From contig JAJDVY010000016.1 in NCBI GenBank assembly GCA_022825885.1, positions 1-48,210 of the forward strand: a DNA stretch of 48,210 bases. The letters run 5' to 3'. Position numbers and translations under genes: made by a program. The notes beneath the pieces are model-generated. The model had not been told where the DNA came from. It saw nothing but the letters and a program-made list of their open reading frames with translations, and did no database searches. Shown here piece after piece: positions 1-48,210 of the stretch. Positions within the stretch are counted from its first letter, which is position 1. Each line of letters opens with the position of its first letter. Origin of the DNA: Nitrospirales bacterium (GTDB taxonomy: Bacteria; Nitrospirota; Nitrospiria; Nitrospirales; UBA8639).

Positions 1-91
1 CCGCGATTTGGCGGATCGAGTGTCCCGTGGTGTGTAAGTAGGCCATTTGACAGCGGGCTTCAAGGGTGAGATGTGTGTATGAGCGTCCCAT
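1..91 (-). CDS. IS30-family transposase, N-terminal fragment cut by the window edge
   Basis: Reading leftward from an ATG at 91, the frame gives MGRSYTHLTLEARCQ and then an AYLHTTGHSIRQIA segment. This is the typical start of IS30-family transposases: an L(T/S)xxER-type opening followed by a Gx(S/T)xRxIA helix-turn-helix that binds the element ends. Only about 30 residues lie in the window; the DDE catalytic core would be to the left. The sequence from 92 to about 130 (TTAACAAAGTGTTGCACTTC region) is probably the end of the element, including its terminal inverted repeat, but the outer boundary cannot be fixed without the other end. Whether the full element is intact is unknown. Confidence 0.75.
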   Translation of the reverse strand, partial: MGRSYTHLTLEARCQMAYLHTTGHSIRQIA

Positions 92-191
92 GGCAACACC
101 TTAACAAAGTGTTGCACTTCGTTTGTGAATTTAGGGAATCCCGTGTCTTTCTCTTCTGGGCCTTATTCATGCCGACCCGCCTGGGAATAAA

Positions 192-229
192 CACTGGATC
201 CCCGATCGGGGTCGGGGATGACAGAAGGA
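192..229. repeat. Dispersed palindromic repeat, TGTCATCCCC/GGATCCAG family
   Basis: One copy of a short imperfect palindrome found many times between genes in this window. Here it begins with ACTGGATCCCCGATCGGGG and ends with GGGGATGACAGAAGGA. The two halves (GATCCCCGA / TCGGGGAT) fold back on each other. The stretch from 92 to 399 holds this repeat and the likely IS30 end, and I see no gene in it. Confidence 0.7.
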
Positions 230-399
230 GACGGCAAAAATTGTCAACTAACGCACAATTCTAAGGAAACCGGGTTGGATAGGACAAGGTGACTGACACG
301 CAGGGGGAGCGGTTCAATCGGAAATGGAAACTCGTGTGCTGATGCCGAGCCGAGTGTGAGGCCAGGATTCACTCGATTTCGAAAAACTTCAAGTTTCAG

Positions 400-579
400 T
401 CAAATATCTTCATCCGCTTCATCTTCATCATAGTAATCTTCACCGTCTGCAATGAGATCCTCCACTTGTTCTTTCGAACAGAACGTCTTGCCGGACAGAT
501 CAGGGGTGTCCCAACCGAAGGCAAGAGCCGGAACGCCTAACAGGACCAAAAGCAAAAACAGGGTGAGGTGCAGTTTCAT
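400..579 (-). CDS. Small exported acidic protein, 59 aa, function unknown
   Basis: The ATG at 579 is preceded by a strong Shine-Dalgarno (AAAGGAGG, six bases upstream). Residues 1-20 form a clear Sec signal peptide: a positive start (MKLH), a leucine-rich core and a VPALA cleavage motif. The mature part is about 39 residues, begins FGWDTPDLSGKTFCSKE, has a single cysteine, and ends in a run of Asp/Glu/Tyr (DGEDYYDEDEADEDI). The acidic tail could bind metal ions or a basic partner, but nothing identifies a function. It lies downstream of, and on the same strand as, the metal transporter gene whose stop is at 770. The signal peptide and ribosome binding site make it a credible gene despite its size. 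Confidence 0.6.
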   Translation of the reverse strand: MKLHLTLFLLLVLLGVPALAFGWDTPDLSGKTFCSKEQVEDLIADGEDYYDEDEADEDI

Positions 580-769
580 GATGAGCCTCCTTTTCTGACA
601 GTCGTGCTAAGTTGTGCTGTCATCAAGCTCCATTATTGAGTGAATCCTAGCCTATACACGGAGTTTGTTTCTTACGGATTGCATTTAAGTTACAAATATT
701 TCATGCATATTACAATATATTACAAATATGACATATATGTTAAATATATGTAAACTATTGAATGGGTGG
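580..769. other. AT-rich intergenic stretch with repeated TTACAAATAT words
   Basis: Between the small exported protein and the metal transporter, the DNA turns strongly AT-rich from about 655 to 760. It contains two copies of TTACAAATAT and several ATATGT/ACATAT words. It probably holds the promoter of the small gene on the minus strand, but no convincing -35/-10 pair could be fixed. Confidence 0.35.
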
Positions 770-1486
770 TCAGGTTTGCAGAAGAAGCGAGCCTCCTGCC
801 TCCATCAGAAACAGCGCGCCGATTACGAGTGTTGCGACTCCTACGACAGCTTGGAGGCTGCGATGAGTCCATGTCAGAGCCTGCGCGGTCCAGGCCAAGG
901 GGACGGCGAGCAATGAAGACAATGCCGTCATGCCGGCAATTGACCCCAGACTGAATAGCCAGACGTATAGCAGGCCGATGACCGGATCCTGTACCGTTGT
1001 GGCCGTCAAAAGAACCAGGGCCGTTGATCCGGCCAAACCATGCACCATGCCCACCACGAGTGTGCGCAGGGGCAGCCTGTTCGCATGGGCATGAACGTGA
1101 TGGTCGGGATTACGGTCCACGTTTTCGCCAAGATGACTATGGATGTGAAAATGGGTCCGGCCGTTGGGGTGATGATGCGTATGGAAATGGAGCCGTTCCC
1201 GCCACAGGCGAAAGAGCACCTGTCCGCCAAGCAAGATCAGCATCATGCCGACTACGCACTCCAGCACTTGTGCCAGGGTCTCTCCGAACCGCAGATCCAA
1301 AAAGACAGCCGCACCGGCAAAGATGAACAAAGTCAACGAATGGCCGAGGCCCCAAACTGCACCATGGGTGGCGATCCGGCGAACGGATCGCGTGCCGGTG
1401 CAAAGCGACGATACGGCCGCCACGTGATCAGCCTCCAAGGCATGCTGCATGCCGAGCAATAGCCCCAGCAGAAGGATGCTCGTCAC
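770..1486 (-). CDS. UreH/NicO-type nickel or cobalt membrane transporter
   Basis: A hydrophobic protein of about 240 residues with six or so membrane segments. The first helix carries HALEADH, the H-x4-D-H metal signature of nickel/cobalt permeases, and a later helix carries GLGHSLT. Between helices lies a very histidine-rich loop (HFHTHHHPNGRTHFHIH, then DHHVHAH), expected to bind Ni or Co. UreH-type members are usually inner-membrane transporters supporting nickel enzymes, or efflux systems; direction cannot be decided here. Start choice: the frame is open to a TTG at 1531, but its only GGAGG lies one base before it. A GTG at 1486 overlaps the TGA of a 12-codon leader ORF (ATG at 1523) that does have well-spaced GGAGG, so coupled initiation at 1486 fits homologue length better. 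No urease or hydrogenase genes are nearby. Confidence 0.8.
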   Translation of the reverse strand: MTSILLLGLLLGMQHALEADHVAAVSSLCTGTRSVRRIATHGAVWGLGHSLTLFIFAGAAVFLDLRFGETLAQVLECVVGMMLILLGGQVLFRLWRERLHFHTHHHPNGRTHFHIHSHLGENVDRNPDHHVHAHANRLPLRTLVVGMVHGLAGSTALVLLTATTVQDPVIGLLYVWLFSLGSIAGMTALSSLLAVPLAWTAQALTWTHRSLQAVVGVATLVIGALFLMEAGGSLLLQT

Positions 1487-1670
1487 AACGCGCCGTCCCG
1501 GAAGTTCATACTCCGTAACATATTCTCCCAAGCCTCCGTTCAGGTCCTACTCTACTGCGGGTCATCTCTTGTGACAAGAGCGTGGAACACCCCTTTCGTT
1601 TCGTTTGTGACTTCGTTACTCTTACCTGCAGCTCAGTCTATAACCATGAACTATTTTATCGGCCATCCGC

Positions 1671-4091
1671 GTGTCTGATCTTTCCGCTATTTCCGAAACG
1701 CAACAAGTCCTCGAGTGGCCCCAGGTGCTGGAGGCGTTAGCGGCTCAGGCGCATTCGGTATTGGGCGCCGAGTTATGCCGGCGGCTGCCGTTAGAGGACA
1801 CACTCGAACTCGCGGAGCAACGCATGCAGGAGACCACGGATATGCTGGAGCTTCAGCATGCCCCCGTGTCGTTTCCGGCCGTACGGTTCGAGGACGCGTC
1901 GCAAGCCTTGCGCAAGGCTGAAAAGGGCGGAATCCTGGACCTCCACACGTTAAGGGATATTTCTGTTCTCATCCACGTTGCCGGGGCGGTGCGGCGCTGT
2001 CTTATCGTGAATCAAGAGACAGCCACGGCTCTGTTTGCCTATTATGGGTCCCTGCCGGACCTTTCTGAACTGCGGGACGAGATCAATGCATGCGTGAGCA
2101 CGGAAGGGGACATACTCGATCACGCCTCACCGGCATTGCATGAAGCACTCCGTCTTTCGCAGGGATTGAAGTACCGTATACGCCAGCGCATGGAAAACAT
2201 GGTGGCGTCTTCACGTTACCGGGATTTGCTGCAGGAGCCGTACTACGCCCAGAGGGAAAACCGGTACGTGTTGCCCATCAAAGCCGAACGGCAACATGAT
2301 CTTCCTGGCATTGTGCATGACATTTCGGCAAGTGGCGCCACGGTATTCATGGAGCCTCGTGAACTGATCGATCTGAACAATCAGATCAAAGTCGCCGAGC
2401 TTCAAGTCGCCCGGGAAATCACCCGCATCCTGCAGGAACTCTCGAGCCGGGTTGTGCGGTACCTGGATGATTTGCGGAGCCTCTTGCAGGTCCTGTCCAT
2501 CCTGGATTGTATTGGCGCCAAGGCGCGCCTGAGCGCACGCATAAACGGGACGCCGGTCCGGCTCAACGCGGACGGGCACGTTCGCCTGTGGAACGCGCGG
2601 CATCCTTTACTCCTGTTGACCAAAGAGCAGGTCGTGCCGAACGACGTCATGTTTGAAAGGGATTCCTCGGTGTTGGTGATTTCAGGGCCCAACACCGGTG
2701 GGAAGACCGTGCTGCTGAAGTTGTTGGGCTTGAGTAGTTTGATGGTGCGCTGCGGGCTTCATCTTCCATGCGGGGACGGATCGGAGATGGCGTTTTTCGA
2801 AGAAACGTTTGCGGATATCGGTGACGCGCAAGACCTGACCAAGGACCTGTCCAGTTTCTCCGCGCATATCAGAAAACTGATCGGCTTACTCCAAAGCATC
2901 GAACATCGGACCGGGAGAGAGTCTCCGCGGACGCTGGTACTCCTGGACGAAGTCATCAGTTCAACCGATCCCGCCGAGGGCGCGGCCTTGGCCGAGGCAC
3001 TGCTTCGCCGGTTTGCCGAACTCAACCTCAAGGTCGTCGTGACCACGCATTACAATTCCTTGAAGACGTTGGCCCTTTCAACGCCGGGATTTTTAAACGC
3101 GAGCCTCGAATTTGACGTGAAGACGCTGGCCCCGACGTACCGGTTTATCTCCGGCATCCCCGGCGGATCATCCGCGCTGGATATCGCCGGTCGTTTGGGT
3201 ATGGATCCGTCGATTCTCGATCAGGCCCTGGATTTGGTCCATCGTGAAGACCGGCAACTCGACCACGTGTTCACGGACCTGCAACGGACCCACCGGCAGT
3301 TGAAGGAAGAACTGGAAGAAGCTCGAACCCTACGAGAGATTGCCGGTAGGGACGCGACGGAGGCGCAGGTCATTGCGGAACGATTACGCTCCGTCGAACG
3401 CGACGAAATCAAAAAGATGAAAAAGAAATTCCGGGAAGAGTTGGCGACGGCCCGTGCGGAAGTTCGCCGGATCGCCGAGTCGTTGCAACGTCAACGGACC
3501 TGGAGGCATGCACAGGAGGCGCAGCACCTGTTGCGGCAAGCGGAGGCGGCCGTCAATCAACAGGCATCGCCGGAACCGGTTCCGGTTGAGTCCCTTGAAG
3601 AGGGCGACGTGGTGGAAATTGCCGATCTGGATACGCTGGGCCGTTTGCTGGAAAAGCCTGAGGGCAAGAAATCCGTTCGCGTGCAAATCGGATCATCCGA
3701 ACTTTCCGTCCACGTGGAGCGGCTTGTGGGCGTCGGCAAGGCAGGGAGCGTGCCGGACGTTATCCCGGAAGAAAAAAGTCCTCCACGGCGTGTGACGAAA
3801 CCGCCGTCATTGTCAAGTCCAAGCACAGTTTCGGGGTCAGGGTCGCCGGATTTTGCCGGCATCGACCTGCGGGGGCAACCCGCGGAAGAAGCCCTTGAGC
3901 AGCTAACGGCTCAGTTGGATCAGGCTTTGCTGCGCAATGCCAGGGCGGTCCGGATTATTCATGGGCATGGAACGGGAAAGCTCAAAGCTGCCGTCCGGCA
4001 ATTTCTTGCGCAGTCGACGTACGTCACGACGTTTCGACCGGGGAACGAGGAAGAAGGCGGGGACGGCGCAACGATGGCGGAGTTATCGTAA
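1671..4091 (+). CDS. mutS2: MutS2 family ATPase/endonuclease
   Basis: 806 residues, close to the usual 780 or so. The order is N-terminal core and lever domains, a MutS-like ATPase with Walker A GPNTGGKT (residues 339-346) and Walker B LVLLDEVISSTDP, a long charged coiled coil (about 515-620), and a C-terminal Smr nuclease domain from about 731 (IDLRGQ, then HGHGTG at 764-769). There is no mismatch-recognition domain. MutS2 proteins act on branched DNA or suppress recombination, and in some bacteria they rescue collided ribosomes through the Smr domain; mismatch repair is not expected. The start is a GTG without an obvious Shine-Dalgarno. A 10-codon ORF (ATG at 1645, MNYFIGHPRV) overlaps it out of frame and could couple translation. 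It is transcribed toward queG, with 18 bases between the stops. Confidence 0.96.
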   Translation: MSDLSAISETQQVLEWPQVLEALAAQAHSVLGAELCRRLPLEDTLELAEQRMQETTDMLELQHAPVSFPAVRFEDASQALRKAEKGGILDLHTLRDISVLIHVAGAVRRCLIVNQETATALFAYYGSLPDLSELRDEINACVSTEGDILDHASPALHEALRLSQGLKYRIRQRMENMVASSRYRDLLQEPYYAQRENRYVLPIKAERQHDLPGIVHDISASGATVFMEPRELIDLNNQIKVAELQVAREITRILQELSSRVVRYLDDLRSLLQVLSILDCIGAKARLSARINGTPVRLNADGHVRLWNARHPLLLLTKEQVVPNDVMFERDSSVLVISGPNTGGKTVLLKLLGLSSLMVRCGLHLPCGDGSEMAFFEETFADIGDAQDLTKDLSSFSAHIRKLIGLLQSIEHRTGRESPRTLVLLDEVISSTDPAEGAALAEALLRRFAELNLKVVVTTHYNSLKTLALSTPGFLNASLEFDVKTLAPTYRFISGIPGGSSALDIAGRLGMDPSILDQALDLVHREDRQLDHVFTDLQRTHRQLKEELEEARTLREIAGRDATEAQVIAERLRSVERDEIKKMKKKFREELATARAEVRRIAESLQRQRTWRHAQEAQHLLRQAEAAVNQQASPEPVPVESLEEGDVVEIADLDTLGRLLEKPEGKKSVRVQIGSSELSVHVERLVGVGKAGSVPDVIPEEKSPPRRVTKPPSLSSPSTVSGSGSPDFAGIDLRGQPAEEALEQLTAQLDQALLRNARAVRIIHGHGTGKLKAAVRQFLAQSTYVTTFRPGNEEEGGDGATMAELS

Positions 4092-4109
4092 CCCGCATGC
4101 CGTTTGCGG

Positions 4110-5087
4110 CTACGGCTCGTTTGCCAGGGCAATGGCCACGTTGCGCCGGAGTCCTGCAACCTTTGCCCGCCGGATAGGAGAATGGGCAAAAGTTCGGGAA
4201 AATTCCTCCTCATGTAATGCCGAGAGCCGGGATAGATTGGGACCCTGCGTCAGGCTGGTCGGTTGCATGCGTGGTTCGTCCGTCGCCGGGGCGAACGCAT
4301 TATAGGGGCACACGTCCAGACAGTCGTCGCAGCCGAAGATGCGGTTCCCCATGCGACGCCGCAAGTCCTGGTCCAGTGAAGCCCCGTCTCCCCGGTATTC
4401 GATGGTGAGATACGAAATACACTTGGTGGCATCGACGACGTAGGGTTCGACAATGGCTCCGGTCGGACAGGCTTGTATGCACAGGGTACAGGTCCCGCAC
4501 AGGTCGGTGCCCGGCTCATCGGCCTCCAAGTCAGCGGTGGTCAAAATTTCTCCGAGTAAGAGCCATGAGCCAAAAGCCGGAGAGACGAGATTGGAATGCT
4601 TGCCGATCCACCCCAAGCCGGCTTGTTGCGCCCAGAATTTCTCCATCACCGGGCCGGTATCCGCGTAGCTGCGTGTGGAACAAGCCGGATCGAGAGACTT
4701 GAGGGTCCGTTCGAGGGTTTTGAGTTTTTTCTTGAAGACGCGGTGATAATCCTCTCCCCAGGCATACCGGGCAATCCGGCCGTTGCCCCGCCGCTCATCA
4801 GGAGCCTCGTCGGTCCAATAATTGAGGCCGAGGGCAACAATCGAACGGCAGCTCGGCAACACCTGCGTGGGATCTGTGCGTCGTTGGGGAGCGCGTCGCA
4901 TCCACTCCATCGTGCCGTGGTAGCCTTGGGCCAACCAATACTGCAGGCGTTCGAGCAGGTTTGCATGGGAGCGACCAGCGGGAAATGAAGCCCCGTCCGG
5001 GGTGGACGCCGGGACGCGGGCGATGCCGATGGCATGAAACCCTTGTTCAAGGGCAGCCTGTTTGAGAAGCTGTGTGGTCGAAGACAC
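4110..5087 (-). CDS. queG: Epoxyqueuosine reductase QueG
   Basis: 325 residues, as expected for QueG, the cobalamin- and 4Fe-4S-dependent enzyme that reduces epoxyqueuosine to queuosine in tRNA anticodons. Two ferredoxin-type clusters are visible: CGTCTLCIQACP (C197, C200, C203, C207), and C223 with CDDCLDVCP (C253, C256, C260). The motif SYADTGPVMEK contains the Asp (143) regarded as the proton donor in this family, followed by GWIGKHSNLVSP. The start is a GTG at 5087, with AAAGGAGGGG upstream. It faces mutS2 tail to tail. No other queuosine genes are in view. Confidence 0.96.
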   Translation of the reverse strand: MSSTTQLLKQAALEQGFHAIGIARVPASTPDGASFPAGRSHANLLERLQYWLAQGYHGTMEWMRRAPQRRTDPTQVLPSCRSIVALGLNYWTDEAPDERRGNGRIARYAWGEDYHRVFKKKLKTLERTLKSLDPACSTRSYADTGPVMEKFWAQQAGLGWIGKHSNLVSPAFGSWLLLGEILTTADLEADEPGTDLCGTCTLCIQACPTGAIVEPYVVDATKCISYLTIEYRGDGASLDQDLRRRMGNRIFGCDDCLDVCPYNAFAPATDEPRMQPTSLTQGPNLSRLSALHEEEFSRTFAHSPIRRAKVAGLRRNVAIALANEP

Positions 5088-5109
5088 CCAAGAGACCCCT
5101 CCTTTCCTG

Positions 5110-5175
5110 CTGTCATCCCCGATCCTCGATTAAAAATGTCAAGGACAAACCCCGACGGGGATCCAGTGTCTTTGC
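5110..5175. repeat. Dispersed palindromic repeat, long form
   Basis: A copy of the TGTCATCCCCGATCCTCGATTA ... GGGGATCCAGTGTC element: a 5' TGTCATCCCCG arm, an internal AT-rich section with AATGTCAAGGACA, and a 3' CGGGGATCCAGTGTCTTTG arm. The same layout recurs at 7178 and 9225. It occupies the region upstream of queG, between its ribosome binding site and the next gene. Confidence 0.7.
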
Positions 5176-5216
5176 CTTCCTGTCTTTGTAGCTGCGCCGT
5201 CTTATGGCGCTTCCGC

Positions 5217-5606
5217 CTAATCCTTATAGACTTTTCTCGGTTGAGTGGTCATGGGCTGGGCATCACCGCATGTAAACATCACGCTGAACCGGGCCGAACA
5301 ATTATCCGTACCGCAGGCACTGCAGGAACCGACAATTTTGGTCTTCCAGTCGGTCTGTTTTTCATCGATGACGCAGCTTGTCTTGCCGCCCTTGGAGATA
5401 TCGACCCACGGATCATCATAGCCAGGAAAGCTTGCCACCTTGCACCCTGATGGGATCGGCACCTCACAGGTGCGACCCTTCTCCCCTTTTACCATTCCCA
5501 GGTTGCAGATCGATTCAGTCCGGGGTTCCGCATGCGCCACCATGCCGTTCATGAATAGGATTCCGCTTGCAACCAATGCCAGAGACAGTGCCGAGTGTTT
5601 CATCAT
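5217..5606 (-). CDS. Exported cysteine-containing protein, function unknown
   Basis: About 129 residues from tandem ATGs at 5606/5603, which follow AAAAAGGA with a five-base gap; an in-frame ATG at 5630 has no such site. An N-terminal signal peptide (KHSALSLALVASGILFM, cleaved near AHA) indicates export to the periplasm or outside. The mature domain has six cysteines (ICNLG, RTCEV, SGCKV, SCVID, and SCSACGTDNC), which suggests disulfides. A GCKVASFPGYDDPW segment is followed by SARFSVMFTCG. I recognise no family. It stands alone between repeat-rich gaps. Confidence 0.65.
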   Translation of the reverse strand: MMKHSALSLALVASGILFMNGMVAHAEPRTESICNLGMVKGEKGRTCEVPIPSGCKVASFPGYDDPWVDISKGGKTSCVIDEKQTDWKTKIVGSCSACGTDNCSARFSVMFTCGDAQPMTTQPRKVYKD

Positions 5607-5705
5607 CCGAGTCCTTTTTGAACTGTTCATATTCCGGAAACGCCAAAGATTTTCTCTACCTTAGAACGACTCGAGTACAAGAGCAAGTCCTCTCAGGCTG
5701 TCATC

Positions 5706-5850
5706 CTTGTATGTGTTCAGTAATTCGTTAACAAGATTCGTTGTCTCTTTCTGTCATCCCCGACTCCGATCGGGGATCCAGGGTCGTTGCCTTTCACTTT
5801 TTTTGCAAAACCCAAAACCCTGGATCTCCGGTCAAGTCTGAGATGACAGA
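5706..5850. repeat. Cluster of dispersed repeats
   Basis: The gap from 5631 to 5916 holds a GTATGTGTTCAGTAATTCG prefix element (also seen near 7126 and, in variant form, 8858). Next comes TGTCATCCCCGACTCCGATC / CGGGGATCCAGGGTC, and a further degenerate copy, CCTGGATCTCCGG ... GAGATGACAG. No gene is visible. These may form transcript-end hairpins for the ligase gene to the right. Confidence 0.65.
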
Positions 5851-5916
5851 TACAATTAAATACAGATTCCTTGCAAACAATAGGAAAAGGCAAAGGCGGG
5901 GGAGCCGGGTTCCTTG

Positions 5917-7053
5917 CTAGGCGACGCCCATTGTTTCCTGGATAACAAGATCGGTTGCGGCGCGTAACGCTTGTTCCGTGCTATCGCCTTCGAGCCGGCG
6001 CAACCGAAAGAGGTCGAGTTGCCGGTCCGCGCCGGCGCCCTCTCGAATGATGGTGAGGGAATGGCGCAATTCCGCTTCGCATCCAAGGGCCTGGGCATCC
6101 CCTGTAAGATCTTCAACGAGCGACGATAGCTGATCGCTGATATCGACCCGCCCACCCACGGCGGGGTCGCCGAAAAACGCCAGCACCCCGTAGCGTGCGG
6201 CCAACCACCGATTCTCGGCAATAATTTCGGATGCCGGTTCCGGTGGTAACGTGCCGGCAGCATCCTGCCTGAGCAGTTTGCAGATAAGAGAAGCATACAC
6301 CGCCGCAACGGCGAGAGCGTCGTCCAAGCGGGTACAGACGTCGCAAATGCGTAACTCGATCGTGGGGTATTTTGACGATGGCCGGAGATCCCACCATAAC
6401 TCGCTGCCGTTCTCAATGAACTTGAGAGACAGGTACGCTTCCAGCAGTTTTTCATACTCACGTTGCGAAGCAAATGCCGGCGGGAGACCGAACCGCGGCA
6501 TCACATTCAAGAGGTTCAGCCGGTAGGATTTGAACCCGGTCTCCCGTCCCGCGCTGAACGGTGACGACGCGGACAGGGCGTTCAGCAACGGAAGATAGCG
6601 TCGCAGGGCGGTCATGACCCGGATGCGCGATTCGGGATCGCCGAATCCGGCGTGAATGTGCATCCCCCCCACGAGAAGGGACCTCCGCTCGCGAAGCGTG
6701 ATCGCAAGTCGCTGGTATCGGTCCTTCGGCGTTGGGAGTTGCAGCCGCCAGTCGGCAAACGGATGCGTGGACGACGCAATCACGGCGACCTCGTGATGCC
6801 TGGCTGCATCAGCAACCAATCGACGCGTTTCGTTCAGCGCGTTGCGCAATTCGACGAAGTTCGCGCAGACTCGGGTGTTGGTCTCGATTTGAGATCGAAG
6901 GAATTCGCGCACCACCGTATGTGGTCCGCTGGCCCGCTCGCAGGTTTCGAAGATCGCAGGATCGGGATCGACGATCAGGTCGCGTGATTCGGGTTCGACC
7001 AGGAAAAATTCCTCTTCGACCCCGAGCGTGATGTTCAAGTCGTTGTCACTCAT
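5917..7053 (-). CDS. YbdK-type carboxylate-amine ligase (glutamate-cysteine ligase family 2)
   Basis: About 378 residues from the ATG at 7053; a GTG six codons upstream is the alternative start. The N-terminus ITLGVEEEFFLVE carries the EEE metal/ATP motif of the GCS2 family. Further landmarks are GGMHIHAGFGD, SPFSAGRETGFKSYR and a C-terminal YPTIELRICDVCTRLDDA. Family members join an amino acid to glutamate or a similar carboxylate using ATP. YbdK itself has weak glutamate-cysteine ligase activity and the physiological substrate is usually unknown. No second glutathione gene lies nearby, so the product cannot be stated. It is a single-gene unit on the minus strand. Confidence 0.88.
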   Translation of the reverse strand: MSDNDLNITLGVEEEFFLVEPESRDLIVDPDPAIFETCERASGPHTVVREFLRSQIETNTRVCANFVELRNALNETRRLVADAARHHEVAVIASSTHPFADWRLQLPTPKDRYQRLAITLRERRSLLVGGMHIHAGFGDPESRIRVMTALRRYLPLLNALSASSPFSAGRETGFKSYRLNLLNVMPRFGLPPAFASQREYEKLLEAYLSLKFIENGSELWWDLRPSSKYPTIELRICDVCTRLDDALAVAAVYASLICKLLRQDAAGTLPPEPASEIIAENRWLAARYGVLAFFGDPAVGGRVDISDQLSSLVEDLTGDAQALGCEAELRHSLTIIREGAGADRQLDLFRLRRLEGDSTEQALRAATDLVIQETMGVA

Positions 7054-7177
7054 CCCGGCAACATACCGCACTCACGATTCGAGGAACAAGACAGGAATCA
7101 TCCGGCCGTCTTTTCCGTGCTCCGCGTATGCGTTCAGTAATTCGCTGACACTTTTGTTGTCTCCTTTCGTCATCCCT

Positions 7178-7274
7178 GATCCTCGATTAAGAACGTCAAG
7201 GACAGGCCCTGATCGGGGATCCAGTGTCTTTGCAGTGAAATGTCACCATCATCATTGACGGATGCCGGAAGGTT
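7178..7274. repeat. 97-bp repeat, copy A
   Basis: This 97-base block matches 9225-9321 base for base except at five positions, in the same orientation. It begins GATCCTCGATTAAGAACG and ends GACGGATGCCGGAAGGTT. Its first part is the dispersed GATCC repeat; the second part (CACCATCATCATTGACGG) is specific to these two copies. It abuts the 3' end of the DUF4143-type ATPase gene, and the similarity runs a few bases beyond into CTATGG next to the ATPase stop. Confidence 0.9.
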
Positions 7275-7276
7275 CC

Positions 7277-8437
7277 CTATGGATGTCCCATGTTGGTTAT
7301 CCATTCGCCATTCCACAGTCGATCAAGGAACTCCTGCCAAGGCAGAATAGCAATGCCATCCACTTGACGAGCCGTCGGTTCCATGGACACCAGCACATAG
7401 TGTGTCATCAAGGCCTCTTCCCGGAGCGCCATCAATCCTTTCAGGTCCCGATGTGATATGATTTTCTTGGTCTTCACTTCGATGGCGAGTGTGCCCACAA
7501 TAAAATCCACTTCAAATTGGGACTTGGAACGCCAGTACTTGGGCGGACCGAGCAGGTGGTAATCGCAAAATGCCTTGATCTCCTGTAAGACAAAAGTCTC
7601 GAACGCCTCGCCGTACTCGACTGTGCCCAAAGCCAGACCACGACGCCCTTGCAAGTGGCGCGTCAGACCAACGTCAAACAGATAGTACTTGGATGTCGAG
7701 ATCGCCTTGCGTTTACGGGTTTCGGTGTAGGCGGGAACTTCGTGCGCGATGAACGTATCTTGAAGAATACCGTAATACTCTCGCGCTGTGGAGACCGGAA
7801 CCTGAGCGTCACTCGCAATCTGCGAGAAATTGATCATCTGGCCGTGTGACAGTGCCGCCACCTCAAGGAACCGGCTGAATGCGCCGATATTGCGGACCAG
7901 GGCTTCGGCTGCGACTTCCTCTTTGAGGTAATCTCCCGAGTAGGCCGCCAGATCTTCTTCCGGTGCGTCGGAAAAATAAATCGACGGCAGCAGGCCAAAT
8001 TCCAGTGCCCTTTCCAAACAAAAATGATCGCCGAGTTCGGCATGCACAAATGGATGCAGCACGCGGGAACGTGCCCGGCCGCCGAGTAAATTGACTCCTT
8101 TCCGGCGCAACGTACGCGCGCTTGATCCGGTCAAAAAGAAGCGAATGTCGTGCTCTTCGATCATGAGTTGGACTTCGTTCAACAGCACCGGCATCTTTTG
8201 AATTTCGTCGATTACGATGAGCCGGGTGTCCGGGGTGAGTGTTTCTCTGATCAACGCCGGATTTTTGGAGAGACGGATGAAGAGCATCTGATCGAGCAGG
8301 TTATACGTGCGGACGCCAGCGAATTGCTGCCGGATCAGGGTGGACTTTCCGGTTTGCCGTGGACCGAACAGAAAACAGGACTTCTGTTGCAAAAGTTTTC
8401 TGACGTCCAAATATCGTGCAATGATTGTGCTATCCAT
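7277..8437 (-). CDS. AAA ATPase with DUF4143-type C-terminal domain
   Basis: 386 residues from the ATG at 8437; a TTG two codons upstream is the alternative. Walker A is FLFGPRQTGKSTL near residue 24 and Walker B is LIVIDEIQKMP. The sensor-like FFLTGSSARTLRRKGVNLLGGRARS segment follows. The C-terminal DUF4143 region contains a winged-helix-like stretch (VSTAREYYGILQDTFI) and then a PD-(D/E)XK-like core (FEVDFIVGTLAIEVKTKK, D and E-V-K). Such ATPases are common in mobile and defence-rich regions, but their role is not established. A decayed relic of the same gene lies at 13451-13570, and the 97-bp repeat that flanks the stop recurs at 9225. It is the intact member of a duplicated cassette. Confidence 0.9.
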   Translation of the reverse strand: MDSTIIARYLDVRKLLQQKSCFLFGPRQTGKSTLIRQQFAGVRTYNLLDQMLFIRLSKNPALIRETLTPDTRLIVIDEIQKMPVLLNEVQLMIEEHDIRFFLTGSSARTLRRKGVNLLGGRARSRVLHPFVHAELGDHFCLERALEFGLLPSIYFSDAPEEDLAAYSGDYLKEEVAAEALVRNIGAFSRFLEVAALSHGQMINFSQIASDAQVPVSTAREYYGILQDTFIAHEVPAYTETRKRKAISTSKYYLFDVGLTRHLQGRRGLALGTVEYGEAFETFVLQEIKAFCDYHLLGPPKYWRSKSQFEVDFIVGTLAIEVKTKKIISHRDLKGLMALREEALMTHYVLVSMEPTARQVDGIAILPWQEFLDRLWNGEWITNMGHP

Positions 8438-8544
8438 GGTCAAGACAAATATCTACTATTTTATTATTTATCATGATAATTAACAAATCATTTGTCAATT
8501 TTCATAATACATGGAATTCTGAACTGATACATGCTCAAAAAATA

Positions 8545-8810
8545 AATCGTAAGGCATCTTGCTTCAGCTTTATATATGGTCTATATTGGACTATTATTTT
8601 TGATGGTAGAGCATATGACCTCCAAACATGCCAAACTCAATCAAGCTTGGATGGTTGCCGAAGCCAAGGCTCGGCTATCCCAAATCCTGCGTCTCGCCGA
8701 AGAGGAGGGGCCGCAACGAAATGGCAAATATTATGGTGGAGCACCTTGAAGCTTTACCTACACAGGAACGTCATAAAAGGATTCAAGCCGGGCAAAAAGT
8801 TATAAAGAAT
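8545..8810 (+). pseudogene. Deletion derivative of an antitoxin-PIN toxin-small ORF locus
   Basis: This stretch matches the intact locus at 14305-15250 in two blocks. Block one (8545 to about 8718) covers the promoter region (TGGTCTATATTGGACTA) and the first 35 codons or so of the antitoxin, from an ATG at 8615 (MTSKHAKLNQAWMVAEAKAR). Block two (about 8719-8806) matches 15157-15245 and encodes MANIMVEHLEALPTQERHK, the small downstream ORF. The antitoxin C-terminus and the whole PIN toxin, about 660 bases, are missing, so the antitoxin frame now stops at 8749 after 44 residues. An ATG at 8721 could still express the small protein. Confidence 0.8.
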
Positions 8811-8842
8811 CTGAAGAAATCTATCTCTTCTTCTGCGTTTCC

Positions 8843-9216
8843 CTTCCGTCATCCCTGTAAATGTTCAGTCATTCGTTGCCCCTTTCAGTCGATGGGGTGA
8901 GGGAGGGGCCCCCATCCGTCAGTCCACGCACCAGTGGTCATCCTGAGCTTGTCCGGCCTGTCCTGCTTGTCCTGAGCGTAGCCGAAGGAAGCGAAGTCGA
9001 AGGAAGCCACGCGACGGACCGGCGAACGGATCTGCTGTTGGTTGGGCGTTCGACGGAGGCAACGACAAGATTCCTCGCTAGACCCGTTCACTTCGTTCAG
9101 GGCAAGCTCGGAATGACAATTCTGGGGTGATCAGTCCCTCTATTCTGTCAACACCTGCCCTGCCTGTCTTGAGCGGAGCCAAAGGAAGCGTAGCGAAGGG
9201 AATTAGTGAACACATA
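8843..9216. repeat. Mosaic of dispersed repeats
   Basis: No gene is visible here. Going right: CGTCATCCCTGTAAATGTTCA; two overlapping copies of CCTGTCCTG(A/C)...CGAAGGAAGC (about 8957-9008); a segment ending GGAATGACAATTCTGGGG; and another CCTGTCTTGAGCGGAGCCA copy (about 9162-9200) followed by an inverted GTGAACACATACA. These are known as very common intergenic repeat words in several bacterial phyla. The mosaic lies between the decayed toxin locus and the restriction gene. Confidence 0.6.
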
Positions 9217-9224
9217 CAATCCCC

Positions 9225-9321
9225 GATCCTCGATTAAGAACGTCAAGGATAGGCCTTGATTGGGGATCCAGTGTCTTTGCAGTGGCATGTCACCATCATC
9301 ATTGACGGATGCCGGAAGGTT
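9225..9321. repeat. 97-bp repeat, copy B
   Basis: Direct repeat of 7178-7274 with five mismatches in 97 bases. The first copy abuts the intact ATPase gene; this one is followed instead by the restriction-modification operon, with the ATPase relic only beyond it at 13451. It marks the left edge of the second copy of the duplicated cassette. Confidence 0.9.
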
Positions 9322-9456
9322 GACTATGGTGACGGTTGAGAATCCGGGGCAGAGATTCCCATCCGATCTACCTTCGTAGCCTCCGAAAGAAACGGCCTGC
9401 GCGTGCAGGTGAAAAGATCAACGAGGACTACTTCAACCCGGAACCTTGTAATCTCC

Positions 9457-12246
9457 ATGCGCCTGTCCTGGAACGAGATTCGTACCCGTGCCGCTGAATT
9501 TGCCCGTGAATGGCAGGACGCAGCCTACGAAAAAGGCGAGACGCAGAGTTTCTATAACGACTTTTTCAGGATTTTTGATGTCAAGCGTCGCTCCGTCGCA
9601 CGGTATGAGCAACACGTGCGCAAGTTGGGCAACCAGTCCGGGTTTATCGACTTGTTCTGGCCGGGCGTTCTGCTTGTTGAACAAAAGAGTGCCGGCCGTG
9701 ACCTGACGAAAGCCTACGGGCAGGCTGGGGAGTATTTTGACGTCCTGGCCGAGAAAGATCGTCCTCGCTATATCCTAGTCAGCGACTTTCAGAACTTCGA
9801 ACTTCATGATCTTGATGAGCGCGAGCAGACCACGTTTGCGCTGCAGGATCTACCGTCCCATGTCGAGAAATTCGGCTTTATCCTGGGCGTACAGCGCCGC
9901 ACCTTCCGAGATCAAGACCCAGTCAACGTCAAAGCCTCGGAACTGATAGGGCGGTTGCACGACGCACTCAAGGCATCAGGGTACGACGGTCATGATCTGG
10001 AAGTGTTCCTGGTGCGGACAGTGTTCTGCCTGTTCGCCGATGACACAGGTATCTTCGAACCACGCGACATCTTTCTGGATCTGCTGGAGACCAGGACCAG
10101 GGAAGACGGCTCCGACCTCGGCGGCTGGCTCGCGCGACTGTTCCAGGTATTGAATACGCCCGTGGAGCAACGCCAAGCCAAGCTCGATGAAGACCTCGCC
10201 CGCTTTCCTTATGTCAACGGCAACCTGTTCGCGGTCCGACTGACCATTCCCGATTTCGATGCAGAGATGCGCGAGGTATTGCTCGATGCCTGTCGGTTCG
10301 ATTGGACGGCAATCTCGCCTGCCATTTTCGGTGCGCTCTTTCAGTTCGTACTGGAACCCGCCGAGCGCCGAGCCCAGGGCGCTCATTACACCACCGAGAA
10401 AAACATCCTGAAGGTGATCGAGCCGCTGTTCCTCGATGATCTGAGAGCGGAATTTCAACGGATCAAACGGCGGAAAGATCATCGCCGGCGTAGCGAATTG
10501 GAAGCCTTTCACCAGTGGCTGGTTGAAATGAAGTTCTTCGACCCGGCCTGCGGGTGCGGCAACTTTCTGATCATCGCCTACCGGGAATTGCGTGAATTGG
10601 AAATCGAACTGATCAGAGAATTACACCGCGACGAGGGCGATAAGACGCAACGGGTGCTGGATACCGCGGATCTCTCGCGGATCAATGTCGATCAGTTCTA
10701 CGGCATCGAGATCGGTGAGTTCCCGGCACGCATCGCCGAGACCGCTCTGTGGATGATGGATCATATCATGAACAACCGGTTGAGCTTGGAGTTCGGGCAG
10801 AGCCACATCCGCATTCCGCTTGAAGATGCGCCACACATCCTGAACGCAGACGCCCTGGAAACGGATTGGACGGACCTTCTGCCGCCGGAAGACTGCTCCT
10901 TCGTGTTCGGCAATCCGCCGTTTGTCGGAGCAAAATACCAAAGCGAACAACAGCGCGCCCAAGTGCGCCGCATCGCAGCCTTAGGCAAGAATGGTGGAAC
11001 ACTCGACTATGTGACTGCATGGTTCATCGAAGCCGGGAAATACGTCTCAAAAGGACCAACACGGATCGGCTTCGTCGCTACAAATTCGATCACCCAAGGC
11101 GAGCAGGTGGCGCAACTTTGGCCGCTCATCTTCGAGCGTTGCAGCCTGGAAATTGCTTTTGCGCACCGAACCTTCGCCTGGGGCTCTGACGCGCACGGCA
11201 AGGCCCACGTGCACGTCGTCATTATCGGGCTCGACGCCAAAGATCACAAGCGGACAGACAAACGCCTGTTCAGCTATCCCGACATCAACGGCGAGCCGGA
11301 AGAAACCCGGCACAAGGCGCTATCGCCCTATCTGTTGGACGCTAGCGGGCTCGCTGATCCTCATCTGACGGTGAAAGAGGAAAGCGGCCCGATCAATGGG
11401 ATGGGAAAGCTCATAATTGGTTCGAAGCCTATCGACGGGGGTAACTACATATTCAACACGGAAGAACGCGACTCGTTCTTGGAGGCGGAGCCTGGTGCTG
11501 AGCCTTTCTTGCGTCCCTTTGTCGGTGCCCTTGAATATCTGCAAGGTGGCGAACGCTGGATTCTAGCTTTGCATGAAGCGTCGCCGGGAACACTGGCGCG
11601 GCTTCCGCGTGTGCGAGAGCGTATCGCGGCTGTTCGGGCATACCGGTATGCCAGCAAGAGCAAACCGACGCAGAAACTGGCGGAAACGCCGACGCTCTAT
11701 CATGTGAACGTTGTTCCCACTACACCGTTTCTGGTCATTCCCAAAGTCAGTTCGGAACGGCGAGAGTATGTGCCTACTGGCTGGCTGGAGCCTCCAACGA
11801 TTCCGAGCGATCTCGTCTTTGTGCTGCAAAACGCAACCTTCGCCGACTTTGCACTCCTCACATCTGCGATGCACATGGCTTGGCTACGTCACGTCGGCGG
11901 GCGCCTAAAAAGTGATTACCGTTACTCGATTGGTCTCGTCTATAACACCTTCCCGTTGCCACCCGAGAGACCGGATCTGTCAAAACTGGAACCACTGGCA
12001 CAGGCCGTACTCGACGCCCGCGCCTCCCATCCTGACGCAACACTGGCCGACCTTTACGATCCCGACCTCATGCCACCAAATCTACGCAAGGCCCACCAAG
12101 CCCTCGACCGCGCCGTAGACCGACTCTACCGCCGTACCGGGTTTGCTTCCGAACGCGAACGCGTTGAGCACCTCTTCATGCTCTACGAGACAATGATGGC
12201 GCCTTTGGAAGCAAGCATAAAGGGCAAAAAGAAACGAAAGCGATGA
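9457..12246 (+). CDS. MmeI-like type IIL restriction-modification enzyme
   Basis: 929 residues from the ATG at 9457, where homologues begin (MRLSWNEIRTRAAEF); the frame is open 18 codons further upstream. A single chain should both cut and methylate DNA. The N-terminal nuclease carries D65-x9-E75-x-K77 (IDLFWPGVLLVEQK), the MmeI-type PD-(D/E)XK layout. A helical spacer follows. The methyltransferase has motif I DPACGCGNFL (from about 362) and the adenine-N6 motif NPPF (486-489). A target-recognition region (about 590-830) and a short helical tail end the protein. All catalytic residues I can check are present, so it looks intact. It is followed by a gene overlapping it by four bases (ATGA), and the pair lies within an accessory island of decayed toxin genes. 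Confidence 0.9.
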   Translation: MRLSWNEIRTRAAEFAREWQDAAYEKGETQSFYNDFFRIFDVKRRSVARYEQHVRKLGNQSGFIDLFWPGVLLVEQKSAGRDLTKAYGQAGEYFDVLAEKDRPRYILVSDFQNFELHDLDEREQTTFALQDLPSHVEKFGFILGVQRRTFRDQDPVNVKASELIGRLHDALKASGYDGHDLEVFLVRTVFCLFADDTGIFEPRDIFLDLLETRTREDGSDLGGWLARLFQVLNTPVEQRQAKLDEDLARFPYVNGNLFAVRLTIPDFDAEMREVLLDACRFDWTAISPAIFGALFQFVLEPAERRAQGAHYTTEKNILKVIEPLFLDDLRAEFQRIKRRKDHRRRSELEAFHQWLVEMKFFDPACGCGNFLIIAYRELRELEIELIRELHRDEGDKTQRVLDTADLSRINVDQFYGIEIGEFPARIAETALWMMDHIMNNRLSLEFGQSHIRIPLEDAPHILNADALETDWTDLLPPEDCSFVFGNPPFVGAKYQSEQQRAQVRRIAALGKNGGTLDYVTAWFIEAGKYVSKGPTRIGFVATNSITQGEQVAQLWPLIFERCSLEIAFAHRTFAWGSDAHGKAHVHVVIIGLDAKDHKRTDKRLFSYPDINGEPEETRHKALSPYLLDASGLADPHLTVKEESGPINGMGKLIIGSKPIDGGNYIFNTEERDSFLEAEPGAEPFLRPFVGALEYLQGGERWILALHEASPGTLARLPRVRERIAAVRAYRYASKSKPTQKLAETPTLYHVNVVPTTPFLVIPKVSSERREYVPTGWLEPPTIPSDLVFVLQNATFADFALLTSAMHMAWLRHVGGRLKSDYRYSIGLVYNTFPLPPERPDLSKLEPLAQAVLDARASHPDATLADLYDPDLMPPNLRKAHQALDRAVDRLYRRTGFASERERVEHLFMLYETMMAPLEASIKGKKKRKR

Positions 12247-13319
12247 AGGACATGCTTTTCAAGTCTGTTGAGCAAAAATGGGGACCGGCAACTGCCAGTG
12301 AAACAACTTTTGAATTTCTACAGCGCGGAGGGCGAAAAGAAGCAGTTGCAACAAGACAATGGATAGAGTCCTGGTTTCAGGCCGTTCCAGATGACCAAAA
12401 GAGAGATATAGAAAAAAGACTAAAATCTAAGCATTTCAAGCAATTTTTAGGGGCCATGTTTGAATTGGAGGTTCATGAAATATTCAAACGGCTCGGTTGC
12501 GTCATTGAAATCGAACCAGGACTTGCCAGCAGCAATGGGAAAGTCGATTTTCGCATTCTTGACAAAGGCAAGAAATTCTATATCGAGGCGACTGTATGCG
12601 GTATAGGACAGGGTACATTGTGTGCCAATGAAAATGAGCAAGATGCTGCGGAGAAATTGCGCAAGCATCTAGAACACCCGCATTCTAACCTATGGCTATC
12701 TGCAACAGGAGACCTTTGCACAACCCTATCGAAGAGACGGGTTGTTGAACCATTCGAGAATTTGTTGAATAGATATACTGCCGACGACGTAAGAAAACTA
12801 TATTCCGAAAGTGGTCAGGAAATCGCACGTCAGTCTCTGACAGTTGAAATCAGGGAAGATGGCTGGGTGTTAAGGGGATACCTCTGCCCTCCCAGAATTA
12901 TAGGTAGCCAAGGCCAAATCTATGGCCCAAGCAGAAGTGGTGCTATGGACGGATCACGACCGTTGGCAAAAGCGTTGGCCCGAAAGGCGAAAGATTGGAG
13001 TAAAAAGGACTTTAAACAAGAAGTTTTTTTGATTGCCGTCAACGTTTGTCATCCGGAATTCGTTTGGCACAAAGATAATACGATACATGTGAGGCGGGCC
13101 TTGTTTGCCAATCCGGGAGAAGAAGGACAGCATGGAGATTTTTGCGAGGCCCTGTCGTATGTAAATGGGGTCATCATGTTTGACAACGCCGTTTTAGGTA
13201 ACGAAATGATCTCCAGAGTTCGACTTTTTAAAAATGGAAACGCGACTATTCCCGAATGCCTTTCGTTTTTGTTACAGGATCAGCGACTGAGAGACTTGCT
13301 TGGTCTTAGTGCCCAATAA
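12243..13319 (+). CDS. Putative PD-(D/E)XK-like nuclease coupled to the restriction enzyme
   Basis: 358 residues; the ATG overlaps the restriction gene's TGA (ATGA), so translation is probably coupled. I recognise no named family. Residues 70-117 resemble a restriction-endonuclease-like core: a helix with FELEVHEIFKRLG, then VDFRILDKGKKFYIEATV, giving D102 and E115 in a D-x12-E-A-T arrangement. The usual lysine is replaced by Thr117, so catalytic activity is uncertain. The second half (RQSLTVEIREDGWVLRG, then a long charged region) has no visible motif. The gene is richer in A and T than its upstream partner, which points to a separate origin. It may be an accessory subunit, a second effector, or a nicking component; this is inference from position. 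Confidence 0.75.
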   Translation: MKDMLFKSVEQKWGPATASETTFEFLQRGGRKEAVATRQWIESWFQAVPDDQKRDIEKRLKSKHFKQFLGAMFELEVHEIFKRLGCVIEIEPGLASSNGKVDFRILDKGKKFYIEATVCGIGQGTLCANENEQDAAEKLRKHLEHPHSNLWLSATGDLCTTLSKRRVVEPFENLLNRYTADDVRKLYSESGQEIARQSLTVEIREDGWVLRGYLCPPRIIGSQGQIYGPSRSGAMDGSRPLAKALARKAKDWSKKDFKQEVFLIAVNVCHPEFVWHKDNTIHVRRALFANPGEEGQHGDFCEALSYVNGVIMFDNAVLGNEMISRVRLFKNGNATIPECLSFLLQDQRLRDLLGLSAQ

Positions 13320-13450
13320 AGTATTTCGCACGGGAGTCAATCGTTCGCGATCTTTTTGTTTTTTGATGAGGTGCCATACTCATTTGCGTGGCATGTCGGA
13401 TGTCATATATTTGCAGCTTGTAGTTCCCTGAGTTTTCGCTACCTTCCGAT

Positions 13451-13570
13451 GACGAGTGTGCCGACGACAGAAATCCACTTCAAATCGCGACTTAGAATGT
13501 CATGATCTAGGCAGGCCGAGCAGGTTATACATGCGAACGTCCGTAAACTGCTGACGATTCAAGGTGGCCA
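13451..13570 (-). pseudogene. Relic of the DUF4143-type ATPase gene with internal deletion
   Basis: 13451-13525 matches 7485-7557 of the intact ATPase gene at about 80% (for example AAATCCACTTCAAAT then GCGACTT). 13517-13570 matches 8293-8346 (GAGCAGGTTATAC, then GCG, then AGGTGG). The two blocks, more than 700 bases apart in the intact gene, are joined at CGAGCAGGT, a 9-base word present at both sites there (7549 and 8293). This is the signature of a deletion between short direct repeats. Orientation is the same as that of the intact gene. The flanking sequence from 13320 to 13450 and 13571 to 13674 shows no gene. Confidence 0.8.
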
Positions 13571-13674
13571 TCTATGTCCGCATGCTTTCTAAAAGAAGGC
13601 CAAAGAGGGGATCGCAACTCCGAGGCAAGAACTTACCTCCGTCAGACACAGACTGAAAACGGCACAAGAGCATT

Positions 13675-13881
13675 ATGCCGACACCTATGGCGAAGGGTAG
13701 AGCCATAAAAACTGACAAAATAAAGATTGAACGTGGTAGCGGAAACGTGTTTGCGGACCTGGGGCGTCCGGATGCGGAGGCGCATTTGCTGAAGGCAAAA
13801 CTCGTCGTTCGTATTGACGAGATCATTCGCCGGCGTGGGCTCAAACAGATTGAAGCCTCGAGATGGATGGCTTCTCGATGA
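13675..13881 (+). pseudogene. Truncated XRE-family antitoxin
   Basis: The frame from 13675 (or ATG 13690) reads IERGSGNVFADLGRPDAEAHLLKAK and then IIRRRGLKQIEAS. This is the well-known start of small XRE/HigA-like antitoxins, which bind their own promoter and a RelE/HigB-type toxin. Homologues continue through the recognition helix (about 30 more residues), but here the match ends at about 13861 and the frame stops seven codons later. From that point the DNA instead encodes, on the other strand, the end of a broken PIN toxin. No partner toxin is present. Confidence 0.75.
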
Positions 13882-13957
13882 GGATCGCTTGTACGTTGTC
13901 TGAATGAGGTTCCTGCACGCAAAGCGGCACAATGGCCGACGTATCCCAGAATTTCAC
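13841..13957 (-). pseudogene. N-terminal fragment of a PIN-domain (VapC-type) toxin
   Basis: A GTG at 13957 overlaps the antitoxin stop (GTGA), as in standard two-gene modules. It starts VKFWDTSAIVPLCVQEPHS, the first strand and catalytic Asp (D5) of a PIN ribonuclease. Homology is plausible through IEKPSI (about codon 32); the frame then runs into the back of the truncated XRE gene and stops after 38 codons. The other acidic residues of the active site are absent, so the toxin is dead while its antitoxin remains complete. Confidence 0.75.
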
Positions 13958-14244
13958 CGGCCTTCTTCTCGCTCACTTATGACTGCCAAGCGCACGGTTC
14001 CTCGCGAGTCTGCCGGACGAGGCAGATTCCAAAAGTCTGACGGCAAGGCTTTTTCTCCGCGCTTGAGGAGCCCCTTTTGTTCCATGTCTTGCAAGTGAGC
14101 AGACAAGGTCACGGGATTGGCAATGGGCAGCAACCGCGCAATAGGGCGGCCATGCTCGGTAATCAAGACTTCTTCACCGGTCTTCACTTGGCGCAAGTAA
14201 GCACTTAACGCCATCTTGAGTTTCGATACGGTTGCCGTCTTCAT
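13954..14244 (-). CDS. Phd/YefM-family antitoxin with broken toxin partner
   Basis: 96 residues. The N-terminal MKTATVSKLKMALSAYLRQV ... EEVLITEHGRPIARLLP is the classic Phd/YefM fold, a dimer that binds its operator and whose flexible tail neutralises a toxin. The C-terminal tail (LPSDFWNLPRPADSRG) resembles the toxin-binding part of VapB-type antitoxins. GAGAGGTTATCT lies just upstream of the ATG. Its toxin, starting at 13957 with a GTGA overlap, is only an N-terminal fragment, so this is a functionally orphaned antitoxin. It may still repress its promoter or protect against related PIN toxins such as the one at 14670. Confidence 0.85.
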   Translation of the reverse strand: MKTATVSKLKMALSAYLRQVKTGEEVLITEHGRPIARLLPIANPVTLSAHLQDMEQKGLLKRGEKALPSDFWNLPRPADSRGTVRLAVISEREEGR

Positions 14245-14388
14245 AGATAACCTCTCTAGACAATATAATTAGCCCACTATAGTCATTTCTTTCAGTTGAG
14301 TAAATGCTCAAGAAATGAATCGTAAGACATCTTGCTTCAGTTTTATATGTGGTCTATATTGGACTACTATAAATTCATAGGAGGGTAT

Positions 14389-14673
14389 ATGACAACCAAG
14401 CATGTCAAACTCAACCGGACATGGACTGTGGCCGAAGCGAAGGCTCGGCTATCCGAAATCCTGCGACTCGCCGAAGAGGAGGGGCCGCAACGTATCGGTA
14501 CACGCCGGTCATTCGTGGTCGTGCCTGCCTCCACGTGGGATGCGAAGACGCCGCCGCGTAAACCCTTGGGGCAGTGGCTGGTAGAGAACATGCCGCGTGG
14601 GATAGAGCTTGAACTCCCGGACCGCCGCGAACCTGAGCGGGAAATTCCGTTCAGTACCCGGGAAGATGAATGA
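14389..14673 (+). CDS. Antitoxin of a VapBC-like module
   Basis: 94 residues from the ATG at 14389, chosen because AGGAGG lies just upstream; the open frame extends to 14332 without such a site. The sequence WTVAEAKARLSEILRLAEEEGPQRIGTRRSFVVVPASTW is a Phd/YefM-type DNA-binding domain, and the tail (LGQWLVENMPRGIELELPDR) is the toxin-binding segment typical of partners of FitB-like PIN toxins. The stop overlaps the toxin start (ATGA). Upstream, GGTCTATATTGGAC (about 14351-14364) is conserved in the decayed copy at 8579 and may be promoter plus operator for self-repression. Confidence 0.88.
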   Translation: MTTKHVKLNRTWTVAEAKARLSEILRLAEEEGPQRIGTRRSFVVVPASTWDAKTPPRKPLGQWLVENMPRGIELELPDRREPEREIPFSTREDE

Positions 14674-15089
14674 GAGGGTTCTTGCTGGACACCAATGTCG
14701 TCTCGGAACTTGTTAAAGCCGTCCCCGAACAACGCGTAATCAGGTTCTTGATGGATAAGCCCGATCTGTGGCTTTCGATAATTGTGTTGCATGAGATGGA
14801 CTTTGGGCTGAATTTGCTCCCGCCGGGGCATCGTCGCGACAATCTTAGTGCAGCTTTGTCGGGTTTCGTATCCAAATACGACAACAGGATTCTGCCGCTA
14901 GATCGCCCGGAAGCACAGCAGGCAGCGATGCTGAGAGGGCAAGCACGTCGGTTTGGCCGCGTGTTGCATTTGGCCGACGCGCTCATCGCGGGAACTGCCA
15001 AGGCCCATGACCTTTCTGTCGCCACAAGAAATACCAGGGACTTCGAGGGCTTGGATGTGGAGGTGATCAATCCATGGGAGTCGCGGTGA
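14670..15089 (+). CDS. PIN-domain ribonuclease toxin (VapC/FitB-like)
   Basis: 139 residues with the full PIN active site: D7 (FLLDTN), E42 (LHEMDFG), D103 (LADALIAGTA) and D124 (TRNTRDF). Such toxins cut tRNA or rRNA in a Mg-dependent way until bound by the antitoxin. Its start overlaps the antitoxin stop by four bases. It appears intact, whereas the related copy near 8718 has lost this gene entirely. It is followed by a small conserved ORF at 15121. Confidence 0.9.
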   Translation: MRGFLLDTNVVSELVKAVPEQRVIRFLMDKPDLWLSIIVLHEMDFGLNLLPPGHRRDNLSAALSGFVSKYDNRILPLDRPEAQQAAMLRGQARRFGRVLHLADALIAGTAKAHDLSVATRNTRDFEGLDVEVINPWESR

Positions 15090-15120
15090 CGTTATCAGCC
15101 TCGGTGCTAAGTTGGAATCC

Positions 15121-15318
15121 ATGAAACCTAAGCTATCAGCTAGAGAAATCGCAGGAGAAATGGCAAGTGTTATGGTGGAGCATCTTGAAACGTTGCCTGT
15201 AGAGGAGCGTCGTAAAAAAATCAAAGCGGGGCAAAAAGTTACGAGGGAGAAAGGCAAAGACTCTGGATTCGTCCTCGACGTTTTTAATCGAGGATCCAGT
15301 TCTTTTTGTCGAGAATGA
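15121..15318 (+). CDS. Small ORF downstream of the PIN toxin, C-terminus derived from a repeat
   Basis: About 65 residues. The first 40 (SAREIAGEMASVMVEHLETLP, then EERRKKIKAGQKV) are helical and charged, and are conserved in the decayed copy at 8721 (MANIMVEHLEALPTQERHK). Conservation through substitutions such as VEERRKK to TQERHKR suggests a real protein. The last 20 or so residues (from about DSGFVLDVFNRGSSSF) are encoded by a dispersed GATCC palindromic repeat, so the original end has been replaced. Function unknown. It may belong to the toxin module. Confidence 0.5.
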   Translation: MKPKLSAREIAGEMASVMVEHLETLPVEERRKKIKAGQKVTREKGKDSGFVLDVFNRGSSSFCRE

Positions 15319-15325
15319 CAGAAGG
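15258..15325. repeat. Dispersed palindromic repeat
   Basis: CTGGATTCGTCCTCGACG ... TTTTAATCGAGGATCCAGTTC ... GAGAATGACAGAAGGAGG. The CTCGA/TCGAG and CTGGAT/ATCCAG pairs form the palindrome. It overlaps the 3' end of the small ORF. Confidence 0.65.
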
Positions 15326-15370
15326 AGGGGACGAGGATGACAGGGAGGGGAGTCGGAAACAGGCTCTGAA

Positions 15371-15420
15371 TGGGGGATAAAAAACGAAGGCCCGGGGGAA
15401 CGTTCCCTCGGGCCTTCGTT
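15371..15420 (-). terminator. Intrinsic terminator of the groESL operon
   Basis: AACGAAGGCCCGGGGGAA (15383-15400) and TTCCCTCGGGCCTTCGTT (15403-15420) form an 18-bp stem with one mismatch. Read on the minus strand it is followed by TTTTTTATCC. It lies about 35 bases after the groEL stop and is a textbook rho-independent terminator. Confidence 0.9.
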
Positions 15421-15453
15421 GCTTTAATGCGAAACGACAGTCTTTCAGACTTC

Positions 15454-17097
15454 TTACATCATGCCGCCCATGCCGCCCATACCGTGGTCATGGCCGTGCC
15501 CGCCCATGGCGGGTTCTTTCTTCTCTTCCGGCAAGTCGGTCACGGTCACTTCGGTCGTGAGCATCAACCCGGCAACGCTCGCGGCGTTTTGCAATGCGCA
15601 CCGCGTCACTTTGGTTGGATCGATGACGCCGGCCTCAACCAGATCCACGTATTCGTCGGAAGCCGCGTTGTACCCGTTGCTGGCTTTGGCGCTACGGACT
15701 TTGTCCACCACGATCGAGCCTTCGACCCCGGCGTTCTCTGCAATCAGCCGGATCGGTTCTTCGCAGGCCCGGCGGACGATATTGACGCCGAATTGTTGAT
15801 CGCCCTCCAATTTCATTTTCTCCAGGGCAGGCACGGCACGGAGCAGTGCCACGCCGCCGCCGGGGACAATCCCTTCTTCCACGGCCGCTTTGGTCGCGTG
15901 CAGTGCGTCTTCCACGCGGGCCTTCTTTTCCTTCATCTCGGTTTCCGTCGCGGCCCCGACGTTGATGACCGCCACGCCGCCTACGATCTTCGCCAACCGC
16001 TCTTGCAGTTTTTCGCGGTCGTAATCGGACGTGGTTTCTTCGATCTGCGCCTTGATTTGTTTGACCCGGCCTTCGATTTGCTTGGGGTCTCCGGCGCCTT
16101 CCACGATCGTGGTGTTGTCCTTGTCGATGGTCACTCGCTTGGCGCGACCGAGATCCGTGAGTTTGACGTTCTCCAGTTTGACGCCCACTTCTTCGGAAAT
16201 CACCTGGCCGCCGGTCAGGATGGCAATGTCTTCCAGCATGGCTTTCCGGCGGTCGCCGAAGCCCGGGGCTTTGACTGCCGCGATATTCAAGGTGCCGCGC
16301 AGCTTGTTCACCACCAGGGTCGCCAGGGCTTCGCCCTCGACGTCTTCGGCCACGATGACGAGCGGTTTCCCCATTTTGGCCACTTGCTCCAGTATGGGGA
16401 GCAGGTCCTTCATGGCGCTGATTTTCTTTTCGTGGATGAGCAGGAACGCATCTTCGAGAGAGGATTCCATGCGTTCGGCATTGGTGACAAAGTAGGGAGA
16501 AATGTACCCGCGATCGAATTGCATGCCTTCAACCACGTCCAGCGAGGTACTCATGGATTTGGCTTCTTCCACGGTAATGACACCATCTTTGCCGACTTTG
16601 TCCATGGCTTCGGCAATCAGATCGCCGATGGTGGAGTCATTATTGGCGGAAATGGCGCCGATTTGCCCAATCTCTTTCTTGTCCTGACAGGGTTTGCTGA
16701 GTTTCTTCAGTTCCGTGGTGGCTGCTTCAACGGCTTTGTCGATCCCGCGCTTCAATTCCATGGGATTCGCGCCGGCACTGAGGTGCTTCACCCCTTCGCG
16801 GAAAATGGCTTGGGCCAACACCGTGGCGGTGGTGGTGCCGTCTCCGGCCACGTCGCTGGTTTTGCTGGCGACTTCCTTGACCAGTTGGGCCCCCATGTTC
16901 TGATAGGGATCCTTGAGATCGATTTCCTTTGCGACGGTCACGCCGTCCTTGGTGATCGTGGGGGCGCCGAATTTCTTGTCCAGAATGGCGTTCCGGCCTT
17001 TCGGACCCAACGTGGCCTTCACGGCATTGGCCAATTGGTTCACGCCCTGGAGAATCGCGCTCCTGGCTTGATCACTATACAAGAGTTGCTTTGACAT
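15454..17097 (-). CDS. groEL: Chaperonin GroEL (60 kDa)
   Basis: 547 residues, normal length. It starts [20 protein letters not shown] and shows the usual chaperonin landmarks: [20 protein letters not shown], the ATP site [16 protein letters not shown], and [18 protein letters not shown]. The C-terminal tail is GGM-rich with extra histidines ([16 protein letters not shown]). It forms the double-ring folding chamber with GroES, which is encoded directly upstream with a 73-base gap. The ribosome binding site is GGAGG, six bases before the ATG. Heat-shock control is likely through the promoter ahead of groES. Confidence 0.98.
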
Positions 17098-17170
17098 AAT
17101 GTTCCTCCATCAAATTAAAGTCGTGCTTGAACTTTTCATGTAATTGTGTGTTGTCGGCTTGGATAAATTA

Positions 17171-17485
17171 TCAGGAATCGACGAAGACTCCAAGAATGTC
17201 TTCTTCTCTCAGGATCAGACAATCGTCGTTTTCGATCCTGATCTTGGTTCCGGAATACTTGTCGAAGAGGACTTGATCGCCGACTTTCAGGGATTTGACG
17301 TCTTTCCCGGCACCTTCAACCGTTCCCCGTTGGGGTTTTTCCCTGGCGGAATCCGGCACGTAAATGCCTCCGGCCGTGCGTTCGAGTTCTTCGGTATAGG
17401 TCACGAAAATGCGATCGCCAAGGGGCAAAAAGCCTTTGGCCGCCGTGCCCTTGGTTTCTTCTTTTTCCTTTGTTTGTGTGGCCAT
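17171..17485 (-). CDS. groES: Co-chaperonin GroES (10 kDa)
   Basis: 104 residues. Core GroES features are GFLPLGDRIFVTYTE, the mobile loop with ERTAGGIYVPDSAREKPQRG, and DQVLFDKYSGTKI. The N-terminus has about 14 extra charged residues (ATQTKEKEETKGTAAKG) compared with typical 95-residue GroES. It caps the GroEL ring. AAAGGAGGAAG precedes the ATG. It is the first gene of the groES-groEL operon, directly downstream of rpoH on the same strand, with a sigma-32-like promoter and an inverted repeat between them. Confidence 0.97.
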   Translation of the reverse strand: MATQTKEKEETKGTAAKGFLPLGDRIFVTYTEELERTAGGIYVPDSAREKPQRGTVEGAGKDVKSLKVGDQVLFDKYSGTKIRIENDDCLILREEDILGVFVDS

Positions 17486-17552
17486 GTGACAACTTCCTCC
17501 TTTGGTTAAAAGTATCGGCTCTCTACCTTTGGTAACTGTCTGATACTATTTG

Positions 17553-17577
17553 GGAATCCTGATGGTTCGAGGATTCC
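17553..17577. promoter_or_regulatory. Inverted repeat with 9-bp spacer in the groES leader
   Basis: GGAATCCT (17553-17560), nine bases, then AGGATTCC (17570-17577): perfect 8-bp arms. The 9-base spacing is that of the CIRCE operator bound by HrcA, but the arm sequence is different. It lies between the candidate transcript start (about 17590) and the groES ribosome binding site, so it could be an operator or an mRNA hairpin. A second inverted repeat, GTTCAGGTGAAC, at 17585-17596, sits at the expected transcript start. Confidence 0.55.
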
Positions 17578-17596
17578 ATGCAATGTTCAGGTGAAC

Positions 17597-17624
17597 AGAT
17601 AAGGCCTGATTGACGAAAGTCAAG
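17597..17624 (-). promoter_or_regulatory. Sigma-32-type promoter of groESL
   Basis: On the minus strand, CTTGAC (17624-17619), a 14-base spacer, and CCTTATCT (17604-17597). The family consensus is CTTGAA, 13-15 bases, CCCCATNT; five of six and six of eight positions agree (counting the free N). It is about 110 bases ahead of groES and directly after the rpoH gene. Confidence 0.7.
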
Positions 17625-17670
17625 GTCCGGAAATGAAAAAATGTGGATGATCGGCAGGGGAGTCGGCTAT

Positions 17671-18669
17671 TCAGTTCCGCAAAGCGTCGAAATCCTGCAA
17701 TTCGGCCTTCATGAATTCACGCAACCGCTTGATAATTCTGGCTTCCAATTGTCTCGACCGTTCCTTGGTGATCGAATATTTCCGTCCAATTTCCTCAAGC
17801 GTCAACGGTGTTTCCGATAGCAGCCGGTTCCGCAGGATGTCCTCGTCCCGCTCATCGAGGGTCTTTGAGAATTCTCCGAGCTTTTTCCGGAAGAGCAGCA
17901 TCAATTCCTTTTTAGCAATGGCGTCGTCCATTCGGGGAACGGGGGCGGGGAGTAAATCGAGGAAAGTCCCTTCTTCCTTATCTTTGCTGATAGGCTGGTC
18001 AAGGGAGAGCTCCCAGCTTCCCAGGCGCTGGTCCATTTCCAGCACGTCCCGTTCCCGGACCTGGAGGCGGTCGGCCAGGAGTTTTGCATCCGGCACGAAC
18101 CCTTCACGTTCAAGTTTGGCCTTTTCTTTTTTCAGGTTATAGAAGAGCTTTCGTTGTTCCTGCGTGGTGCCGATTTTCACCAAGCGGTGCGAGTGCAGCA
18201 GGTACCGGAGAATATAGGCCCTGACCCACCAGGCGGCATACGCGTAGAAGCGGACGTTGCGGGACACGTCGAATTTCTTGATGGCCTGCATCAGGCCGAC
18301 GTTCCCTTCCTGGATCAGGTCCATTTGGTCGGCGCCGGTATGTCCATATTCCGCGGCGATGGATACCGACACGCGCAAGTTGGACAGGATCAGTTTGACC
18401 GCCGCGTCCCTGTTGCCCATGACCTGATATTCATGGAAGAGCTGTAATTCTTCTTCTTTGGAAAGAAACGGGTAGCGACGGACCTCAACGAGATACCGTC
18501 CCAATGCCGTGGAGGGCACAAGGGCCGTTGTCGTGTCTTGTGCGGTGTCGCCGGATTCCGCAACGTCTTCGGATTGCTCTTCCTCGTCCTCGGGCCCGAC
18601 CAACAATTCGGCCTCGACAGGAAGATCGTCCGCTTCGAGTCGGTTCTCGTCTTGCTTGGAAGAAGGCAT
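17671..18669 (-). CDS. rpoH: Heat-shock sigma factor RpoH (sigma-32)
   Basis: 332 residues with sigma region 1.2 (ALGRYLVEVRRYPFLSKEEE), region 2 (NLRVSVSIAAEYGHTGADQMDLIQEGN, then a FYAYAAWWVRAYILRYL core) and region 4 (LTLEEIGRKYSITKERSRQLEARI). The RpoH box, QRKLFYNL at residues 162-169, distinguishes it from RpoD/RpoS and is the segment involved in DnaK- and FtsH-linked control in proteobacteria. There is an unusual acidic N-terminal extension of about 50 residues (EDEEEQSEDVAESGDTAQD). The gene lies immediately upstream of groES and its product should drive that promoter. Confidence 0.93.
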   Translation of the reverse strand: MPSSKQDENRLEADDLPVEAELLVGPEDEEEQSEDVAESGDTAQDTTTALVPSTALGRYLVEVRRYPFLSKEEELQLFHEYQVMGNRDAAVKLILSNLRVSVSIAAEYGHTGADQMDLIQEGNVGLMQAIKKFDVSRNVRFYAYAAWWVRAYILRYLLHSHRLVKIGTTQEQRKLFYNLKKEKAKLEREGFVPDAKLLADRLQVRERDVLEMDQRLGSWELSLDQPISKDKEEGTFLDLLPAPVPRMDDAIAKKELMLLFRKKLGEFSKTLDERDEDILRNRLLSETPLTLEEIGRKYSITKERSRQLEARIIKRLREFMKAELQDFDALRN

Positions 18670-18704
18670 CGGGTTGTTGATCTAAATGTTCTCTCTTTCC
18701 CCTC

Positions 18705-18805
18705 CTGTCATCCTCGACATTTTCAATCGAGGATCCAGTGTCTTTGCTTTTTCCTTCGTTCGTGCAGAGAAAGACGCTGGATTCCTGCTTTCGCAGGAAT
18801 GACAG
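18705..18805. repeat. Two dispersed palindromic repeats between rpoH and the transporter
   Basis: 18708-18750 reads TGTCATCCTCGACATTTTC ... TCGAGGATCCAGTGTC. 18777-18805 reads GCTGGATTCCTGC, TTTC, GCAGGAATGACAG. The rest of the 18670-19010 gap shows no gene. The frame upstream of the transporter start is open through these repeats, but that is not evidence of coding. Confidence 0.65.
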
Positions 18806-19010
18806 CTCAGGGGAACCAGTGTCTTTGCCTTTGGAGTCAGGCGTTACGGAAAAAATTATAAACCGTGGAAAGCAGAATCACAAAAGAAGGGTTCTGTGCC
18901 TCTCTGGCTTTGTTGTCCGATTGCGGCGGTTCGTCGCAGTGCTTTATAGTCGCAGTCGCTGGAAACATTCACGTTCTTCTTCGAGTCTTCTTTCCCATTC
19001 ACTCGTTCTC

Positions 19011-20225
19011 ATGATGATGACTCCGCACGTACTCAAGAATGCCCTGAAAAGCGGCCATTGGCCTTCTCTGGCGGGAGCATGGCTCCATTTCGAGGTGAGT
19101 TTTGTCGTCTGGCTGCTGATCGGCGCATTGGGGATTGCCATTGCAGAAGATTTCGCTTTAAGCGCCACGCAGAAAGGGGTCTTGGTTGCCGCTCCCTTGC
19201 TTGGCGGGGCCTTATTGCGCATCGTGGTCGGACCGTTCACTGACCAGTTTGGCGCGAAACGGGTGGGCCTTGGCATTCTCGGGATCGAAGTGGTGGCATT
19301 GCTATTGGGCTGGTTGTTCGGAGAAAGCTATGCCCAAATGTTCGGGATTGGGTTTTTGCTGGGGGCGGCGGGCGCAAGTTTTGCCGTGGCGCTCCCCGTG
19401 GCGAGCCGTGCCTATCCACCAGAACATCAAGGGCTGGCGATGGGGATCGCCGCGACGGGAAACAGCGGAGTCCTTCTGGCCACCTTCTTTGCCCCACGTC
19501 TGGTCCCTCACGTCGGATGGCACGGAGTTTTCGGTTTAATGATTGTACCGGTTCTGTTCGCGGCCGTGATGTTTGCGCTGTTCGTCCGGGAACTTCCCTT
19601 GCACAATCAATCCGGGAAGAGCCTGGCAGCCTCTTTCCGTATGGTGTATCAGGAGCGGTTCATGCAATGGTTGTGTTTCTTTTACGGGGTGACGTTCGGC
19701 GGATTTGTCGGGTTTTCGAGCTTCTTGCCCATTTTCTTCCACGATCAATATGGCTTGGATATGGTTGTCGCCGGGACCTTGACGGCGGCATGCGGGCTCG
19801 CGGGAAGTATTGCCAGGCCGGTCGGCGGTCATTGGGCGGACCGGGTCGGCGGACTTAACCTGCTCCAGGTTGGATTTCCCGCTATCGGGGGGCTGTGCGT
19901 TCTAATGGCGTGGCTGCCGCCTCCGCTGGGGGCTTTCCCCTTGATCGTGACGACCCTTCTGTTCCTGGGCTTCGGGAACGGTGTGGTCTTTCAAGTCGTG
20001 TCGCTACGCTATAGGAGCATGATGGGAACGGCTTCGGGTTTTATCGGCGCAGCCGGCGGTCTCGGCGGATTTTTTCTTCCGTTTTGGTTTGGTTTGTTAA
20101 AGGATGCCACAGGGACGTACGCGAGCGGATTTCTCGTCTTCGTCGTTCTGACCGGCATTGCCACAATGAACGTGATTTCCATTCAACGGTCCCTGGCCCT
20201 TTCGATAAAGGAGGAAGCTTCCTGA
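19011..20225 (+). CDS. NarK-type nitrate/nitrite MFS transporter
   Basis: About 404 residues with 12 predicted membrane helices. The start is placed at the first of three tandem ATGs at 19011 because the sequence upstream in frame is repeat DNA. Helix 2 to 3 carries GGALLRIVVGPFTDQFGAKR, the MFS loop with the conserved arginine of nitrate porters. GNGVVFQVVSLRYRSMMG plus SGFIGAAGGLGGFFLP is the second nitrate-signature region of the NNP family. It should move nitrate and/or nitrite across the inner membrane. No nitrate or nitrite reductase or oxidoreductase genes are in the window. It ends about 230 bases before ribBA and has its own likely promoter. Confidence 0.9.
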   Translation: MMMTPHVLKNALKSGHWPSLAGAWLHFEVSFVVWLLIGALGIAIAEDFALSATQKGVLVAAPLLGGALLRIVVGPFTDQFGAKRVGLGILGIEVVALLLGWLFGESYAQMFGIGFLLGAAGASFAVALPVASRAYPPEHQGLAMGIAATGNSGVLLATFFAPRLVPHVGWHGVFGLMIVPVLFAAVMFALFVRELPLHNQSGKSLAASFRMVYQERFMQWLCFFYGVTFGGFVGFSSFLPIFFHDQYGLDMVVAGTLTAACGLAGSIARPVGGHWADRVGGLNLLQVGFPAIGGLCVLMAWLPPPLGAFPLIVTTLLFLGFGNGVVFQVVSLRYRSMMGTASGFIGAAGGLGGFFLPFWFGLLKDATGTYASGFLVFVVLTGIATMNVISIQRSLALSIKEEAS

Positions 20226-20324
20226 TTCTTCTTCTCGGAGCCGCACGTCATGGACTTTTCATTGACAAGGCGAGTCATAACCCCATATAAAACTTACAGT
20301 TGCCAGAGTTCGAAGGAAAAACTG

Positions 20325-20412
20325 TCATTCCGAGGGAAGCGGGGAATCTCGCAATTGGGGCGTACGGTTGTTGAACAACAGATTCTTCGCCTGCGGCTCA
20401 GAATGACAATGA
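20325..20412. repeat. Dispersed repeat (CGGCTCAGAATGACA type)
   Basis: CTGTCATTCCGAGGGAAGC ... GGGAATCTCGCAATT ... TTCTTCGCCTGCGGCTCAGAATGACA. TGTCATTC and GAATGACA form the ends of an inverted repeat about 85 bases long, a layout common to short non-coding repeats. It lies upstream of ribBA, and I see no FMN riboswitch fold here. Confidence 0.55.
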
Positions 20413-20455
20413 TGATATCGTCTTCCCCATCAAATTCAACAAGCGGATTGAACCC

Positions 20456-21661
20456 ATGACGACCGTTTTCAATGCCATCGACGAGGCCCTTGAGGATCTT
20501 CGAGCCGGAAAGTTCGTGATTCTGGTAGACGACGAAGATCGTGAAAATGAAGGGGATTTGGTGATCGCTGCCGAATCCGTCACCCCGGAAGCCATCAATT
20601 TTATGGCCACGCATGCCAGAGGGCTCATCTGTTTAACCCTGACGTCCGACCGGGCCGACCAATTGAATTTGCACCCCCAGACTGCGGAAAATACTGCGCC
20701 GTTCGGTACGGCGTTTACCGTGTCTATCGATGCCGCACGAGACGTGACGACGGGGATTTCGGCTGCCGACCGGGCCACCACGGTCCGCATGGCTGTCGAT
20801 TCTTCATGCAAACCCTCTGATTTCACGAGGCCGGGACACATTTTCCCTTTGCGGGCCCACAATGGCGGCGTCCTGAAGCGGGCCGGCCAGACCGAAGGCT
20901 CCGTTGATTTGGCCCGGATGGCCGGTCGCTATCCGGCCGGGGTTATTTGCGAAATCATGAATGAGGATGGAACCATGGCCAGGGTGCCCGATCTGATGGC
21001 TTTTGCCAAGCGTCATGCGTTCAAGATCATTACCATAAAAGATCTCATTCAATACCGGTTGTCCCGGGAGACGTTCGTCAAAAAGTCCGTCAGCGCGGAA
21101 TTGCCCACCATTTTTGGGAATTTTGAAGCCTGGGTTTTCGAGAATGAACTGGATAACGGCACGCATATGGCCCTGGTCAAGGGCCGGATTGATGCGTCTC
21201 CCACGCTGGTCCGCGTGCATTCCGGTTGTCTCACGTCGGACGTCTTCGGTTCCTTGCGTTGCGATTGCCGCGATCAACTGCATCATGCGATGACCTTTAT
21301 TGAGAAAGAAGGGAAAGGGGTGCTGCTGTATCTGAACCAGGAGGGGCGGGGCATCGGGTTGCTGAATAAAATCAAGGCCTATCAGCTCCAGGATCAAGGC
21401 AGCGATACCGTCGAGGCCAATCTCAAGCTGGGTTTTAAACCGGACTTGCGCGACTATGGTATCGGTGCGCAAATCCTGGTCAGCTTGGGACTCAGACGGA
21501 TCCGTCTCATGACGAATAACCCGCGAAAGATCGTCGGGATTGAAGGATATGGTTTGACGGTCGTCGAACGCGTCCCGATTGAAAGCGACCCCCAGGAAAC
21601 GAACGTCCATTACCTGCGAACCAAAAAAAGTAAACTGGGACACCTTTTAAACAACGTCTGA
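20456..21661 (+). CDS. ribBA: Bifunctional DHBP synthase / GTP cyclohydrolase II
   Basis: 401 residues. Residues 1-200 are 3,4-dihydroxy-2-butanone 4-phosphate synthase ([29 protein letters not shown]-type [32 protein letters not shown]). Residues 205-401 are GTP cyclohydrolase II ([20 protein letters not shown] with zinc cysteines; [29 protein letters not shown]). The two activities supply both precursors of riboflavin. ribH and nusB follow on the same strand. In the first half, the usual HTGISA is T-TGISA here; whether activity is affected is unclear. The ATG at 20456 is the natural start. Confidence 0.95.
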
Positions 21662-21711
21662 CGGGATGACCTCGCATCCAAGTTGTCATCGACAAGAACA
21701 TATCCGGAATC

Positions 21712-21785
21712 CGTCATTCTTGCGAAAGCGGGATCCAGCTTTTTTATCGGGAATGACAGGAGGGGGGATATCGGGAATGACAAAT
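21712..21785. repeat. Dispersed palindromic repeat between ribBA and ribH
   Basis: GTCATTCTTGCGAAAGCGGG then ATCCAGC, TTTTTTATCGGGAATGACAGG and a second GGGAATGACA. It separates ribBA from ribH by about 190 bases. The T-run after the first hairpin could lower transcription of ribH relative to ribBA. Confidence 0.6.
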
Positions 21786-21849
21786 TGATGCAAGGCGGCC
21801 CATATCCATCTCTTGGAAGACAGGCGACGAGCCCCGCCCGCACATTCCC

Positions 21850-22350
21850 ATGAAACCCACTGAAGGAAATTTGAATGCCGGCAAGTTGCGATTTGGCATT
21901 GTTGTCAGCAAATTCAATGAATTCGTTACCGGCCGTTTGGAAGCCGCTGCGCTCGAAACCCTGAAACACCATGGCGCATCGGAGGACAACCTTCACGTTG
22001 TTCGTGTTCCCGGGGCGTTTGAAATCCCGTTGGTGGCCAAACAGTTGGCACAATCCAAACAGTTCGACGCCGTGATCTGTCTGGGCGCCGTCATCAGGGG
22101 TGAAACCCCGCATTTTGATTTCATCAGTGCGGAAATGAGCAGAGGCATTGCTCAAGCTTCTTTGGATACCGGCATTCCCGTTGTCTTCGGAGTCCTGACA
22201 ACCAATACTGAGGAAGAAGCATTGGCCCGGGCGGGTACGACGGAGATCAATCGCGGCACGGAAGCTGCGTGTACGGCCATTGAAATGGCGACCCTGATGC
22301 AGGAATTGTCCGACAGCGATCGCAAACTTACCGGTTTCCGTCGCAGGTAA
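21850..22350 (+). CDS. ribH: 6,7-Dimethyl-8-ribityllumazine synthase
   Basis: 166 residues, normal size. Landmarks are FGIVVSKFNEFVTGRL, the substrate site VPGAFEIPLVAK, CLGAVIRGETPHFDFI with the catalytic His, and PVVFGVLTTNTEEEAL. It condenses the RibA-derived pyrimidine with the RibB product, the penultimate step of riboflavin synthesis, usually as an icosahedral or pentameric shell. nusB begins on the base after its stop. Confidence 0.96.
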   Translation: MKPTEGNLNAGKLRFGIVVSKFNEFVTGRLEAAALETLKHHGASEDNLHVVRVPGAFEIPLVAKQLAQSKQFDAVICLGAVIRGETPHFDFISAEMSRGIAQASLDTGIPVVFGVLTTNTEEEALARAGTTEINRGTEAACTAIEMATLMQELSDSDRKLTGFRRR

Positions 22351-22839
22351 ATGCACATGTCCGTGGATATCACACAAGAAGACGCTTCCTCCGAACCTCG
22401 ACGAGGATATACGCGGCATGATGCGCGTGAATTGGCCCTTCAGATTCTGTTTCAATGTGATTTCCACGGGTCGACCGAGTTCTGGCTGGAGCAATTCTGG
22501 GCGCAACGAGAAGCGTCGGCATCCGTCAAAACGTTTGCGTCTGAGCTGGTTGCCGGTGTCCGGACCCATCAAGACGAACTCGATGAACTGATCGCTGCCT
22601 ATGCACGAAACTGGACCATCGATCGCATGCCCGTGGTGGATCGCAATATTTTGCGACAAGCGATGTATGAATTGCTCTGGGTCCCCGACGTGCCCGCCAA
22701 AGTGACGGTGGATGAAGCCCTCGAACTGGCCAAGAACTTCGCTGACGATGAAACCCGGCGATTCGTCAACGGCATCTTGGATCAACTCATCAAACACGAT
22801 ACACGCCTCGAGCCCAAACGCATCGCGCTCGCTTCCTGA
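22351..22839 (+). CDS. nusB: Transcription antitermination factor NusB
   Basis: 162 residues. ARELALQILFQCDFHG is the N-terminal RNA-binding arginine-rich helix region, and WTIDRMPVVDRNILRQAMYELLW ... DEALELAKNFADDETRRFVNGILD is the conserved NusB core. It works with NusE/S10 on boxA RNA in rRNA operons. The ATG directly follows the ribH TAA; a second ATG two codons on (22357) is the alternative. The ribH-nusB order is very widespread, which supports the call. Confidence 0.95.
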   Translation: MHMSVDITQEDASSEPRRGYTRHDARELALQILFQCDFHGSTEFWLEQFWAQREASASVKTFASELVAGVRTHQDELDELIAAYARNWTIDRMPVVDRNILRQAMYELLWVPDVPAKVTVDEALELAKNFADDETRRFVNGILDQLIKHDTRLEPKRIALAS

Positions 22840-22853
22840 ATCTCTGAAGTTTT

Positions 22854-22990
22854 CCCCTCGCCCCGCGGGGAGAGGGCCGGGGCGAGGGGCGTCCTTCACG
22901 CACGTCACAAGACGGAAAGGGCGGGCGTATAGGCCCGCCCCTACGCGCATGAACCGTCCTCCCGTAGGGGCAGACCTGCGTGTCTGCCCG
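22854..22990. repeat. Three adjacent GC-rich palindromes after nusB
   Basis: CCCCTCGCCCCGCGGGG ... GGGGCGAGGGG (22854-22889), GGGCGGGCGTATAGGCCCGC (22919-22941) and GTAGGGGCAGACCTGCGTG to GTCTGCCCG (22963-22989). These words recur in the intergenic DNA of many bacteria. Here they probably also end the rib-nusB transcript. No gene lies between nusB and the MazE-like gene. Confidence 0.65.
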
Positions 22991-23039
22991 CTGGAGTGAA
23001 GAATGACGGGAGGATCCAACCCGTCTGTTCTTTAACCCG

Positions 23040-23068
23040 TTGCGATGCAACGAACTTGAGGATATACT
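23040..23068 (+). promoter_or_regulatory. Promoter of the MazEF-like pair
   Basis: TTGCGA (23040-23045), a 17-base spacer and TATACT (23063-23068), a good sigma-70 match. It gives a leader of about 30 bases to the ATG at 23105. CGTTGCGATGCAACG surrounds the -35 as an inverted repeat and could be the antitoxin operator. Confidence 0.7.
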
Positions 23069-23104
23069 TTGGCTATACATGTTGGTGATGCGAGGAGGCA
23101 GGCA

Positions 23105-23353
23105 ATGGTGAGTAAAGTTCAGAAATGGGGAAACAGCCAAGGGCTTCGATTCACGAAAGCCCTATTGGACGAAGCCCGGATCAACGTTGGTGACGAAGTC
23201 AATGTCTCTGTTCGGAAAGGGCAAATTATCGTTGAACCCGTGACCAAAGTACGGGGGCGATATCACCTAAAGGCGTTGGTAGCCAAAATGCCGAAAACGT
23301 ATCAGCCTGAAGAACGGGACTGGGGACCATCCGTTGGGAGGGAGGTATGGTAA
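23105..23353 (+). CDS. MazE/AbrB-type antitoxin
   Basis: 82 residues from the ATG at 23105, chosen because AGGAGG lies six bases upstream. VSKVQKWGNSQGLRFTKALL, then INVGDEVNVSVRKGQIIVEP, is the swapped-hairpin AbrB/MazE DNA-binding fold. The tail (MPKTYQPEERDWGPSVGREVW) is the part that inserts into the toxin. The toxin starts on the base after its stop. It should neutralise and, with the toxin, repress the promoter at 23040. Confidence 0.92.
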   Translation: MVSKVQKWGNSQGLRFTKALLDEARINVGDEVNVSVRKGQIIVEPVTKVRGRYHLKALVAKMPKTYQPEERDWGPSVGREVW

Positions 23354-23701
23354 ATGCCCGGATATGTTCCGGAAAAAGGCGACTTTGTCATTTTGACTTT
23401 CGATCCACAAGCCGGGCACGAACAAAGAAGGCGCCGTCCTGCTTTGGTGGTCAGTAACACGCTTTTCAACCGCCATACGGGGCTTGCCATGGTGTGCCCC
23501 ATTACCAAGACGTTCAGGAATATTCCCTTTCACGTGGCCGTGCCTGAAGATTCATCCTTGGCGGGGTACATCATGGTTGAACAGCTCAAGTCCGTTGATA
23601 GCGGTCGGCGACGGGCACAGTTTGTTGAAAAAGCCCCTGGATTTGTCCTTGACGAGGTCCTGGGCATTCTTGATGCCTGTCTCTATACTCCGCAAGTCTG
23701 A
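23354..23701 (+). CDS. MazF/PemK-type endoribonuclease toxin
   Basis: 115 residues. YVPEKGDFVILTFDPQAGHEQ then RRPALVVSNTLFN is the start of MazF/ChpB toxins, followed by LAMVCPITK and GYIMVEQLKSVDSGRR. Family members cut mRNA at short sites independently of ribosomes. There is no gap after the antitoxin. Length and core residues look complete. Confidence 0.92.
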   Translation: MPGYVPEKGDFVILTFDPQAGHEQRRRRPALVVSNTLFNRHTGLAMVCPITKTFRNIPFHVAVPEDSSLAGYIMVEQLKSVDSGRRRAQFVEKAPGFVLDEVLGILDACLYTPQV

Positions 23702-23707
23702 AATTTT

Positions 23708-23737
23708 AGTAGGGAACAACGATCGTTGTTCCCTACT
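23708..23737 (+). terminator. Perfect palindrome after the MazF-like gene
   Basis: AGTAGGGAACAACGA followed by its exact reverse complement, 15-bp arms without a spacer. It lies seven bases after the toxin stop. The following TTCTCCTATC is only weakly T-rich, so it is a probable but not classic terminator. Further on, TGCGCCAT-GAG-ATGGCGCA (23840-23858) is a second hairpin. The rest of 23738-24008 shows no gene. Confidence 0.55.
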
Positions 23738-24008
23738 TCTCCTATCAGACAGACTCAGGGATCTATGTTTTTTTGCATGTGTGGCCACCGTTTCCATGGT
23801 CAACACAGGAACATACCTAGTGCGGTCAACGGAATGCATTGCGCCATGAGATGGCGCAGTTACAAAAGCACAAACTAAAAGACTTTTTCCTGTCTATATC
23901 GTTTGATGAGGTGTGCCGTATCGAGCATTCAGGAACTGTAGACAATTGACGAAAAGTCAGGTATGACATGTTGCAATATCAGACTTTGTTATGCATCGGA
24001 GGGTCGTC

Positions 24009-24236
24009 ATGGCTCGGTCTAAAATAGCGGTTTCTCTTGATGCGCATGTACTTCGACGGCTTGATGGCTTGGTGGAGGAAGCCGTGTTTCCCAGCCGCAG
24101 TCAGGCTATTGAAGTGGCGGTGCAAGAAAAATTGGCAAGTTTGGATCGGGGACGCTTGGCTCGTGAGTGTGCGAAACTCGATCCGAATTTCGAAAAGGCG
24201 TTAGCTGAGGAAGGATTGGCCGGGGAACACCGATGA
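24009..24236 (+). CDS. Orphan ribbon-helix-helix antitoxin overlapping purB
   Basis: 75 residues from the ATG at 24009, which has GGAGGG upstream (ATGs at 23991 and 23994 lack one). ARSKIAVSLDAHVLRRLDGL, then FPSRSQAIEVAVQEKL, is a CopG/MazE-like ribbon-helix-helix dimer domain. The tail (RGRLARECAKLDPNFEKALAEEGL) resembles the toxin-wrapping end of PemI/MazE-type antitoxins. Normally a PemK toxin would overlap its stop; here the ATGA overlap is with purB. So it is an antitoxin without its toxin and may instead act as a promoter-bound regulator of the pur genes. Confidence 0.8.
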   Translation: MARSKIAVSLDAHVLRRLDGLVEEAVFPSRSQAIEVAVQEKLASLDRGRLARECAKLDPNFEKALAEEGLAGEHR

Positions 24237-25579
24237 TTGAACGCTACACTTTGCCTCGCATGGGGGGCGTCTGGACTCCCAAGCGGAAGTATGAAACCTG
24301 GCTGGAAGTGGAACTGGCCGCCTGCGAAGCGCGTGAGGAAACGGGTGACGTTCCGCGAAGCACGGCCCGACGGGTCAAACGAAAAGTGACCCTGGACCCC
24401 GGCCGAATCGAAGAAATCGAACGGGTCACCAAACATGACATCATTGCGTTTTTGGAATCCGTTGCCGAACAGGCCGGCCCGCCGGCCCGTCATTTGCACG
24501 TGGGGCTGACGTCCTCCGACGTCCTCGATACCGGGCTGGCACTTCAACTGGTCGAGGCGGTGGGCATTATTCTGGAAGACTTGGACGCCTTGTTGCAGGT
24601 GTTGCAGGATCAGGCCTTCAGACATCGGAAGACGATGATGGTGGGACGGTCTCACGGCATTCACGGCGAGCCGATTTCCCTGGGCTTCAAGTTCGCCATC
24701 TGGTACGAGGAATTTAAGCGGCAACGCAAGCGGCTGGTTGTCGCCGGAGAGGGCATTGCCGTTGGGAAGCTGTCCGGGGCCATGGGCACCTTCGCCCACC
24801 TGCCGCCGCGCATCGAAAAAAACGTCTGTGCCATGTTGGGGTTGAAACCGGCTCCGGTTTCGAATCAAGTCGTGCAACGAGACCGGCACGCCGCGTTTGT
24901 GAGCACCTTGGCCCTTGTGGCTGCCAGCATCGAAAAAGTGGCGACGGAAATCCGCCATCTCCAACGAACCGAAGTCCTGGAAGCCGAGGAATATTTCAGT
25001 GCCGGCCAAAAAGGATCCTCCGCGATGCCGCATAAACGGAATCCGGTGGGATCCGAAAATCTCTGCGGTTTGGCCAGGGTCATTCGAGCCCATAGTCTCG
25101 CCGCGTTGGAAAACGTCGCGCTGTGGCACGAACGTGACATCAGTCATTCTTCAGTCGAGCGCATCATTCTTCCGGATAGCACGATCCTGATCGACTACAT
25201 GCTCGTCCGCTTGACCCAACTCCTCAAGAACCTGATGGTGTACCCGGAACGGATGTTGGAAAATTTAAACCGGACCGGCGGGTTGGTGCATTCTCAACGT
25301 TTGTTGTTGGCTTTGGTGGATCGGAAGGTTGAACGCAAGGCCGCCTATGAAGCGGTTCAACGCCTTGCCATGCAAGCTTGGGAAGGATGGGAGCCCTTTC
25401 ACGCCCTGGTCTCTCGGGATCAGTTCATTTCCAAAAAGTTGACACAAGCTGAAATCGAGTCCTGCTTCGATCCGGCATGGTACGTTCGTCACCTTGATGA
25501 AGTGTATCGTCGGGTCTTTGGCTCAAAAGCCGTCCCTTCGGAAACGAAGCGCGCGCGGAAAAACGGGATCCGGTCATGA
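24233..25579 (+). CDS. purB: Adenylosuccinate lyase
   Basis: 448 residues. It starts MIERYTLPRMGGVWTPKRKY, the standard PurB N-terminus, so the overlap with the antitoxin gene is genuine. Fumarase-superfamily landmarks are HVGLTSSDVLDTGLALQL, GRSHGIHGEPISLGFK with the catalytic His, and the signature GQKGSSAMPHKRNPVGSEN with the mobile-loop Ser. It splits SAICAR and adenylosuccinate, releasing fumarate, in purine synthesis. purS overlaps its end by four bases. Confidence 0.97.
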   Translation: MIERYTLPRMGGVWTPKRKYETWLEVELAACEAREETGDVPRSTARRVKRKVTLDPGRIEEIERVTKHDIIAFLESVAEQAGPPARHLHVGLTSSDVLDTGLALQLVEAVGIILEDLDALLQVLQDQAFRHRKTMMVGRSHGIHGEPISLGFKFAIWYEEFKRQRKRLVVAGEGIAVGKLSGAMGTFAHLPPRIEKNVCAMLGLKPAPVSNQVVQRDRHAAFVSTLALVAASIEKVATEIRHLQRTEVLEAEEYFSAGQKGSSAMPHKRNPVGSENLCGLARVIRAHSLAALENVALWHERDISHSSVERIILPDSTILIDYMLVRLTQLLKNLMVYPERMLENLNRTGGLVHSQRLLLALVDRKVERKAAYEAVQRLAMQAWEGWEPFHALVSRDQFISKKLTQAEIESCFDPAWYVRHLDEVYRRVFGSKAVPSETKRARKNGIRS

Positions 25580-25842
25580 TCAGGGCAACGATTCACGTCA
25601 CGTTGAAAGCGGGCATTCTGGACCCGCAGGGCCGAGCCATCCGGCAATCGTTGGAGACTCTGGGGTTTGCCGGCGTGAACGACGTTCGGGTCGGAAAGTT
25701 TCTGGAAATCGAATTGAATGAAGAAGACCCCGCCCAGGCAGAAGCACAACTCAAGGCCATGTGTGAAACGCTGCTCGCCAATACGGTCATTGAAGAATAT
25801 CGATACGAATTGAAGCCTCAACCCTCACGGCACTCTTCATGA
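25576..25842 (+). CDS. purS: FGAM synthetase subunit PurS
   Basis: 88 residues. [20 protein letters not shown] then [19 protein letters not shown] is the whole PurS fold. It joins PurQ and the small-type PurL to form the three-part formylglycinamidine ribonucleotide synthetase. It overlaps both purB and purQ by ATGA, indicating a coupled operon. Confidence 0.95.
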
Positions 25843-26558
25843 AATGGGGCGTGATCGTCTTTCCGGGGTCCAATTGTGACCGTGACTGTGCGCACGTTCT
25901 GACGGACGTCCTGGATCAGGACGTCCGTCTTGTCTGGCACGGCGACACCTCCCTGAATGGGCTGGATGCCGTTATCCTGCCGGGCGGCTTTGCATACGGG
26001 GATTACCTCCGCGCCGGAGCCGTCGCGCAACTGTCGCCCATCATGCACGCGGTCAAGGAATTTGCCCGGACGGGCAGGTTGGTCCTGGGAGTCTGCAATG
26101 GTTTTCAGATCCTGCTTGAAGCGGGATTATTGCCCGGTGCCATGCTGCCCAACGTCGGACTGTCCTTTATTTGCGAAGACGTCTGGGTGAGAGTGGAAAA
26201 TGCCGATACTCCGTTTACCCGGCACTACGAATCCGGGCAAGTCATGCGATTTCCCATTGCTCATGCCGAGGGCAACTACCATACCGATCCCGTGACCCTG
26301 GCCGCACTTCAGGCCAATGCGCAGATCATGTTCCGGTATTGCCGTGCCGACGGAACGGTCACTGAGCACTCGAATCCCAATGGGTCTCTCGATAATATCG
26401 CGGGATTACGTAATGCCGGAGGGAACGTGCTGGGCCTGATGCCGCATCCGGAACGTTGCGCCGAAGCCCTGTTGGACAACGAAGACGGGCAATTATTGTT
26501 TCGCTCCATGATCGACGTGGTTACGACCGGGTCGGATAAGAAACAGATGACGTCCTAG
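25839..26558 (+). CDS. purQ: FGAM synthetase glutaminase subunit PurQ
   Basis: 239 residues. A class I glutamine amidotransferase: [29 protein letters not shown], the nucleophile in [19 protein letters not shown], and the His-Glu pair in [14 protein letters not shown]. It feeds ammonia to PurL. purL would be expected next but is not in the window; a toxin-antitoxin pair follows instead after about 170 bases. Confidence 0.96.
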
Positions 26559-26727
26559 CCCGCATCCCATAGGCTCTTCCTTTACTCACTTCTGCAGTTC
26601 TTGACCCGCCATGGCCTCGACCGCCAATCTCCGGGACCATTCCTCCTACAACACCAACCCGAGTGCCAAAGGTGGTGGCCCCATACAATAGCTTGAAAAG
26701 TCACCGTAATTATGGGAATATGGGAAA

Positions 26728-26979
26728 GTGAAAACGACTATCGAACTACCTGATATCACGTTTCGGCGCGCCAAAATTCTTGCTGCCAGCCGTGGCATGA
26801 CCTTGAAGCGGTTCTTCACTGAAGCGCTTGAGGAACAACTCCGTCGCTGTTCCGGCAACACCGAAGCGCCTTGGATGGCCGGGTTCGGCGCGCTTTCTGA
26901 CCTCTCGGATGAAAACCGTCTTGTCTTGTCTGCCATTGACCAGGAATTCGAGACCCTATCCCCTGAAGACATCGCATGA
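26728..26979 (+). CDS. VapB-like antitoxin
   Basis: 83 residues from a GTG at 26728. KTTIELPDITFRRAKILAASRGMTLKRFF resembles a ribbon-helix-helix DNA-binding start, and the acidic tail (DENRLVLSAIDQEFETLSPED) should wrap the toxin. The stop overlaps the PIN toxin ATG. A TTGAAA lies 37 bases upstream, but the matching -10 is weak. Confidence 0.82.
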   Translation: MKTTIELPDITFRRAKILAASRGMTLKRFFTEALEEQLRRCSGNTEAPWMAGFGALSDLSDENRLVLSAIDQEFETLSPEDIA

Positions 26980-27353
26980 TCCTGGACACCAATGCCTTAT
27001 CCGCGTGGGTGGAAGGGCTTGCGGCAGTCGAAGCTGCCTTTCGGTCCGCCGACCGGCTTGTCGTGCCGAGCGTTGTTCTCGGTGAGTATTATTTTGGTAT
27101 TCGCCAATCACGGCGTCGCAGCCGCTACGAGGAATGGCTGGTCCGCTATTTGCCGTTAGCTGAAATCGCCGCTGTGACCTCGGCCACGGCAGACGCCTAC
27201 GCCGATATCCGCCTGGAATTGAAACAACTGGGCAATCCCATCCCCTCAAATGACACCTGGATTGCGGCACTCGCCCGGCAACACGGGCTTCCGGTGTTGA
27301 GCAACGACAGGCATTTCGACGTGGTGGCTGGGATTCGGCGGATCGCTTTCTGA
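26976..27353 (+). CDS. PIN-domain toxin VapC-like
   Basis: 125 residues with the four acidic PIN residues D4 (ILDTN), E37 (VVLGEYYFG), D93 (SNDTWIAALA) and D111 (LSNDRHF). It is an intact ribonuclease toxin of the VapC family, coupled to the antitoxin by an ATGA overlap. It sits directly downstream of purQ, where purL is often found. Confidence 0.92.
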   Translation: MILDTNALSAWVEGLAAVEAAFRSADRLVVPSVVLGEYYFGIRQSRRRSRYEEWLVRYLPLAEIAAVTSATADAYADIRLELKQLGNPIPSNDTWIAALARQHGLPVLSNDRHFDVVAGIRRIAF

Positions 27354-27377
27354 ATCAGGCGCCGTCTTGGAGAACCT

Positions 27378-27962
27378 TCAGGGCAGAGGATCAGGAATCA
27401 GTATGGCCAGGGCTTGAACAAGCTCTCGGGCTTTTTTTACGCCGCGCGTGGTGAGTCGATAGCGGCTGCCTTTCCCGACTCCGGACCGCAAAACCAGCCG
27501 GGCTTCCAGATAAGGGGCCATGATCCTGTCCATGCGGAATTGGCTGAAGCCCGCGGCGCTCAGTGCTTTGTTCAAAGCCAGTGCCGGGACTTCACCTGAC
27601 CCTCGAAGTTCACGATAGCCCAGTAACAGCAGGAGCACTGTATCGGCCATTCTCATGGGGCCATCAGGGAGAACTGTGCTTTTTACCCGTTGGGTTCGGT
27701 CATCCCACACTAATAACTGCTGAAACGACTCGGTCCTGGCATTTCGTTGACCACCTGTCTTCTCGCCGGAGAGGGGAGCGGTGGGTGACTCAGGTGCTCT
27801 TGAAGACTCAAAGCTGTCCCTTGATTCCGGCAGAACCGATTTTCCCGATCCGTCACCAAGGAGTCGTCTGAACGCCTCATACTGTTCACGCACGAAATCT
27901 CGTGAGCCTTCGGCCTCAAGCTCGTAATCAGAGGCCTTTATGCGCAATCTCAAATTATGCAC
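27378..27962 (-). CDS. Unknown protein with possible winged-helix C-terminus
   Basis: 194 residues from a GTG at 27962 (VHNLRLRIKASDYELEAEGS). The frame runs on to an ATG at 28055, but that lies upstream of the best promoter, so the shorter form is preferred. The N-terminal domain (DYELEAEGSRDFVREQYEAFRRLL) is followed by a serine/proline-rich linker and a helical C-terminal part with GFSQFRMDRIMAPYLEARLV, then GKGSRYRLTTRGVKKARELV, which looks like a winged-helix hairpin. A DNA-binding or adaptor role is possible; no family is recognised. Repeated TGTCA words in its promoter hint at self-control. Confidence 0.65.
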   Translation of the reverse strand: MHNLRLRIKASDYELEAEGSRDFVREQYEAFRRLLGDGSGKSVLPESRDSFESSRAPESPTAPLSGEKTGGQRNARTESFQQLLVWDDRTQRVKSTVLPDGPMRMADTVLLLLLGYRELRGSGEVPALALNKALSAAGFSQFRMDRIMAPYLEARLVLRSGVGKGSRYRLTTRGVKKARELVQALAILIPDPLP

Positions 27963-28003
27963 GGCACTGCCTGAGGTTGACTTTAAATTAACGTGAGGTC
28001 CAT

Positions 28004-28033
28004 AAAATATGACACAAAATATAATAATGTCAA
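28004..28033 (-). promoter_or_regulatory. Promoter with repeated TGTCA/TGACA words
   Basis: On the minus strand, TTGACA (28033-28028), an 18-base spacer and TATTTT (28009-28004). Between about 28011 and 28056 there are AATGTCAAT, TATGTCATA, TTTGACATT and TGTGTCATA, four related words spaced roughly 10-18 bases apart. They may be operator half-sites for the adjacent gene product. Confidence 0.6.
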
Positions 28034-28174
28034 ATATATGACATAAAATTGACATTATTTTTTGTCCACAGGTAATTCGAGCGGGGAACTCGATTTCTTT
28101 GTGCGATCAGATTGGTTTCAAAGCAAGGATCTTGCTTGGTGTTGAGTAAGAGGCATACGTGCGGGAAGGGAATA

Positions 28175-28250
28175 TGGTGCCGAGGGGCAGAATCGAACTG
28201 CCGACACCAGCCTTTTCAGGGCTGTGCTCTGCCAACTGAGCTACCTCGGC
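28175..28250 (-). tRNA. tRNA-Phe (anticodon GAA)
   Basis: 76 bases including an encoded CCA. Acceptor GCCGAGG pairs with CCTCGGC. The D arm is GCTC/GAGC, and the anticodon stem CAGCC/GGCTG encloses loop CTGAAAA with anticodon GAA. The T arm GGCAG/CTGCC has loop TTCGATT. All stems pair fully. It is transcribed opposite to proA; 28251-28400 shows no gene. Confidence 0.97.
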
Positions 28251-28434
28251 ACAAGGATGACCGTGAGAAGATGGCGGAGCTGCATGCGTATTGAAGCAAC
28301 AGCGGCAACATGTGTAACAGGATTGAATGGGGAAAATCAAGGAAATGGCCGGTGGAGGGAGACGCGTCATCCTGCATGCGTCTGAAGTTCCTGAAACTTT
28401 ATTCATTTTTGACGGTTCCAGGTTGTACTTGATC

Positions 28435-28464
28435 TTGACCTGATTTATGGGGGCTGGGTATTCT
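28435..28464 (+). promoter_or_regulatory. Promoter of proA
   Basis: TTGACC (28435-28440), an 18-base spacer and TATTCT (28459-28464). The expected transcript start is about 50 bases before the proA ATG. GGAGA precedes that ATG. Confidence 0.6.
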
Positions 28465-28522
28465 CGCTCCGTGAGCAGGCAATCACGTCACTCGTCAGAT
28501 TATTATCTCAAGGCTGGAGAAT

Positions 28523-29881
28523 ATGAGCGCGGAAGACATTCAAGAAAAGTCAGACGTTGAACAGATAGATGAATCGCCCGAAAAGGTCGAGGTTCCTCCG
28601 GAAGATGTCGTCGAGGATGAGGTTGTCGATACCCCGACCTACCTTCGCACGCTTTTGGAAGGCGCGCGCGCGGCCGCTCCTCCGTTGAGTCGTCTGGCGG
28701 CGTCCGTCAAGAATGAGGCGCTCGTCGCGATGGCCGAGGGACTGGAGGAAGCCACCGATTTGCTTCTGGAAGACAATGAAAAAGACCTTGACGCTTTTGA
28801 TGCGAACAATGGGCGTGAAGCGATGGCCGACCGGCTCCGGCTGACGCCCGAGCGCATTCGTGACATGGCCGACGGGCTCCGGCAGATTGCCAGGTTGCGC
28901 GATCCCGTCGGTCAATCGTCAGGCATGCAGGAACGGCCCAATGGTATGAAAGTGGGACGGGTTCGCGTGCCCATCGGGGTCATTGGGATTATTTACGAGT
29001 CCCGCCCGAACGTCACGGCCGATGCCGCGGCGTTATGTCTCAAGTCAGGCAACGTCTGCGTGCTGCGAGGAGGCTCGGAAGCTATTCACTCCAATATGGC
29101 CATCACCCGCGTGTTGTCCGAAGCGGGGCAGAAGGCCGGAATCCCCGACGGGGCCATTTCCCTAGTCGAACGCACTGAACGGGAAGCCGTCCTGGAATTG
29201 CTGAAACAGGACCGTTTTATCGACCTGATTATTCCACGTGGCGGGGAGTCGTTGATGAAACTCGTCACGGAACATTCGACCATCCCGGTCATTAAGCATG
29301 ATAAAGGGGTCTGCCATACCTATATCGATGCCGATGCCGATCTTGAGATGGCCGAGGCCATCAGTGTGAATGCCAAAGTCCAACGGCCTTCCACGTGTAA
29401 CGCCATGGAGACGCTGCTGGTCCATCAGGGCATCGCCAGAACGTTCTTGCCAAAGCTGGGCAAGACCTTGCTCGAGGGCAACGTGGAAATACGCGGCTGT
29501 GAAAAAACCCGCCAATACATTCCGGATGCTGAAAGCGCGACGGAAGACGATTATGGACAGGAATTTCTGTCGCTGACGCTGGCGGTCAAAGTGGTCAAGG
29601 ATATGGATGAGGCCATGAAGCATATCCAGACGTATGGGTCCCGGCATACCGAAGTCATCGTGACCAAGGACTACGGTCGTGCCTTGAGGTTTTTGCAGGA
29701 AGTCGATGCCGGTGCGGTGATGGTTAATGCCTCTTCACGCCTCAATGACGGCTACCAATTCGGCCTGGGTGCGGAAATCGGCATCAGCACGACGCGGATT
29801 CATGCTCGAGGCCCCATGGGGCTGGAAGATCTGACCTGTTGCAAATACGTGGTGTATGGCTCAGGGCAGCTTCGAGAATAA
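28523..29881 (+). CDS. proA: Gamma-glutamyl phosphate reductase
   Basis: 452 residues, about 35 more than usual. The extra part is a very acidic N-terminal leader (EDIQEKSDVEQIDESPEKVE ... VVEDEVVDT) with no known role. The core is standard: VGRVRVPIGVIGIIYESRPNV, the GGSEAIHSN cofactor loop, and the catalytic Cys in QRPSTCNAMETLLVH. DGYQFGLGAEIGISTTRIHARGP closes the protein. It converts gamma-glutamyl phosphate to the semialdehyde in proline synthesis, using NADPH. No proB is adjacent. It ends three bases before the stop of the convergent protease gene. Confidence 0.95.
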   Translation: MSAEDIQEKSDVEQIDESPEKVEVPPEDVVEDEVVDTPTYLRTLLEGARAAAPPLSRLAASVKNEALVAMAEGLEEATDLLLEDNEKDLDAFDANNGREAMADRLRLTPERIRDMADGLRQIARLRDPVGQSSGMQERPNGMKVGRVRVPIGVIGIIYESRPNVTADAAALCLKSGNVCVLRGGSEAIHSNMAITRVLSEAGQKAGIPDGAISLVERTEREAVLELLKQDRFIDLIIPRGGESLMKLVTEHSTIPVIKHDKGVCHTYIDADADLEMAEAISVNAKVQRPSTCNAMETLLVHQGIARTFLPKLGKTLLEGNVEIRGCEKTRQYIPDAESATEDDYGQEFLSLTLAVKVVKDMDEAMKHIQTYGSRHTEVIVTKDYGRALRFLQEVDAGAVMVNASSRLNDGYQFGLGAEIGISTTRIHARGPMGLEDLTCCKYVVYGSGQLRE

Positions 29882-29884
29882 AAC

Positions 29885-32383
29885 CTAGAATTCAAATTGC
29901 CAACAGGCCAGCAAACTCAATGCAGGTTTTGCGCGTGCCTGATGCCCGGGGTTATGTATCCAGGTGGCATCAACACGCAGTTCGTTAGTCTTGTCGAACA
30001 AGTGATAGATTTGGGCTGAAACATCGATTTGCCGTCCGGATGGTATAAGATTGGCCGACACCTGCTGACGCAGGACGGCTCCAGCCCTGGTACGGCCGAT
30101 GGGAACGAACAAGGCCGCGCGGCCTCCCTCCACTCTCAGAGGCTGCGAGAGAGAAAGCCGTATCAAGCTATTCTTGCCGAGCCCGCGTGTGGCATTGAAG
30201 GCAAACGCGCTGGTCACCAAAGAGGACAGACGGTTCATGATCCCGCTGTGAAGCCGGGGGCGTGCCGTGCCGATTTCGGCATCAGCAACAAGTTGCCACC
30301 GTCCGATCTCGAATCCCGTTTCAATCCCAGTCATTACGGCATCAGCCGACAGTCGTCCAAAAGCCCCGGTTGCCGTTGTGCCCAGGAGCGTCTCTTGCTC
30401 TGCAAGCCAACCTGCGCGGAAGCTGACTGGAACGTTCAAAGGCCGCCACGATAGCGCAAGTCCCGAGGTCGGGGATCTTCCCGTAAATTCCGATGCGGTA
30501 AACGCCGTGACTGCCATGCCGTTGGCCCCGGTCAACGTCAGCGTGGTGGCGTTGTTTGCCAATGCAAAATGTCCACCCAAAGCACCGGCGGGCCTTTCCC
30601 TGAATCCGAATCGTAGCGTGGCATACCCCAGGTCCTGTTCGACCGAACCGCCGGCTTGGTCAGGCCTGAACGTCGTCAACCGTCCGGCGGTGTGCCGTGT
30701 GACCGTGTTTTGCGCCGTCAACTCGCGAAGCCGTATCAAGGAAGACGATCCTCCCGTCACACCGGTGAAATTGGAAAGTTTGAACCAGAACGGTGCCCCC
30801 AGATCGTCGAACGCAACGATTTCCTGACTTGCCAGCGAACGTCCCAATCCGTCGCCGAAGGCTCCGCCGAGCCTGAGACTTGTCGTGCGCAAATCAGCGC
30901 CGGCGCCATCGACCGTAGGGCCAAGAGAAACCGTGGTGTGACCTATGGGCGAGGTTGCAGAACCAAGGTCCATCATGCCTTGACCGTAGATTGCCGTATT
31001 GGCGTATTGGCCTCCTTTGTTGGCGGTGGCAAAAAGGCGACTTACGAGGGCTGTGTTGGAGAGTTGGTCACGAAACTGCTGCTTCATCAGCGCGAGCCCG
31101 CCGGAAACCATCGGTGCGGCCAGGGACGTGCCGCTGCTTGTGCCGATTCCCCGTTTACCAGGAGTCCCCTCTATGGGGCCGAAATAGGCCACCTTCACGT
31201 CAACACCGGGGGCCGCGATACACCAATCTTTGGCAGCCCCACAGCGGTTGGAAAAATCAGCGATCGTGCCATTTTCGTCTACGGCCACCGCGGCAATGGA
31301 ATGTCCCTGCAATTCCGTAATCCGCGCGGCCAGTCCGGCGAATATTCCCACCGAGCTTGCATCAAGAGACCCGGCCGGGTTTCCATCGCTGTCGGTTCGA
31401 TTGTTCCCGTCACAATTATCACTTCCTGGCGTACAAGCCCGGCCATGGTCATTGCCGGCGGCCCAGACAAGAATGATTTTCTCTGAAGTGCCCGCCTGCG
31501 CCAACGCATCGATTGTTTGTCCAAAACTGTTCCGGATCGCTTGTGTGTCGTAGTTTTCGATGAGTCCTGAAGTGGCGAAGCTCAAATTCAGGATATCCAT
31601 ATCCTGTGCAAGGACCGTGTTGAACATTTGTGCATAGTCCGCATCAATTTGGCTCAGGCTGTTTAACGATCTTGGAATATACACGCGGTTTCGTGGTGGC
31701 GGAGACCCGAGAGGAATCGCAAACATTTTCAAGTCGGCACCCCAAGCAATACCTTGGAATCCAAGCCCACGATTAGCTGGTTGGAGATGAGTCTGATCTG
31801 CGCCAACGACGCTGGCAACGGCTGTGCCGTGAGAAGAACGGCCGCCAAGCTCATCAGTTGCACCGGGAAGGAAGGTTTCCGAGATTGTCGAGCCTCCGAA
31901 CAAAGGATGGTCCTCCTCAATACCTGTATCAATGAACCCGACGGTCACACCTTGGCCCGGTACCACGTCTGATCCTTTTAATAGTTCAAGATGGGCGTAG
32001 GCCTCGTCTGCGTTAATGGCCTCCAGGCCCCATTGATTGGAAAAATCATTTGAATCGCGATAGCGTTCCGCAATTTTTCCATGTTCCTCGTTGTATGCTG
32101 AGGATGAAATGCATCCAAAGCCGGCAGATTCTATACATTCCGGCTTAGGAGGAGGCTGAACGGATGGCGGAGTTTCATCGGACGGTGGAGTCTGACCTGA
32201 TGGTGGAGTTGAACTGGGGTCAAGGCCGCCGCTTCCACCGCCTCCACATGATGAAAGAAACAGGCCGATCAGGAGACACAAACCTGCAATGTGCAGCCGC
32301 CGCAGGTTACGGTCCGAACGACAGGCAGAATCTGATGCACATTGATTCCGATGAAGCGGGCGGTGTCCGCCGCTTGTTCTCAT
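29885..32383 (-). CDS. Subtilase autotransporter lipoprotein (NalP/SphB1-like)
   Basis: 832 residues from the ATG at 32383. A long basic leader precedes a lipoprotein signal (GLCLLIGLFLSSC), with lipid attachment predicted at the Cys, followed by glycines and a proline/serine linker. The S8 peptidase domain shows all three catalytic motifs: FIDTGIEEDHPLFGG (Asp), SSHGTAVASVVGAD (His) and GTSSGTSLAAPMVSGG (Ser). After a linker, the last 280 or so residues form a beta-barrel rich in alternating strands ending in WQFEF, as in type Va autotransporters. It probably sits in the outer membrane and matures itself or other surface proteins. A GAACACGTGTTC palindrome lies immediately before the start codon. 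Confidence 0.9.
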   Translation of the reverse strand: MRTSGGHRPLHRNQCASDSACRSDRNLRRLHIAGLCLLIGLFLSSCGGGGSGGLDPSSTPPSGQTPPSDETPPSVQPPPKPECIESAGFGCISSSAYNEEHGKIAERYRDSNDFSNQWGLEAINADEAYAHLELLKGSDVVPGQGVTVGFIDTGIEEDHPLFGGSTISETFLPGATDELGGRSSHGTAVASVVGADQTHLQPANRGLGFQGIAWGADLKMFAIPLGSPPPRNRVYIPRSLNSLSQIDADYAQMFNTVLAQDMDILNLSFATSGLIENYDTQAIRNSFGQTIDALAQAGTSEKIILVWAAGNDHGRACTPGSDNCDGNNRTDSDGNPAGSLDASSVGIFAGLAARITELQGHSIAAVAVDENGTIADFSNRCGAAKDWCIAAPGVDVKVAYFGPIEGTPGKRGIGTSSGTSLAAPMVSGGLALMKQQFRDQLSNTALVSRLFATANKGGQYANTAIYGQGMMDLGSATSPIGHTTVSLGPTVDGAGADLRTTSLRLGGAFGDGLGRSLASQEIVAFDDLGAPFWFKLSNFTGVTGGSSSLIRLRELTAQNTVTRHTAGRLTTFRPDQAGGSVEQDLGYATLRFGFRERPAGALGGHFALANNATTLTLTGANGMAVTAFTASEFTGRSPTSGLALSWRPLNVPVSFRAGWLAEQETLLGTTATGAFGRLSADAVMTGIETGFEIGRWQLVADAEIGTARPRLHSGIMNRLSSLVTSAFAFNATRGLGKNSLIRLSLSQPLRVEGGRAALFVPIGRTRAGAVLRQQVSANLIPSGRQIDVSAQIYHLFDKTNELRVDATWIHNPGHQARAKPALSLLACWQFEF

Positions 32384-32540
32384 GAACACGTGTTCTCGCA
32401 ACGAATTTTAATGGTTTTCAATGATACTTTTTCAGCGTCTCAAAAACGATATCGGACGTTATTCTGCAGGCGGCATAGGAGTTTACTCTAAAAACTATCA
32501 TTCGGTTCGTCAATCATAAACGGGATTTTTGAAGACGAAT

Positions 32541-32561
32541 ACGGAAAGCATCGCTTTCCGT
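32541..32561. promoter_or_regulatory. Hairpin upstream of the 610-aa gene
   Basis: ACGGAAAGC, ATC, GCTTTCCGT: perfect 9-bp arms with a 3-base loop, 13 bases before the first ATG of the next gene. It could be an operator or an mRNA structure at the ribosome entry site. The rest of 32384-32540 has no gene and should contain divergent promoters. Confidence 0.4.
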
Positions 32562-32574
32562 TGCCATCTTCGCT

Positions 32575-34407
32575 ATGATGAAAAATGTTTCTTTTATGCC
32601 CATTATCAAGATGTTGCAACGTATGAAAAGCCATTCTTCGACGTTTTCATCTATTCTTCAAAATCCGGAAAGCTTCAGACTGAAAGGCAATCAGGCGCTG
32701 ATTGCCAATGCGTCGTCGGGCAGCATGACGTACAAACTGCTCGCGACCGGCCACGTCGTGGTGTACGGTCCGTTGGGCCGGCGAATCCTCATGACCGATC
32801 CCGACGGGCACCCGCTGCACGAATGTGAGTGGAGGCGACACAATGACGGTACGGTTCACCTGGTGTCGGCTCGCTTCTATTTGGACTGGGGACAATGGGT
32901 GGGCCTCAACCCCGGCGGGTTGGTGAACGTCATGACGCTGGACTTGACGACTCGTCCCGATTGGCAAGCTCTCACCCGACACGACCTTCGCATGATGGCT
33001 TCACGTGTTATGGGCGTCCCCATCGAAGAAGTCAAATTCTTTTATGCCAATGATGATCTTGTGCTCGACGAGACAGGACGGGCCACAATTCGACAGCGAA
33101 AGGACGCATTCTACGTGTTGAACGACGGCACCTGGGACCGGGCGCAATTTATGTCCTGCATGAGTGCCATGCATTGGGCAAACATTGACTACTTGCCGGT
33201 GGTGGAACTCTTCAAATCGTTATTGCCGGGAACGGGGAGTGCCGCGTTTGAATTGATTCGCGGGCTGTACGACGATCAGAACCCTCATGCTCCACGGCCC
33301 TTGCAATATCGAGGCATTCCAACCTATCCGTCTGCGGCGGCCTTTGGGCTGTTCAGCAACTTTTTTACGGCTACGCACCGGAGCGGGAAAAATCCTTTTG
33401 CCGTCTTCATGGACCCATCCCGGTCACATGAAATCGACTGGGTGCCGAATTCGCATCCACCCGTGCGGCACGTTGATTCCCAACACCGGATCTGCCTGAC
33501 GATCAAACGGGGGAACGTGCTCAAGGTGACGAAAGCGGACGACGCCAGCGGTCTTTCGTTTGTGCCCTTGAATCAACAAGGATTCGCGCCTTGCGGGAAA
33601 TGGCTTGCCGTGGACTCCAGTCGGCTTTTCTTGTATGACCATAAGAATATACGTGAGATTGCTTCCCGGCCAAGCTGGGGCATTGCGCAACGGCACCAGG
33701 CGGAAGATCATACCGTCATGAACAGGGAAAATTCCTGGGAAGGGTTCTTTCCTGATGGAGTTCCCGTGGTATCACCGCGTGAGGCATACTCGGCCGTGTT
33801 GCTCTACCCTGAAGATGATACGCCGGTCGGTGAACTCCCAAGCCAACCTTTTGTGGCCGATTTTTTGAGTGATTTCATCGAGCAGGACCGAAACCTGGCC
33901 TTTCGTGTCGAGCAATCCGGCCGAATCCTCATCAGGGGGTTTGACGGAGTCATCGGTTCTTTGCTGGATTTTGACCGGCCCCGATTCACGACCATTGTCT
34001 ATGCTCATGCCGCCTATGCCCAAAAACACGCCCAAGCGGCGTGGAATCAATTGGCCAAAAATAATCGCCTGGACCGGCAGGAATCCTATCGTTTCCTGAA
34101 CGAAAGCGCTTTCAGCCATGACGCATCCACATACGATCTCATGTACGTCTGGCTGCCGTTTGCTTCATATGACGATGCGTCAACGTTAGAAATGTATCTG
34201 CGCCGGATCAGTGAAGCCCTCAAACCAAACGCACTGGTACTCGTTGCCGGACCGGATTCGCTTTCTTCTCTCCTGGCCGGGATTCCATTGGAGATCGTAT
34301 TCGGCGACGTTGTCGCAACGCTGCAACCCTTTCGCATGCACCAATCGATCTTGCCCAAGGCCACGTTGAACCCTCACCTGTCCGTCTGGATCCTTCAAAA
34401 AACGTAG
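32575..34407 (+). CDS. Unknown 610-aa protein with methyltransferase-like C-terminus
   Basis: Up to 610 residues; M8, M13 or M17 are possible alternative starts and none has a good ribosome binding site. No signal peptide or membrane helix is clear. The N-terminal half (SSGSMTYKLLATGHVVVYGP; RHDLRMMASRVMGVPIEEVKF) resembles no family I know. Residues 495-610 look like the last strands of a class I methyltransferase: STYDLMYVWLPFAS, then LRRISEALKPNALVLVAGP. No SAM-binding glycine motif is evident, so activity is doubtful. It precedes the pyr leader on the same strand but is probably a separate transcript, because the pyr promoter starts right after it. Confidence 0.75.
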   Translation: MMKNVSFMPIIKMLQRMKSHSSTFSSILQNPESFRLKGNQALIANASSGSMTYKLLATGHVVVYGPLGRRILMTDPDGHPLHECEWRRHNDGTVHLVSARFYLDWGQWVGLNPGGLVNVMTLDLTTRPDWQALTRHDLRMMASRVMGVPIEEVKFFYANDDLVLDETGRATIRQRKDAFYVLNDGTWDRAQFMSCMSAMHWANIDYLPVVELFKSLLPGTGSAAFELIRGLYDDQNPHAPRPLQYRGIPTYPSAAAFGLFSNFFTATHRSGKNPFAVFMDPSRSHEIDWVPNSHPPVRHVDSQHRICLTIKRGNVLKVTKADDASGLSFVPLNQQGFAPCGKWLAVDSSRLFLYDHKNIREIASRPSWGIAQRHQAEDHTVMNRENSWEGFFPDGVPVVSPREAYSAVLLYPEDDTPVGELPSQPFVADFLSDFIEQDRNLAFRVEQSGRILIRGFDGVIGSLLDFDRPRFTTIVYAHAAYAQKHAQAAWNQLAKNNRLDRQESYRFLNESAFSHDASTYDLMYVWLPFASYDDASTLEMYLRRISEALKPNALVLVAGPDSLSSLLAGIPLEIVFGDVVATLQPFRMHQSILPKATLNPHLSVWILQKT

Positions 34408-34429
34408 CACTGGCTGGGAAATGAAATCC

Positions 34430-34458
34430 TTGACTAACCCCTCGGGACCTTTTAGGAT
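34430..34458 (+). promoter_or_regulatory. Promoter of the pyrimidine operon
   Basis: TTGACT (34430-34435), a 17-base spacer and TAGGAT (34453-34458): a strong sigma-70 match. Transcription would begin near 34465, about 130 bases before pyrR. Confidence 0.75.
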
Positions 34459-34477
34459 ACGCCTGCCTTTAATGCTC

Positions 34478-34500
34478 ATCCCGCGAGGTGAGAAAGGAGT
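34478..34500 (+). promoter_or_regulatory. Candidate PyrR-binding loop in the pyr leader RNA
   Basis: ATCCCGCGAGGTGAGAAAGG closely follows the PyrR anti-antiterminator consensus (UCC-N-G-N-GAGG-Y...GAAGG-type). Its last part, AAAGGAG, is also the ribosome binding site of the leader ORF that starts at 34506. GAGAAAGG can pair imperfectly with CCTTCTTCTC, the 5' arm of the terminator, giving a possible alternative fold. UMP-bound PyrR would be expected to choose between the forms. Confidence 0.65.
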
Positions 34501-34505
34501 TCTTC

Positions 34506-34562
34506 ATGATGACGTGTTCGGGCAAATCCTGCCCTATATCCCTTAACCTTCTTCTCGTGTAG
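34506..34562 (+). CDS. 18-residue pyr leader peptide
   Basis: ATG ATG at 34506 follows AAAGGAG at an ideal distance. The frame reads [18 protein letters not shown] and stops with TAG at 34560-34562, inside the loop of the terminator hairpin. A ribosome at the end of this ORF would cover the terminator's 5' arm. It has no run of regulatory codons, so any coupling would be through ribosome position, as in pyrBI-type attenuation. Confidence 0.5.
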
Positions 34563-34582
34563 CGAGAGGAAGGTTTTTTTTT
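34545..34582 (+). terminator. Attenuator terminator ahead of pyrR
   Basis: AACCTTCTTCTCG (34545-34557), a 5-base loop and CGAGAGGAAGGTT (34563-34575) form a 13-bp stem with one mismatch, followed by a nine-T run to 34582. It lies between the promoter and pyrR, so it must act as an attenuator of the whole pyr operon. Confidence 0.9.
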
Positions 34583-34597
34583 GCACTGACAAACCTG

Positions 34598-35164
34598 ATG
34601 TCCCGAACGACTCCTTGCCACGAATCCGTCATCATGGAGAGCCATGAAATGACGCGTGCCTTGAACAGGATTGCCCATGAAATTTTAGAGCGGAACAAGG
34701 GGTGTCACGACGTCGGATTGGTCGGCATCCGCACCGGCGGGGTCTACCTGGCCCAACGTTTACGGCAATTGATTGGACGGATCGAACAAACCGAGGTTGT
34801 ATTGGGAGAACTGGACATCACGTTGTATCGGGATGATTTGTCTATTCGCAAGGGTCAACCCGTTCTCAAGAAAACGGACATCCCGTTTCATATTTCGGAC
34901 CTCAAAATCATCCTGGTCGATGACGTGTTGTTTACGGGACGAACCATTCGTGCCGCCATGGACGGACTCATGGATTTGGGCCGGCCGGCTGAAATCCAAT
35001 TGGCAGTATTGATTGACCGGGGACATCGGCAACTGCCTATTCGAGCCAATTACGTGGGGAAAAATATTCCCACGGCAAAAGATGAAAATATTCAGGTGTT
35101 CCTTGAAGAATTGGGGGAGGCGGATCGCGTATCCAAGCTCGTCAACGTGGGGGACGCGCGATGA
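34598..35164 (+). CDS. pyrR: PyrR: pyr operon regulator / uracil phosphoribosyltransferase
   Basis: 188 residues from the ATG at 34598; an ATG at 34634 is possible. [19 protein letters not shown] and [17 protein letters not shown] are the PyrR N-terminal features, and [21 protein letters not shown] is the PRPP-binding loop. It binds pyr leader RNA when UMP is high and can also make UMP from uracil. It is the first gene of the operon it should control and overlaps pyrB by ATGA. Confidence 0.95.
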
Positions 35165-36081
35165 GTTTCAAACGCAAAGATCTGCTGGGTCTTGCGGCAT
35201 TGTCTTCTGAAGAAATGGCCTTGATCCTGGAAGCGGCTGAGTCTTTTCAAGAAGTGAGTGGACGGGAGATCAAGAAAGTTCCGGCCCTTCGAGGAAAAAC
35301 CGTGGTGAATTTGTTCTTTGAGCCAAGCACGCGGACGCGAACGTCATTCGAGTTGGCGGCCAAACGGTTGAGCGCCGACGTGGTGAACTTTTCGCCTTCT
35401 TCGAGCAGTGTAGTCAAAGGGGAAACGTTGCTCGATACCGCAAGAAACATCGAGTCCATGCAGGCGGACATACTGGTGCTCCGGCACTCGTCGGCCGGAG
35501 CCGCGGAGACCCTGGCCAGGAACAGCAGGTTGTCCGTCATCAATGCCGGAGACGGATGGCATGAACATCCCACACAGGCGCTCTCTGATTTACTGACCAT
35601 TCGAGAGAAGAAAGGTCAGGTTCGGGATTTGCAAGTGGCCATTGTCGGAGATCTGGCTCACAGTCGGGTGGCGCGGTCCAATATTCACGCGTTGACAAAA
35701 ATGGGGGCGAACGTGCGAGTTGTGGGACCTCCGACCATGATTCCCCTGTCTCTTCACAGACTTGGAGTCACGGTCCATCACGACTTTGACAAAGCGATTT
35801 CCGGAGTCGACGTTGTTCTCATGTTGCGACTCCAACTTGAACGACAAGGGCGCTCCCTCTTCCCTTCCATCAGGGAATATGCCCGGTTATACGGCCTGAC
35901 TTCGGAGCGCATGGAACGTGCGGCCAAAGACGTGCTCGTCATGCATCCCGGACCGGTCAATCGAGGAGTTGAAATTGCGCATGACGTGGTTGACGGCGCT
36001 TCCGCCGTGATCCTGGACCAGGTTGCGAACGGCGTGGCCGTACGAATGGGGCTCATGTATTTGTTGTCACAACGCAATTAA
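35161..36081 (+). CDS. pyrB: Aspartate carbamoyltransferase catalytic chain
   Basis: 306 residues. The carbamoyl phosphate site [13 protein letters not shown], then [25 protein letters not shown] and, at the end, [12 protein letters not shown]. It makes carbamoyl aspartate, the committed step of UMP synthesis. It has no regulatory pyrI partner; the active PyrC next door fits the usual non-enterobacterial arrangement. Confidence 0.97.
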
Positions 36082-36177
36082 CCATGGCTGGTATGACAAT
36101 AACCAACAACACCCTGAGACGTCATCGCCTGCAAGGCAGAAATCCATGGGTTTTCGCCTTGCCAACTGAAGGAAAAA

Positions 36178-36309
36178 GACACTGGATCCCCGATCGGGTC
36201 GGGGATGACAAAAGGAAGAGGCGGGGATGACAGAAGAAGAGTCGGAGATGACAGAAGGAAGAGTCAGGGGTGACAGAAGGAAGGGGCAAGGATGACAGGA
36301 AGGAGCAGG
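36178..36309. repeat. Dispersed repeat followed by a 21-23 bp tandem array before pyrC
   Basis: ACTGGATCCCCGATCGGGTC is one arm of the dispersed palindrome. From 36200 its other arm, CGGGGATGACAGAAGGAAGAG, is repeated five times in tandem with small changes (units at 36200, 36222, 36243, 36265 and 36287). The array ends 12 bases before the preferred pyrC start and could supply extra GGAAGGAG-like ribosome sites. Confidence 0.8.
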
Positions 36310-36321
36310 CGGCAGCCTTCT

Positions 36322-37626
36322 ATGGCGAATGACATGAAGATTCTTATCACCGGCGGGCACGTGATTGATCCGGGTCAATGGAACGGCATGGCCGACGTCT
36401 TGATCGAAGAAGGAAAAATCAGCGCGGTGGAGCCGAACCTGCGACAAAAATTTCAGAAAGTCAAAGGGCTGAAGACCATCGACGCTCAGGGGCTGCTCGT
36501 GTGTCCGGGGTTTGTGGACGTGCACGTCCATTTTCGGGAGCCGGGATTCGAGTACAAGGAAACGATTGCCACGGGCAGTGCCGCAGCCGTGGCCGGCGGT
36601 TTTACCTCGGTCTGTTGCATGCCCAACACCCATCCCGTCAACGACTCTAGATCGATCACGGAATTTATCCTTGCCCAAGCCGCGGCTGCGGGGAAAGCCA
36701 GAGTCTTCCCCATTGGAGCGATTACCAAGGGCTCAAAAGGAGAGGAACTTGCGGAAATCGGGGAACTGCTCGATGCCGGCTGTGTGGCGATTTCTGACGA
36801 CGGGGCTCCGGTCATGAACAGTCTGGTTATGCGTCGAGCCATGGAATATGCCTCGGCCTTTCATCTTCCGGTCGTGGATCACTGTGAAGACTCGATGCTC
36901 TCACGAGGGGGCAGTATGCATGAAGGCGCGGTCTCTACCGAACTGGGCATTCCCGGGATTCCGAAAGCCGCGGAAGAAGTCATGGTCGCTCGCAATATTG
37001 CCCTGGCCGAGTTGACCGGCTCACGGTTGCATTTGCCTCACGTCAGCACCGTGGGATCGGTTAGGATGGTACGTGAAGCCAAGGGGCGCGGGATCCCCGT
37101 TACGGCGGAAGCCTGCCCGCATCATTTTTCACTTACGGATGAAGCCGTTCGCTCTTATGACGCCAATGCCAAAATGAATCCTCCGTTGCGGACGGATGAA
37201 GACGTGCAGGCCGTCAAGGAAGGGTTGCGCGACAATACCATTGATGTCGTGGCCACCGATCATGCACCCCACGCCGTTCAGGAGAAACAATTGGAATTCG
37301 ACGCGGCTCCGTTCGGCATCATCGGATTGGAAACGGCGTTCCCACTCACCCTGAACCTTGTCGAAGAAGGGCTGCTGTCGCTGGAACAGGCCATTGCGAA
37401 ACTGACGCGGGAACCGGCTCGCGTATTCGATTTGCCACATGGCACGATTCTTCCGGGAGTCGAGGCGGACGTCACGTTGATCGATCCCAATGCCACGTGG
37501 GTCGTGGACCCCGCCCGGTTGCATTCCCTCAGCCGCAATACGCCGTTTGCCGGTTGGACGATGAAGGGCAGGGTGGTCACGACGTTGGTGAACGGGAACG
37601 TGGTCTATGACCGGAACGAAACATAA
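36322..37626 (+). CDS. pyrC: Dihydroorotase
   Basis: About 434 residues from ATG 36322 (36334 is equally possible); the frame is open back to 36292 but that part is tandem repeat. Landmarks are KILITGGHVIDPGQ, the metal site DVHVHFREPGFEYKE, GFTSVCCMPNTHP, CEDSMLS, and the catalytic Asp in VATDHAPH. Class I type: it cyclises carbamoyl aspartate to dihydroorotate. It belongs to the pyr cluster but is separated from pyrB by repeats. Confidence 0.95.
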   Translation: MANDMKILITGGHVIDPGQWNGMADVLIEEGKISAVEPNLRQKFQKVKGLKTIDAQGLLVCPGFVDVHVHFREPGFEYKETIATGSAAAVAGGFTSVCCMPNTHPVNDSRSITEFILAQAAAAGKARVFPIGAITKGSKGEELAEIGELLDAGCVAISDDGAPVMNSLVMRRAMEYASAFHLPVVDHCEDSMLSRGGSMHEGAVSTELGIPGIPKAAEEVMVARNIALAELTGSRLHLPHVSTVGSVRMVREAKGRGIPVTAEACPHHFSLTDEAVRSYDANAKMNPPLRTDEDVQAVKEGLRDNTIDVVATDHAPHAVQEKQLEFDAAPFGIIGLETAFPLTLNLVEEGLLSLEQAIAKLTREPARVFDLPHGTILPGVEADVTLIDPNATWVVDPARLHSLSRNTPFAGWTMKGRVVTTLVNGNVVYDRNET

Positions 37627-37675
37627 CGTGAAAAACCCGGGTTATCCGGCCCGGGCCGTACGGCAGGAGCGGTGA

Positions 37676-38212
37676 ATGCCCCGGCGCGCTCCAGGCTGGC
37701 AACTCTCCTGCTCCCTGCTGGAATTGCTGGGGCTCATGATGTGGATCGGGAGTTTGACCGCTCTCCTGACGATGGTGATTCCCGCGGTGTTCAATACGCT
37801 GGGGATGGAAACGGGCGGCCGGTTTTTGCGCCGCGTTTTTGACGGGTATAATGCCGTCACCGTGGGCGTCGTCGTTGTGCTGGTCGGCACGGCGCTTTTT
37901 CGATATTGGAAACACCGGCAGGAGCCTGATGCCAGTCTGCCGGTAAAACGATCCGAGGCCGGTCTGTTGACGGCGCTCACGTTTGTCACGCTTTTAATTG
38001 TTGCGGTCATGGGACCGAAGGCCGTTGCCTTACAGGAGATCGCGTTTGAAGCGGACTCGCCGGAAGCAAAAAAAACGGCACTTGAAGCCTTTTTTCAAAT
38101 GCATGTGATCGTGCGGGCTCTTCATCTGATTAATGCCGGACTGGCCATCAGTCTGCTCGTGGTCAAGTTCCGGTACTGGTTTCGGAACCAAGGCGTGGCA
38201 GGATTGGAATGA
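37676..38212 (+). CDS. DUF4149-like membrane protein
   Basis: 178 residues, four hydrophobic helices: LLELLGLMMWIGSLTALLTM, then AVTVGVVVVLVGTALF, LLTALTFVTLLIVAVMGP, and ALHLINAGLAISLLV. The helix-loop pattern and FNTLGMETGGRFLRRVF suit the DUF4149/TMEM205-like group, of unknown role. AGGAGCGG precedes the ATG, and the stop overlaps the carA start (ATGA), so it is part of the operon although not a known pyrimidine enzyme. Confidence 0.75.
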   Translation: MPRRAPGWQLSCSLLELLGLMMWIGSLTALLTMVIPAVFNTLGMETGGRFLRRVFDGYNAVTVGVVVVLVGTALFRYWKHRQEPDASLPVKRSEAGLLTALTFVTLLIVAVMGPKAVALQEIAFEADSPEAKKTALEAFFQMHVIVRALHLINAGLAISLLVVKFRYWFRNQGVAGLE

Positions 38213-39435
38213 AAAAAGCGATTCTGGCATTGGCCGACGGAACCGTCCTTGAAGGGCGGGCGTTGGGATTTGCAGGCGAAACGTCCGGCGAAGTCGTATT
38301 CAATACGGCCATGACCGGGTACCAGGAAATCCTCACGGATCCGTCCTACAAGGGACAGATGGTGCTGATGACCTGTCCGCATATCGGCAATTATGGCATT
38401 TCGCCGGAGGACAACGAATCCCGGCGCACGTGGGCTGAAGGCTTCATCGTGAATGAAGCGTCCCGTCGCCCCAGCAATTGGCGCTCAGAGCTTTCGTTGC
38501 ATGAATATTTGGTGCATCATCGAATGGTAGGGATTGAAGGGATCGACACGCGGTACCTGACGCGTCATTTGCGAACGTATGGCTCGCAAGCCGGCATCAT
38601 CGCCCATACAGACAATGTGAATGGTTCCCCGGACGCTCTCGTCGCAAAAGCAAACGCGCTGCCCTCCATTTCCAAACAAGATCTGGTCGGAGCCGTGACC
38701 TGCAATTCCGCTTATGAATGGAACGAAGGCACCGGGGCCTGGCCACAGCGTTTCAATGCCCGAGGGCAAATCGACCCGATGCCGGCGAGACGATTCCACG
38801 TTGCGGTCTATGATTTTGGCGTGAAACAGAATATTTTACGGCGGCTGGTGGATGAAGGGTGTACGGTCACCGTGGTTCCCGCGTCTACCACGGCAGAGAC
38901 CATTCGCACCATGAATCCGGATGGTGTATTTTTATCCAATGGGCCCGGGGATCCCGAGAAGGCATCGTATGCGGTTCCTCATATCCGGGATCTGCTTGGA
39001 TGGCGACCGGTCATGGGGATCTGCCTCGGCCACCAGATACTGGGCTTGGCATTGGGTCTTTCTGCGTATAAGTTAAAATTCGGACACCATGGCGCCAACC
39101 ATCCGGTGATGGACTTACGATCCGGCAGAGTGGAAATCACCTCTCAAAACCACAACTTTGCGGTTCGTCTGCCTTCAGCGGGGCAACCCGAGTGCCCGTC
39201 TGCCCCGCCTGTCCTGAGCGGAGTCGAAGGAAGCAGAGTCGAAAGATTGGAAACACCCTGGGGGCAATTCCAAGCGACGCACGTAAGTCTCAATGATCAA
39301 TCTTTAGAGGGGCTTGTCGGAACGACCGTGCCGGCCCTCTCAGTTCAGTATCATCCGGAAGCTTCTCCGGGTCCGCATGATTCCTCATACCTGTTTGGTC
39401 AATTTCGTGCCATGATGGAACACGCTCATGCCTAG
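38209..39435 (+). CDS. carA: Carbamoyl phosphate synthase small chain, with repeat-derived insertion
   Basis: 408 residues, about 25 more than usual. The N-terminal half starts LALADGTVLEGRALGF. The glutaminase half has the Cys nucleophile in GICLGHQILGLALG and the His-Glu pair in VQYHPEASPGPHDS. Between SQNHNFAVRL and THVSLNDQSLEGL lies an unusual stretch, about residues 328-346 (CPSAPPVLSGVEGSRVER), encoded by a copy of an intergenic repeat. The frame is kept and all catalytic residues remain, so the enzyme is probably active. It releases ammonia from glutamine for CarB. sppA overlaps its end by eight bases. Confidence 0.95.
   Translation: MKKAILALADGTVLEGRALGFAGETSGEVVFNTAMTGYQEILTDPSYKGQMVLMTCPHIGNYGISPEDNESRRTWAEGFIVNEASRRPSNWRSELSLHEYLVHHRMVGIEGIDTRYLTRHLRTYGSQAGIIAHTDNVNGSPDALVAKANALPSISKQDLVGAVTCNSAYEWNEGTGAWPQRFNARGQIDPMPARRFHVAVYDFGVKQNILRRLVDEGCTVTVVPASTTAETIRTMNPDGVFLSNGPGDPEKASYAVPHIRDLLGWRPVMGICLGHQILGLALGLSAYKLKFGHHGANHPVMDLRSGRVEITSQNHNFAVRLPSAGQPECPSAPPVLSGVEGSRVERLETPWGQFQATHVSLNDQSLEGLVGTTVPALSVQYHPEASPGPHDSSYLFGQFRAMMEHAHA
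39190..39246 (+). repeat. CCTGTCCTGAGCGGAGTCGA repeat inside carA
   Basis: The segment CCTGTCCTGAGCGGAGTCGA, then AGGAAGCAGAGTCGAAAG, matches the intergenic copies near 8957-9008 and 9162-9200. It lies inside the carA coding sequence and reads through in frame, encoding about 19 residues with no stop. Confidence 0.85.
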
Positions 39436-40396
39436 ACTGCTGTTTCTCGGTCTCCTGTTGCTGACCGCGACAGGCTGTATGACTTCATCCTTGTTTCCGA
39501 AAACAAGCCCATTGGAGGAAGTCGTACTTTCAGGCGAAGGAGAGGGTAAGATTTTGCTGGTTGAGATTTCCGGGGTTTTGACCTCGGCAAAACCCAGCGG
39601 TCTCCTGGACCGGTTCTTCACCCGGCTCAGTCTGCCGGCCCGATTCAAGGAAGAACTCGCCAAGGCTGCGGATGACAAGGCCGTCAAGGCGATCGTCTTG
39701 CGCATCAATACACCGGGAGGAACCGTGACGGCTTCGGATATTTTGTATCATGAAATTCAGGAATTCAAAAAAACCCGGAAAATCCCGGTCATTGCATCAA
39801 TCATGGACCTGGGCACCTCAGGCGGCTATTACGTGGCGATGGCTGCCGATCAAGTCATGGCGCATCCGTCGTCGGTCACGGGTAGTCTCGGAGTGATCAT
39901 GCTGACGCTCAACGCATCGGGCCTGATGGAAAAAATCGGCGTCCGGGCGAATGCAGTTACGTCAGGCCCCCATAAGGACATGGGGTCTCCTTTCCGTACC
40001 ATGACCGAGCAGGACCGTGCCATTTTTCAGAGCGTCATCGATAACTTGTATGACCGGTTCCTTCGGGTCATTGAACAGGGGAGACCGAATTTAAAGCCCA
40101 AAACCATTCGTCAGTTGGCCGATGGCCGAATTTATTCGGCACCCCAGGCTAAAGACCATGGGTTGGTTGATATGATAGGCTATCTGGATGACGCCCTTGC
40201 ATTTGCCAAACAAGCAACCGGGATGAAAGAAGCCCGGATTGTCATGTATCAACGGGCAGGCGGCTATCATCCGAACATGTATGCCCAAGCCCCCGGAGTC
40301 CCTGAACGGACCGATTGGGCTTTTCCCAAACTTGATCCGGTTTCGCTGCTGTTGGCAGGAGGCACACCGGCGTTTATGTATCTTTGGCTTCCATGA
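39428..40396 (+). CDS. sppA: Signal peptide peptidase SppA-type serine protease
   Basis: 322 residues. The N-terminus RLLFLGLLLLTATGC is a lipoprotein signal with lipobox TATGC. The S49 protease core has LRINTPGGTVTASDILY, the catalytic Ser in DLGTSGGYYVAMAA and the general-base Lys in SGPHKDMGSPFR. This is the short, single-domain form. It degrades cleaved signal peptides at the membrane. It sits within the pyr cluster by overlap with carA and the next gene; no functional link to pyrimidines is known. Confidence 0.9.
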   Translation: MPRLLFLGLLLLTATGCMTSSLFPKTSPLEEVVLSGEGEGKILLVEISGVLTSAKPSGLLDRFFTRLSLPARFKEELAKAADDKAVKAIVLRINTPGGTVTASDILYHEIQEFKKTRKIPVIASIMDLGTSGGYYVAMAADQVMAHPSSVTGSLGVIMLTLNASGLMEKIGVRANAVTSGPHKDMGSPFRTMTEQDRAIFQSVIDNLYDRFLRVIEQGRPNLKPKTIRQLADGRIYSAPQAKDHGLVDMIGYLDDALAFAKQATGMKEARIVMYQRAGGYHPNMYAQAPGVPERTDWAFPKLDPVSLLLAGGTPAFMYLWLP

Positions 40397-41319
40397 AGAG
40401 AATGGAATGGACCGGGATGACTCGTGACCACGTGAATTTCTCTCTCCCCAGACTTCAGAAAATTGCAATCCTTTGCGGGCTCTTTCTGCTGGCCGGCTGC
40501 ATCAAAGCTCCGGGAACCGCGCGCGATCAGGTCATCTTTCTTTCGGAGGAAAAAGAAATTGCATTGGGAGTGAGTGCCTTTCGCGACGTGTTGCGACAAG
40601 CTCGCCTCAGCGCTAATCCCGAAATCAATGAAATGGTCAACCGCGTTGGCCGTCGAATCGCAGCCGCAGCCGACAAACCCGAATATCATTGGGAGTTTGC
40701 CGTCATTCAGGACGATCAAATGGTGAACGCCTTTGCTCTTCCGGGAGGAAAGGTTGCGATTTTTACTGGCATCCTGAAGCACGCGAAGAACGAAGACGGA
40801 CTGGCTACCGTCATGGCTCACGAGATCGCGCATGCTCTTCAGCGCCATGGCGCCGAACGTATGAGCCGCGGGGTTCTCGATCAAATCGCACAAATCGGCA
40901 TGATTGCCGGGGCAGCCAGTGGTGCCGTTAACCCCCAGCTTGCCATGGGAGCCATGAGCGCGTACGGCGTGGGTGTCACGCTTCCGCACAATCGAAAACA
41001 GGAATCGGAAGCCGACTATGTTGGGCTGAAACTCATGGCGAAGGCCGGATATGACCCGCGCGAAGCCGTGGGTTTCTGGGAGCGAATGAGTGGATGTCCA
41101 AGACAGATGATTGGAAAGTTTTGTTTCCGCTCCAATGCGGCCATCCCCGAATTTCTTTCGACTCACCCTTCGGACGTCACACGGATTCGACAAATACAAG
41201 CTTGGATCCCCGAGGCCATGAAATTCTATCGACCGCGTGAAAATGATGGCGACTCGGCCATTGACCCAAACACCCCCGAACCTCAAGCTCCGGCGCAAAC
41301 CTCACCTTCAAAGAGCTGA
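40393..41319 (+). CDS. M48-family metallopeptidase lipoprotein
   Basis: 308 residues from the ATG at 40393, which overlaps the sppA stop. It has a lipobox at LCGLFLLAGC, the zinc motif HEIAHALQRHG, and the third ligand region ESEADYVGLKLMAKAGYDP. STHPSDVTRIRQI near the end is typical of the YcaL/LoiP/BepA-like outer-membrane-associated group. It likely degrades misfolded envelope proteins. It is a second envelope protease inside the pyr cluster, next to SppA. Confidence 0.93.
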   Translation: MKRMEWTGMTRDHVNFSLPRLQKIAILCGLFLLAGCIKAPGTARDQVIFLSEEKEIALGVSAFRDVLRQARLSANPEINEMVNRVGRRIAAAADKPEYHWEFAVIQDDQMVNAFALPGGKVAIFTGILKHAKNEDGLATVMAHEIAHALQRHGAERMSRGVLDQIAQIGMIAGAASGAVNPQLAMGAMSAYGVGVTLPHNRKQESEADYVGLKLMAKAGYDPREAVGFWERMSGCPRQMIGKFCFRSNAAIPEFLSTHPSDVTRIRQIQAWIPEAMKFYRPRENDGDSAIDPNTPEPQAPAQTSPSKS

Positions 41320-41325
41320 CACTTC

Positions 41326-44300
41326 ATGCCGAAACGCACCGACTTGCGGCGCATTCTTCTGATCGGCTCCGGGCCTATTGTGATCGGCCAAGCCTGTGAA
41401 TTTGATTATTCCGGCACCCAAGCCTGTAAGACCCTGAAGCAGGAAGGGTATGAAGTGGTGCTCATCAACTCGAATCCCGCCACGATCATGACGGATCCGG
41501 ACCTGGCGGACCGCACGTATATCGAACCCATTACGGTCGAAGTGGTGGAGCGGATTCTCGAACAGGAACGTCCCGATGCCTTACTCCCCACAATGGGCGG
41601 TCAAACGGCGTTAAACGTGACGATGCGCCTTCATGAGCAAGGGCTCCTGGAGAAATACAACGTGCGACTCATCGGGGCCAATTACGATGCCATCAACAAA
41701 GCTGAAGATCGTGAGGCGTTCAAACGGGCCATGCACAATATCGGCGTGGATACGCCGTTGAGCCGGTTGATTCGCAATAGGGAAGACGGCATGAGTTTTC
41801 TGGAAATCGTCGGATTCCCGGCCATTGTGCGTCCGTCTTTCACGTTAGGCGGAACCGGAGGGAACATTGCCTATAATCGTGAAGAGTTTGAACGGTACGT
41901 CGATTGGGCGTTACTGACCAGTCCGGTGGGAGAGGCGTTGATCGAACGTTCCTTGATCGGATGGAAGGAATATGAACTCGAGGTCATGCGGGACCTGAAG
42001 GACAACGTCGTCATCGTCTGTCCCATCGAAAACTTCGACGCCATGGGCGTCCACACCGGTGACAGTATTACGGTAGCCCCGGCCATGACCCTGACGGATA
42101 AGGAATATCAACGCATGCGGGACGCCGCGATTCGCATTATCCAGGAAATCGGCGTGGATACCGGCGGATCGAATATTCAATTCGCCCTCAACCCCGCAAA
42201 CGGGGAAATGATCGTCATTGAAATGAACCCGCGCGTGTCCCGGAGTTCGGCCTTGGCCTCCAAGGCCACCGGATTTCCGATTGCGAAAATCGCGGCGAAA
42301 TTGGCCGTCGGGTATACCCTGGATGAAATTGCCAATGACATTACCAAGGTGACGCAGGCCTCGTTTGAACCGACGATCGACTACGTCGTTGTCAAAGTCC
42401 CCCGATTCGCGTTTGAAAAATTCCATGGCTCCAATCCCACCCTCACGACCCAAATGAAATCCGTAGGTGAGGCGATGGCGTTGGGAAGAACGTTCAAAGA
42501 AGCGTTTCAAAAGGCCTTGCGTTCCCTGGAAACCGACCGCTGCGGTTTGATTTCCCTCAACGGGTTGGATCATTTCCTGCCGGAGGACGAGCTCGCTCCA
42601 TCCGTGTCGGAACATATTCGCACGGCCATGCAAGTCGCCCATCCGGATCGTCCCTGGCACATCGCCGACGGCCTGCGAGCCGGTATCTCCAAAAGCGAAA
42701 TCTTTTCGGCGACACACGTTGATCCCTGGTTTTTGGATCAGATCGAGGAACTCGTACTGTTTGAGCAACGATTGTTGGATCGCGCTCGTGCCCATGCCCG
42801 GGAGACGCCGCGCGAGTCCATGCTGGACGAGATTTTCCATAACCCGGAGGAACGTGAACGACTCAAGGAAGCCAAGGGTCTGGGGTTTTCGGATCAGCGG
42901 TTGGCGGAATTGCTGAACGTGCCGGCCGAAGCCGTGAGAGCGTTTCGAAGCATCCATCTGCCTTCCCACCACGTCACGTATTCACGGGTCGATACCTGCG
43001 CCGCCGAATTCGAAGCCTTGACTCCTTATCTGTATTCCACGTACGGCCGGGAATGTGAAGCGCGCCCGACGGACCAGAAAAAAGTCGTCATCCTGGGCGG
43101 CGGACCGAACCGGATCGGGCAGGGGATCGAGTTTGACTATTGCTGCGTGCATGCCACCCTGGCCCTGCGGGAATTGGGCATCGAAACCATCATGGTGAAT
43201 TGCAATCCCGAAACGGTGAGTACGGATTACGATACGTCAGACCGGCTCTATTTTGAACCGCTCGTCGAAGAGGACGTGTTGAACATCATGGAAGTGGAAC
43301 GTCCCATGGGCGTGGTGGTGCAATTCGGCGGACAAACGCCGCTCAAGTTGGCGCTTCCTTTGGAACGGGCCGGCGTCCCGATTTTAGGGACAAGCCCTGA
43401 TGCCATTGACCGCGCCGAAAATCGTGAGCGGTTCAGTGCGTTGATGACCACGTTGGGCTTTCAACAACCTCGTAATGGCTCGGCTTGGTCCGGTGAGGAA
43501 GCCTATGCCATTGCCTCACGAATCGGCTACCCGGTGATCGTGCGTCCATCATACGTCTTGGGCGGGCGGGCCATGCAAATCGTGTACGACGAACAATCGC
43601 TACGGCAATACATCAAAACGAACATCATGACGACGGCCCAATATCCTCTCTTGATCGACCAGTACTTGACCGACGCCATCGAGGTGGACGTGGATGCGAT
43701 TTCCGACGGAGCCGACGTTGTCGTGGCCGGCGTCATGGAACACGTGGAAGAAGCCGGCATTCATTCGGGAGATTCCGCCTGTTCCCTCCCTCCGCACTCC
43801 TTGCCCGAAGAATTGATAGATCGGATTCGCACACAAACCGTGGCCTTGGCGCGTGACCTGCGCGTGGTCGGCCTGATGAACGTGCAGTTCGCCGTTCAAG
43901 GGAATGAGGTGTTTGTCCTGGAAGTCAATCCCAGAGCTTCCCGTACGGTTCCGTTCGTGAGCAAAACCATTGGAGTCCCCTTGGCCAAACTCGCCATGAA
44001 AACCATGGTCGGGCATTCACTCCGGGACCTGAATTTTACCGAGGTTCCTGTCACGCGGCATATCGCGGTCAAGGAATCGGTGTTTCCCTTTACGAAGCTG
44101 GGGAACGTCGACGTGCTGTTGGGTCCTGAAATGCGTTCAACCGGGGAAGTGATGGGGATCGATCAGGATTTCGGATGGGCCTTTGCCAAATCCCAGGCCG
44201 CGGCGAGCTTGAGTTTGCCTCAGATGGGCACCATCATCATGAGCGTGAAAGACGGCGACAAACCCGGGACAGTCGACGTGGCCAAGCGCCTGCAAACGTT

Positions 44301-44622
44301 GGGGTTCAAGCTTCAAGCCACGCGGGGCACGGCCGCGTATTTGCTCGAACGCGGCCTTGACGTGGAACCCGTCAATAAAGTGAAGGAAGGCCGCCCCCAT
44401 CTTGTCGACCACATCAAGAACCGTCAGGCTCAGTTGGTCGTCAATACCGTAGGCACCGCCTCCTCCCATCATGATTCGCTGCCGATTCGACGGGAAGCGC
44501 TGCAACAGAACATTCCGTATTTCACGACGATCCAGGGCATTCAGGCGGCCGTGACCGCCATCGAGGCCATGAAGAAAGCGTCACTCACGATCAAACCTTT
44601 GCAAGACTATCATCCGACCTGA
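41326..44622 (+). CDS. carB: Carbamoyl phosphate synthase large chain
   Basis: 1098 residues, the normal two-ATP-grasp layout. First half: [20 protein letters not shown] and [13 protein letters not shown]. Second half, from about 585: [19 protein letters not shown] and [16 protein letters not shown]. An allosteric MGS-like domain follows from about 960 ([20 protein letters not shown]). It makes carbamoyl phosphate from bicarbonate, ATP and ammonia supplied by CarA, for pyrimidines and arginine. It starts six bases after the peptidase gene. Confidence 0.98.
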
Positions 44623-44709
44623 TAAGAGGAACGCTTTCGGAATGACCAGCAGTGGTCATCGCAAATCCACAATCCAAAATCAGCAATCCAAAATCCGTTT
44701 GGAGGAATC

Positions 44710-45183
44710 ATGGCTGTTCCGATGACAAAAAAAGGATATGAGGGGCTCAAGGCGGAATTGGACCGGCTGAGGAAAGTCGAGCGTCCTCAAAACATTCAGG
44801 ACATTGCCGAAGCACGGGAACACGGGGATTTGCGGGAAAATGCCGAATTCAAGGCGGCGAAGGAGCGACAGCAATATATCGAGACGCGAATGAGTGAACT
44901 CGAACATAAATTGGGCGACGCACAGGTTATCGAGTCCGGCACCGGTCCCAGCGAAACCGTGGTGTTCGGGACCACCGTCCGCCTCTTGGAAGTGGATTCG
45001 GAAGAAGAAAAAGCCTATACCCTCGTCGGCCAGGAAGAAGCCGACCTCAAAAACGGTTCGATTTCCGTGCAATCGCCGATCGGGCGGGCGTTAATCGGTC
45101 ATCGCGTCGGGGACGTGGTGCAGGTGAATCGGCCGGCAGGGATGATCGAGTACGAAATTCAAGAAATCTTTTTCCCGGAGTAA
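44710..45183 (+). CDS. greA: Transcription elongation factor GreA
   Basis: 157 residues. VPMTKKGYEGLKAELDRL, then EHGDLRENAEFKAAKERQ, is the coiled-coil tip with the acidic pair that stimulates RNA cleavage by backtracked polymerase. The C-terminal half (SIQSP-like SVQSPIGRALIGHRVGD) binds polymerase. TTGGAGGAATC gives a strong ribosome site. The gap before it holds an ATGACCA/TGGTCAT hairpin and two CAATCCAAAATC words. carB-greA adjacency is common across bacteria. Confidence 0.97.
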   Translation: MAVPMTKKGYEGLKAELDRLRKVERPQNIQDIAEAREHGDLRENAEFKAAKERQQYIETRMSELEHKLGDAQVIESGTGPSETVVFGTTVRLLEVDSEEEKAYTLVGQEEADLKNGSISVQSPIGRALIGHRVGDVVQVNRPAGMIEYEIQEIFFPE

Positions 45184-45187
45184 CCCC

Positions 45188-45988
45188 ATGCCTTCAGCCA
45201 TATCCGTCCTGACGCTACTCACCGATTTCGGCGCACGCGATCATTTCGTCGCCAGCATGAAAGGGGTGATCCTGGGTATTAACAACCAGGCCCGCATCAT
45301 CGACGTCTCGCATAACGTGGAATCATACTCCATCGAAGAAGCCGCCTTTCTTCTGAACTCCTGCTATCACTACTTTCCGGACGGCACCGTGCACGTCGTG
45401 GTCGTGGATCCGGGAGTCGGGTCGTCACGTCGCGGGTTAATTGTCACGACGTCGCGGTTTTTTTTCGTCGCACCCGACAACGGCGTGTTGACTTATATTT
45501 TTGAAAATGAACACTCCGTCGAGGTCCGGCAAATCGAAAATCGCCAATTTCGCCTGGATTCCGAAGGCGCGACGTTCGAGGGCCGGGATGTATTTGCACC
45601 GGCTGCCGCCTGGTTGACGCGAGGACAAACGCCCGGAGCTTACGGACGTCTGGTTGCCGATTACGAAAGGTTACAGATTCAGAGACCCGAGGTGCGGGAC
45701 GGATCTCTTCACGGTCGTGTGGCCTACGTCGATCGCTTCGGTAACATTATCACCGACGTGACTCCGGCCGACATTCAAGCACTCCAGGCGATCACGAAGC
45801 GCAAGAGTGTCGCGTTTGAAATCGGCGGCATCACCATCGACACGATCAAGACGCATTATGAACAGGGTTCGTCGGATATGCCGAACGCCTTGATCAACAG
45901 CAACGGCTATCTCGAAGTGTTCCTGAAGGAAAGCAGCGCTGCGGAAAGACTGGGGATTAAGACCGGAACGCCTCTGGAGATCCAATAA
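45188..45988 (+). CDS. SAM hydroxide adenosyltransferase (SAM hydrolase)
   Basis: 266 residues, normal for the DUF62/fluorinase-like family. LTLLTDFGARDHFVASMKGV at the start and VVVVDPGVGSSRRGLIV are the signature regions. Family members without a halogenase loop split SAM with hydroxide into adenosine and methionine; no chlorinase or fluorinase-type insertion is obvious. It lies four bases after greA and closes the plus-strand cluster. Confidence 0.92.
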   Translation: MPSAISVLTLLTDFGARDHFVASMKGVILGINNQARIIDVSHNVESYSIEEAAFLLNSCYHYFPDGTVHVVVVDPGVGSSRRGLIVTTSRFFFVAPDNGVLTYIFENEHSVEVRQIENRQFRLDSEGATFEGRDVFAPAAAWLTRGQTPGAYGRLVADYERLQIQRPEVRDGSLHGRVAYVDRFGNIITDVTPADIQALQAITKRKSVAFEIGGITIDTIKTHYEQGSSDMPNALINSNGYLEVFLKESSAAERLGIKTGTPLEIQ

Positions 45989-46050
45989 ATCAGAGGGGCC
46001 TTAAACGTATTGATGCGAGAATAACCCCCTCCGTCATTTCTGCCTTTCTC

Positions 46051-46086
46051 TTTCTGTCATTCCTGCGAAAGCAGGAATGACAGAAA
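46051..46086. terminator. Perfect hairpin, end of the pyr-carB-greA cluster
   Basis: TTTCTGTCATTCCTGC, loop GAAA, then the exact complement, 16-bp arms. It is the cleanest copy of the TGTCATTCC dispersed repeat and lies 63 bases after the last stop. It probably ends transcripts from both sides, although the T-run is short. Confidence 0.65.
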
Positions 46087-46144
46087 ATAAATTACCGTCA
46101 AATTATTGACATAATATTGACAGAATATGGAAGTTTGTGTCTCG

Positions 46145-46576
46145 TCAATCGCCGCCGTGAAACGCATCCCGGTCGTACTCGTCCTGCATGGATTCCATGC
46201 GGTGGCCCAGCCCACGTTTAAATGACTGTCGAATTGCGACGATACGTTCGTACGCCTCGGTCCCTTTCATGTGAGGGCCGAAGCGGGCAAGAAATTGTTC
46301 GGTGAGCTGAACCCCTTTTTGGAAATGGCGCGGAATCGTTTCCTCCGTCACTTGTTGCCAGGTGATGAAAATCAAGAATTCCTGATACGACCGGGCATCA
46401 GGCAAGCGTTCGCCTATGGCAATCAGGGTATCATAGGCGCGTGCGGCTTCTGAACCCGTCTCAGAAGAAAACGTGTCCTCCGCTTCTTCAATTTCCTGTT
46501 GAAAATCACCCAGGTCGTCCTGAGCATAGGCTTGAACCAGGGCCTTGTGTGCCGTGATAGCAGGATCAAAATTCAT
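46145..46576 (-). CDS. Unknown 143-aa helical protein
   Basis: 143 residues from the ATG at 46576 (a GTG just before it is possible). It appears all-alpha and acidic: FDPAITAHKALVQAYAQDDL, EIEEAEDTFSSETGSEAAR, then FIFITWQQVTEETIPRHFQK. No signal peptide, membrane helix or known motif is visible. It is single, between a terminator hairpin and the HicAB-like pair. Confidence 0.6.
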   Translation of the reverse strand: MNFDPAITAHKALVQAYAQDDLGDFQQEIEEAEDTFSSETGSEAARAYDTLIAIGERLPDARSYQEFLIFITWQQVTEETIPRHFQKGVQLTEQFLARFGPHMKGTEAYERIVAIRQSFKRGLGHRMESMQDEYDRDAFHGGD

Positions 46577-46693
46577 CACTGTTACTCATGAATGTGGAAG
46601 ATGGCATGAGATGCGGTTCTATACACTTGGAACAGCGTAAAAGGGGAGGATGAACTAACGGAAAACGGAATCAAGTGTTGCCAAATCTTTTGG

Positions 46694-47131
46694 CTATGCA
46701 GCATGTGCGGCAATCACCAGCCGCTTTCCGAAGATCTTGAGAGCCGCTTCTATTTGGCCAATGTGTGAACGGTGATCGAGATCAAGCAGCCGCCTGACGG
46801 TTCCTTCCATGACCCCAAGTTGTCGGGCCAGCGCCACATTGCTGACACCTTGCTCGCGCATTGCCTGGTAAAGGGCAAGTTTGGCAGCCACCAACGCCGG
46901 AAGTGTGACGACAGGACATCCTCGCGCCGGTGACGGGCGCGGAATGTTGCGCCGTTCGTTGACGTATCCACCAAGGGCGGCAATAAGACAATCTTCCGCC
47001 TCAGCCAGTGCCTCTTGTTCGGTCGTACCTTCTGTCAGCGCTTCAGGGACATCGAGAAACGATACGAGTACGTTGCCTTCTTCCCGTGCGTCCAACTTGA
47101 CCGGATACGCCAATTGCATTGACTTTGCCAT
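46694..47131 (-). CDS. HicB-like antitoxin
   Basis: 145 residues. YPVKLDAREEGNVLVSFLDV then TEGTTEQEALAEAEDCLIAA is the HicB partial RNase-H fold, and VSNVALARQLGVMEGTVRRL plus QIEAALKIFGKRL is a C-terminal helix-turn-helix for operator binding. AAAAGGAG lies ten bases before the ATG at 47131. It is downstream of the HicA-like gene, the usual order. Confidence 0.9.
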   Translation of the reverse strand: MAKSMQLAYPVKLDAREEGNVLVSFLDVPEALTEGTTEQEALAEAEDCLIAALGGYVNERRNIPRPSPARGCPVVTLPALVAAKLALYQAMREQGVSNVALARQLGVMEGTVRRLLDLDHRSHIGQIEAALKIFGKRLVIAAHAA

Positions 47132-47154
47132 ATTCCCATATCTCCTTTTAGTTC

Positions 47155-47364
47155 TCAGAGATCCTTATGAGACAAACCAAGTTGTGAGAGCATTGCAGCA
47201 AGAAGCCCTTTGCCGATTTCTTTTCGGCGATCTTTGACTGTTGTAAAACGATCTCCATAGTAAATACGTCCGTGGTTTCCCTTGCCTTTCCTGGCTTCTA
47301 AGCGTACATGGATGCCACGCTTGCGACCGAGTTTCTCCACGCGTCTGATAAAATCTCCACCCAT
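47155..47364 (-). CDS. HicA-like mRNA interferase toxin
   Basis: About 69 residues from ATG 47364; a GTG at 47379 would overlap the promoter. GGDFIRRVEKLGRKRGIHVR, then KGNHGRIYYGDRFTTV and GLLAAMLSQLGLS, matches the HicA double-stranded-RNA-binding fold. The catalytic His is in GNHG in place of the more usual GSHH. It cuts mRNA when free. The antitoxin gene follows after 23 bases. Confidence 0.82.
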   Translation of the reverse strand: MGGDFIRRVEKLGRKRGIHVRLEARKGKGNHGRIYYGDRFTTVKDRRKEIGKGLLAAMLSQLGLSHKDL

Positions 47365-47367
47365 CGT

Positions 47368-47396
47368 AGTATATCGCACATAAATGTACGAGGCAA
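47368..47396 (-). promoter_or_regulatory. Promoter of the HicAB-like pair
   Basis: On the minus strand, TTGCCT (47396-47391), a 17-base spacer and TATACT (47373-47368). The toxin ATG starts only four bases after the -10 box, so the message would be leaderless or nearly so. Confidence 0.6.
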
Positions 47397-47482
47397 TGCC
47401 CGACTCATGATCTGTCTTTGTGGAAACATGTCACACTCAAAATTCTATAACCACTGTTGAGAACAGCGATTCCTAGTGAACT

Positions 47483-48100
47483 TCATTTGTCTGGATCAGG
47501 AATACGAATCCAAGGGTCGCCTATGGGGCGTTCTCTCTCTCCGCTCCTATATTGTACATTTACAAGATCAACTGCACAGTTTGGATCGATAGGACAGCGA
47601 GCAAAATGATTGTGATAAAGAGTGGAAACATATTGCACGGGATCGGTACTTCCCACATTGAAAGTCAAAACTGCAGAAATCGATCTATTGTGTTCTCGCG
47701 TCAGCGTTTCTTCTCCGGCAGATTTTTGGCCTACGATATGTGGCAAATATCTAGGGTCGCTTGGAACTGACATAATGACAGCGTCCTGACCAAACATTGC
47801 CACGTGCATTTCTGTCGGAAGCCCAGTTATTCCTGTACCCGTACAATCGAGAATGCAAACAATACCTGGAAGCCCCCGATTCGAGTATCGATGTAGCTGA
47901 TTGTTGGCCTTCTTGAGCTGGTTTCTAATTCGTGGAATATCTTCCTCCAAGACATTATGCAACCCTTCACGACGATCATTTTCCGTCTCTTCGATTGCTT
48001 TGACTTCGACGACTATAGTTCTGCCATCAATTAAAAGTCTAAAATCCGGTCGACGGACTCCAGGCATTCCGTAAGCTTCCCCGTCAAGGAGACAGTTCAA
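47483..48100 (-). CDS. PD-(D/E)XK-like nuclease fragment next to an IS3-type element
   Basis: 205 residues from a TTG at 48100, but the frame opens only eight codons further up (first stop about 48125), within the transposase gene. RRPDFRLLIDGRTIVVEVKAIEE gives D19 and E32-V-K34, a restriction-type catalytic core, very near the N-terminus. Nucleases of this kind normally have more residues before the core, so the 5' end may have been removed by the insertion sequence. The rest (RIRNQLKKANNQLHRYSNRG; GIVCILDCTG) fits the later strands of the fold. Function unknown; probably a broken or shortened gene. Confidence 0.6.
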   Translation of the reverse strand: MNCLLDGEAYGMPGVRRPDFRLLIDGRTIVVEVKAIEETENDRREGLHNVLEEDIPRIRNQLKKANNQLHRYSNRGLPGIVCILDCTGTGITGLPTEMHVAMFGQDAVIMSVPSDPRYLPHIVGQKSAGEETLTREHNRSISAVLTFNVGSTDPVQYVSTLYHNHFARCPIDPNCAVDLVNVQYRSGERERPIGDPWIRIPDPDK

Positions 48101-48210
48101 AAGTAGAGGATTCGGCGTTTTGGTTCATGCACTCGGCAGGGGTACGCCCTCCGAGAGCATCATGAGGGCGGCGCTCGTTGTAGTCGAGGCGCCACCAGTG
48201 GGTCATTTCT
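48084..48210 (-). CDS. IS3-family transposase, C-terminal fragment cut by the window edge
   Basis: Read leftward, the last 41 codons give WWRLDYNERRPHDALGGRTP, then AECMNQNAESSTFELSP and a TGA at 48084-48086. YNxxRPHxALG(G)xTP is the hallmark end of IS3-type OrfB integrase-core transposases. The rest lies to the right of the window. It overlaps the start of the nuclease-like ORF by 17 bases in another frame. Confidence 0.85.
   Translation of the reverse strand, partial: EMTHWWRLDYNERRPHDALGGRTPAECMNQNAESSTFELSP

Follow-up and report, generated by a model that had tools for sequence, protein, structure and literature searches.

A conserved inverted repeat in the groESL leader of Nitrospirales as a putative 5′ RNA stem-loop

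The leader of the groESL operon of Agrobacterium tumefaciens reportedly contains a hairpin, described by Segal and Ron in 1993 and 1995 in papers cited by PMC11764788. That hairpin is the CIRCE element, and heat-shock control of the operon is exerted by an RpoH sigma factor; the groESL mRNA of this species is said to be cleaved in a heat-dependent manner. Stem-loops at the 5′ end can also stabilise a message, as in the case of ompA. Such stabilisation is described for further bacterial mRNAs, among them recA and vacA, in a section of PMC7509114, and a section of PMC4166951 places an RNA thermometer upstream of groES in Salmonella. In open-licence PMC papers on groESL leader hairpins and on groES and rpoH of Nitrospira, we found no description of the stem-loop presented here.

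The locus studied lies in a window of 48,210 nucleotides (the whole stretch of DNA analysed), which is one contig of a Nitrospirales MAG of 2.38 Mb and 95.5% completeness (G000). Its relatives in the GTDB set include Nitrospira and other Nitrospirales MAGs, for example Nitrospira sp. bin75. An earlier note had listed several elements between rpoH and groES, and the positions and letters that it gave are all correct on the minus strand. We conclude that the inverted repeat among these elements is real, conserved and mostly ordinary, belonging to a heat-shock operon whose 5′ leader is structured and whose promoter is rigid and of the RpoH type.

The rpoH-groES-groEL locus and its promoter

The three genes lie on the minus strand in the order rpoH-like, groES, groEL, and profile matches agree with the earlier statement that rpoH is directly upstream of groES. 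The rpoH-like sigma factor gene (17671..18669) matches NF005143, Sigma70_r2 and Sigma70_r4. Its product scores 258.2 bits against NF005143, the NCBIfam sigma-32 subfamily, which is above the cut-off of 241, and 260.2 bits against the equivalog TIGR02392, which is under the cut-off of 323.1; on the subfamily score, with the equivalog below its cut-off, an RpoH is encoded in the genome itself. groES (17171..17485) was identified by NCBIfam GroES models (best NF001537, E 2e-27, under its equivalog cut-off) and groEL (15454..17097) by TIGR02348 (871.6 bits, cut-off 582.1). A megablast of the operon region against phages gave no match.

Other features were noted around the operon and in the genome. 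A likely type II toxin-antitoxin pair is found on the plus strand at 14332-15089, consisting of a Phd/YefM-like antitoxin (23.6 bits, under the 29.8 cut-off) and a PIN-domain protein (55.7 bits). Upstream of rpoH, at 18710-18804, are dyads resembling dispersed repeats, ATCCTCGA-N9-TCGAGGAT and TGGATTCCTGCTTTCGCAGGAATGACA, the second of which recurs at 46055-46081 with 3 mismatches. The HSP20 family had no match in this 95.5% complete genome, and the same search was positive in 12 of 14 control genomes.

The gap between rpoH and groES is 185 bases long and contains, on the minus strand, CTTGACTT-N13-CTTATCT (17624-17597), the palindrome GTTCACCTGAAC, the inverted repeat, and then AAAGGAGG ahead of the ATG. 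We take the -35-like element CTTGACTT (17617..17624) and the -10-like element CTTATCT (17597..17603) to form a putative RpoH (sigma-32-type) promoter. groES leaders were drawn from 110 loci (30 + 80) and filtered with a regular expression, CTTGAC followed by a -10-like hexamer after a gap of 13-19 bases, which 93 loci matched and 17 did not; removal of leaders identical over 150 bases reduced the 93 to 74 distinct leaders. Seven of the eight -35 positions are invariant and the eighth is T in 72/74, where the constancy of positions 1-6 (CTTGAC) follows from the filter, which through its -10 alternatives narrows that element too. Constant spacing was not imposed, and the distance between the two elements is nevertheless the same in all 74 (an identical 28-nt frame, where a gap of 13-19 was allowed). 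The earlier proposal of a sigma-32-like promoter adjoining rpoH is supported. The promoter, CTTGACT-N14-CCTTAT, agrees in its -35 and spacing with the sigma-32 sites listed for delta-proteobacteria in PMC545781, and its -10 is less C-rich than the CCCCAT of the sites in that list. In a one-mismatch scan of its own genome it stayed at background level, with 20 matches against 31 for the reversed-pattern control.

Among the 17 loci outside the expression, 16 keep the frame with ATTGACTT...GCTATCT, and L031 has GTTGATT...TTTACAT. The upstream DNA fetched with the leaders includes an rpoH in 72/74 matching leaders and in 0/17 unmatched loci. The 16 loci in which ATTGACTT stands in place of CTTGACTT and no rpoH was found in the fetched upstream DNA are L025, L078, L080, L084-L090, L092, L094, L098, L100, L105 and L108; promoter change and loss of the rpoH neighbourhood coincide, the exceptions being L079 and L082, which have CTTGACTT and no rpoH. 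The 28-nt frame of the groES promoter also occurs ahead of clpB, as CTTGATTTTCGAGGGTTGATGATTATCT (G000:C3:40312-40339). A CAGG-N5-CCTG dyad spans the -10 in most genus leaders (L004-L011, and 17596-17608 on the minus strand of the window, where it is imperfect), and its version in L008 is GAGG-N5-CCTC, changed on both sides. This dyad accounts for a further folding peak, at -24, in the genus and lies outside the mRNA made from the groES promoter.

The palindrome GTTCACCTGAAC (17585..17596) had been noted at the expected start point. Judged by its distribution it is a chance feature: it was seen in 1/74 leaders, the genus relatives mostly have GTTGACCTGACC or a near-identical sequence at this site, and the window contains 64 palindromes of the same form (5-bp arms, 2-nt centre).

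Conservation, pairing and folding of the inverted repeat

The sequence GGAATCCT-N9-AGGATTCC is a perfect 8-bp inverted repeat (17577-17553, minus strand), with its 5′ arm at 17570..17577, a 9-nt loop at 17561..17569 and its 3′ arm at 17553..17560. Perfect 8-bp inverted repeats with a 3-12 base spacer were counted 36 times in the window, a count that treats overlapping frames of longer palindromes as separate, against 1-14 times in 8 mononucleotide shuffles. The present repeat is lifted above chance because it is conserved in the genus and because its arms change slowly with pairing kept. The genus sample comprised 14 genomes, with groES recovered in 13 (none from G007). A homologous repeat is found at the same place in 10 of these 13 leaders (L002-L011), with a spacer of 7 or 9. 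The earlier note had given absence from the groES leaders of close relatives as a refuting result, and the outcome favours the repeat. The homologous stem is missing in L012, L016 and L017; in the first of these a 7-bp hairpin of unrelated sequence sits near that position. The relaxed pattern GRARTCCT-N6-10-AGGRTTYC occurs in 8/14 genus genomes, always and only ahead of groES, with 0 matches for the reversed control; the repeats of G006 and G011 are variants falling outside it.

Over the ten leaders, 79/80 arm cells are paired. The loop is reduced to 7 nt in 3/10 and changes at 2.0 changes per column, compared with 0.62 in the arms. Parsimony on a tree from groES-groEL DNA, which is unsure (2/8 inner branches well supported), assigned 10 changes to the 16 arm columns and 79 to the 45 columns of loop and flanks. 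Had the arms changed as fast as the flanks, 28 changes would be expected in them; they evolve at about a third of that rate (Poisson P ~8e-5). Sorted by eye from the alignment columns, about 9/10 arm changes preserve pairing, mostly as G·U, where the flank substitution spectrum predicts a proportion of 0.31 (binomial P 2e-4 at 9/10 and 2e-3 at 8/10; against a generous 0.5, 0.011 and 0.055 respectively). The changes that keep pairing are 5′ A to G (G-U), 3′ A to G (U-G) and one G-U to G-C, and the change that breaks it is U to G in column 55 of L006. By strict covariation one pair changed on both sides, a value reached by 176/500 column shuffles. One-sided changes to G-U spoil the symmetry wanted by a DNA-binding dimer yet keep an RNA stem, which argues for RNA rather than an operator. 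Together with the family hairpins described below, this pattern suits a leader stem-loop acting as RNA better than an operator acting as DNA.

Folding was followed with sliding 40-nt z-scores against dinucleotide shuffles, with offsets counted from the -10. In the genus leaders (n = 10) the z-score peaks at +8/+16, at -1.89/-2.20, with most other offsets close to 0. Thirty further leaders assigned to the family gave -1.03/-0.82 at these offsets and values near 0 at most others, while 34 leaders outside the family had no folding signal there (-0.17, 0.03). For 24 de-duplicated representatives (one per leader cluster), the comparison with other offsets gave a Mann-Whitney P of 6e-5. Thirteen of the 30 family leaders were placed via their genome and 17 by sequence resemblance; the 13 alone have a mean z of about -1.35 at +8. 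The family hairpins at this spot are wholly unlike in sequence (for example L014, L018, L020, L062 and L072), and several family leaders have none there (L013, L041, L045, L053 and L065). The window's own leader folds slightly better than its shuffles (z -1.83 and -2.09 in two runs), the L003 leader has no folding signal (z +0.38), and in the genus the sense folding energy is not better than the antisense (5/10, P = 0.75). Consensus folds (RNAalifold) of hand-chosen leader groups outside the genus were mostly weak, at -1.1 to -2.5 kcal/mol for C2, C3, C4 and NitB, with -7.65 for NitA. Taking together the 79/80 paired cells, the predicted folds and the arm changes, these ten genus leaders are predicted to form a stable 5′ stem-loop with conserved pairing. 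We suggest, tentatively and with considerable doubt, that this Nitrospirales family might maintain a stem-loop in the groESL leader whose spacing from the RpoH promoter is constant but whose sequence is free to change; such a stem-loop would then be a structure-only, sequence-independent, groESL-specific element that takes over a control layer in a lineage without HrcA/CIRCE.

Proposed role and competing explanations

On balance we lean towards a groESL 5′-leader RNA stem-loop that stabilises or insulates the mRNA, and is neither a repressor operator nor a thermometer hiding the ribosome site. groESL would have a sigma-32-type promoter of its own, situated immediately after rpoH. Its transcript would carry the repeat about 13 nt from the presumed 5′ end, folded into a stem-loop of 8 bp within the leader. 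This stem-loop would bar 5′-end-dependent decay and keep the leader off the ribosome site, with the outcome that the chaperone message lasts under stress. We infer from the pattern of arm change that the stem-loop acts as RNA; a stabilising role is suggested by its position and by known cases. Against this reading are the three genus leaders without a homologous stem, the 34 leaders outside the family without a signal, the thin classical covariation, the equal folding of sense and antisense strands in the genus and the modest z-scores of single leaders. A single-stranded 5′ tail of 13 nt could also weaken the protection given by a 5′ stem-loop.

Where the repeat is regarded as DNA, the dyad GGAATCCT-N9-AGGATTCC, immediately past the promoter, would be bound by a repressor dimer that keeps groESL off in the absence of heat, in the manner of HrcA on CIRCE. 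The perfect dyad, the CIRCE spacing, the typical operator position and the slow evolution of the arms all speak for such an operator, which we nonetheless consider rather unlikely. There is no second copy of the repeat in the genome, relaxed form included, and two other heat-shock promoter regions, of the kind that the earlier note had proposed to search, lack it: ahead of grpE, itself in front of dnaK, stands TTGACTT...CTATCT, and the leader presumed from it, about 15 nt long, is too short for a hairpin, while clpB is preceded by CTTGATTT...TTATCT and a short leader without the groES repeat. An operator shared by a heat-shock regulon is rejected on these grounds. The spacer of 7 in 3/10 leaders and the one-sided A to G changes, which spoil DNA symmetry while RNA pairing persists, also count against an operator, as does the rest of the family, where the sequence is gone but a hairpin is often retained at the same spot. 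HrcA (PF01628) was found in 0/41 genomes (its own and 40 of its order), with 7/14 control genomes positive, and CIRCE, TTAGCACTC-N9-GAGTGCTAA with up to 3 mismatches, had 0 matches in its own genome. The earlier observation that the arms differ from CIRCE holds, and identity with CIRCE/HrcA is rejected, whereas the suggested operator of another heat-shock repressor finds no support. That the repeat is a chance dyad without function, retained through recent common ancestry, is very improbable: perfect 8-bp dyads are not rare in the window, but the slow arm change that keeps pairing and the recurrence of hairpins at the same place in the family both oppose it.

Two further explanations share with the stabilising stem-loop the premise that the element acts as RNA. 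Leader structure might lower groES translation in the cold and melt with heat, for which the Salmonella groES thermometer offers a precedent. Such a thermometer is unlikely here because the stem is about 50 nt from the Shine-Dalgarno sequence (17496..17503, nearly invariant in the alignment of genus leaders), which it leaves outside, and because predictions keep it shut in most leaders over 20-50 °C. When the ten leaders were folded by partition function across this range, the stem came out mostly closed, with an unpaired probability of <=0.13 at 50 °C in 9/10 and outliers in L009 (0.23 at 20 °C) and L003 (0.28-0.45). Mean predicted Shine-Dalgarno accessibility shifts by <=0.16 from 20 to 50 °C, so that the folds do not place this site in heat-labile pairing; in the genus the region around it has less structure than its shuffles, with z of about +0.8 to +1.0. 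The leader has no match in Rfam, thermometers included, and known Rfam families are rejected. UCCUC, formed by the 5′ arm and the first loop base in 8/10 genus leaders, might base-pair with GAGGA in the Shine-Dalgarno region, but an opened stem would release UCCUC and could block the site, which is the wrong direction; switching of this kind was set aside on that ground and because UCCUC is limited to those eight leaders. The earlier suggestion of an RNA hairpin sensing temperature is thus upheld as regards the hairpin but not the sensing, and we regard a thermometer as distinctly improbable. More room is left for a hairpin acting in early elongation (pausing or promoter escape) or as a site of RNA cleavage or protein binding, although we still think it unlikely. 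It lies close behind the promoter, its position is fixed in the family while its sequence drifts, and heat-dependent cleavage of groESL mRNA has its reported Agrobacterium precedent. The absence of a U-run after the stem excludes a transcription terminator.

Comparison with known systems

With the stabilising stem-loop as the preferred reading, a suspected new heat-shock operator becomes a conserved leader hairpin. In these Nitrospirales the control of groESL does without HrcA/CIRCE and starts from a rigid promoter of RpoH type, with rpoH as its neighbour; should the hairpin determine how long the mRNA lasts, these uncultured bacteria would also tune their chaperone supply post-transcriptionally. 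The Agrobacterium tumefaciens groESL operon is similar in having a hairpin near the transcript start and RpoH-type heat-shock control; it differs in that its hairpin is CIRCE, whereas here the arms are others and there is neither CIRCE nor HrcA. In HrcA/CIRCE systems, too, the groES leader has an N9-spaced inverted repeat a short way past the promoter, but in the present case the arms are unrelated to TTAGCACTC (the CIRCE consensus as given in PMC545781), the spacer is variable, there is one copy and HrcA is absent. The Salmonella groES thermometer, as presented in the relevant section of PMC4166951, shares a structured groES leader, but here the conserved stem excludes the Shine-Dalgarno sequence and melting is not predicted. 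Compared with the stabilising 5′ stem-loops of recA and vacA, as far as the section of PMC7509114 describes them, the present element has a 5′ tail of about 13 nt at the presumed start, and it resembles them in that a stem-loop, here predicted to be stable, lies close to the 5′ end and at a distance from the Shine-Dalgarno sequence.
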